A stretch of 33,864 nt of DNA from a virus. Both the position numbers and the translations under genes were made by a program. Numbering within the stretch: the stretch's first letter is position 1; each line of letters starts with the position of its first letter. Below the pieces are notes generated by a model. It was not told the DNA's origin. It saw only the letters and a program-made list of their open reading frames with translations, and did no database searches. This document shows positions 1-33,864 of the stretch, one piece after another. The stretch lies in IMG/VR virus record IMGVR_UViG_3300004151_000297, positions 1 to 33,864 of that record; one strand, 5' to 3'.

Positions 1-819
1 AGAGCCTTGCAGAATATATGTCTTGCTTTCATCCGTGCGTATGCACACGTCACCCGTTTCAGCAACCAAAGCTAACATAGCGCCCTCGGTATTAACAACA
101 AAAGTATCCGTAACCGCAATAGCCGGAATTTGCGAGGGAGTCAGCTTACCCCCGGTTAAGGTTGCAATATCCGAACCCATCATTGAGAGTAAATCAGATA
201 AAGCCTGTGATGCTGTTTCTTTGCTTTCATAAGCATTGCTCTCACTGCCTTTTGCGTTATCCTCACTTTGCTTTGCAACTTGTTCACTCGCTAAGGCTTT
301 AACCGCACTCTGCAGGGCTTCGGCAGCTTTGGCAATAACGGTTTGTGTATTTTGTGCAACTTCTGCTCTGTCAGCTTCAACCTCTGATGCTGTAGCGGTT
401 ACGTCCATTTGTATTGCTGTAACCCTCTGCTCCATCTGCTCAAATTCGGATGGCAGAGGAGATGGGAAATAGTCCGTTGCGTTGATGCTATTTTTAACAT
501 TCAAGCTATCTATGTTACTGTGCCACTTTTCCCCATCATCATTAAACGCCCGGAGCTGTATATCCAACAGCCCATTTTCAGCAATATGCCCTTGCAACAC
601 TTCCCACATTAATATTACTTTGTCAGCCTCTACAGTTTTAACAAGGTCAACAATCTGAGTGCTTCCGGTCATGGTTTTAAGGTCTAACTTAAAATCAAAA
701 TCAAACAGCCCTATTTCCGTTATTTCAAACTGCCTTATTTCAATTTTATTATCGCCTACAAAGCCTATATTGACATCAGATGGTGGTATATCTAATATCC
801 TATCTTTTACACTTATCAT
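1..819 (-). CDS. Tail fibre / baseplate upper protein, 3' end outside window
   Basis: The frame is open from ATG at 819 to the window edge (273 codons), so the C-terminus is missing. The N-terminal 110 residues or so resemble the baseplate-attachment domain of BppU-like proteins of Gram-positive phages. Residues 120-205 are an Ala/Glu/Ser-rich coiled coil with repeated 'SE..A' spacing, typical of a trimeric fibre shaft. After it comes a fibre module with 'LTPSQIPAIAV' and 'ETGDVCIRTDESKTYIL', a motif type I know from phage fibres. It is the last gene seen in the minus-strand tail operon, 11 bp after the collar-domain fibre gene. Its likely role is linking the receptor-binding tip to the baseplate. 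The exact family is uncertain; a structural fibre role is fairly secure. Confidence 0.7.
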   Translation of the reverse strand, partial: MISVKDRILDIPPSDVNIGFVGDNKIEIRQFEITEIGLFDFDFKLDLKTMTGSTQIVDLVKTVEADKVILMWEVLQGHIAENGLLDIQLRAFNDDGEKWHSNIDSLNVKNSINATDYFPSPLPSEFEQMEQRVTAIQMDVTATASEVEADRAEVAQNTQTVIAKAAEALQSAVKALASEQVAKQSEDNAKGSESNAYESKETASQALSDLLSMMGSDIATLTGGKLTPSQIPAIAVTDTFVVNTEGAMLALVAETGDVCIRTDESKTYILQGS

Positions 820-830
820 ACCTTTACCCC

Positions 831-1769
831 CTATTTAGCCAAACACATATATCTAAGTGTAATGTATGGCTGTAAATTATTGTGAGCCTGTCCTCCGCCT
901 GAGTTTGATGATTGTATATTTTTCTGATATGCGTCTGCATAAGAGTCTGTAAGACCTACATTGAGATAATTTTCTTGAACTAATGCACTTACATTATGCG
1001 TATGCGAAGGCATCTCATCAATTGTAAGTGTATGCTTCTTCTCGCCCCCGATTTCACCAAGCGCATCAAATTCAGATTGCGCCGCATCTAATCCCACTAT
1101 CACCTTGCCTTTAAGGTTCGGCACATTAAATGTGGTGCTGCCGTCCCCTGCTCCATAGGTTGTTCCCAAAATAGCAAAAAGTGCCGCATAAGTGGTTCGG
1201 CTTACAGCCTGTCCCTCAAGCCATATGCAGTTTGCATTTGGCAGGGTGTTACTCATCCAAGGCAGAGGCACACCAAAAGGAAAACTGCTAATGTTTGCAA
1301 CCTTGGTATCTGTATAACCCTTTGCAGTATTTAAAGCAGCGGTTGCCTTAGCCTGTGCACCATCAGAAGTCTCTTTTGCATTCCATTCGCTTCTTTCGGC
1401 GGCAGTAATATGTATAGTTTCTAAACTTGCATGAAAACTTAATGAATTAACATTCGTATTCCACATATCTTTTTCGTCAGAAGTTACATGTTTGAAGGTA
1501 TCATTTTTATGCGTGTTCATTGCTTCAAGTGTTACGGCAGGAGCTTCCCACCAATTGGCTTTTCCTGTGATAGCCTTAATCCTATTTGCAAGCCACCCCA
1601 ACACAACATTAACCTTTTCCTTTTGGTTTGTTGTGGGTGGTGCGGTTGATTGCGAAACCTCCGGTGTTAACGCCTCATCAATTACGTCAAAATTCTCACA
1701 TAAGCTTGGCAAATCAGCATTATCAGCATCTTCCAATTGTTTTAAATTGTAATTAGTTGTATATTTCAT
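831..1769 (-). CDS. Tail fibre protein with phage tail collar domain
   Basis: This 312-residue protein has an N-terminal region of about 180 residues that looks like a fibre shaft or assembly part. It then carries a phage tail collar domain: 'PLPWMSNTLPNANCIWLEGQ', then 'YAALFAILGTTYGAGDGSTTF', then 'VPNLKGKVIVGLD'. The following 'IDEMPSHTHNVSA' is the conserved His-rich turn seen in collar-type fibres, where such His residues can bind metal. The C-terminus ends 'NNLQPYITLRYMCLAK', the usual end of this family. It probably forms a distal receptor-binding fibre. It lies between the XkdU-like protein and the BppU-like protein, the normal place for fibres in PBSX-type tails. A good ribosome site (AGGAGG-like) precedes ATG 1769. 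Confidence 0.85.
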   Translation of the reverse strand: MKYTTNYNLKQLEDADNADLPSLCENFDVIDEALTPEVSQSTAPPTTNQKEKVNVVLGWLANRIKAITGKANWWEAPAVTLEAMNTHKNDTFKHVTSDEKDMWNTNVNSLSFHASLETIHITAAERSEWNAKETSDGAQAKATAALNTAKGYTDTKVANISSFPFGVPLPWMSNTLPNANCIWLEGQAVSRTTYAALFAILGTTYGAGDGSTTFNVPNLKGKVIVGLDAAQSEFDALGEIGGEKKHTLTIDEMPSHTHNVSALVQENYLNVGLTDSYADAYQKNIQSSNSGGGQAHNNLQPYITLRYMCLAK

Positions 1770-1779
1770 TATAACCCTC

Positions 1780-2304
1780 CTATAAATCTTCGTTTAAAAG
1801 CTCATAGCACGTCTTTGCTTTAATTTCTAAAGCAGTAAAACCCTTGACCATAAGGCAGGTGTTATATAAAAACACATAAACCACCGCCAAATGTGCAGGC
1901 TTAATGCTTTCCACTGCCTTTTGAAAATCCTCAACATTGGGCGGTCTGCCAATTGTGCTCACAAATTTAATTGTAATACTATAATCGGCATAATTTTCAA
2001 CCACATCCACAATTCCGTTATCAAAAGAAAGCGCAACGTTTTTTATTTGCTCTTTGGTAGTAGTGCCTACACCACGCAAACGGCTTATAATTCTTGTTCG
2101 CCGAATTGCATTGCTTAAGGCTGTATCGACAGATAAACCCACATCATTTTCATGCAGTGTAAGAGTGCCTGTTGCCGAATTAACAAAAAACTGATTGCTT
2201 GTATCAGCCTCATTTGTATCGCAAAGGTTAAGCTCAATTTGAAGCGCATCTAATAAAGCATTCATCACAGCAGAATTTTTATAATAGCCCGGCAGTTTAA
2301 GCAA
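1780..2304 (-). CDS. XkdU-like baseplate wedge protein (DUF2313 type)
   Basis: This 174-residue protein is placed directly after the baseplate J-like protein, with an 8-bp overlap, as in PBSX (xkdT-xkdU) and in P2/Mu-like tails (J-I). It begins 'MLKLPGYYKNSAVMNALLDALQ', which resembles the YmfQ/DUF2313 family, and has an 'IRRTRIISRLRGVGTTTKEQIK' central segment and a 'IKPAHLAVVYVF' C-terminal segment, both typical of that family. Its expected role is attaching the baseplate wedge to tail fibres. Function is assigned from order and these motifs together. Confidence 0.8.
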   Translation of the reverse strand: MLKLPGYYKNSAVMNALLDALQIELNLCDTNEADTSNQFFVNSATGTLTLHENDVGLSVDTALSNAIRRTRIISRLRGVGTTTKEQIKNVALSFDNGIVDVVENYADYSITIKFVSTIGRPPNVEDFQKAVESIKPAHLAVVYVFLYNTCLMVKGFTALEIKAKTCYELLNEDL

Positions 2305-3325
2305 GAGTAATCACTCCCATCACAGGCACTTCGTTTTCGTCCACAGCAACGTTTAAAATACCACCATTGATAGTTAGGTCAGTATAGTCCAAAACACCGC
2401 TGACGGATAAAATTGCACCGCCTATCTTTGCATATGATATATAATCCTGCTCAAATGCCACTTGCTTTATATAATTTTCAATCGCAATGGAAACCGAAGG
2501 AGTAACCGCTTCAACAGAAGATGTGGAAGCCAACACCAAAGTTGCACTAACGTTAATTGCAAGTGGCACAGCGCTTTCAACGGTTATGTCTGCACCAACA
2601 GGGCGCTTGCTTTCGATGTATTCGGCAACATCAGAAATAAGCTCCGCACTTGCAGCACATTTTGCGGAATTAATAATAATAACCTTAACAGTGCCGGCAC
2701 CGTCCCACAAAGGCAGAACCTTAACATCACCAACACCGCTCATTTCCTTTGCCCAATTAACATAATCCTGCTTATTCCCACTTGTTGCAGGAGTGCTGAC
2801 CTTTTCAAAATATCGCACTCGAAGTTCGTCATCAGTTTCAGCATCATACCCACCGCTTGTGGCAGTTGTATTTGTAACCGCTGTTATTCCGGTCAGAGTA
2901 ACAGGGAAACTCTTAATGCTGCCAATCGGCACATTGCCAATTGTTCCGGCAGTATCACATAGTATATCCGCATCAACGCTTCCACCCTCACCGATTGTTA
3001 CTTCTTCAACAATTGAAAACACAACATTGTCAGATGCCACCTTGCTACCAACCAAAATAATGGATCCGCTTATGCCTGATAAAGTAACAATGCCATGCGC
3101 AAAGGTTGCCGCCTTTCGTGTAATGCCCTGCTCCGCAACTTTACGGTCTAAATATTCGCCCTTGGCTGTTAGTGCGAATCCCTGTGTCAAAATTTGTTCC
3201 AACTTTTCATTAATCGCATCAAGCTCCTCCGCCATGGGCTTGCTGACATCATAAAAAAAAGAGCCTACGCTCTTGTCAAAAACATCGGAAATATTGCTAA
3301 GTATCCTATTTAAAACCTCACCCAT
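2297..3325 (-). CDS. Baseplate J-like protein (XkdT type)
   Basis: This 342-residue baseplate wedge component of contractile tails has the usual family length. The N-terminus has the 'GSFFYDVSKPMAEELDAINEKL' helix, followed by the 'GEYLDRKVAEQGITRK' segment that is characteristic of Baseplate_J proteins. The core has the expected beta-rich 'GTIGNVPIGSI' and 'GGYDAETDDELRVRYFEK' motifs, the latter being the family signature (GG.d.EtDe.lR.R). It overlaps the upstream XkdS-like gene by 1 bp and the downstream XkdU-like gene by 8 bp, so translation is probably coupled. Confidence 0.93.
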   Translation of the reverse strand: MGEVLNRILSNISDVFDKSVGSFFYDVSKPMAEELDAINEKLEQILTQGFALTAKGEYLDRKVAEQGITRKAATFAHGIVTLSGISGSIILVGSKVASDNVVFSIVEEVTIGEGGSVDADILCDTAGTIGNVPIGSIKSFPVTLTGITAVTNTTATSGGYDAETDDELRVRYFEKVSTPATSGNKQDYVNWAKEMSGVGDVKVLPLWDGAGTVKVIIINSAKCAASAELISDVAEYIESKRPVGADITVESAVPLAINVSATLVLASTSSVEAVTPSVSIAIENYIKQVAFEQDYISYAKIGGAILSVSGVLDYTDLTINGGILNVAVDENEVPVMGVITLA

Positions 3326-3759
3326 TATAAAATCACCTCATTCCCAAAAGTAGTGCCATCATTTAAAACAACCTTAAAGGTAACATTAGCACCGGATGTT
3401 AACCGCTCAATACTAAAATCTGAAACGCCTGCGATTTGAGGATGTTGCCGAAGTGCATCTTCAATTTCACGCCGAAGCTCACTCTCGGCAAACTCGATAC
3501 TGTAATTATTGCCAATAATCAAATCTTCTATTGACGTGCCATAATCAGTTCCATCATAAATGCTGTATCTGCCCTTTTCGGTGCGCAGTATCTTCTCAAT
3601 CCACATCTTAATTGCGGTTTCATCGTCACAAGTTACCATTTTCCCATCTTGAATCACAAAATCACCGGAAGTAAAATCAAATAAAAAAGACGTACCAAGT
3701 TTTAAACTGCTATCCTTCTGCAGAGTAACCGGCACATCCGTTGTTTGTGGAAACATCAC
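3325..3759 (-). CDS. XkdS-like baseplate protein (DUF2634, gp25-like)
   Basis: This 144-residue protein contains 'DFTSGDFVIQDGKMVTCDDETAIKMWIEKILRTEKGRY', the DUF2634 core (read here from residues 29-66), followed by 'GTDYGTSIEDLIIG'. These proteins relate to T4 gp25-type wedge components. It sits between the XkdR-like and baseplate J-like genes, as in PBSX. It overlaps its upstream neighbour by 4 bp and starts right at the end of that gene. Confidence 0.88.
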   Translation of the reverse strand: MMFPQTTDVPVTLQKDSSLKLGTSFLFDFTSGDFVIQDGKMVTCDDETAIKMWIEKILRTEKGRYSIYDGTDYGTSIEDLIIGNNYSIEFAESELRREIEDALRQHPQIAGVSDFSIERLTSGANVTFKVVLNDGTTFGNEVIL

Positions 3760-4001
3760 TGAACCACCCCAATCAATATAAATTTTTGGTTGTTAGCATA
3801 AGGAAGGAGCACAACCTCACGCCCAACGTCCTCCTCCGTCAGCACCACACAGCTTTTAATTTGCGATTCCACAAGAATAATCTTTTCACCAACACGAATT
3901 TTAATGTTTTCCACATCCAAAACAGTGCCAAACATAGGCGAATAATCCCTGTTATTTTCCCTCTGCTTTAAAAGCATTGCAAGTTCCGTTATACCGCTCA
4001 C
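3756..4001 (-). CDS. XkdR-like baseplate protein (DUF2577)
   Basis: The open frame extends upstream to 4028, but the best start is GTG at 4001. It is preceded by a run of seven G about 5 nt upstream, and the protein then begins 'MSGITELAMLLKQR', matching the usual N-terminus of DUF2577 proteins. This gives 81 residues. The extra upstream codons fall inside a terminator hairpin (4011-4050) and are unlikely to be coding. Family members are small OB-like baseplate proteins upstream of DUF2634 genes. In PBSX-type tails this gene directly follows xkdQ; here a 2.5-kb SIR2 gene has been inserted between them. Confidence 0.8.
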   Translation of the reverse strand: MSGITELAMLLKQRENNRDYSPMFGTVLDVENIKIRVGEKIILVESQIKSCVVLTEEDVGREVVLLPYANNQKFILIGVVQ

Positions 4002-4010
4002 AAAATCCCC

Positions 4011-4050
4011 CCCAAACAAAAAAGACACATACCGTTAGGTTTGTGTCTTT
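4011..4050 (-). terminator. Intrinsic terminator after the SIR2-NTPase gene
   Basis: A perfect 9-bp stem (4021-4029 with 4042-4050, AAAGACACA/TGTGTCTTT) carries an inner ACC/GGT extension. Read on the minus strand it is followed by TTTGTTT, making a U-rich tail. It lies about 85 bp after the SIR2 gene stop and just before the ribosome site of the XkdR-like gene, so it separates the inserted gene from the downstream baseplate genes. Confidence 0.72.
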
Positions 4051-4134
4051 GATCTATTTTATTGTCTTTCTTATAATACTCATAATGGCTGGTTCAATAT
4101 TATGCAACAAAATGAATTAGCAGTTTGTTTACAT

Positions 4135-6492
4135 TTATTCTCTATTATAATATTCTGATTGTATTGTCTCTAGTTTATTTTTTAATCTTTTTGCTTTATC
4201 TACTATAGAACAATCATATGTGCCATTTTCAATAACATATTTGCAAACACTAATGATTACATTATAGCTGTTTCTTCTCATTCTTCCTCCACGCAATTCA
4301 TTATTTAAATATCTCTGGTTTCTGTTATAATAGTTTGAAAAAGCAGCTTCATACCCTCTTTGTATACATTCAATATGTTTTTCTTTGTTGTCGCTTTCAT
4401 CATCTAAAAGACTACAAACATAGCCACAAATTAAAGAAATTGTTAATGAAGATTTCAATTTCATATTATAATCGCCATCAAAGTATGCTTTTTTAGCATA
4501 TTGATATGCCTCATATAATTTGTTAATATCATCAGATGATATTCGATAAATACTTTTTGCTCTTTGTAGCCAATAATCTGGACTATCACATAACAGTTCT
4601 TCTAATGAATTATAAACTTCAAAAATAAGGCTTCCAGCACCACTTTTACCACCAAATATTTGGTTTAATGTATCAAATAAAATTACATTTATATATATTC
4701 TTTCTCGAAAAAGATCATCTTTCAATTTTATTACAATATACTTAATTATATCTATAATATCATTTTTTTTGTTGTTTTGTACTAGCTCTAGAATGACCAT
4801 TTTACTATTGTATATAATTTTTGTTGACGAATGACTTGCTTTTTCTTCTACTTCAGTGGGAACTTCTTCTACTAGTATTTGAAAGTTATTAAGGAAACCA
4901 TTAATATAGTCTGGCATAATATCTAATGCAATTGCATCAGAATAATAAATTTTATCATTTACAGCTAAAAGAAATAATAGAACTTGTTCCGCAAAATTTG
5001 CTTTATTTGAAAATTCATTTAGCATTGGCACTCTTATTTTTTGTTCTTTAGATAGTTTTTGTAAATAGTCTAAGTTTGTTTGAAATTTATTTCTTCTGAT
5101 CAATCCATATCTGTCAATAGTATAATTAAATTTTTCAAGTTCATATTCATCAAAATAACTTTGTAATTCAACTAACCCCGCATCTAACGCTCCAATTATA
5201 TAGTTATCATTGCTATTGGTTGATATTAAAATTTTATTTTTATTTTCTTTAATAATATCTTTGCTAGCACTAATTAATTTGTACACATCTGGAGAAATAG
5301 AATTACTATCAAATATAAACAGTGAATTGTTTTTCTGTAATAATTCTTTTATATAATAACTATCTAATTGTATTTGTGAAGTGAAAAAGTACGTTTCAAA
5401 TCTATTAAAATATTCATATATTGTAGCCAGCAAGTACGTTTTACCACTAAAGCGTCTACCTTTTAATACTACACAATCATATAATTCAAGTTGTTCTGAT
5501 ATATTTTGCATTACACTTCTTGCAATATGCATTTCAATCTTATAAAATACATTGTTTTTAGAATCATATATACTTCTTCCTGAAAAACACTCAATTGCCC
5601 TACTATTTTCATCAATTTTTTCAATTTTTATATTTGCATATTTATTTCCCTTATAATTATGGTCTGACAGACTGTTATAATATTGCTCAATAAATTTCTT
5701 ATAAAACAAATCAAAGTCGTTTACAATAATAACTTCATTGACCCCATGAGATAATAGTAACTTTTGTTGTTTGTAAGTCGGTTTTTCTTTTCTAATTACT
5801 GCCCTAATATTGTTGCTATTTTCAGGTAGTTGTTCAAATATAAACTTAAGATCAGGCTCATTACACATACTACATCCAATAAATATAATATTGTTTTTCA
5901 TGTAATCATTTGTAATATTATTTAAAAAATCCAAATTATGTTTACTTTTAATACTATTAATGTATTGAGAAGTTCTAAAAACAATATTTTCTTCATCATA
6001 GTTTGTTTCATATTTAGCATCACCATGTATTTTGTATAAATATTTAGAAGCATTATAATTCTTCTTTAATTTTTTATATGGTAATATTGGTGTAAATTCC
6101 CCTGTGTTTTCTATTCCATCATCTACATTAATGGTGTATGCATATGGCCAGTTAATCTTTAAAAATGTTTTTTTATAGTCCTCAATAGTTACGTTAATAA
6201 AATAATTACTTAAAAAATTACTTTGCTCCTTTTCTGTTACACTTTCAAAGAAAAGATCAGATGTTTCGTTGAAATTATCACTTAATTCATCTTTTGTTAT
6301 TTTTCCATCACATGAATTTAAAATAATTTTATTCATAATTTCTGTGGCTTGTTTACCATCTGGAACTTTTTTTCTAAAAGCTCTACACCCTACAGTAAAA
6401 CCAGAACCAAAAAATGGGATTAGCTGTCTGCTAATTGCAAGTGACACTAATTGTTTTATTCCTTCATTTTGGTCTAATATCTTTATATTCAT
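4135..6492 (-). CDS. SIR2-domain / P-loop NTPase (STAND-like) protein, candidate anti-phage effector
   Basis: This 785-residue protein is not a phage structural protein. The N-terminal 270 residues form a SIR2-like fold: 'FFGSGFT' (28-33) as the nucleotide-binding loop, 'TINVDD' (120-125) with the usual catalytic Asn at 122, 'KIHGD' (154-158) with His156, and 'IFIGCSMCNEPD' (203-214). Residues 345-352 (GRRFSGKT) are a Walker A motif, 'LFIFDS' (391-396) a likely Walker B, and 'ILISTNSN' (421-428) a sensor-like strand. The C-terminal third is helical and TPR-like. SIR2 plus NTPase plus repeat sensor is the architecture of known defence ATPases that destroy NAD on phage infection (SIR2-STAND, Avs-like). 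The exact subfamily is unknown to me. It is visibly AT-richer than its neighbours, and has its own promoter (6575-6603), ribosome site (GGGGGAG) and terminator (4011-4050), so it looks like a moron inserted between xkdQ-like and xkdR-like genes. Confidence 0.82.
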   Translation of the reverse strand: MNIKILDQNEGIKQLVSLAISRQLIPFFGSGFTVGCRAFRKKVPDGKQATEIMNKIILNSCDGKITKDELSDNFNETSDLFFESVTEKEQSNFLSNYFINVTIEDYKKTFLKINWPYAYTINVDDGIENTGEFTPILPYKKLKKNYNASKYLYKIHGDAKYETNYDEENIVFRTSQYINSIKSKHNLDFLNNITNDYMKNNIIFIGCSMCNEPDLKFIFEQLPENSNNIRAVIRKEKPTYKQQKLLLSHGVNEVIIVNDFDLFYKKFIEQYYNSLSDHNYKGNKYANIKIEKIDENSRAIECFSGRSIYDSKNNVFYKIEMHIARSVMQNISEQLELYDCVVLKGRRFSGKTYLLATIYEYFNRFETYFFTSQIQLDSYYIKELLQKNNSLFIFDSNSISPDVYKLISASKDIIKENKNKILISTNSNDNYIIGALDAGLVELQSYFDEYELEKFNYTIDRYGLIRRNKFQTNLDYLQKLSKEQKIRVPMLNEFSNKANFAEQVLLFLLAVNDKIYYSDAIALDIMPDYINGFLNNFQILVEEVPTEVEEKASHSSTKIIYNSKMVILELVQNNKKNDIIDIIKYIVIKLKDDLFRERIYINVILFDTLNQIFGGKSGAGSLIFEVYNSLEELLCDSPDYWLQRAKSIYRISSDDINKLYEAYQYAKKAYFDGDYNMKLKSSLTISLICGYVCSLLDDESDNKEKHIECIQRGYEAAFSNYYNRNQRYLNNELRGGRMRRNSYNVIISVCKYVIENGTYDCSIVDKAKRLKNKLETIQSEYYNRE

Positions 6493-6533
6493 TTAAACTC
6501 CCCCTTTATTTACCGTTATTCGACACAACCAAC

Positions 6534-6554
6534 AATTTACCGAAACTGTAAATT
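6534..6554. repeat. 7-bp inverted repeat in the leader of the SIR2-NTPase gene
   Basis: AATTTAC and GTAAATT are separated by 7 nt. They lie downstream of the -10 element at 6575 and upstream of the start codon, so this could be an operator or an mRNA hairpin. The sequence alone does not decide between them. Confidence 0.4.
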
Positions 6555-6574
6555 ATATAAATAATACTCACATA

Positions 6575-6603
6575 ATTATATCCCATAATTATACAAAAAG
6601 CAA
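6575..6603 (-). promoter_or_regulatory. Sigma-A-type promoter for the SIR2-NTPase gene
   Basis: On the minus strand, TTGCTT (6603-6598) and TATAAT (6580-6575) are separated by 17 bp. It lies between the xkdQ-like stop and the SIR2 start, so the gene can be transcribed independently of the late operon, for example in the lysogen. Confidence 0.7.
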
Positions 6604-6618
6604 CATATATTTACAAAT

Positions 6619-7581
6619 TCACAACCTCACCTCAATCTTCACCTTATGCACACCATTCACAATGGAATGTGCGGCACTCGCTATGATATAGGCTTTGCCC
6701 TCAATCTCAATTTCATAGCCTGCCCTGGTGTAGCTGTCAACAGCCTCTATCATTTCAAAGTTGTATGTCTCTTTAATTTTGGAAAGCTCCGCAAGCCTCC
6801 TGTCAGCCAATGCCTTTGGGGAAATGGTTGCTTTATCCTCAATCTTTTCAACCTCCTGCAAAAGCCCGTATTTTTCAATTGAAGCATTATCCTTTGCAAT
6901 GGCAAGGTTAACAAATATATCTTCCTTACCAAGAATAATTCTAACACTGTTTTTCATGTCCTCAATAGAGGTCGAATGGCTAACTGACCCCTTATAATCA
7001 GGGGAATAAATAAGAGGCATATTGTCGGATATCCTAAACTCAGGATATGCCTTTAAATCACCCAAACGGTAAACCCTAAGCCCCTTTGGTGTAACATCAA
7101 AATTATAAGCATACCCGGTGGATGCAGAGGCAAGCTCCAAAACATCTCGCATAATATCTGATATTGTCTTATCCATATATATTTTAGAAACACTATAAGG
7201 AATATCACAAATATCGTCAATAGCAATGTTAAAATCACTGCACAGCTTATTGATAACCTTGTCTGCACGCATATTATTAAACTGATATGTCTCCTTGCTT
7301 TTGTTAAGATAAAACCCAAAATCACACACAGTATATTTATTAGTTTTCCTATCCCCATCATCACAAGTGATAATAATGCCCTTAAATATATCCTCGTTTG
7401 TTTTAAGGATTATAATGTCACCGCAAACAGGCAGCACACCGCCAAAATACTGCGCATCACTTTTTGCAACCTCAAAACTAAGGGTAACAGCAAGCTCCGC
7501 AATAGTAGATTGCCAAGAAGGCGCACCGCAAATTGCAGTGATATCATACCATGCGCCATTAGTGTAACTTAAAATGTTCAT
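6619..7581 (-). CDS. XkdQ-like tail hub protein
   Basis: This 320-residue protein resembles XkdQ, the baseplate hub protein of PBSX-type tails (gpD/gp27-like). It has an N-terminal beta-rich segment followed by 'SKETYQFNNMRADKVINKLC', and a middle segment 'YNFDVTPKGLRVYRLG', both typical. The C-terminus 'YEIEIEGKAYIIASAAHSI' with 'KVKIEVRL' matches the beta-rich hub end. It overlaps the upstream XkdP-like gene by 4 bp. Downstream the normal order is broken by the SIR2 gene. Confidence 0.85.
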   Translation of the reverse strand: MNILSYTNGAWYDITAICGAPSWQSTIAELAVTLSFEVAKSDAQYFGGVLPVCGDIIILKTNEDIFKGIIITCDDGDRKTNKYTVCDFGFYLNKSKETYQFNNMRADKVINKLCSDFNIAIDDICDIPYSVSKIYMDKTISDIMRDVLELASASTGYAYNFDVTPKGLRVYRLGDLKAYPEFRISDNMPLIYSPDYKGSVSHSTSIEDMKNSVRIILGKEDIFVNLAIAKDNASIEKYGLLQEVEKIEDKATISPKALADRRLAELSKIKETYNFEMIEAVDSYTRAGYEIEIEGKAYIIASAAHSIVNGVHKVKIEVRL

Positions 7582-7979
7582 ACGCTCACCAACCTAAACT
7601 CACCAAATGTAATGCTGTAATATAAATCACCGTCACGCCCAACCTTATATTCAAAGCTGTCAACGCTCACCGCCATGTTAATAGGTGTGTCGGTAATAAC
7701 AATCCGAATCGGCAGCTTAGCCTCAATCCACTTGTCAATTATGTAAGCATACTCAAATCCTTTGTAGCTTCTGTCCCTCAAAAACGTGTAATCTCTTGTA
7801 GGGAAAAAACTACTGAAAGAAATGGTTTTAAGTCCGGGAACGCCAATCAGCTTTAATTCCCCTTGGGATGCTGTATCAAAGGTTTCATTCTTCTGTGGCT
7901 TACTAACGGTAAATTCAGCAGGAAGCACAGGAAGTTTTAAAACCTCTGCCCTGTTATTAACACTTAAATAGATATCCAA
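7578..7979 (-). CDS. XkdP-like tail protein, no LysM domain
   Basis: This 133-residue protein begins 'MDIYLSVNNRAEVLKLPVLP' and contains 'LKTISFSSFFPTRDYTFL', both typical of the N-terminal part of XkdP/gp53-type proteins, which link the tape measure and hub. Bacillus XkdP carries a C-terminal LysM domain. Here the protein stops at the 'YYSITFGEFRLVSV' segment and has none, a common short form. It lies between the tape measure and the XkdQ-like gene as expected. Confidence 0.8.
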   Translation of the reverse strand: MDIYLSVNNRAEVLKLPVLPAEFTVSKPQKNETFDTASQGELKLIGVPGLKTISFSSFFPTRDYTFLRDRSYKGFEYAYIIDKWIEAKLPIRIVITDTPINMAVSVDSFEYKVGRDGDLYYSITFGEFRLVSV

Positions 7980-7990
7980 AACAGCACCCC

Positions 7991-9847
7991 CTATAAATTT
8001 TCAATTGCAAGCTTAAGCTTTGGCACAATTTCATCAATAACCTCATCAGAAGTGGAACCATAGCAATAAATTTTAATATCACCAAATTGTGCAATTTTTT
8101 TGCCCTCTGCCTTATCAAGAGGAGTAACCTTTGCACCTTTATTCAGTGTTAACAGCTCAGGGCCTTTTTCACCAACAAGCACCGTTCCCGGTTGCCTGAT
8201 GCTGCCGCCTTTTGCAAGCATGGGTATCTGCGGCACAGGCAAATTCGGAATGGCAGGAATGCCAATCGCACCGGAAACCGCATTCACACCGTTTATAAGT
8301 CCGTTTATGCCGCCAACATAACCACGAATAAGGGAATTCACACCGCTAATTAAAATATTTACAAATCCTTTAAATCCACCGCCAAAATCATCAAGCTTTG
8401 CTTTAAAACTATCCCACATACCTAAAAAGAAGTTGCGGAAAGGCTCGCACTTATTCCAAAGCAGCACAATTCCACCAACCAATAAGCCGATACCTAAAAC
8501 CACCCAACCGATAGGGCTGGCATAAAAAGCAGCATTTAAAAGCCATTGCGCTCCTGTTAATGCGCCCGTTGCTGTAACCTGTGCCCAAGTAGCAACAGCA
8601 TGTCCACCTTTAATAATTGCATCCCATGCATACATACCTGTTAATATAGCTGTTTGCATAATATCCTTACCACGCCAAATACTCCATGCAATCTCAACGC
8701 CCAATGCGCCACTCTGTGCCGCCCTCCATAAATTAATTGAACCTGTCCAAATGCCCTGCCAAAAAGCACACATCTTTGTCCATCCCGTTGTAACCAAAAG
8801 TGTGCCATTATAAATGATAATTGCCTTTGTTATACCATCAACAATCGGCTTTATTTGAGACCAGTTATCTCTAAAAACATTATAAACATCAGTTGCCTTA
8901 TCAGATACAAACTTAATGCCATTTTCAGCCTTTCCCATCCAAACAACAATCGTTTCAGATGCCCTTTGTATGCTCCCATCAGTTGACCATTCTGTAAATT
9001 TATCAGCTACACCCTTAATAATATTTTTGATTCTGTCAAATGGGCCACCAATAGTAACCTCACCAGTGGCAGAAATTCCTGCCATCTGCGCTATGGATGT
9101 TGCAAATGTACCCTTAACGGTCGACCATAAGCCTTTAAAGCTGTTAGCCTGTATTTCCATGCCGCCTTTAAATCTGTCATCCATAAGTTCAAACAATGCC
9201 TTATTAAAATTAACCTGGTCAACAATCTGCCCTTTGTTATTCACAAGTTGCTTGCCCTTCATGGTCTTTGTGCCCTGGTCTATAATCATTTGTTTTGTGA
9301 TACCAAATTCTTTCAAGCGTTCAAGCTCTCCGGTCTGGGCATCAGCAACCGCTTCCACAGCCTGCATAATATCCTTATTCATAACCCCTGCCATATTACC
9401 TATGGAAGGCATAACCTTTTGCGCTTCAACGCCATAAGCACTAAGCCGAACAGTAGCCTCAACAATGGAATCAGTTTCAAAGGGTGTCTTGTTAGCAAAA
9501 TCAACCGCCCACGCCATTGTCTCACCGGCTTTTTTGCTGTCCTTCATAACAGCATTAAGCGTGCCTCGGTAGCTTTCCATAGAAGATGCATTTTCAAATG
9601 CGGAGGAAACTAAATTCTTAACAGAACTAATCCCAATATAAGCGCCTGCAAGTCCCAAAATATTTTTTGTAAGCAACCCAATGCCACCGCAAGCATTTTT
9701 TGCTCCAATTCCCATGTTTTTTATAGAGCCTGTTGCACTTAATGTGTTTTTTTTAAAATCATTAGTCCCACTAATTGCTTTTTTTATACCGGCATTAAAT
9801 CCTCCGTCCTTAATGGATAGCGTTGCACCGATATTTTTCTTAGCCAT
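7991..9847 (-). CDS. Tail tape measure protein
   Basis: This 618-residue protein is Gly/Ala-rich, with the N-terminal 'GIGAKNACGGIGLLTKNILGLAG' hydrophobic stretch and the 'ENASSMESYRGTLNAVMKD' helix common in tape measure proteins. The central part has Trp/Gly-rich membrane-like stretches ('YASPIGWVVLGIGLLVGGIVLL', about residues 445-470) that could form the DNA ejection channel. The C-terminus has the 'AKGGSIRQPGTVLVGEKGPELL' motif that is conserved near the end of Firmicute tape measures. Length suggests a tail of roughly 90 nm by the usual proportion. It follows the frameshifted chaperone gene, as in nearly all tailed phages. Confidence 0.93.
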   Translation of the reverse strand: MAKKNIGATLSIKDGGFNAGIKKAISGTNDFKKNTLSATGSIKNMGIGAKNACGGIGLLTKNILGLAGAYIGISSVKNLVSSAFENASSMESYRGTLNAVMKDSKKAGETMAWAVDFANKTPFETDSIVEATVRLSAYGVEAQKVMPSIGNMAGVMNKDIMQAVEAVADAQTGELERLKEFGITKQMIIDQGTKTMKGKQLVNNKGQIVDQVNFNKALFELMDDRFKGGMEIQANSFKGLWSTVKGTFATSIAQMAGISATGEVTIGGPFDRIKNIIKGVADKFTEWSTDGSIQRASETIVVWMGKAENGIKFVSDKATDVYNVFRDNWSQIKPIVDGITKAIIIYNGTLLVTTGWTKMCAFWQGIWTGSINLWRAAQSGALGVEIAWSIWRGKDIMQTAILTGMYAWDAIIKGGHAVATWAQVTATGALTGAQWLLNAAFYASPIGWVVLGIGLLVGGIVLLWNKCEPFRNFFLGMWDSFKAKLDDFGGGFKGFVNILISGVNSLIRGYVGGINGLINGVNAVSGAIGIPAIPNLPVPQIPMLAKGGSIRQPGTVLVGEKGPELLTLNKGAKVTPLDKAEGKKIAQFGDIKIYCYGSTSDEVIDEIVPKLKLAIENL

Positions 9848-9850
9848 ATC

Positions 9851-10395
9851 TTATTCACCCCCCATTGCTTTTAACTTTTCATTTTCTTCCTCAGAATAAA
9901 GGTTCATGCTCGCAAAATAAAACATTTGCTCTATATAAGGCAGATTTATAATTTTAACAGGGTCAAATCCCCGTTGCAGATAATGATGCACCAAATAAAG
10001 CTCACTATCTGCGCTTATTAGTTTTTTATCTCTTCAACTGCCTTAACGCTGTCCCCATATCCGGCAAGCTTCATAATCTGCTGTGCAATCTGCGGTATTT
10101 CCCCTGTGTCGAATATCATTTCCACAATTTCCATAGGCTCAACACAGCCGAATTCCTTTTGCAATGATGCATCTTTCAAATTTGGTTCTTTCACGCATTG
10201 ATAAGCAATATAAATATCACCGTTTTCCATGTCCACCGCATCTGCAACCAGTGCCTTATCAGGCGTTTCAATTGTAATGGTTCCATCAAGGGAAGCCACA
10301 TATAATTCCTGTGTTTTTTTCGTTTTCTTCCCCTCAAGCATTTGCTCTTTGCGTGCCATAAGCTCCGAAAGCGTAATCTTTGTCTGTTTTGTCAT
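9851..10395 (-). CDS. Tail assembly chaperone, long form made by -1 frameshift
   Basis: The short chaperone frame can continue into the -1 frame at 10021-10027. The extension adds 56 codons after the shift and ends at TAA 9853-9851, two bases before the short gap to the tape measure start. Its residues include 'SADSELYLVHHYLQRGFDP' and 'LPYIEQMFYFASMNLYS', a helical sequence like the T-type extension of gpG-gpGT chaperones. The frame has no start codon with a ribosome site of its own, and the region is otherwise unexplained. Conserved frameshifting at exactly this gene position is established for many tailed phages. The long form should bind the tape measure while the short form binds tube subunits. 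Confidence 0.85.
9976..10027 (-). promoter_or_regulatory. Programmed -1 ribosomal frameshift signal
   Basis: On the minus strand the heptamer A AAA AAC (10027-10021) lies in the correct phase (codons ATA AAA AAC), directly before tandem stops TAA TAA. After an 8-nt spacer there is an 11-bp stem (10012-10002 with 9986-9976, one G-U pair) with a 15-nt loop. Heptamer, spacer and stem together are the canonical signal. Confidence 0.9.
10018..10395 (-). CDS. Tail assembly chaperone, short form (XkdN-like)
   Basis: The chosen start is ATG 10395, preceded by AGGAGG at 10407-10401. The frame opens earlier at 10425, but that part overlaps a terminator. The product has 125 residues, begins 'MTKQTKITLSELMARKEQ' and is acidic and helical, as is usual for gpG/XkdN-type chaperones. 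It sits between the tube gene and the tape measure gene. It ends at tandem stop codons directly after the slippery heptamer, so a fraction of ribosomes should make the long form. Confidence 0.88.
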   Translation of the reverse strand: MTKQTKITLSELMARKEQMLEGKKTKKTQELYVASLDGTITIETPDKALVADAVDMENGDIYIAYQCVKEPNLKDASLQKEFGCVEPMEIVEMIFDTGEIPQIAQQIMKLAGYGDSVKAVEEIKN

Positions 10396-10410
10396 AAAAA
10401 TCCTCCTAAA

Positions 10411-10434
10411 ATAAAAACGGGGCATTTCTGCCCC
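10411..10434 (-). terminator. Intrinsic terminator between tube and chaperone genes
   Basis: On the minus strand, GGGGCA-GAAA-TGCCCC (10434-10419, a 6-bp stem with a GNRA loop) is followed by GTTTTTAT. It lies inside the tail operon, so it probably lowers expression of everything after the abundant tube protein without fully stopping it. Confidence 0.78.
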
Positions 10435-10454
10435 ATTTAATAATAATATAATAT

Positions 10455-10886
10455 TTAAGCTACCAAATCAGGGAAGTCATAATCCGTAAAGCCGCCGCTG
10501 TATTCTTCCTCAAGCTTCTTGCCAACCTCAAATTTCATAAGTGTAAGCTCGTTAAACCAACAGTTGGAAAGCACAACCCTCTCACTGCCGAAAGCATCAG
10601 GGTCATCAACCTTGCCGATTAACTGGCTTCTAACGTCAATACCTCTCTTAATGGCATCAGCCATCTTTGTTTGTCCTCTTGAATATACCTTTTTAATTTT
10701 AAAGCTATATTCCCCTGTGAATCCAACCATCTTGGAATCCTTGCTCATTTCCCCTGCAAATTCCAAATCTTCTCTGTCGATTTTAATTTTCGCCTCAAAG
10801 CTGTCAATTTCAAAAACAGGCTCACCGTCCCAATAAAGCATACCCCATTTACCATTCATCACACGTGGTGCAGTTGGTCTTATCAT
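10455..10886 (-). CDS. Tail tube protein (XkdM-like)
   Basis: This 143-residue protein resembles XkdM/DUF2001, the inner tube of contractile tails. Typical features are 'PRVMNGKWGMLYWDGE', 'FEAKIKIDREDLEFAGEM', 'GYSFKIKKVYSR'-like strands ('GEYSFKIKKVYSRG') and the acidic C-terminus. The length matches the family. It follows the sheath gene with a 16-bp gap and is followed by a terminator, both fitting its role as a highly expressed structural subunit. A good ribosome site precedes ATG 10886. Confidence 0.92.
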   Translation of the reverse strand: MIRPTAPRVMNGKWGMLYWDGEPVFEIDSFEAKIKIDREDLEFAGEMSKDSKMVGFTGEYSFKIKKVYSRGQTKMADAIKRGIDVRSQLIGKVDDPDAFGSERVVLSNCWFNELTLMKFEVGKKLEEEYSGGFTDYDFPDLVA

Positions 10887-10902
10887 ACCTTAAACCCTCC
10901 TT

Positions 10903-11955
10903 CTACATATAAATTCCAAATTTCAAATCTTCCATTGCATCTTGAATTTTGATGTTCGCCGTCAGAAAAACATTTGTGCCTGTGTCAGCCTGTTTAATCT
11001 GCGTTTCGCTCCAAGTATCAATATTAATGCTTTGCTTTAAAAAGTCAGAAGATGCAGTAACATCAATATCCGCCTTATTGTCGAACTTATCATAAAGCAC
11101 ATTTTGCTTTGCAAGTTCTTTAAAATAGCTGTTAACAGCGGCAATAAAAATAATCTTATTGTCATAACTATTGGGAATTTTACCAACATAGTTATTTTCA
11201 AAGGTCGTGCGAATATCATCACGAATAATATCCACGCTCTCAATGATTTTGATTTTCTTATAATCTGCGGTTTTTGTGCCAAGGGTAGTAAGGGAATTAA
11301 CCCCACGCCCAATTTTAATCTTACTGCCGTCATTTACAAGAATCAGCTTGCCGGCATCAATATCGTTATCCGGAGTAATGCTTTCCGTTATGCTGTTAAC
11401 CTCGGAAAGCACATAATATGTACAGCTTTGGTCAATCGGAATTCCTGCAAGTATCCCTGCAATCCTGCAAGCATAATCGGAAGCCGTATATGTCTTGCTG
11501 CCAACCTTAATATCCTCTGTGCAAAAGTTGATAATTCCCTCATGGTCAGCGGCTGTGTTAGGCAGCACTGCCTTAAAGGTGCGCTTGTGAGTGTCCCTTT
11601 GCTCCTTAATCCATGTAACAATTGCAGCGGTATCCTCATCAACAATACCGGGAATGGTCAAATAATTCCATTGCTTGTTTTTCAGCCTTTCAAGTGCGGC
11701 TGTATAAGCATCTGCAGTTCCCACACGCTCAACAATCACTTTGGAAGGATTTCCAAGGAATATTTTTGCTAAATAATCCTTGTTAGCAGTGTTCCAATGG
11801 CTCACTGTAATATCACTTTCTTTGCTGTAAATCTTTGTATCAAAGGTTTCATTTGTGCTATCCTTTAAAACAACAGCAACAACACCCTTTGATACCCGAG
11901 TAACAGCAGATGTCCCAAGCTTTAAAAATTCAATCAAAATTTGCGGTAATCCCAT
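10903..11955 (-). CDS. Tail sheath protein (XkdK-like)
   Basis: This 350-residue protein is the contractile sheath subunit. Its N-terminus has 'LGTSAVTRVSKGVVAVVLKD', the conserved beta-strand segment of XkdK-like sheaths, and its middle has 'CRIAGILAGIPIDQSCTYYV', which matches the conserved 'aG..Ag...' helix. The C-terminal 'NVFLTANIKIQDAMEDLKFGIYM' is the usual ending. Presence of sheath plus tube establishes a myovirus-type tail. It is 1 bp overlapping with the XkdJ-like gene upstream. Confidence 0.95.
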   Translation of the reverse strand: MGLPQILIEFLKLGTSAVTRVSKGVVAVVLKDSTNETFDTKIYSKESDITVSHWNTANKDYLAKIFLGNPSKVIVERVGTADAYTAALERLKNKQWNYLTIPGIVDEDTAAIVTWIKEQRDTHKRTFKAVLPNTAADHEGIINFCTEDIKVGSKTYTASDYACRIAGILAGIPIDQSCTYYVLSEVNSITESITPDNDIDAGKLILVNDGSKIKIGRGVNSLTTLGTKTADYKKIKIIESVDIIRDDIRTTFENNYVGKIPNSYDNKIIFIAAVNSYFKELAKQNVLYDKFDNKADIDVTASSDFLKQSINIDTWSETQIKQADTGTNVFLTANIKIQDAMEDLKFGIYM

Positions 11956-12383
11956 TATTCCACGTCCTCTCTTATATTTAAGTTTTCCATAACATCATAT
12001 TCGGATATTTCGCCGTCATTTTCCTGCATAAATTCAATATCAAAATAGCAAATCAAATTCGGCTTGTCAATTTCAAAGGTTAAGCTGTCAACCGATATAA
12101 CCCTGTCGGCAATTTTCAAAGGCTCTTTTTTAAAAGCAATTTTAAATTCGTTGATTTTTTTAAGAAGCTCCTCCCGGGTCTCAACAGCAGGAGCATATTT
12201 AATTTCAACACTAACGGTTATTTCATCATAAAACTGATTATATGCAGTAATCCCCGAAGGAAACGCATCAACAAAGCAAGTGGGCTTGTCGAAACCCTCC
12301 TCCACTTCATTTGCGGTAACCGTATTGCCGGCATTCTCTAACCTTTCAACAACAGCCTTTTGAACATCCGAAATTTCAATCAT
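11955..12383 (-). CDS. XkdJ-like head-tail completion protein
   Basis: This 142-residue protein lies between the gp10-like protein and the sheath, the XkdJ position in PBSX. The sequence is mixed alpha/beta with 'FVDAFPSGITAYNQFYDE' and 'CYFDIEFMQEND', resembling short tail terminator or completion proteins. It overlaps the upstream gene by 4 bp and the downstream sheath gene by 1 bp. Function is taken from order and partial resemblance, so the precise role (tail terminator) is inferred. Confidence 0.75.
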   Translation of the reverse strand: MIEISDVQKAVVERLENAGNTVTANEVEEGFDKPTCFVDAFPSGITAYNQFYDEITVSVEIKYAPAVETREELLKKINEFKIAFKKEPLKIADRVISVDSLTFEIDKPNLICYFDIEFMQENDGEISEYDVMENLNIREDVE

Positions 12384-12844
12384 AATTCCACATCCTTCAA
12401 TAAATCATCAACCATTTTGTCCAAATCAGTGTTAAATCTGCTCGTTATTTCCTTCATAGAGCTTTCAAGCATCTTTTTTCCCTCAACCTCACCTTTAATG
12501 CTTATCCCACGCACAGCCCTTTGCAGTGCATTCATTTCTCTGCCACCCTTGCGAAGCCTGCCGCCTCGAACAATCCTGTGCCCCTGCTCCACAAGGTGAG
12601 CATGAGGAGCACCACTTTGCACCCTTACCACTCGTGTTTGTCCGTATGTTTTAGGCTTCAAAACCCTCCAACTTGGGCGCAGTTTCTTTGTTTTGCCAAT
12701 AGGGGTTTTACTCTTAGTGCTTTTATTGGTAACATTTCCTGCGCTAACAAGCAGTGCATCAGTTTTTTGCGGATATTTTGTTATGGCTTTTTTCAAAGCC
12801 TTGTCAAATTCATCAAAGCCAAACAAATCCTTATCAGCCATCAC
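12380..12844 (-). CDS. HK97 gp10-like head-tail protein (XkdI-like)
   Basis: This 154-residue basic protein has 'VTNKSTKSKTPIGKTKKLRPSW', then 'SGAPHAHLVEQGHRIV' with the conserved 'ap.A..vE.G...' turn of the HK97 gp10 family. It sits between the head-tail joining protein and the XkdJ-like gene, and overlaps both by 4 bp, so translation is coupled. Confidence 0.88.
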   Translation of the reverse strand: MMADKDLFGFDEFDKALKKAITKYPQKTDALLVSAGNVTNKSTKSKTPIGKTKKLRPSWRVLKPKTYGQTRVVRVQSGAPHAHLVEQGHRIVRGGRLRKGGREMNALQRAVRGISIKGEVEGKKMLESSMKEITSRFNTDLDKMVDDLLKDVEL

Positions 12845-13164
12845 AAAACCTCACTGCACACAATTTGCAATTCAATATTTTGCTCTTCCACATTCAAAAC
12901 GCTTTCAATTTTAAGTATTTTGCCCTTGTATTTAATCTGCATATCCGCCTTTATACCGGGTGTATAACGCATGATAACCCTATATGTGGTTTCCGCCCTT
13001 ATTTTTTGGCTCTCCATGTATTCTCGCCCCGTCATAGGGGAAACATTCGCCCAAACAGTTTTAAAAACCTCATATTTAGGAATATCCTCACCTAATGAGT
13101 TTTTAACAACCCCATTCGGCTTTAAAATATCAATCCTTTTATTAAGCTTCCCTGCATTTATCAT
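12841..13164 (-). CDS. Head-tail joining protein (SPP1 gp16 / XkdH-like)
   Basis: This 107-residue protein has 'LNKRIDILKPNGVVKNSLG' at the start, then 'VWANVSPMTGREYMESQKI' and 'RVIMRYTPGIKADMQIKYKGKILKI'. These are the clear landmarks of the phage head-tail joining family (stopper). It overlaps both neighbours by 4 bp. Confidence 0.93.
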   Translation of the reverse strand: MINAGKLNKRIDILKPNGVVKNSLGEDIPKYEVFKTVWANVSPMTGREYMESQKIRAETTYRVIMRYTPGIKADMQIKYKGKILKIESVLNVEEQNIELQIVCSEVL

Positions 13165-13424
13165 GCCAAACCCTCCCGAAGCTGCAAAAGAATATTTGTG
13201 GCTCCCATAGGAATGTCATTCATACGGTCGGTTGTCGCAAGCCCCCTGTTTGAATACCAGTTATATGCAATCATATATACTAATAAATCATAAAGACTAT
13301 TATCACGTTGTTTCGGAATACCTGCATTTTGGACATACTCAATAGCCGCAAACAAATAGATCTGCAAAGTAATATCGTCATCATCAACCCTGCAATAATT
13401 TTTTAATCCTTCAAAGTTTGCCAT
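13161..13424 (-). CDS. Head-tail connector (gp6-like adaptor)
   Basis: This 87-residue helical protein has 'LKNYCRVDDDDITLQIYLFAAIEYV' followed by 'LYDLLVYMIAYNWYSNRG', the layout of the HK97 gp6-like connector that joins the portal to the tail. It is the first of four coupled genes leading to the tail operon. Confidence 0.88.
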   Translation of the reverse strand: MANFEGLKNYCRVDDDDITLQIYLFAAIEYVQNAGIPKQRDNSLYDLLVYMIAYNWYSNRGLATTDRMNDIPMGATNILLQLREGLA

Positions 13425-13437
13425 AGCTCACCACTCC

Positions 13438-13554
13438 CTATGCTATAAATCCGCTTTTCCTCAAGGCTTCTGCAACAGCCTTTTTAAGCTGTATGCTCTT
13501 CCCCTCGTTATAAACCTTGCCGTTATACTTAAATTTCTTTATAACCTTATACAC
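13438..13554 (-). CDS. Small phage protein between capsid and connector genes
   Basis: The frame is open from 13620, but the first 22 codons run through a strong hairpin. The better start is GTG 13554, preceded by GGGAGGTG. This gives a 38-residue basic protein, 'MYKVIKKFKYNGKVYNEG' followed by a helical tail. Similar short 'fkyngk.y..G..i.l' proteins occur at this position in Firmicute phages. Function unknown. Confidence 0.6.
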   Translation of the reverse strand: MYKVIKKFKYNGKVYNEGKSIQLKKAVAEALRKSGFIA

Positions 13555-13575
13555 AATAGTCACCTCCCTCATATC

Positions 13576-13617
13576 ATACAAAGGATGCGCCATGTTAGGC
13601 GCACCCTGCTTTTGTAT
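13576..13617 (-). promoter_or_regulatory. Strong RNA hairpin directly after the major capsid gene
   Basis: A 9-bp inner stem (13583-13591 with 13598-13606, loop of 6) stacks on a 7-bp outer stem (13576-13582 with 13611-13617). The single non-Watson-Crick pair is G-U on the minus strand but A-C on the plus, so the structure fits the transcribed RNA. There is no U-tract after it. It may be a stabiliser or processing site that raises capsid mRNA over the genes downstream. Confidence 0.6.
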
Positions 13618-13620
13618 CAA

Positions 13621-14955
13621 TTAAGCATTCGTATGCTCTACCCAAGCGGTTCCGCTCCATGTCCACATAGTGCCCTCATCCTTATCTCCGTCAGCGGCGG
13701 TCAGAACATATATTGCGGTTGCATCCTGATCAGCTTCCGGCAATGCGGCAACAGGAATAATATTCACAATATCGTCCTCATCACCGGAAACAGTGAATTC
13801 ACCATATATGTAAATCTTGTCGGAGCTGTCCTTTTGCACCACGTCAACATATTCAATTACCCTTGCAATGGTCATGTTGGCTTTAAAGCCTGCGTGCTCC
13901 GAAAGGGCGAAGGAATAAGCGTTGTTGTCAATAAAGGTAACCGCCTCCGCTAAATTACCGTAAAAAATCGGCGCTTTCTTAACATCTGTGCCCGTTGTTG
14001 GAAGCATAGCGTTGGAGAAAACAATAATCGGATATCCCATAAAGGTCTTTTGGGTAGGGTCATTAACAACAGGCTGCAGAATAGGACGTCCGGTTCCGTC
14101 AACCTCACTGTCCAATTTGTCATAGCTGTCCTGATTGGTAACAATCACACAGCCGTATTTAACACCTTCATCCAAATCCCTGTTGATAGAGCTTTTAAGA
14201 GCCTTGTAATCTGCAAGGGATTTTATTGTTTTTCCTGTTTTTAAAACAGTAATTGCCATCTTGTTTTCAGTAATAACCGCTTTTTTGGCAAAACATTCCG
14301 AAACATATTCAATCAGCGAATTATCTGTCATGGCAAGTAAGGTGTTGGAAAGGCTAAGCAGTGCACCTTTTTCTTTAAGCGCAAAGGAAACATTTTTAAA
14401 CTTAATGTCGGTTGCCTCTGTGCCATCCGTACCATCAGTAAAGTCAACAAGCTCGGAAAGGGTTTCAAAATTTTCAACAGGGAAAGAACCGCTAAGAGCA
14501 GTTGTAGGCATATAGCCTAAAACCTCACGAAGGGATTTGTATTGCCTTATTTTCTTTTGGATAATGGTGTTAATGTCCTGTGGAAGAATAAAACCTTCAC
14601 CGTTACCGTCATCAGAACCGGGAGTTCTCACAAGTAAAGAATTTTCTGCCGGAGTAAGCTTTCTACCCATGCACGCCTTCATCACAGCACGAAGGGCATT
14701 TGCCGTTTTTGCTGAACCATTATTTGCGCCGTCATCACCATCATCACCAAATTCAGGTGCCAAAGGTTCTGTTTCACCTTCCTCAAGCTCCGCAATCAGT
14801 GCATTAACGCCCTCAATTTGTGTCTTAATTGTATTCGCCTCTGCCATTTTACTGTTGTAAAGCTCCATGTCCCCTGCCTCAACTGCGGCAGATGCGGCAT
14901 CAAGTAACACCTTTCTTGAGTTTTGCAAATTAAATAACTTTTTCTTTAAATCCAT
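13621..14955 (-). CDS. Major capsid protein (HK97 family) with C-terminal extension
   Basis: This 444-residue protein has an N-terminal coiled-coil scaffold (delta) domain (about residues 1-65, 'YNSKMAEANTIKTQIEG'), then an acidic linker and the HK97 fold. Core landmarks are 'GFILPQDINTIIQKKIRQYKSLRE', 'ALSGSFPVEN', 'TENKMAITVL' and 'MGYPIIVFSNAMLP'. It lies after the ClpP-type protease, as usual. The last 55 residues ('FTVSGDEDDIVNIIPVAALP', then 'GTMWTWSGTAWVEH') look like an added surface domain: such 'tWnGtaWv' ends are common in fibre proteins. The start at ATG 14955 follows AAGGAGG. Confidence 0.93.
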   Translation of the reverse strand: MDLKKKLFNLQNSRKVLLDAASAAVEAGDMELYNSKMAEANTIKTQIEGVNALIAELEEGETEPLAPEFGDDGDDGANNGSAKTANALRAVMKACMGRKLTPAENSLLVRTPGSDDGNGEGFILPQDINTIIQKKIRQYKSLREVLGYMPTTALSGSFPVENFETLSELVDFTDGTDGTEATDIKFKNVSFALKEKGALLSLSNTLLAMTDNSLIEYVSECFAKKAVITENKMAITVLKTGKTIKSLADYKALKSSINRDLDEGVKYGCVIVTNQDSYDKLDSEVDGTGRPILQPVVNDPTQKTFMGYPIIVFSNAMLPTTGTDVKKAPIFYGNLAEAVTFIDNNAYSFALSEHAGFKANMTIARVIEYVDVVQKDSSDKIYIYGEFTVSGDEDDIVNIIPVAALPEADQDATAIYVLTAADGDKDEGTMWTWSGTAWVEHTNA

Positions 14956-14978
14956 AACCTTTTTTCCTCCTTAAAATT

Positions 14979-15755
14979 TTAATATCTGTTTTTTTCTATT
15001 GCAAGCAAGGCTTTTGCCTTATCTTGGGCGGTTTTTAATGCCTTTTTCTTTTCATCATCTTCGGCTCCATTATCAGGATTTGGCAGTAGTTTTTTAAGCT
15101 CATCAATACTCTGTTTTGATGGCATATTAAAGCAAGCATAAACATTTTGCGCCTTGCTTTTAAGCATATTAGTAACATCAGGTGTTGCCAATTCATCAGC
15201 AAACATCATTTCATCAATCAGCTTATAATCCAAAGCTTCCTGTGCGGTCAGCCACGTTTCCTTATCCATCAAATCCAAAAGCGCATCCTTATCCATACCG
15301 CTTTTAACCATATAAGCATTGGAAATCGCACTGTTTACGTTTTTCAAGAACTCCGCAGCCTGCTCCATATCCCTATAATCACCACTTGCTGAGCTTGAAG
15401 CATTGTGTATCATCATTTGCGCTGTTGGGCTCATCATAATTTTATCCCCGCTCATGGCAATAACAGATGCCGCACTTGCCGCCAATCCGTCAACCTTAAC
15501 AGTAACATAGCCTTTGTAATCTTTAAGGGCTGTATAAATAACACTCCCACTCCAAACATCACCGCCATAGCTGTTAATTTTAACCGTCAATGGCTTGCCT
15601 TCAAGCTCTTTCAGCACCGATGTAACATCCTTAGGGCAAATAGCAGGATATTCAAACCAATCGTAAATCCACTTATCCTCATCAGCAACAATATAGCCGT
15701 CAATCCGAAGCTCCGTCTCACCCTCGTTCATAACTAAATTTAAAACTTTCCTCAA
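14979..15755 (-). CDS. Head maturation protease, ClpP-related
   Basis: This 258-residue serine protease trims the capsid scaffold. The ClpP-like fold shows in 'LTVKINSYGGDVWSGSVIYTAL' (57-76), 'GLAASAAS' (90-97) with the nucleophile Ser94, and 'AQMMIHNAS' (112-120) with catalytic His117. The 'LTAQEALDYKLIDEMM' region carries the remaining family landmarks. It overlaps the portal gene by 4 bp and is followed by the capsid gene. Confidence 0.94.
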   Translation of the reverse strand: MRKVLNLVMNEGETELRIDGYIVADEDKWIYDWFEYPAICPKDVTSVLKELEGKPLTVKINSYGGDVWSGSVIYTALKDYKGYVTVKVDGLAASAASVIAMSGDKIMMSPTAQMMIHNASSSASGDYRDMEQAAEFLKNVNSAISNAYMVKSGMDKDALLDLMDKETWLTAQEALDYKLIDEMMFADELATPDVTNMLKSKAQNVYACFNMPSKQSIDELKKLLPNPDNGAEDDEKKKALKTAQDKAKALLAIEKNRY

Positions 15756-16969
15756 CCGTTTTCACCTCCATTTTCATTTCGTTTTATACTAAGCTCCCTA
15801 AATAAATCAAGGGGAACATAGTTAAGTGATGCCAGCCTGTCATCTCCTCCATTCACCTTCGGTCTGTCCTCTAAGGCTAAAATATCATTAACACTAAAGC
15901 TGCCATTGTTTCGCATTTCGGTGTACCACTTGCCCCTTGTGGCGAAGTCCCCTTTAAGCTCCGCCATAATGTTAATCTTAATTTCAATACCCCTTGAAAG
16001 TTCACTTTCAAAAAGTCCCTTATAGGAAATTTCCTGTTCATACTGGGTGCAGGTGGGATGCAAAGTGTTAACCACATATTCAATCGCATTCTGTTCATTG
16101 GAAGAATAACTTTGCTTGCCGGCATTTAATTTATAAAGAGGCATATTATAAAATCTTGAAATATCCTCAATCGAAACACCCTTGCTTTCAACAAACTGCG
16201 CATCTTTATTGCTAATGCTAATTTGCTGATATTCAAGCCCCAAATCCAAAACCGCAATTCTAAAAGCATTGTCAACACCGCTATGCACCCTTGCCCATTC
16301 CTCACGCATCTTATCTTTTGCTGCTTTATCCAGTTCAGATGAAACCTTCAAAACACCGGAAGGCTGTGCATTTTGCGTGTAAAGCTTTTTTTCATAGGTC
16401 TGTGCGGCGGTTGCCGTTTCAATTACATCAGCGGCACGCTTCAAAACGCTGATGCCGTTAACACCGTCCTCGGAATATGCAATCACATGAACAATTTCAC
16501 TGGGCATAAATTTTCTGCGCTCCCCAGTCTTAGGGCTTGTGTAACCAAACCAAAGCCTTCCGTTTTTATCGGTAAATGGTTTCACACTCCCCGGAGGCAG
16601 AAGCAGAAGCTCCACAGGCTTTCCAAATTGGTTTCTGTAAATAACTGCATTAGCATTGCCCCATTGCAAACGCTGAACCTCCATATATTTTTTAAATACC
16701 GAAGGTGTCATAGCCTCATTTGGTCTTTTTTCAAGTAAATCAATAATAGGGTGAGGCACCCTTTGTTTCGTATTGCTGTCAATGGCATAGTAAGGCAGCT
16801 TACTCATAGAGTTGGAAATTGTCTCAACACAAGAATTAACCGCACTAAGTTTCATAGATTTGCTTTGCAAACTCTCCAAATTCAAAAAATTTAAAGAACT
16901 TCCAAATCCAAATGAACTGTCATTAATCACAACATTTCTGACTTTCCTAAAAGCCTTGTCGAATATCAA
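15752..16969 (-). CDS. Portal protein (HK97 type)
   Basis: This 405-residue portal forms the dodecameric DNA entry ring. Typical features are 'LSAVNSCVETISNSMSKLPY', 'HPIIDLLEKRPNEAMTPSVF', 'GNANAVIYRNQFGKPVELLLL', 'VIAYSEDGVNGISVL', and the 'LQISISNKDAQFVESKG'-like segment with 'ISRFYNMPLYKL'. The length is normal. It overlaps its neighbours by 4 bp on both sides of the open reading frames, showing a tight head operon. Confidence 0.95.
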   Translation of the reverse strand: MIFDKAFRKVRNVVINDSSFGFGSSLNFLNLESLQSKSMKLSAVNSCVETISNSMSKLPYYAIDSNTKQRVPHPIIDLLEKRPNEAMTPSVFKKYMEVQRLQWGNANAVIYRNQFGKPVELLLLPPGSVKPFTDKNGRLWFGYTSPKTGERRKFMPSEIVHVIAYSEDGVNGISVLKRAADVIETATAAQTYEKKLYTQNAQPSGVLKVSSELDKAAKDKMREEWARVHSGVDNAFRIAVLDLGLEYQQISISNKDAQFVESKGVSIEDISRFYNMPLYKLNAGKQSYSSNEQNAIEYVVNTLHPTCTQYEQEISYKGLFESELSRGIEIKINIMAELKGDFATRGKWYTEMRNNGSFSVNDILALEDRPKVNGGDDRLASLNYVPLDLFRELSIKRNENGGENG

Positions 16970-17130
16970 TCTTCATCACCCCCTTTTATAAATAAATAAG
17001 CACCCCCAAAACACATCACCCCCCAACAGATAAACCCAACAGGCTTACAAAATAAAAAAGCACCATATCCAATAGATACAGCACCCATTATAATAAGCAC
17101 ATCGGGTATAATGCTTTTAACAAACTTCAC
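16966..17130 (-). CDS. Small membrane protein between terminase and portal
   Basis: The start chosen is GTG 17130, one base after the terminase stop, with GGGGGC upstream. It gives 54 residues with two hydrophobic segments ('VLIIMGAVSIGYGAFLF' and 'ICWGVMCFGGAYLFI') and a charged 'KGGDED' tail. Small two-helix proteins at this place are common in Firmicute phages. Function unknown. Confidence 0.6.
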   Translation of the reverse strand: MKFVKSIIPDVLIIMGAVSIGYGAFLFCKPVGFICWGVMCFGGAYLFIKGGDED

Positions 17131-17131
17131 A

Positions 17132-18793
17132 TTAAAGCCCCCAATCATCACTAATAATTTTTGCATTTATGTCAGTAGAAATATTAAGCATTGCCCTAAC
17201 GTGGGAAGTTGCAAAGGCAACGAGTGAATCTACTTTGTTTTTTGCTTTGGATTTATCAATCTTAACGTTTCCGGCAGGATCAGTTGTTTCAATAGCATTA
17301 TTTATAGCAGCACGAAGCACAGGATTGCCACCATGAATAATTTTTCCTTGAATAATCAGTTTTTTCATATCCTTTATAGGCTCACTCATGGTTGCATATC
17401 CCTGCCGAACCTCAACACAGGTAAGTCCTTCATTGCTCAAATTGTTTGCAAATTGAGTAGCATTCCAAGGGTCATAGCAAACCTCTTTAACCTTATATTT
17501 TTTATGTAATTCCAAAACATAGCTTTGAATCCAATCGTAATCAATAACTTCACCGGGTGTTGCAGTCATACAACCCTGCCGAACCCACGTGGAATAAGGT
17601 AAACCGTCCTTGCGTTCTTTTTCAAGCATAGTCTCCTCAGGTATAAAGCTATGATTTATAATAGCATAATAACCATCAGGCAACGCAAATTCAGCATTAA
17701 CGCTTGCAGTGTCCTCGGTTGATGCAAGGTCAACACCAATGGTGCAAGGTCTTCCGGTTAAATCAGGCAGTTCCAAATCGCATTCATCCCATTTTTTAAG
17801 GTCAACAAATCTTGTTTCAGCACTTACCCAAATATTAAGATGCTTGCATAAAAAATTATTATAAGCACTTGGAATATCCTTCGCTGTATTTGCCTTTGTG
17901 CGTAAATCATCAATATTAACGCTAACACCTAAGTTGGGATTTGCCTTATACCATGTCCGCTCATCAAAAGGATCGTCTCCCTCATCAGGCTGTGCAATAT
18001 ATGCAAAAAAGGTTTCATCATCTTTAACGCCCCTTAAAACTTTTCTTGCATATTCATAAACCTCATAGCAAATTCCATTCCGATTATTGCCGGCAGTGGT
18101 AACCATCCAAATAACAGGCTGTGTCCTGGCACCCGTTGCAGTGTCCAACACATCAAATACATCACGTGTCTTGTGAGCATGGAGCTCATCAATCAATGCA
18201 AAATGAATATTAAGTCCGTCAAGGGTAACTGCATCAGCGGAAAGCGCTTCAAACTTACTGTTTGTGCTTGGCATATTTAAGTTATTTGTCAGCACATCTA
18301 TGTAACGTCTAAGGCTTGGTGATGCTTTAACCATTCGCCTTGCCTCATCAAAAATAATTCTTGCTTGGTCTCTCTTTGTTGCAGCAGAATACACTTCCGC
18401 ACCCTGTTCACCATCAAGGCTCATTGCATCAAGTCCGGTTCCTGCAGCCTTAGTGGATTTTCCGTTTTTCCTTGCCACCTGCTCATATGCCTTTTTAAAA
18501 CGTCTTAATCCTGTCCCTTTATGTTGCCAACCAAAAACAGAACCATTACAAAAACATTGCCAAGGTTCAAGTATTATCGGTTTCCCTGCCCATTCCCCTT
18601 TTGAATGATTGCACAAATTAAAGAAATTAATATGTGTTTCAGCAAGCTCAACATTAAAATAATACGGAAAGTCTTTTCTTTGCGACCTTTTAAGGTCATT
18701 CAAATGTCTTTTGCAGGCGAGCATAACATCTTCACCAACAATATAATTGCCGGAAACAACCTCTTTTGCATATTTGGTAGTTCTATCGTCCAC
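17132..18793 (-). CDS. Terminase large subunit
   Basis: This 553-residue packaging ATPase and nuclease has its Walker A-like motif in 'QVARKNGKSTKAAG' and Walker B in 'HFALIDELHAH'. The C-terminal nuclease domain begins at 'PCTIGVDLASTEDTASV', with Asp of the RNase H-like fold. The middle 'GKPIILEPWQCFCNGSVFGW' is the typical family motif. It overlaps terS by 11 bp. Length is normal for HK97-type TerL. Confidence 0.96.
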   Translation of the reverse strand: MDDRTTKYAKEVVSGNYIVGEDVMLACKRHLNDLKRSQRKDFPYYFNVELAETHINFFNLCNHSKGEWAGKPIILEPWQCFCNGSVFGWQHKGTGLRRFKKAYEQVARKNGKSTKAAGTGLDAMSLDGEQGAEVYSAATKRDQARIIFDEARRMVKASPSLRRYIDVLTNNLNMPSTNSKFEALSADAVTLDGLNIHFALIDELHAHKTRDVFDVLDTATGARTQPVIWMVTTAGNNRNGICYEVYEYARKVLRGVKDDETFFAYIAQPDEGDDPFDERTWYKANPNLGVSVNIDDLRTKANTAKDIPSAYNNFLCKHLNIWVSAETRFVDLKKWDECDLELPDLTGRPCTIGVDLASTEDTASVNAEFALPDGYYAIINHSFIPEETMLEKERKDGLPYSTWVRQGCMTATPGEVIDYDWIQSYVLELHKKYKVKEVCYDPWNATQFANNLSNEGLTCVEVRQGYATMSEPIKDMKKLIIQGKIIHGGNPVLRAAINNAIETTDPAGNVKIDKSKAKNKVDSLVAFATSHVRAMLNISTDINAKIISDDWGL

Positions 18794-19274
18794 TTGCTTT
18801 CACTCCTTTTATAAGTGTAAGGAAAGGATCTTCCGTTTTTTCCTCATCATCAATACTTAAATTTCGTCTTGAACTTGGTGTAAGTCCAAACTCACGCCCA
18901 TATCTTAATAAATCGTCCATAGCCTTATTAGCAATACCAACCTCAGGGCGAGCCAGTATATTCCCCTTGTCGGATGTGTATGTCAGTTCTTCATATGCCC
19001 TAAGTTTTTTCTCTGCTGTAAGCCACCTGTCATATGCCTGGCAATAAGAACTAAGCATAGTTATATCGCATTTTGTAAGCAAAGTTGCCTTATGCAGTAT
19101 CGGAGCAATCCGCTTCCATTCCTTTTTTGCGTGTTTGCCCAAATATGGCGGTGGCTCCGGAACATCATTATCAACAGGCGGTTTAAATTCTTTATTATTA
19201 ACCTTTCGCTTGCCGGGGTTTCCCTGCAAAGCATTCAAAGCGGAAGGCTTCGCAGCCGGCCCACGTGAACCCAT
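18783..19274 (-). CDS. Terminase small subunit (P27 family)
   Basis: This 163-residue protein has the P27 family start 'MGSRGPAAKPSALNALQGNPGKR' and 'PEPPPYLGKHAKKEWKRIAPIL'. It recognises the packaging site and recruits TerL. A GAGAGGTG ribosome site precedes ATG 19274. It is the first gene of the uninterrupted head operon: upstream there is a terminator (19347-19374) and the second SIR2 gene. I saw only a weak promoter candidate for it, so late transcription is probably activator-dependent or reads through. Confidence 0.92.
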   Translation of the reverse strand: MGSRGPAAKPSALNALQGNPGKRKVNNKEFKPPVDNDVPEPPPYLGKHAKKEWKRIAPILHKATLLTKCDITMLSSYCQAYDRWLTAEKKLRAYEELTYTSDKGNILARPEVGIANKAMDDLLRYGREFGLTPSSRRNLSIDDEEKTEDPFLTLIKGVKASGR

Positions 19275-19316
19275 AAAAAAACACCTCTCTTTCCTAATTC
19301 CAATATTTAAAATAGT

Positions 19317-19421
19317 AAATGATACTAATCCAAGTGTTTATGGTATAAAAAATCACCCTATTATTATAGGGTGACATTATTATATATTTAATTATGTTTT
19401 GCAATAAGTTTAGTATCATTT
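19317..19421. repeat. 11-bp inverted repeat flanking a terminator
   Basis: AAATGATACTA (19317-19327) and TAGTATCATTT (19411-19421) are perfect inverse copies, 83 bp apart, with the terminator hairpin between them. This could be a paired binding site for a late regulator upstream of terS, or a border of the inserted SIR2 cassette. Confidence 0.45.
19347..19374 (-). terminator. Intrinsic terminator upstream of terS
   Basis: A perfect 9-bp stem (19353-19361 with 19366-19374, TCACCCTAT/ATAGGGTGA, 4-nt loop) is followed on the minus strand by TTTTTT. It should end transcripts arriving from the SIR2 gene before terS. Confidence 0.82.
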
Positions 19422-19439
19422 TGTAATTTAATTTTTCAA

Positions 19440-19544
19440 CTAATAATTCTCTCTTCTACAATTATATGCTATTACAGTTCGAGGTACCACCCCGACACAA
19501 TCTTTATCGGCACCTTGGTGGGCATATGGTATTATAATCTCCAT
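19440..19544 (-). CDS. Possible 34-residue ORF or gene remnant
   Basis: ATG 19544 to TAG 19440 gives 34 residues, beginning 'MEIIIPYAHQGADKD' and ending 'VIAYNCRRENY'. The composition looks protein-like. However, no ribosome site precedes it and it is very short, so it may be the degraded end of a lost gene between SIR2 and terS. It lies within the SIR2 transcript, upstream of the terminator. Confidence 0.25.
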   Translation of the reverse strand: MEIIIPYAHQGADKDCVGVVPRTVIAYNCRRENY

Positions 19545-19587
19545 AGAATTACTAACACAAAATATTTTTTTATTTTTTTTGATTCTA

Positions 19588-19616
19588 TTGACAAAAAAAC
19601 GGTAATACTATATAAT
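19588..19616 (+). promoter_or_regulatory. Perfect sigma-A promoter converging on the SIR2 gene
   Basis: TTGACA (19588-19593) and TATAAT (19611-19616) are spaced by exactly 17 bp. It points right, against the direction of all neighbouring genes, and reads into the 3' end of the SIR2 gene. No recognisable plus-strand gene follows. Confidence 0.85.
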
Positions 19617-19640
19617 ACCTTTATCAATATAGATAAAGGT
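19617..19640. promoter_or_regulatory. 24-bp palindromic operator at the start site
   Basis: ACCTTTATC and GATAAAGGT are perfect 9-bp inverse copies around a 6-bp centre, and begin directly after the -10 element. Transcription should start within it (near 19623), so it is more likely a repressor-binding site than an RNA hairpin. Confidence 0.65.
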
Positions 19641-19707
19641 GGCACATGGTTGATACACTATAACTTTTTAGTTGTACGTAAATCAATCCTCTGTGCCTTT
19701 TTAATTT
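19623..19707 (+). ncRNA. Candidate structured small RNA, antisense to the SIR2 mRNA 3' end
   Basis: From the promoter's expected start, the RNA can fold into three stacked helices: GGCACA/TGTGCC (19641-19646 with 19692-19697), GTTGAT/ATCAAT (19649-19654 with 19682-19687) and a 7-bp apical stem with a TTTT loop (19659-19665 with 1970-19676 written in full as 19670-19676). A U-tract (TTTTT at 19698-19702) follows the outer stem, so the RNA ends at about 19703-19707. Only a five-codon ORF (ATG 19646) follows a ribosome-like AAAGGTGG; a longer frame using TTG 19649 exists, but runs on as antisense of SIR2. The transcript overlaps the last few bases of SIR2 and its 3' untranslated region in antisense. 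No known RNA family is recognised. Confidence 0.45.
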
Positions 19708-21296
19708 TCAAATTTTCTATACCACATGTAACAAGCTGCTTTTTTAAATGGGGAACAATTGATAGACTCCGGATACTCGTTCAATAACTTTTTCAATATA
19801 TAATTGCATTGATCTATGGTTATTGTATTCTTGTAAAGAGCATATATGATATCATTACAAATCCCAGTAAATTTACTATTTGGTGGATTTGTTCTGCTTT
19901 TTAATGTATCAAACCTGTTTTCTAATACTTCAACATTGCTACATATTTCACCTTTCGCTCTCAACTCTTTAATAAAGAAATTTTTTCGTCCTTCGTAATT
20001 AGATTTAAACTGTTTGCCACATTTATCATAGGGTATTGTTATTTTATTCTTTATGAGGAAAACCGGAGTATATTCTGTTGACTTAATACATTTGTTATCA
20101 TACCAACTTTGTGCAAATAAATTGTAATCAAAAGGTTCTTCTAAAAGAGCCTTTTTTATTATATCCTCATTCTTGTATATAGTAACTGATTTATTAATAT
20201 TTTCCACAGTCTGTTTATTGCCAATATAAAGAGCTACTTCGTCTGCATTTGCCAAATCAATTTCTTGAGCGAATATTTTTTTTTCTCCCTTTGCTTCTTT
20301 GCTTATAATATCCGCAACCATTGTTTTATATTTTCTTAATTCATAAGCAGTTGCAGAGGGTTTTAACTTATCTATATTATTATATATCTCCATAAAATTA
20401 TCCGTTTTAATTGTAGTTAAAGTTATAGCTTTTCCCGTACCTTCATCAGCAAACTGCTTTTCGCCTTCAATCAGCTCTTTTTGTCCCTTCTCATATATGA
20501 CGAGAATAATATATTTTTTTATTTCTTGCAAAATATCGTTATCAAAACTATTAACAAAATCCGTCATTATTTTCTTTATATTTTCATCCTCCAATGAATA
20601 TCCAAGAAAAATTATCGGAAAATCAATCAATGCATTAATTAATTTAGAAGATACGAGTTTTAAAGAGTTATCAAATTTTTCATAGTCTTTTTCACAAAAA
20701 ATAATTCCGTTAGGGTCGGTAGCGCAACCATGAATTTTATATATTTCTCCATATCCGTTATTTGTGCGAAAATAATATTTATTTTGACTTTCATATACTT
20801 TAGAATCTACGAAAATTTCTTGTTGGAGAAACAAATCAAAGTTTGTTGTAAATACCATACTGATTTTTTGACTTACTCTTTTTAGTGTATCGATTTCTTC
20901 TGCTCTTTCCTTATTTATTTTATATGTAAAAAGCGTTTTAGCCACAAGCATTTTAAAATAGTCTATACCATCATTAATACACCGATTATTTTCTTCTTCG
21001 GTAAATAATTTATTAACATCAATTTCTTCATTTTCTATTTTACTTAAAAGTCGTTCCTGCAAAAATGATGCCATTTGTTGATTTAGAATTCCATTTGTGA
21101 TATTTGGATTTTGACTTTTAAGAGAATGTTGTTTTGCAGCAAATGCAGGTTTGGAAATTTCAATTTTCTCGCGAAGTATATCTAATAATTGATCCCAAGA
21201 TGGATAGTCTTCCAAATACCTGTTAGATAAACCTGAACCTATAAAAAGCACAGGTAATCTTTTGCTTTCAATAATTCTATCTAATGCTTTACTCAT
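19701..21296 (-). CDS. SIR2-domain protein with unknown C-terminal half, candidate anti-phage effector
   Basis: This 531-residue protein begins with a SIR2-like domain: 'LFIGSGLSNRYLEDYPSW' (17-34), 'VFTTNFD' (148-154) with catalytic Asn152, 'YKIHGCATD' (186-194) with His189, and 'IIFLGYSLEDENI' (228-240). All key NAD-hydrolase positions are present. The domain ends near residue 310. Residues 330-531 match nothing I recognise and may sense the infection trigger: no SLOG domain (as in Thoeris ThsA), no P-loop, no transmembrane segment. It lies between the HNH endonuclease and terS with a 332-bp upstream gap and its own terminator, so it resembles a moron. Start ATG 21296 has CGAGGTGAATTTAG before it. 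Known SIR2 defence proteins deplete NAD on phage infection; here that is inferred. Confidence 0.8.
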   Translation of the reverse strand: MSKALDRIIESKRLPVLFIGSGLSNRYLEDYPSWDQLLDILREKIEISKPAFAAKQHSLKSQNPNITNGILNQQMASFLQERLLSKIENEEIDVNKLFTEEENNRCINDGIDYFKMLVAKTLFTYKINKERAEEIDTLKRVSQKISMVFTTNFDLFLQQEIFVDSKVYESQNKYYFRTNNGYGEIYKIHGCATDPNGIIFCEKDYEKFDNSLKLVSSKLINALIDFPIIFLGYSLEDENIKKIMTDFVNSFDNDILQEIKKYIILVIYEKGQKELIEGEKQFADEGTGKAITLTTIKTDNFMEIYNNIDKLKPSATAYELRKYKTMVADIISKEAKGEKKIFAQEIDLANADEVALYIGNKQTVENINKSVTIYKNEDIIKKALLEEPFDYNLFAQSWYDNKCIKSTEYTPVFLIKNKITIPYDKCGKQFKSNYEGRKNFFIKELRAKGEICSNVEVLENRFDTLKSRTNPPNSKFTGICNDIIYALYKNTITIDQCNYILKKLLNEYPESINCSPFKKAACYMWYRKFEN

Positions 21297-21439
21297 CTAA
21301 ATTCACCTCGCTCGAAATAATCTTGCATTCTTGCCTTATGTAGGTTTAAATTTTTAAGCCATTTTTACACTTGGTTAGTATATTTTATATATACAGTATC
21401 ATATAAATACAAATTATTCAACATATTTTTACAAAAATG

Positions 21440-21490
21440 ATACAACTTTAAAATTTTCAAAATTTCATCAAATCATTATACAAGTTGTAT
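21440..21490. repeat. 9-bp inverted repeat in the SIR2 promoter region
   Basis: ATACAACTT (21440-21448) and AAGTTGTAT (21482-21490) are exact inverse copies and bracket a TATAAT (21480-21475, minus strand). This may be an operator controlling the SIR2 gene. Confidence 0.45.
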
Positions 21491-21492
21491 TA

Positions 21493-21521
21493 ATTAAACA
21501 AGATAATTTATTTTCTTTCAA
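21493..21521 (-). promoter_or_regulatory. Candidate promoter for the SIR2 gene
   Basis: On the minus strand, TTGAAA (21521-21516) and TTTAAT (21498-21493) are 17 bp apart. A perfect TATAAT at 21480-21475 has only a poor -35 (TCTTGT, 17 bp upstream). Either could drive the gene; the leader would be about 180-200 nt. Confidence 0.4.
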
Positions 21522-21540
21522 TAAAATTTCACCTATACCC

Positions 21541-21625
21541 CACCCCCAAAACTTGCGACCGCCTCCGTTGAGTTTGGCAACGGTCAACAGCGGTGCAACC
21601 AAAACTTTCTTAATATGGGGGGTGG
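21541..21625. other. GC-rich structured gap after HNH gene, possible cos/pac site
   Basis: In an otherwise AT-rich gap, this stretch contains CCCCACCCCC near 21539-21547 and GGGGGGTGGTG near 21616-21626 as near-inverse flanks, and a hairpin CCGTTG/CAACGG (21565-21570 with 21578-21583). In HK97-type phages the packaging site lies close to the HNH and small terminase genes, so this is the best candidate here. There is no direct proof. Confidence 0.35.
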
Positions 21626-21628
21626 TGT

Positions 21629-21979
21629 TTAATATTTACCAAAACCACCATCTTCTGTCGCTGTCTTGGTATCATGGCACCGCTTGCATAGTGATTGATG
21701 ATTATTTGGATTCCAAAATAACATCATATTTCCTTTGTGTGGAACAATATGGTCAACAACAGTTGCAAGAGTATGAAATCCTTTTTCTAAACATTTGATA
21801 CAAAATGGATTTTTAGTTAAATAAACAATTCTGTACTTACGCCATTTTGCATCATAACCTCGTTCAGCAGAATTTCCTCTTTGGATATCATAATTTTTAG
21901 TATGTATTTCACAATAAGTATTTTTGGATAGGTTTTTACACCCAATTTGCTTACATGGTCTTAATGGTTTTGATGGCAC
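21629..21979 (-). CDS. HNH endonuclease
   Basis: This 116-residue protein has two N-terminal Cys pairs ('CKQIGCKNLSKNTYCEIH'), then 'CIKCLEKG', 'ATVVDHIVPHKGN' and 'NNHQSLCKRCHDTKT'. These are the zinc ligands and the His-Asn-His catalytic core. In cos-type phages this enzyme works with the terminase to cut packaging sites. Start is GTG 21979 with AGAGGTG upstream. It normally sits next to terS; here a SIR2 gene lies between. Confidence 0.93.
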   Translation of the reverse strand: MPSKPLRPCKQIGCKNLSKNTYCEIHTKNYDIQRGNSAERGYDAKWRKYRIVYLTKNPFCIKCLEKGFHTLATVVDHIVPHKGNMMLFWNPNNHQSLCKRCHDTKTATEDGGFGKY

Positions 21980-21995
21980 GAAAACACCTCTAATC

Positions 21996-22110
21996 TGTCA
22001 ACATAATACAGGGAGTGTTGACAATACAAAAAGCATTAAAATAAGGCTTTATATATAGCCTTTCTTAACTTTATTTTAATTGTCAGTAACAAAAAAAAAT
22101 TATGTTGACA
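21996..22110. repeat. Nested inverted-repeat array with three TGTTGACA copies
   Basis: TGTCAACATAAT (21996-22007) and ATTATGTTGACA (22099-22110) are perfect 12-bp inverse ends. Inside lie another TGTTGACA (22016-22023), TGACAAT/ATTGTCA (22019-22025 with 22079-22085), ATTAAAATAA/TTATTTTAAT (22035-22044 with 22071-22080) and a central AAGGCT/AGCCTT stem (22043-22048 with 22057-22062). The array fills the gap between HNH and the tyrosine recombinase gene. It may be a recombinase-binding, packaging or regulatory site. The central stem followed by a T-rich run could also act as a terminator. Confidence 0.7.
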
Positions 22111-22115
22111 CGAAT

Positions 22116-22661
22116 TTAAATTTTAAAATTAACCATAGCCTTTTTAATTGACTCTCTTGTAATGCCGATATAGACTAAAGTTTCTCTTTGACTCGTGTGA
22201 TTAAACCATACCATAAGTGTAGCAATATCATTTGTTTGCTTATAAAAATGATACCCACACGTTTTACGCATCGTATGAGTACCAATATTATCAAGCCCAT
22301 ATTTTTTAGCCGTCTGATTTAAAACCTTATATGCCCACGACCTATCAATAGCTTTGTACTCGTTATTTTCTAACGGAATAAGCGCCTCATGTGGGTCTCT
22401 GCCATCACAATAATTGTTTAGAGCTCTTAATACGTCAGAGTTAAATGCAACTGAAACTTCTTTTCCTGTCTTTGGTTGTCTGAATGTGGTTTCTTTTTTA
22501 TTTTTAACATCTCCAACCCGAAGTAATAATATTTCACTTATACGAAGTCCCAAACTAATCCCAACTAAAAACATAATATAGAACTTCTCATTACGCTCAT
22601 ATAAATCTTTTTTAATCTTATTTAGAATATCTTTGTCTCTGATAGGTTCAACAAAATTCAT
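22116..22661 (-). CDS. Small tyrosine recombinase, catalytic domain only
   Basis: This 181-residue protein (from ATG 22661; TTG 22667 is an alternative) has a complete tyrosine recombinase active site: Arg40 in 'SLGLRISEIL', Lys64 in 'RQPKTGKE', His129 and Arg132 in 'THTMRKTCGYHF', His155 in 'WFNHTSQRETL' and Tyr164 in 'TLVYIGITR'. The usual N-terminal arm- and core-binding domains are absent. Short recombinases of this type occur near the terminase in Firmicute phages; their job is not settled. The phage's integrase is the serine enzyme at the right end, so this is a second recombinase. It abuts an inverted-repeat array and follows a small gene without gap. Confidence 0.9.
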   Translation of the reverse strand: MNFVEPIRDKDILNKIKKDLYERNEKFYIMFLVGISLGLRISEILLLRVGDVKNKKETTFRQPKTGKEVSVAFNSDVLRALNNYCDGRDPHEALIPLENNEYKAIDRSWAYKVLNQTAKKYGLDNIGTHTMRKTCGYHFYKQTNDIATLMVWFNHTSQRETLVYIGITRESIKKAMVNFKI

Positions 22662-22667
22662 AATCAA

Positions 22668-22868
22668 TCACCACTTTTTATTTTCTATTTTTGAAAGCAC
22701 CGCCCTAATTGCATCCATATCCGGAGGAACATGTTTTTTAATAATTTTAACTTTACCGGCTTTACCTGTCTTATCAGCAATCATTTCTTTTTCTTCGTAT
22801 TCATACCCTGTAGCACGTTTTAAAAGTGCCTCTTTTACTTTTTCTTCATCAAAATTCTTATTTACCAT
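22668..22868 (-). CDS. Small terminase-like helical protein
   Basis: The start chosen is ATG 22868, with GAGGTG upstream; GTG 22877 is possible. The 66 residues include 'VKEALLKRATGYEYEEKEM' and a C-terminal 'HVPPDMDAIRAVLSKIENKKW'. The layout 'a..kAtGy.yee......k...k..pPd..Ai...L' resembles the end of some small terminase subunits, although a full P27-type terS is present downstream. It may be a fragment or an accessory DNA-binding protein. Confidence 0.45.
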   Translation of the reverse strand: MVNKNFDEEKVKEALLKRATGYEYEEKEMIADKTGKAGKVKIIKKHVPPDMDAIRAVLSKIENKKW

Positions 22869-22900
22869 TGCCAACACCTCATTTTTTGTGTAAAATGATA

Positions 22901-22928
22901 AAGATAGTTAGTGGATCCACGCTATCTT
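22901..22928. promoter_or_regulatory. Double palindrome between the methyltransferase and the recombinase operon
   Basis: AAGATAG (22901-22907) and CTATCTT (22922-22928) enclose the perfect 10-bp palindrome GTGGATCCAC (22911-22920). It is followed by another inverse pair TGTTC/GAACA near 22940-22955. This fits an operator or protein-binding region. It lies between two minus-strand genes. Confidence 0.5.
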
Positions 22929-22955
22929 CATGGCAGGTGTTCTCTGCTGTGAACA

Positions 22956-22990
22956 AACGGAGAGTGTTAGTAGCACTCTCCGTTTTGTTA
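22956..22990. terminator. Bidirectional-looking hairpin terminator after the methyltransferase gene
   Basis: A perfect 11-bp stem (22956-22966 with 22974-22984, AACGGAGAGTG/CACTCTCCGTT) lies immediately after the methyltransferase stop. The T-run is better on the plus strand (TTTTGTTATTT) than on the minus strand (TTTGTTC), so termination of the minus-strand operon may be partial. Confidence 0.65.
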
Positions 22991-22991
22991 T

Positions 22992-24206
22992 TTACAATTC
23001 TGTATATTCTGTTTTTTCGCCATTTCTTACTAAAATTGCAATATCCCCGGTTTGTTTTATGTACCGCTTTACAATTACATCACAAAACTTTTCTTCGAAC
23101 TCAACTATTCTGCAAACTCGGTTGGTTTGCTCGCAAGCCATAAGAGTCGAACCGCTGCCTCCGAATATATCAAGAACTATATCACCAGGCTTGCTTGAAT
23201 TACTAATAGGATAAGCACAAAGTGGTATCGGCTTCATTGTTGGATGCTCTACGCTCTTGGTTGGTCTGTCAAACTCCCAAACTGTGGATTGGCTTCTGTC
23301 TGAATACCATTTATGAGGAGCTCCATTTTTCCAGCCATAAAGCACAGGCTCATGCTGCCAATGATAATCAGACCGTCCCATCACAAATGATTGTTTAACC
23401 CACACGCAAGTGCTCGAATGATGGAACCCGACATCCTTAAACGCACTTATAAAATTACATCCTTCTGTTTCAGAATGAAATATATAAATGCTTGCGCCGT
23501 CAGCCATTACGCAATTAACATTGGAAAATGCAGTATGTAAAAACTTATAAAAATTATCATCGGACATTTTATCGTTTTTAATCTTGCCGGCTTCACCCTC
23601 ATAGTCAGCATTGTAAGGTGGGTCTGTAACAACAAGCTGTGCCTTCTCATTATCTAATAATAATTTTAATGTTTCCGGCAAAGTGCTATCACCGCAAATT
23701 AACTTGTGATTTCCAAGCAGCCATATATCACCCTGCTGTGTTATAGGTGTTTCAGGCATAGCCTCATCAACATCAAAATCATCATCAAAGACTTCATTGT
23801 CCTCAAATTCTGCAATAAGCTTGTCAATTTCAGAATCACTAAAGCCGGTTAATTCCATATCAACATCTGCAAGTTTCAATTCTTCAAGCAAAGCAGAAAG
23901 CTTTTCATTATCCCAATCACCACTTATTTTATTAAGTGCAATATTAAGTGCCTTTTCATCATCAATGCTTAAATTAACAACAGAAACATCAAGCTCCGTT
24001 GCTCCCTGGTCAATTAAAATTTTTAACCGCTGATGTCCGCCGACAACATTGCCAGTTGCTTCATTCCAAACAATAGGTTCAACACATCCGAATTTTTCAA
24101 GAGACCGTTCTAATTTTTCATATTCTGCATCACCCTTTTGCAAATCCTTCCTTGGATTATATGCAGCAGCACTTAATTGTGATATTGATACGTTTTTTAT
24201 TTTCAA
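22992..24206 (-). CDS. ParB-like domain fused to DNA methyltransferase
   Basis: The N-terminal 100 residues form a ParB/Srx-like domain ('NPRKDLQKGDAEYEKLERSL', then 'NVVGGHQRLKILID' with the ParB box). Residues after 190 are a DNA N6-adenine or N4-cytosine methyltransferase: 'LVVTDPPYN' is motif IV and 'VLDIFGGSGSTLMACEQ' is motif I, in the beta-class order. The target site is unknown. No partner restriction enzyme is visible, so it probably protects phage DNA or tunes expression. Start was set at TTG 24206 because AGAGGGTG lies 6 nt upstream; GTG 24215 is possible. The ParB-MTase fusion is common in temperate Gram-positive phages. Confidence 0.92.
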   Translation of the reverse strand: MKIKNVSISQLSAAAYNPRKDLQKGDAEYEKLERSLEKFGCVEPIVWNEATGNVVGGHQRLKILIDQGATELDVSVVNLSIDDEKALNIALNKISGDWDNEKLSALLEELKLADVDMELTGFSDSEIDKLIAEFEDNEVFDDDFDVDEAMPETPITQQGDIWLLGNHKLICGDSTLPETLKLLLDNEKAQLVVTDPPYNADYEGEAGKIKNDKMSDDNFYKFLHTAFSNVNCVMADGASIYIFHSETEGCNFISAFKDVGFHHSSTCVWVKQSFVMGRSDYHWQHEPVLYGWKNGAPHKWYSDRSQSTVWEFDRPTKSVEHPTMKPIPLCAYPISNSSKPGDIVLDIFGGSGSTLMACEQTNRVCRIVEFEEKFCDVIVKRYIKQTGDIAILVRNGEKTEYTEL

Positions 24207-24219
24207 ATCAATCACCCTC

Positions 24220-24333
24220 TTATCTTTTATTTTTGTATAAACAGAACTTTAATTTACACTTGCAATCAACCGCATTATAATAAGCACAATCTTTGCACTT
24301 AGGAGTGATAATCCACTTTATAATATTATTCAT
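24220..24333 (-). CDS. Small cysteine-rich protein
   Basis: This 37-residue protein is preceded by GGAGG 7 nt before ATG 24333. It contains 'TPKCKDCAYYNAVDCKC' and a final Cys, so it has a likely zinc-binding cluster. It ends in the leader of the methyltransferase gene and is probably co-expressed. Function unknown. Confidence 0.65.
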   Translation of the reverse strand: MNNIIKWIITPKCKDCAYYNAVDCKCKLKFCLYKNKR

Positions 24334-24355
24334 ATATACCTCCAAATCAACATAA

Positions 24356-24397
24356 AAATCACCTTACAAATACTTTTTAGTATTTATAAGGTGATTT
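24356..24397. terminator. Long bidirectional terminator
   Basis: An 11-bp stem (24356-24366 with 24387-24397, AAATCACCTTA/TAAGGTGATTT) plus a 6-bp inner stem (24368-24373 with 24380-24385, AAATAC/GTATTT). It separates the stalk-domain gene from the methyltransferase operon and works on either strand, with A/T-rich flanks. Confidence 0.8.
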
Positions 24398-24441
24398 AAA
24401 AATAAATCTTTTAACTTATTTTGTTATAATAATCCTAGGCA

Positions 24442-25230
24442 CTAATTATTTAATAATCCTAATGATTTTCCATCCGAAGTTACAATAATAGAAGGATAAA
24501 AAATGGTAAAGTAAAAAATGCCAACATAATATTTATCATTTGTAAACCATTTGGTGGTTGTAGGAGCATCTAAATTTCTATACCCATTTTCTAACAAAAG
24601 CAATTCGTAATTACGAAGGAGTTTAGCATTTTTTAGTATGTCAGCAGAAGTTACAGTCTCAACTTCTAAATTATATTGATATAAATGATTACTATTTTCT
24701 TCTTCTAACGTCTCATATGTATTACATCCAGTTGATTCCAGCGAAATAACCTCAGGATATTTCTCATAATATTTTAAGTTTTTTTGTTCAATTCCAGAAA
24801 CTGTTGATATATTAATATTTACAGTCTGTGTTTCGTCGTTCCATTCCACATTAGCACCAACACTCTGCATTATAAATCTTAATGGAACTAAGGTTCGATC
24901 ATTAATTATCATTGGTGGAACATCTAGTTCAACATCAAGCCCATATAATTTAGCTGTTTTATTATCAATTTCTAGTTGTATATAATTATAACAAGCAGCT
25001 GCTTCTATTGTTTGGCTTTCTTCATCCCAATTAATATAAGAGGCACCGAGTTCTTCAAATACTTTTCTAAACGGTACCATAACCCTATCATTAATGATAG
25101 TTGGCTCTACATCGAATTGTATTTTTTCACCGTTCAAAAATACTTTTACACTTTCTTGTGCTTTAACAATAACGAGATTTGATAAAATGATATTAATAAC
25201 TAAAAAAAATAAAATAACTTTTCTAAACAA
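24442..25230 (-). CDS. Secreted protein with copper amine oxidase-like stalk domain
   Basis: The start chosen is TTG 25230 (GGAG 8 nt upstream); GTG 25239 is possible. A signal peptide runs to about residue 24 ('LSNLVIVKAQE'). Two repeats follow of the stalk domain: 'VEPTIINDRVMVPFRKVFEELGA' (about 40-65) and 'PPMIINDRTLVPLRFIMQSVGA' (about 105-127), each ending 'W.deeTQt'. This Cu_amine_oxidN1 domain is a wall or surface module in Clostridia with no oxidase activity. The C-terminal 120 residues are unrecognised and have no catalytic motif I know. It has its own perfect promoter and strong terminator, so it looks like a lysogenic-conversion gene. Confidence 0.8.
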   Translation of the reverse strand: MFRKVILFFLVINIILSNLVIVKAQESVKVFLNGEKIQFDVEPTIINDRVMVPFRKVFEELGASYINWDEESQTIEAAACYNYIQLEIDNKTAKLYGLDVELDVPPMIINDRTLVPLRFIMQSVGANVEWNDETQTVNINISTVSGIEQKNLKYYEKYPEVISLESTGCNTYETLEEENSNHLYQYNLEVETVTSADILKNAKLLRNYELLLLENGYRNLDAPTTTKWFTNDKYYVGIFYFTIFYPSIIVTSDGKSLGLLNN

Positions 25231-25328
25231 GATTTCCACTCCATTTCACAATATTTTTTTGATATTAATTAATGGATATCTCATAAGTAAAATAAACATC
25301 CTACCTCAACCATTAACTTATATTGGGA

Positions 25329-25357
25329 ATTATACATAATTATACATAAAATGTCAA
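25329..25357 (-). promoter_or_regulatory. Perfect sigma-A promoter for the stalk-domain gene
   Basis: On the minus strand, TTGACA (25357-25352) and TATAAT (25334-25329) are 17 bp apart. The next start codon is about 100 bp downstream at 25230. The rest of the gap 25358-25486 shows no other clear signal. Confidence 0.88.
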
Positions 25358-25486
25358 TCTTTTTATTATAGTTATGAAGTAACATTAAATTATCCTACTA
25401 AAATATTACAATGACTAGCTCAACCCTCATTTGCTTTATTTGATAATATTATTCTAACAGTTTTTTTTATCACTTTTTACCACACT

Positions 25487-25963
25487 TTAAAAAATAGTGT
25501 TTAATTTATTAATTGCCCTATCATGTAAAGATTGAATTCTAGTTTTACTATAATAAATGCCCTTTTCAGATAACTTATAGCTCATATATTCCCATTTAAC
25601 TCCATCTATGTATTTTGTTTTTAATATGATCCTTTGAGTGCTTGATAATGCTGGGCAATTAATTAAATTTAATATTTCCGAAATATTATCATCAAGTTCC
25701 TTAATATCGTTAAACAATCGTTGCTGAGTCTTTGGTATAAGTTCTGTAAGTGCATATTTTGATGTTGGATCACTTTTGCAATCACCCTTTGGCATATTGT
25801 CAATTACTTGAGCCTTTAAATAACTTTCACAAAACAATTCTTGATACATATCACTTAAGCTTTTTAGATTGGAAACTAAACTTCTGTAGTTTTTCAACTT
25901 TATTCTTATACTATCAGCATTACTTAATAAATAATCATCATTGAATTTTTTTATTTGTTCCAT
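25487..25963 (-). CDS. Late transcription regulator, sigma region 4-like
   Basis: The start chosen is ATG 25963, with GGGGTG upstream (a longer frame opens at 25987). The 158-residue protein is helical. Its C-terminus 'LSSTQRIILKTKYIDGVKWEYMSYKLSEKGIYYSKTRIQSLHDRAI' has the sigma-70 region 4-type helix-turn-helix of ArpU/RinA-like phage late activators (DUF1492 type). It follows dnaB, the usual place of the late activator before the packaging genes. It is expected to switch on the minus-strand late genes. Confidence 0.8.
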   Translation of the reverse strand: MEQIKKFNDDYLLSNADSIRIKLKNYRSLVSNLKSLSDMYQELFCESYLKAQVIDNMPKGDCKSDPTSKYALTELIPKTQQRLFNDIKELDDNISEILNLINCPALSSTQRIILKTKYIDGVKWEYMSYKLSEKGIYYSKTRIQSLHDRAINKLNTIF

Positions 25964-25990
25964 TATAGTCACCCCTTCAATTTTCACAAC

Positions 25991-27307
25991 TCATTTCTTT
26001 ATATTATAGAATCTAGTATGCTCTGCACTCCAACCGAGTTTTATTGTTCCAGTTGCCCCATCACGCTGCTTTGCAATAATTATTTCACTGATTCCCTTTT
26101 GTTCGGAATCCTTGTTATAATAATCATCCCTGTATATCATTGCGACCAAGTCGGCATCCTGCTCAATAGCACCTGTTTCCCTTAAATCTGCCAAAGTTGG
26201 TCTTTTATCCGCACGTTGCTCCACTGCCCTTGATAGCTGACTAAGTAAAATAACCGGAACATCAAGCTCCTTGCTTAAAATCTTTAATTTTCTGCAGTTA
26301 TCTTCAATCACCAAACGGCTATCCTTCGCACTTCCACCCATAATTTGCAGATAATCTACAACAATCAAATCCAACTTTTTATTTTGCTTTTGCAGATTAT
26401 TGCTTAATTTTCTGCATCTTAGCCTTATGTAATCAGCCGATATACCGCAGTTATCATCAATCACCAAATTGTTTTTACCAAGCAAAGTCCCTGCACAAAC
26501 AATTCTGTTCCATTCTTCGCTATCAGAAAGCCCAAGTTTAATGCTTGTATTACTTACAAGGCTTTCATCCGCAATCATACGTTGCATAACTAATTTACTG
26601 CCCATTTCAAGGGAAAATAGTGCAATATTATCACCTTTTTTTGTAGCATTGGCTACAATGTTTGTTGCCAGTGCCGTTTTACCCATTGCAGGACGTGCCG
26701 CTATAACATATAAATATCCGCCAATAAGTCCGCCGATTAAATTGTCTAAATCTTCAAACCCAGTGGAAAGCCCCGGAAGTATATTTTTATTCATTGCCCT
26801 TTCGGATGCGGTGGCGAAAAAATCGGCAAAGACTTTATCAGCAGTTATAAACTCATCACTTTCATATTTTTCATCAACAGCAATAATTGCACCTTCCGCT
26901 TTAACAAGAATGTCATTAACGTCCTTGCTTGCATCATAAACTGATTCAGTAAGCTTATTGCTAAGTTTCAAAAGCCTGCGCCTGATTGCGACATCTTTTA
27001 AAATATCTATGTAATGTTTAATATTTGCACTTGTCGGCACTGCATTCACAATTTCAACAAGATAAGTCTCACCGCCAATTTTATCAAAAGTGCCACGCTT
27101 ATTAAGCTGCTGTGCGATTGTAATAACGTCAATAGGTGTATTGGCATTAAAAATATCAGTAATAGTCTCAAACATTTCTTTGTTTTTAGGGTTGTAAAAA
27201 TAATCTTTTTGCACCGATTCCATTATGGTATCAATACACTCACTATCAAGCAGCATTGCACCGAGAACCGATTGCTCTGCAATCTCGTTATATGGCATTT
27301 CATTCAT
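25991..27307 (-). CDS. Replicative DNA helicase, DnaB type
   Basis: The frame is open to 27448, but the right start is ATG 27307 with GAGGTGG upstream; it overlaps the initiator stop. The 438-residue protein begins 'MNEMPYNEIAEQSVLGAMLL', the typical DnaB start. Walker A is 'ARPAMGKTAL' (204-213), Walker B is 'LIVVDYLQIM', and 'LSQLSRAVEQRADKRP' with 'DLRETGAIEQDADLVAMIYR' completes the RecA-like motor. It unwinds DNA at the phage fork. The upstream initiator presumably loads it. Confidence 0.96.
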   Translation of the reverse strand: MNEMPYNEIAEQSVLGAMLLDSECIDTIMESVQKDYFYNPKNKEMFETITDIFNANTPIDVITIAQQLNKRGTFDKIGGETYLVEIVNAVPTSANIKHYIDILKDVAIRRRLLKLSNKLTESVYDASKDVNDILVKAEGAIIAVDEKYESDEFITADKVFADFFATASERAMNKNILPGLSTGFEDLDNLIGGLIGGYLYVIAARPAMGKTALATNIVANATKKGDNIALFSLEMGSKLVMQRMIADESLVSNTSIKLGLSDSEEWNRIVCAGTLLGKNNLVIDDNCGISADYIRLRCRKLSNNLQKQNKKLDLIVVDYLQIMGGSAKDSRLVIEDNCRKLKILSKELDVPVILLSQLSRAVEQRADKRPTLADLRETGAIEQDADLVAMIYRDDYYNKDSEQKGISEIIIAKQRDGATGTIKLGWSAEHTRFYNIKK

Positions 27308-28034
27308 TCGAGCCACCTCGCATTCTACGTATTTTTTCAAGATACCCATCAGTGCTTTCCGCATCGGGAACAAATGTTTTACTTGTTTGCTGCCCTGTAT
27401 TTGGTGGTGAATAAATACCTCTGTCCTGTTTTCTTGAAAGCCAAGCATTTATAAATTTGTTTATTCCACGCTTGGTTTTCCGTTTCCGAGGATTATTATC
27501 AAGCCAACCCTTTATATTGCGCAATTCTTGCATAACATCAACAGCAGGATATAATTCGCTCCACTCTTTAACTTGATATTCTGTAACAGGATGCAATGTC
27601 TTGTCATTAAGAATTAAAGAAATTACAGTTTTAGAGTTCGGAGGAATTTCCTCCGAGCAAGTATTATTTAATTTATTATTAATACTTGTATTATTATGGG
27701 TGAAGTTTTCTTCGGGGGTAGGGGTGAAGTTTTCTTCGTGGGGGGGTGAAGATTTTTTCACCCCTATGTCAGTTATGTAAATTTTGCGTTTAGTATTATT
27801 ATCCGAAATATCAACACGTAAATAGCCACAATTTTTTAAATTGCAAATCCATAATTGTATTGACCTTTCACTTGTACCATAAAGCTCCGAAAAATATGTA
27901 TTGCTTGCATAACAATAACCCTTAGCGTTGGCTAAAGATGTAATTTCCCCATATAATAATTTTTCATTAGCCTTTAACCTTTTATCATAACGCACACTTG
28001 CAGGAATAATTGAATAATAATTAGGTTGCTCCAT
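27300..28034 (-). CDS. Replication initiator with winged-helix domain
   Basis: The start ATG 28034 overlaps the previous stop (TGATG). The 244-residue protein begins 'MEQPNYYSIIPASVRYDKRLKANEKLLYGEITSLA' and continues to 'SERSIQLWICNLKNCGYL', a winged helix-turn-helix like those of phage replisome organiser proteins. The middle 'PHEENFTPTPEENFTHNN' segment is encoded by DNA iterons (27698-27760). The C-terminus has a basic 'NNPRKRKTKRGINKFINAW' segment, then a DnaD-like end. It probably binds the origin within its own gene and loads DnaB. Confidence 0.85.
   Translation of the reverse strand: MEQPNYYSIIPASVRYDKRLKANEKLLYGEITSLANAKGYCYASNTYFSELYGTSERSIQLWICNLKNCGYLRVDISDNNTKRKIYITDIGVKKSSPPHEENFTPTPEENFTHNNTSINNKLNNTCSEEIPPNSKTVISLILNDKTLHPVTEYQVKEWSELYPAVDVMQELRNIKGWLDNNPRKRKTKRGINKFINAWLSRKQDRGIYSPPNTGQQTSKTFVPDAESTDGYLEKIRRMRGGSNE
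27655..27764. other. Candidate replication origin: iterons plus AT-rich element in the initiator gene
   Basis: Three copies of GGGTGAAGwTTTyTTC lie at 27698-27714, 27722-27738 and 27744-27760, spaced 24 and 22 bp. The third forms a perfect GGGGTGAA/TTCACCCC inverse pair (27743-27750 with 27757-27764). Directly left is an AT-rich stretch (27655-27697) suited to unwinding. Placement inside the initiator gene copies the lambda O arrangement. Confidence 0.75.
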
Positions 28035-28417
28035 CAAATCACCGCCCCTTTACTGTTACGTAGTGTAAATTCATTGCAAGATTTTATTGTGGATAAATTT
28101 ACACGCTGAAATAGCTTGCACAAACCATCAAGCTCATGCAAGCAATCATCACATATACTGTTGTTACCTTTGAGTGTTGCATTTCTGCTTTCAAAGGTAT
28201 ATAATTTAATTGGTTTTTTGGAAACTGTGTCGGCTTGGCTAACGTTCTCAGCGTTACCATTTACTGTCGGCACTTTTTCATTTTTAGGCTTATATCCCAA
28301 ACAGGATTCATCAGCAAGCAATCTTCCCATACACAACTTACCACAACCATAAATGGAACATTTAAGCCGGCAAGTGTCCGAAACAATCCCTGCCTTGTTT
28401 TCTTTGGGTTTTTTCAA
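28034..28417 (-). CDS. Cysteine-rich early protein
   Basis: Start TTG 28417 follows GAGGTGATTAGAA. The 127-residue protein has two Cys groups ('CRLKCSIYGCGKLCMG' and 'CDDCLHELDGLCKLF') that suggest two zinc sites. It overlaps the initiator by one base and the DUF6011-like gene by 56 bp. It is not a family I can name; it is likely an early DNA-related protein. Confidence 0.6.
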   Translation of the reverse strand: MKKPKENKAGIVSDTCRLKCSIYGCGKLCMGRLLADESCLGYKPKNEKVPTVNGNAENVSQADTVSKKPIKLYTFESRNATLKGNNSICDDCLHELDGLCKLFQRVNLSTIKSCNEFTLRNSKGAVI

Positions 28418-28583
28418 TTCTAATCACCTCGTCAATATCTAATTGCCCCTTAATAGGCTCGTCCATAATTTTTTTGAAACATATTGCACCTATGCCATTA
28501 TTTATGGCGGTTGTGCTTGTTAACCGTTTACCACACCTTCCACAGAAAACATCTTCAAGCTGCATGGCAGTGTTGGCGCACAT
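28362..28583 (-). CDS. Small zinc protein (DUF6011-like)
   Basis: This 73-residue protein has 'VFCGRCGKRLTSTTAINNGIGAICFKKI', reading from residue 13 to 40, with a Cys-x2-Cys and a later Cys typical of DUF6011 proteins ('CgrCgrpL.d..si..GiGp.C'). The start at 28583 overlaps the upstream membrane protein gene and has no clear ribosome site, so translation is probably coupled. ATG 28565 is an alternative. Confidence 0.65.
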   Translation of the reverse strand: MCANTAMQLEDVFCGRCGKRLTSTTAINNGIGAICFKKIMDEPIKGQLDIDEVIRIEKTQRKQGRDCFGHLPA

Positions 28584-28707
28584 AGCGTGCTTTCAATTTA
28601 TTTTTGCGGATGCGGCGCTTAATATAACTAAATCCCATTTGTAAAAGTATGTACGCACACACAAATAAAACTATTAGCCAAATAACAAAATTGATAATAT
28701 TAAACAT
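28555..28707 (-). CDS. Small membrane protein
   Basis: Start ATG 28707 has a strong GGAGGAGG upstream (a longer frame begins at 28746). The 50-residue protein has one hydrophobic helix ('IINFVIWLIVLFVCAYILL') and a basic tail ('IKRRIRKNKLKARY'), so it is probably a type III or small inner-membrane protein. It overlaps the next gene. Function unknown. Confidence 0.6.
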   Translation of the reverse strand: MFNIINFVIWLIVLFVCAYILLQMGFSYIKRRIRKNKLKARYVRQHCHAA

Positions 28708-28708
28708 A

Positions 28709-28876
28709 TTAAACCTCCTCCAACATTTCTCTAAGTGTATCCGCAAGCTCCCGTTCCTGTTCCCACTCTTTTTCGCATCCCTTTTTAGGGATTGACATTA
28801 AATAGTTGTCAGAATAATTAAAAACATTATTCATAACTCTGTCATAAAGAATTTCCAATGCTTCTTTTTTGCCCAT
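28709..28876 (-). CDS. Small helical early protein
   Basis: This 55-residue protein starts at ATG 28876 with AGGTGA 8 nt upstream. It runs 'MGKKEALEILYDRVMN' and ends 'ADTLREMLEEV', amphipathic and acidic. The end nearly touches the ribosome site of the next gene. Unknown function. Confidence 0.6.
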   Translation of the reverse strand: MGKKEALEILYDRVMNNVFNYSDNYLMSIPKKGCEKEWEQERELADTLREMLEEV

Positions 28877-28881
28877 TACAT

Positions 28882-29082
28882 TCACCTACCTTCAAATTTA
28901 GAATTATAAGTATCATATGCCTTATCGGTTAAGCTCTCCATTTCAGCCGCACTGATTGCATTCAAGAAAAAAGCCATTGCAATTTCACCTATGCATTTAT
29001 CACGATAATAAGTATCTTTACGCTTTCCTATCTCATTCATAGCACACTCAATGTGATATAATGCTTTTCTTTTTTCATCCAT
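28882..29082 (-). CDS. Small early protein, unknown
   Basis: The chosen start is ATG 29082 with GGAAGGTG upstream; the open frame begins at 29127. The 66-residue protein is helical, beginning 'MDEKRKALYHIECAMNEIG' and ending 'TDKAYDTYNSKFEGR'. It overlaps the end of the previous gene by 8 bp. Unknown function. Confidence 0.6.
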   Translation of the reverse strand: MDEKRKALYHIECAMNEIGKRKDTYYRDKCIGEIAMAFFLNAISAAEMESLTDKAYDTYNSKFEGR

Positions 29083-29212
29083 TACATTCACCTTCCTCAA
29101 TCTCAACATACAATCCACATTCACCATCTGTAAGGTTGTTCACAAACGGACAACCAAAAGGCTCGTCCTCCACAGTGTTAGCACCTATTTGGCAAGTATT
29201 GCAAATTGGCAT
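29075..29212 (-). CDS. Small cysteine-rich early protein
   Basis: This 45-residue protein starts at ATG 29212 with AGGAGG upstream. It carries 'MPICNTCQIGANTVEDEPFG', a later 'CPFVNN' and two further Cys, likely for zinc. It is not in most automatic lists because of its size. Unknown function. Confidence 0.6.
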   Translation of the reverse strand: MPICNTCQIGANTVEDEPFGCPFVNNLTDGECGLYVEIEEGECNG

Positions 29213-29224
29213 ATAAAAAACCTC

Positions 29225-29449
29225 CTATCCCTCTTTAATCTTAAGTGAAAGCCCTGTTGCGTGCTCCATAAATCTACGCATACACTCTTTACGGCTCTCC
29301 TCCGTAGCGTACCTGTTAACGTAAACCTCGGTTTTGCCACCAGTGGGTTTGCCGGTCTTTGCATCAATATGATAAACCACTTCATCCGGTACAACAGGAA
29401 ATAAACCCTCCGAACCGTCCCAACCTTTTAAAATTTGTGTTTTTTCCAT
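29225..29449 (-). CDS. Small early protein, unknown
   Basis: The start is ATG 29449, with GAGGTGG upstream (open frame from 29458). The 74-residue protein has 'EVVYHIDAKTGKPTGGKTEVYVNRYATEESRKECMRRF', read from residues 24-61. It belongs to no family I recognise, but it is bounded by good gene signals. Confidence 0.6.
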   Translation of the reverse strand: MEKTQILKGWDGSEGLFPVVPDEVVYHIDAKTGKPTGGKTEVYVNRYATEESRKECMRRFMEHATGLSLKIKEG

Positions 29450-29498
29450 GAATACCACCTCAATTTATCTTATGAATCGAAAAATTTGTCCTATTACA

Positions 29499-29933
29499 CT
29501 ATTTTGCAAACTTAACTGACATTATCGCAGACATAATATCGTCAAGCTCCGCAATAATGGAATCATAACGTGGACGTTCCTCTTCGGAAATAATTCCGTC
29601 ACAAGTGATATCCACCATTTCATCCCTACACTTTATAAAGTCGGAAACTTCCTTTTGCAACCGTAAAATTGCAGTGGGCAAATCCTTAATCTCAACATTA
29701 GGCATATATTTCTGACCAACTTCGGCACTGGTCTTAAGATGCTGATAAGCCAAGTATTGACAACCGTAAATCTCAATCATTTTTATAACAACCTTGTCAG
29801 GTGGAATTCGCCTGTCCGTTTCATAGGCTCTGATGCTCTCAACGGATACGTCTATCAGTTCGGCAGCCTTTTCCTGCGTTAATCCGGTAGCCTCACGAGC
29901 AATCTGATATATATTCCTGTATTCCTGCGCCAT
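29499..29933 (-). CDS. XRE-family regulator with acidic C-terminal domain
   Basis: This 144-residue protein has an N-terminal helix-turn-helix ('GLTQEKAAELIDVSVESIRAYE', residues 17-38). The C-terminal part is helical and acidic. A good ribosome site (GGGAGG) precedes ATG 29933. Second gene of the early operon; it may control the small downstream genes. Confidence 0.85.
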   Translation of the reverse strand: MAQEYRNIYQIAREATGLTQEKAAELIDVSVESIRAYETDRRIPPDKVVIKMIEIYGCQYLAYQHLKTSAEVGQKYMPNVEIKDLPTAILRLQKEVSDFIKCRDEMVDITCDGIISEEERPRYDSIIAELDDIMSAIMSVKFAK

Positions 29934-29965
29934 GTTAAAATCCTCCCATCTTGTGTATAATATTA

Positions 29966-30169
29966 TTATGCCGATTGAACATCGTCAGAATAAAACAAAG
30001 TCCAATCAAAATTTAAGACCTTAGCAATTGCCTGCGCAACTTCCGGACTTGGTCTACGCTGACCAGTTTCAATGAAATTATAATATTGGGTTGAAATATC
30101 TGCTTTACTTGCAACATCTTTTTGAGTAAATTTATATTTAACCCTAATATTTTTTAACCACTCTCGCAT
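29966..30169 (-). CDS. Cro-like XRE regulator
   Basis: This 67-residue single-domain helix-turn-helix protein has 'KFTQKDVASKADISTQYYNFIETGQRRPSPEVAQAIAKVL' (residues 13-52). It is divergent from the repressor across a four-operator region, the position of cro. Its ribosome site is GAGGTGAG. Transcribed from the perfect minus-strand early promoter. Confidence 0.88.
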   Translation of the reverse strand: MREWLKNIRVKYKFTQKDVASKADISTQYYNFIETGQRRPSPEVAQAIAKVLNFDWTLFYSDDVQSA

Positions 30170-30190
30170 TAGCTCACCTCAATTCGTATT

Positions 30191-30296
30191 ATCTACGTTA
30201 TGTCGATATTATAATCTACTATTTGTAGATTGTCAATAGTTATTTTAAAAATAATTTACTTTTTGTATATTTTGTTGTTTTCTACTGTTTGTAGAT
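30191..30296. promoter_or_regulatory. Four-site operator region of the lysogeny switch
   Basis: Four related 17-bp sites of form ATCTAC-N5-GTAGAT lie at 30191-30207, 30214-30230 (perfect), 30254-30270 (degenerate) and 30280-30296. The second fills the early-promoter spacer exactly, the fourth fills the repressor-promoter spacer, and the first overlaps the early start site. Confidence 0.85.
30208..30236 (-). promoter_or_regulatory. Perfect early promoter
   Basis: On the minus strand, TTGACA (30236-30231) and TATAAT (30213-30208) are 17 bp apart; operator 2 occupies the spacer. It drives the cro-like gene and early operon. Confidence 0.9.
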
Positions 30297-30303
30297 TTAT
30301 AAT
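30275..30303 (+). promoter_or_regulatory. Repressor promoter
   Basis: TTGTTT (30275-30280) and TATAAT (30298-30303) are 17 bp apart; operator 4 lies in the spacer. The repressor ATG is at 30322. Autoregulation is likely. Confidence 0.8.
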
Positions 30304-30321
30304 CATAATAAGGGTGATGAA

Positions 30322-30645
30322 ATGAAAAACTTAAAAAAATTAAGAGAAAAAATTGGCATATCACAAAAAATATTAGCGCAAAGACTTAATATTGGTTATA
30401 CAACTTATAATCATTATGAAACCGGAAAACGTGAACCCGATAATGAAACAATATGTAAGCTTGCAAATTTTTTTGATGTATCAGTTGATTATCTTTTTGG
30501 CAATACGGATGATCCAAGAACTCTTGATCAGCAGTTAGAAGGAATTGAATTTGCATTATGGGGCGAGGTTAAAGAAATGACCGATGCGCAGAAGCAAGAT
30601 GTTTTAGATTATATTAAATTTAAAAAAGCTCAAAGAGGTGAGTAA
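30322..30645 (+). CDS. Phage repressor, XRE family
   Basis: This 107-residue protein has a helix-turn-helix ('ISQKILAQRLNIGYTTYNHYETG', residues 13-35) and the XRE end 'YLFGNTDD'. The C-terminal 40 residues are helical and probably oligomerise. It is the first gene of the lysogeny operon, followed 3 bp later by an ImmA-like peptidase. It should bind the four sites upstream and silence the lytic genes. Confidence 0.9.
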   Translation: MKNLKKLREKIGISQKILAQRLNIGYTTYNHYETGKREPDNETICKLANFFDVSVDYLFGNTDDPRTLDQQLEGIEFALWGEVKEMTDAQKQDVLDYIKFKKAQRGE

Positions 30646-30648
30646 TAT

Positions 30649-31038
30649 TTGACATTAATACAGCTTTATGACATCGCAGAATTTAATAATATTGATGTTG
30701 ATTATTTCCCTATGAAAGAGGCGATATCTATATCTGCACCCGGATTAATTGCAATGGATGTAGATAAAATTGAAACATCCATTCATGAAAAGGTTTGCCT
30801 TGCACATGAATTAGGGCATTGCCAAACAAGCAGTTTCTATAATGTGTATAGTAATTGTGATATTCGCACCAGGCACGAATACAGAGCGAACAAATGGGCA
30901 ATAAAAAATTTAATACCAAAAACCGAACTTAAAAAGGCTTTCAAAAAAGGCATAAGAGAAGTATGGGAACTTGCAGAATATTTTGAAGTAACCGAGAATT
31001 TTATGAGAAAAACAGTTGAGTATTATAAATATAATTAA
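30649..31038 (+). CDS. ImmA/IrrE-type metallopeptidase
   Basis: Start is TTG 30649, with GAGGTGAG upstream. The 129-residue protein carries 'CLAHELGHCQTSSF' (His-Glu-x2-His zinc motif) and a downstream Glu in 'HEYRANKWA'. ImmA-type enzymes cleave the phage repressor when DNA damage or other cues occur. Its place right after the repressor gene supports that role. Confidence 0.93.
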   Translation: MTLIQLYDIAEFNNIDVDYFPMKEAISISAPGLIAMDVDKIETSIHEKVCLAHELGHCQTSSFYNVYSNCDIRTRHEYRANKWAIKNLIPKTELKKAFKKGIREVWELAEYFEVTENFMRKTVEYYKYN

Positions 31039-31076
31039 AAACAAATTTATTAAAATACATAATTAGGGGGCTTAAA

Positions 31077-31658
31077 ATGAGAAATGAATTAGTTTTTAAA
31101 GTTAGTAAAATTTTGATTGTGATGTTTGTTTTAGTAAATCTTATTGGGTGCAGTACCGAAAAAGAAACATCATCAAACAGCAATATTAACCAAATGCAAC
31201 CAACACCAACGCCGTCACCATCTCCAACAGTATTAATTGACTTTTCATCTGTTGATGTAAATGAAAATAATATCAAATTAGCTGTTGAACATTTTTTCGG
31301 AAATTTAAAATCTGTTGGAATTGAAGAAAAAAACGGCTTATATACAATAGATTTAACATATTATGGTAAAGAATTTCTAAGCGCAGAAGCATTAAAAAAA
31401 GGTTTAGCAAATGTTTCTGTTAATGCAATGGAAGTGTTATTTAAGAATCCTAAAGTTGGTAAAGTATGGGTCTGGGTTGAAAGTGATATGACAGATTCAA
31501 AAGGTAATACAAATGCAATTCCTGTTGCAAATGTCGCTTTAACAAAAGAAAATGCAAAAACAATAAACTGGGATGAATTTAAATTTATGGTTATTGGTGA
31601 TTATAATGCTTTGTTTAAAATTGCTGATAGTAATTTCATACATCCATCGTTAAAATAA
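31077..31658 (+). CDS. Prophage lipoprotein
   Basis: This 193-residue protein has a lipobox 'LVNLIGC' with the modified Cys at residue 25, a Ser/Asn/Gln/Pro-rich linker ('PTPTPSPSP', about residues 42-50) and a mature domain of about 140 residues with no recognised fold. AGGGGGC precedes the start. It is in the lysogeny operon, so it should be made in the lysogen. Such lipoproteins often block superinfection or alter the envelope; that is inferred here. Confidence 0.8.
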   Translation: MRNELVFKVSKILIVMFVLVNLIGCSTEKETSSNSNINQMQPTPTPSPSPTVLIDFSSVDVNENNIKLAVEHFFGNLKSVGIEEKNGLYTIDLTYYGKEFLSAEALKKGLANVSVNAMEVLFKNPKVGKVWVWVESDMTDSKGNTNAIPVANVALTKENAKTINWDEFKFMVIGDYNALFKIADSNFIHPSLK

Positions 31659-31660
31659 TT

Positions 31661-31690
31661 AAACACCATCGGTAATACCGAGGTTGTTTC
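31661..31690 (+). terminator. Hairpin after the lipoprotein gene
   Basis: TCGGTA-A-TACCGA (31669-31681) is a perfect 13-nt palindrome extended by AAACACC and GGTTGTTT into a longer stem, ending in TTT. It lies between the lipoprotein stop and the integrase ribosome site. Terminator or integrase operator. Confidence 0.5.
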
Positions 31691-31704
31691 CAAAGGTGAA
31701 TCTT

Positions 31705-33198
31705 ATGGATAAAGTTGCAATATATCTACGCAAATCAAGGGCAGAAGAACAGGGTGAGGACATAGGCGAAACCCTTTCCCGGCACAAATCAACCTTGCTT
31801 GATTTTGCTAAAAAAAATAAATTGAATATCATAAAAATATATGAGGAGGTTGTAAGTGGCGAAAGCCTCTTTGCACGTCCTCAAATGTTGGAGCTCCTGC
31901 AGGCAATTGAGGAAAATATGTATGATGCGGTTCTTTGCATGGATATTGACCGCCTTGGGCGTGGAAATATGAAAGACCAGGGAACAATTCTGCAAACATT
32001 TAAAGCTGCAAACACTTTGATAATAACTCCTCGCAAGGTTTATGACCTTGATAATGACTTAGACGAACAATACAGCGAATTTGAAGCGCTTATGGCACGT
32101 AATGAATATAAGTCAATCAGAAGGCGTATGCAAAATGGAAGAACAAAATCAATTCAGGAAGGCTGCTATGTTGCAAATGCACCCTTTGGTTATGTTGGCG
32201 CAACCGTTAATAAAAAACCAACCCTTGAGATATATGAATCCGAAGCAAAATATGTCCGAATGATTTATGATATGTATGTTAATCAAGGAATCGGCACTTA
32301 TACGATTGCAAGTACATTAAACGCTATGGGCGTAAACGGCAAAAGAGGTGGACTTTTAAGCCGAACAACAGTTAGAACTATAATTTCAAATCCGGTTTAT
32401 ACAGGGAAAATCGTGTGGAACAGAACAAAACATTTAAAAAAGAAAACTACTACCGATAAGCATAAAACAATATATAATGATAAGGCTATTTGGATTTTAT
32501 CTGATGGATTGCATCCTGCAATAATTGATGAGGAAACCTTTAATAAAGCTCAAGATATAAGAATAGGCAGAGGACATCCCCCAAGCAATAAAGGTATTTT
32601 GGAAAATCCTCTTGCAGGCTTGATTTATTGCGCAAACTGTGGGCAACTTATGCAGCGTGCAATTCCAAGGCATAAAAATGATACATTCCGTATTTTATGT
32701 GTAAAAAAAGATTGTGTCCGGGGTAATAGGTTAGATTTGGTTGAGAGCGAAATTCTAAGAATTTTAGAAGTACGTCTTAAGGAATTTGAGTTTCAAAATT
32801 CTGAAAAATCAAATGATTCAACAATTGATTTAACATCAAGCCAAATCGAAAAAATAAATAATGAACTCAAAAAAATTGACAATCAAAAAAATAAGCTTTA
32901 TGATTTATTGGAACAGGGTGTTTATACAATAGATATATTTACCGAAAGAAGTAATGCGTTAGCAAATAAAAAAACAAAGCTTGAAGCTGCAATGAATAAA
33001 ATCGTAAAAAACAAAAAGGATGAAAGTAAAAAATCCCCAATCATCCCTCGTTTAAAATATGTTTTAGAAAACTATTGGCAAAGCAATGCCGGGGAAAGAA
33101 ACAAAATGCTTAAAGATGTTGTAAAATTCTGTGTTTATAATAAAACAAAAGACCAGTGGGGCAACGTTTTTGATATAAAAGTGTTTATTGATGTCTAA
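31705..33198 (+). CDS. Large serine recombinase integrase
   Basis: The start is ATG 31705 (AAAGGTG upstream; the open frame begins at 31684). This 497-residue integrase has the catalytic Ser11 in 'YLRKSRAEEQG' and the resolvase fold up to about residue 150 ('DRLGRGNMKDQGTIL'). A recombinase domain follows ('PFGYVGATVNKKPTLEI', 'NPVYTGKIVWNR'), then a zinc ribbon ('GLIYCANCGQLM', later 'CVKKDC') and a coiled coil ('QIEKINNELKKIDNQKNKLYDLL'). It integrates the phage at a specific attachment site; excision needs a directionality factor, not seen here. It ends one codon before the interrupted host gene. Confidence 0.96.
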   Translation: MDKVAIYLRKSRAEEQGEDIGETLSRHKSTLLDFAKKNKLNIIKIYEEVVSGESLFARPQMLELLQAIEENMYDAVLCMDIDRLGRGNMKDQGTILQTFKAANTLIITPRKVYDLDNDLDEQYSEFEALMARNEYKSIRRRMQNGRTKSIQEGCYVANAPFGYVGATVNKKPTLEIYESEAKYVRMIYDMYVNQGIGTYTIASTLNAMGVNGKRGGLLSRTTVRTIISNPVYTGKIVWNRTKHLKKKTTTDKHKTIYNDKAIWILSDGLHPAIIDEETFNKAQDIRIGRGHPPSNKGILENPLAGLIYCANCGQLMQRAIPRHKNDTFRILCVKKDCVRGNRLDLVESEILRILEVRLKEFEFQNSEKSNDSTIDLTSSQIEKINNELKKIDNQKNKLYDLLEQGVYTIDIFTERSNALANKKTKLEAAMNKIVKNKKDESKKSPIIPRLKYVLENYWQSNAGERNKMLKDVVKFCVYNKTKDQWGNVFDIKVFIDV

Positions 33199-33864
33199 TA
33201 TATCAACCTTGTGCGGTGTTATGAAAAAGATTGCTTGGAAGATCTAAATGTTATATTTACATCATGTAGTCAGGCAATTATAGACCAGGCAATCAACGTT
33301 AAAGTTAAAAGTGCGGAAATTATTTGGGTGTTCACAGACATAGAACCTGTTCCATTTAACAGAGGCTTCTTTACAGTGGACATTAAATATTTCTTCAAGA
33401 TTATTCTTGATGTATTCCGCGGAGTAAGCAGACCAACAGAGGTTGAAGGTCTTGCTACATTTGACAAAAAGGTTATTCTTTTCGGTTCGGAAGGAAATTC
33501 AAAGACATTCGCTTCCAACTACAATCCCGGCTCTCAAATGCCGCATATGTGGAAAAAGAACAATCTGCCTAAGGCAATTGTAGAAGTTGTAGATCCAATC
33601 GCTCTTGCAGCTAAATTGGTTGATGCAAACGACAAATGCTGCTGTTGCTGCAACAATGCTCTTGAAGCCGCATCAGTTCCGGATTGTATTACAAAATGCT
33701 TTGATGACGATTTGGTATTAGGCAATGCAGATAAGAGAGTTTTCGTTTCTCTTGGCTTGTTCACAATTATCAAGATTGAAAGAAACGTTCAGCTTTTAAT
33801 TCCTGCTATCGACTTCTGCATTCCTACAAAAGAGTGCTTAGCAGCAACTGATGCAATCCCATAA
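33199..33864 (+). pseudogene. Host gene, 3' part, disrupted by the prophage
   Basis: The frame is open from 33199 (directly after the integrase stop at 33196-33198) to TAA 33862-33864, about 221 codons. A GTG at 33211 has no ribosome site, so the true start lies to the left, beyond the prophage. The sequence has 'RCYEKDCLEDLNVIF', a Cys-run 'NDKCCCCCNN' and other Cys pairs, and is not phage-like. I do not recognise the family. The gene resumes only if the prophage excises, as with the skin element in sigK or other serine-integrase prophages in coding genes. Confidence 0.75.

Follow-up and report, generated by a model that had tools for sequence, protein, structure and literature searches.

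A miniature tyrosine recombinase of Gram-positive phages and the adjacent two-part array that is very probably its recombination site

The stretch of viral DNA analysed here (hereafter the window) comprises 33,864 nucleotides of the IMG/VR record IMGVR_UViG_3300004151_000297. On its minus strand, a gene coding for a tyrosine recombinase of 183 amino acids (22116..22667; Pfam Phage_integrase 7e-20, phrog_216 1.7e-51), whose start codon is likely the ATG at codon 3, is separated from the gene of an HNH endonuclease (21629..21979, minus strand; Pfam HNH 3e-7, phrog_144 7e-36) by a gap that holds a 115-bp array of inverted repeats (21995-22111). The HNH gene lies directly downstream of the core of this array, and between it and the small subunit of the terminase (P27/Terminase_4; 18783..19274, minus strand; Pfam 2e-27) there is a SIR2-domain gene, a candidate for defence cargo (19701..21296, minus strand; Pfam SIR2_2 9e-20), which also matched the PADLOC models PDC-S25 (a candidate, 3e-85) and ThsA (2e-16). 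The large subunit of the terminase is encoded at 17132..18793 (minus strand; Pfam TerL_nuclease 3e-63). A serine integrase (31684..33198, plus strand; Pfam Recombinase and Resolvase, phrog_95 5e-103) is also encoded in the window, and it is presumably by this enzyme that the phage integrates. Directly upstream of the recombinase gene, an ORF of 69 amino acids (22668-22877, minus strand) with a weak likeness to terminase small subunits (phrog_309, 7e-9) occupies the position that an ArpU-type regulator has in other phages.

The array consists of two sites in opposite order. The core site, 30 bp long and on the minus strand (21995-22024; TTGTCAACA-CTCCCTGTATT-ATGTTGACAG), is built of a C arm, an 11-bp centre and a D arm, in such a way that it has the dif-like form TTGTCAACA-N11-ATGTTGACAG; there is a single copy of it in the 33,864-bp record, and its ACA-N11-ATG geometry is also found in relatives. 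The accessory site (22079-22111, minus strand), 87 bp upstream of the core, carries the arms of the core in inverted order around an unrelated centre, with a D' arm (GTGTCAACAT, 22102-22111, minus strand) and a degenerate C' arm (TACTGACAA, about 22079-22088, minus strand). Midway between both sites is a short stem (AAGGCTTTATATATAGCCTT, AAGGCT..AGCCTT; 22043-22062, strand not assigned), possibly a terminator or a site for an architectural protein, and a mid-segment inverted repeat like this one is visible in several relatives; a search for known RNA families gave no match in the window. Read in gene direction, the order is thus the D' half-site, the weak C' half-site, a middle of around 54 bp with the stem, and the 30-bp core. 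The initial annotation had listed a 12-bp outer inverted pair (21996-22007 and 22099-22110), three TGTTGACA motifs (at 21996, 22016 and 22103) and a nested stem, all of which were found. Nevertheless, four half-sites (C, D, D' and C') describe the array better than three motifs, two of the TGTTGACA copies being the arms of the core and the third the outer arm of the accessory site, with the fourth half-site degenerate.

Scored as a core plus an inverted accessory site, the array reached a value of 30, against a maximum of 27 in 4000 dinucleotide-preserving shuffles, and no other position of the window scored at least 28 on either strand. The second-best score, 27 near 3865-4165, is within chance, and no second core was detected in the window. 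The motif TGTTGACA alone is weaker evidence, with 5 matches in the window for 1.4 expected.

The recombinase is a catalytic domain only, as the initial annotation had described it: the Phage_integrase domain stands alone in the 183 amino acids, and there is no core-binding domain. Its catalytic residues R42, K66, H131, R134, H157 and Y166 are intact and conserved, the R-K-HxxR-H/W-Y residues being invariant in 12 and in 52 aligned homologues, and 145 of 146 distinct homologues retain all six, a count that carries a bias at two of the catalytic positions from those loci that were retrieved via the GTHxxRKT motif. An AF2 model (pLDDT 92.5) has the fold of the catalytic domain, and the nearest solved folds in a structure comparison were XerA (Z 17.8), XerH (16.0) and Cre (about 15). 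The protein scored 54 bits with the XerD model TIGR02225, which has a cut-off of 330, and 28.7 bits with the integron integrase model TIGR02249, with a curated cut-off of 265, so that it belongs neither to the Xer equivalog nor to the IntI subfamily.

The presence of the array at other loci was studied in two large sets of homologues fetched by protein profile, which contained 146 distinct recombinases with enough downstream sequence. An array scoring at least 28 was found within 290 bp downstream in 44 of the 146, compared with 0 of 730 shuffles and 1 of 146 in the upstream control, and 27 more recombinases had an array scoring at least 29 at 0.6-2.3 kb downstream, with other genes intervening. 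The initial annotation had made its proposal depend on the array being kept where the recombinase is kept, and strict-score arrays stand beside 71 of the 146 distinct recombinases, the nearest relative included, with weaker versions beside more, so that this condition does not overturn the proposal. In about half of the homologues, the adjoining 3.5 kb holds no strict-score array; some of these are probably too divergent for detection and others truly devoid of it. The distance from accessory site to core is exactly 84 bp, about eight helical turns, in 31 of the 44 strict cases within 290 bp, and 87 bp in four, among them the window. This geometry is common to phages of Bacillus, Streptococcus, Clostridioides, Lachnospiraceae and Acetoanaerobium, and to the Streptococcus satellite Javan552.

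In the closest relative, an IMG/VR sequence (L001) whose recombinase is 82% identical, the array is kept, and its two outer arms have changed in concert (TGTAAACATAAT ... ATTATGTTTACA). The exact core motif of the window was matched in only one IMG/VR relative. When a common-core pattern was used for scanning, one match per contig stretch was found among the stretches listed, and in all 57 exact cores with at least 3.6 kb of upstream sequence a recombinase was encoded upstream, 53 of them detected by motif and four by tblastn. As a separate observation, the SIR2-domain gene is missing from the corresponding place in L001.

The co-variation of the arms was measured in 27 arrays with distinct arms by comparing each array's own pairing with permuted ones. 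The D arm matched its own accessory D arm in 5.63 of 7 bases (3.64 permuted), the C arm its own accessory C arm in 5.22 of 6 (3.06 permuted), and the C arm the complement of D in 4.85 of 6 (3.13 permuted), with P<=2e-4 in the three cases. The arms co-vary, and therefore all of them track one protein specificity. The left inner arm was closer to C than to D (P 6e-4), the outer arm was closer to D without reaching significance (P 0.06), and the left and right sites had unrelated centres (0.39 against 0.38 permuted). These arm resemblances, together with the unrelated centres, point to one recombining core and one accessory site.

The module is also found outside ordinary phage genomes. In the annotated phages examined it adjoins the terminase genes, it is consistently located next to ArpU and the late leader, and phage-plasmids retain it in the phage position. 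The satellite Javan552 keeps both recombinase and array, although it encodes a full-length integrase separately, at the opposite end. In two groups of true plasmids the core lies upstream of the gene for the recombinase homologue: on Bacillus badius pPM8 (8.2 kb) a second palindrome accompanies a perfect core of 30 bp, and the Geobacillus RepE plasmids pBt40 and pGARCT have a 29-bp core, while neither core nor array was found beside the more distant plasmid homologues of pCD-WTSI1, pLlaUC109IV and pDMEA1. By analogy, a plasmid recombinase with a single adjacent site would have the look of a multimer-resolution system, and cer, psi, TnpI and Cre are the established basis for such a reading.

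The conserved geometry, the co-varying arms, the linkage of core and recombinase in 57 of 57 cases and the preservation of the catalytic residues in 145 of 146 homologues make it very probable that the recombinase has its own recombination site in the array, and the earlier suggestion that it is the target of this enzyme is strongly supported by sequence comparison. As read from the aligned loci, this site is a core of 28-30 bp with an accessory site in inverted order about 84 bp away, with an unrelated centre. We give a probability of roughly 0.7 to the reading in which recombinase and array belong together as a self-contained module, the 183-aa enzyme having its cognate site next to its gene, and exchange takes place at the core between genomes or copies. 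Recombinase dimers would bind the core and the accessory site, bending of the spacer would put the synapse under the control of the accessory dimer, and strands would be exchanged at the core alone, between two cores on different or tandemly joined phage genomes. Since each genome has a single core, the reaction would at first convert multimers into monomers and back, or else link the genomes of two co-infecting phages in a joint molecule, and over evolution the core may act as the joint where the downstream cargo slot gets swapped.

The interconversion of multimers and monomers is the most likely outcome, and multimer resolution appears plausible from the architecture, a single site per replicon with adjacent accessory sequence, and from the carriage on plasmids. 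The centre AATATAAGAT is conserved across genera beyond the need of a pure resolution site, which counts against the resolution reading. Cassette swapping is, in the reading that we prefer, a by-product or a second role. The excision of the adjacent cassette, also suggested in the initial annotation, was not supported, since each record carries a single core and the cargo is not bordered by a second one. Many Gram-positive phages would then carry a miniature recombinase beside its own two-part recognition site, through which their genomes can probably be opened and resealed at a single defined position, beside a slot for defence genes, and a family annotated as an integrase of unclear role in temperate phages, satellites and plasmids gains a defined DNA target of simple geometry. 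If the core is recombined, this would explain the second recombinase that these phages have beside their integrase, and would provide a handle on phage genome multimers in Firmicutes and a predictable slot for the gain and loss of defence genes.

Several known systems share part of this design. The tyrosine recombinase TnpI of Tn4430 is encoded next to an internal resolution site of around 116 bp with a core and accessory motifs, all bound by the same enzyme. In the TnpI site the accessory motifs are two direct repeats next to an inverted core, whereas the phage motifs are an inverted pair with an unrelated centre; moreover, the phage enzyme is around 100 aa shorter and is found in a phage setting, with no transposase. 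With Xer/dif and the plasmid sites cer and psi the phage core shares its dimensions (28-30 bp, two inverted arms of around 11 bp and a centre of 6-8 bp), and XerA and XerH are the nearest folds, but the phage recombinase lacks the core-binding domain, is encoded beside its site and has no role in the host chromosome. In cer and psi, accessory DNA is added for directionality (PMC5357621); in the phage array, this part holds additional half-sites for the recombinase instead of ArgR/PepA sites. Cre/lox of phage P1 is likewise a phage-encoded tyrosine recombinase with a single site, where it resolves genome dimers (PMC8138268), but a core-binding domain is part of Cre, lox is not accompanied by an accessory site, and the phages that carry the present recombinase are mostly integrating ones.

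Two phage proteins also resemble the present one. In the Bacillus thuringiensis prophage phIS3501, a second integrase, p22, is numbered next to the ArpU-family gene p21, and its role is called unclear (PMC3335513). In the Tyroviruses, gp50 likewise adjoins an inverted-repeat site, of 11-6-11 form, but it is a different recombinase, with an N-terminal integrase domain, and is located in the structural module (PMC9703825). The accessible parts of both accounts contain no accessory site, spacing rule or cassette analysis (PMC3335513, PMC9703825), and no description of a two-unit array or a spacing rule was found in the literature searched.

The DNA downstream of the core was compared among phages of the Bacillus cereus group. 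There, homology ends at the right edge of the core, in the D arm, and resumes 0.04-2.4 kb further on, at a block resembling a late promoter. The genes in this slot are interchangeable, one nearly identical array being found with 11 different neighbours, and several match defence models (SIR2, a TIR or nucleoside deoxyribosyltransferase-like effector, FRG, DUF2971 and a restriction-type helicase). The association of alignment columns with the cassette was flat upstream (0.42, 0.41, 0.31), 0.47 at position +3, three bases from the core centre, 0.97 at the core centre and 0.92 beyond it. In pairs with the same cassette and a diverged array, the centre differed in 1.2% of 86 pairs and position +3 in 43%; in pairs with the same array and a different cassette, the centre differed in 23.5% of 179 pairs and position +3 in 5.6%. 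These cassette pairs are not independent, the independent centre types are few and the B. cereus group dominates the data. Three loci (L039, L040 and L067) have identical upstream 89 bp (identity 1.00), yet three centres and three cassettes. The centre travels with the cassette and the upstream sequence does not, so the breakpoints of the cassette swaps map within the core, with the left junction at the boundary between C arm and centre. A tyrosine recombinase would exchange strands at that very junction, and the data fit a crossover there.

These data give some support to cassette exchange, as distinct from excision, at the core in Bacillus phages. That such exchange is the actual function, with the recombinase inserting or swapping cargo at the core like an integron or a moron-capture platform of phages, is possible but not the likelier case. 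It would account for homology stopping exactly at the D arm, for the one array with its 11 neighbours, for the centre being shared in 98.8% of the same-cassette pairs despite diverged arrays, and for the defence-like cargo. However, the cassette ends just as sharply on its right side, within the late-promoter element, where there is no core site, so recombination at conserved linkers is also a possible route, and homologous recombination between such linkers would yield much of the pattern; the small number of independent centre types weighs in the same direction. An insertion of the cassette by the recombinase at both ends was rejected on account of that right boundary. The B. cereus group has three discrete core centres, TATAAG, TAGAAC and TTAAAC (as in the cores of L022, L023 and L065), which could be exchange-compatibility classes. 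Downstream of the cassette slot, the loci L021-L049 conserve a noncoding block of around 370 bp resembling a late promoter and leader (AAGTGGCAGAGTCGTGACCGCTTTTTGGCAG), and other Bacillus loci (L189, L193, L202, L203 and others) have a second variable slot of 0.6-2.9 kb between recombinase and array, with a nucleoside hydrolase, a hydrolase, FRG and other host-type genes.

A more far-reaching version, in which phages of Gram-positive bacteria possess their own equivalent of the integron, seems doubtful; here a minimal tyrosine recombinase would act on an attC-like inverted site of two units, and co-infecting phages would trade cassettes of anti-phage defence genes through it. In attC, two simple sites with inverted arms stand antiparallel to each other, their central spacers are different and unequal, the middle is variable, and the whole can fold as one hairpin (PMC2727003); the phage array shares this layout. 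Exchange could then be that of a single strand, at the boundary between inner arm and centre or on the folded strand. By contrast with integrons, the phage system has neither a canonical integron integrase nor cassette arrays, its double-stranded core is itself palindromic, and cassettes in the Bacillus slot are bounded by a core on the left side only.

It is somewhat less probable still that the recombinase is a DNA-binding regulator which uses the array, at the early-late boundary, as its operator or for looping, as with MrpR of SPbeta. The constant spacing of eight helical turns would suit looping, the place beside ArpU and the late leader is conserved, and the structures of MrpR and SroF, repressors with the recombinase fold, resemble the model (Z about 12). 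Against this, MrpR has lost crucial catalytic residues (PMC10516654) and the phage recombinase keeps all six, as do nearly all of its homologues, and an operator has no need of a dif-like core with a crossover-type centre of 6-8 bp.

A role only at the RNA level, with the recombinase transcript forming a terminator or a leader hairpin here, would agree with the strong folding of the window array as RNA (z -5.0) and with the nested order D'-C'...C-D, in which arm co-variation fits a hairpin as well; this is very unlikely, as the fold z is only -0.9 to -3.7 in eight relatives, a hairpin would not require C to match the complement of D with a constant 30-bp layout, and the site lies upstream of the gene on true plasmids. 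FimB and FimE are also catalytic-domain-only enzymes, the recombinase gave weak NCBIfam matches to tyrosine-type invertases, and the two sites are inverted, but an invertible switch in which both sites recombine and the middle of around 54 bp inverts has little chance of being correct, since left and right centres are unrelated and 109 of 109 Bacillus arrays have their middle the same way round, none being reversed. FimB-type proteins did not appear among the structure matches, an absence that carries no information on kinship. Equally improbable is an attP for chromosomal integration by a second integrase, for although the core resembles putative attP sites next to tyrosine recombinases in Tyroviruses (PMC9703825), the window has its serine integrase, Javan552 its separate one, and the module adjoins terminase genes in the annotated phages examined.

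Further upstream of the recombinase in the window, a ParB-like N-terminal domain is fused to an N6/N4 DNA methyltransferase (22992-24215, minus strand), a gene that L001 also has, and a strong terminator-like hairpin of 14 pairs (22955-22985, plus strand) lies between it and the small gene preceding the recombinase. The early region also encodes a protein with a domain like the N-terminal one of copper amine oxidases (24442-25239, minus strand; 8e-34), an unusual cargo for a phage.
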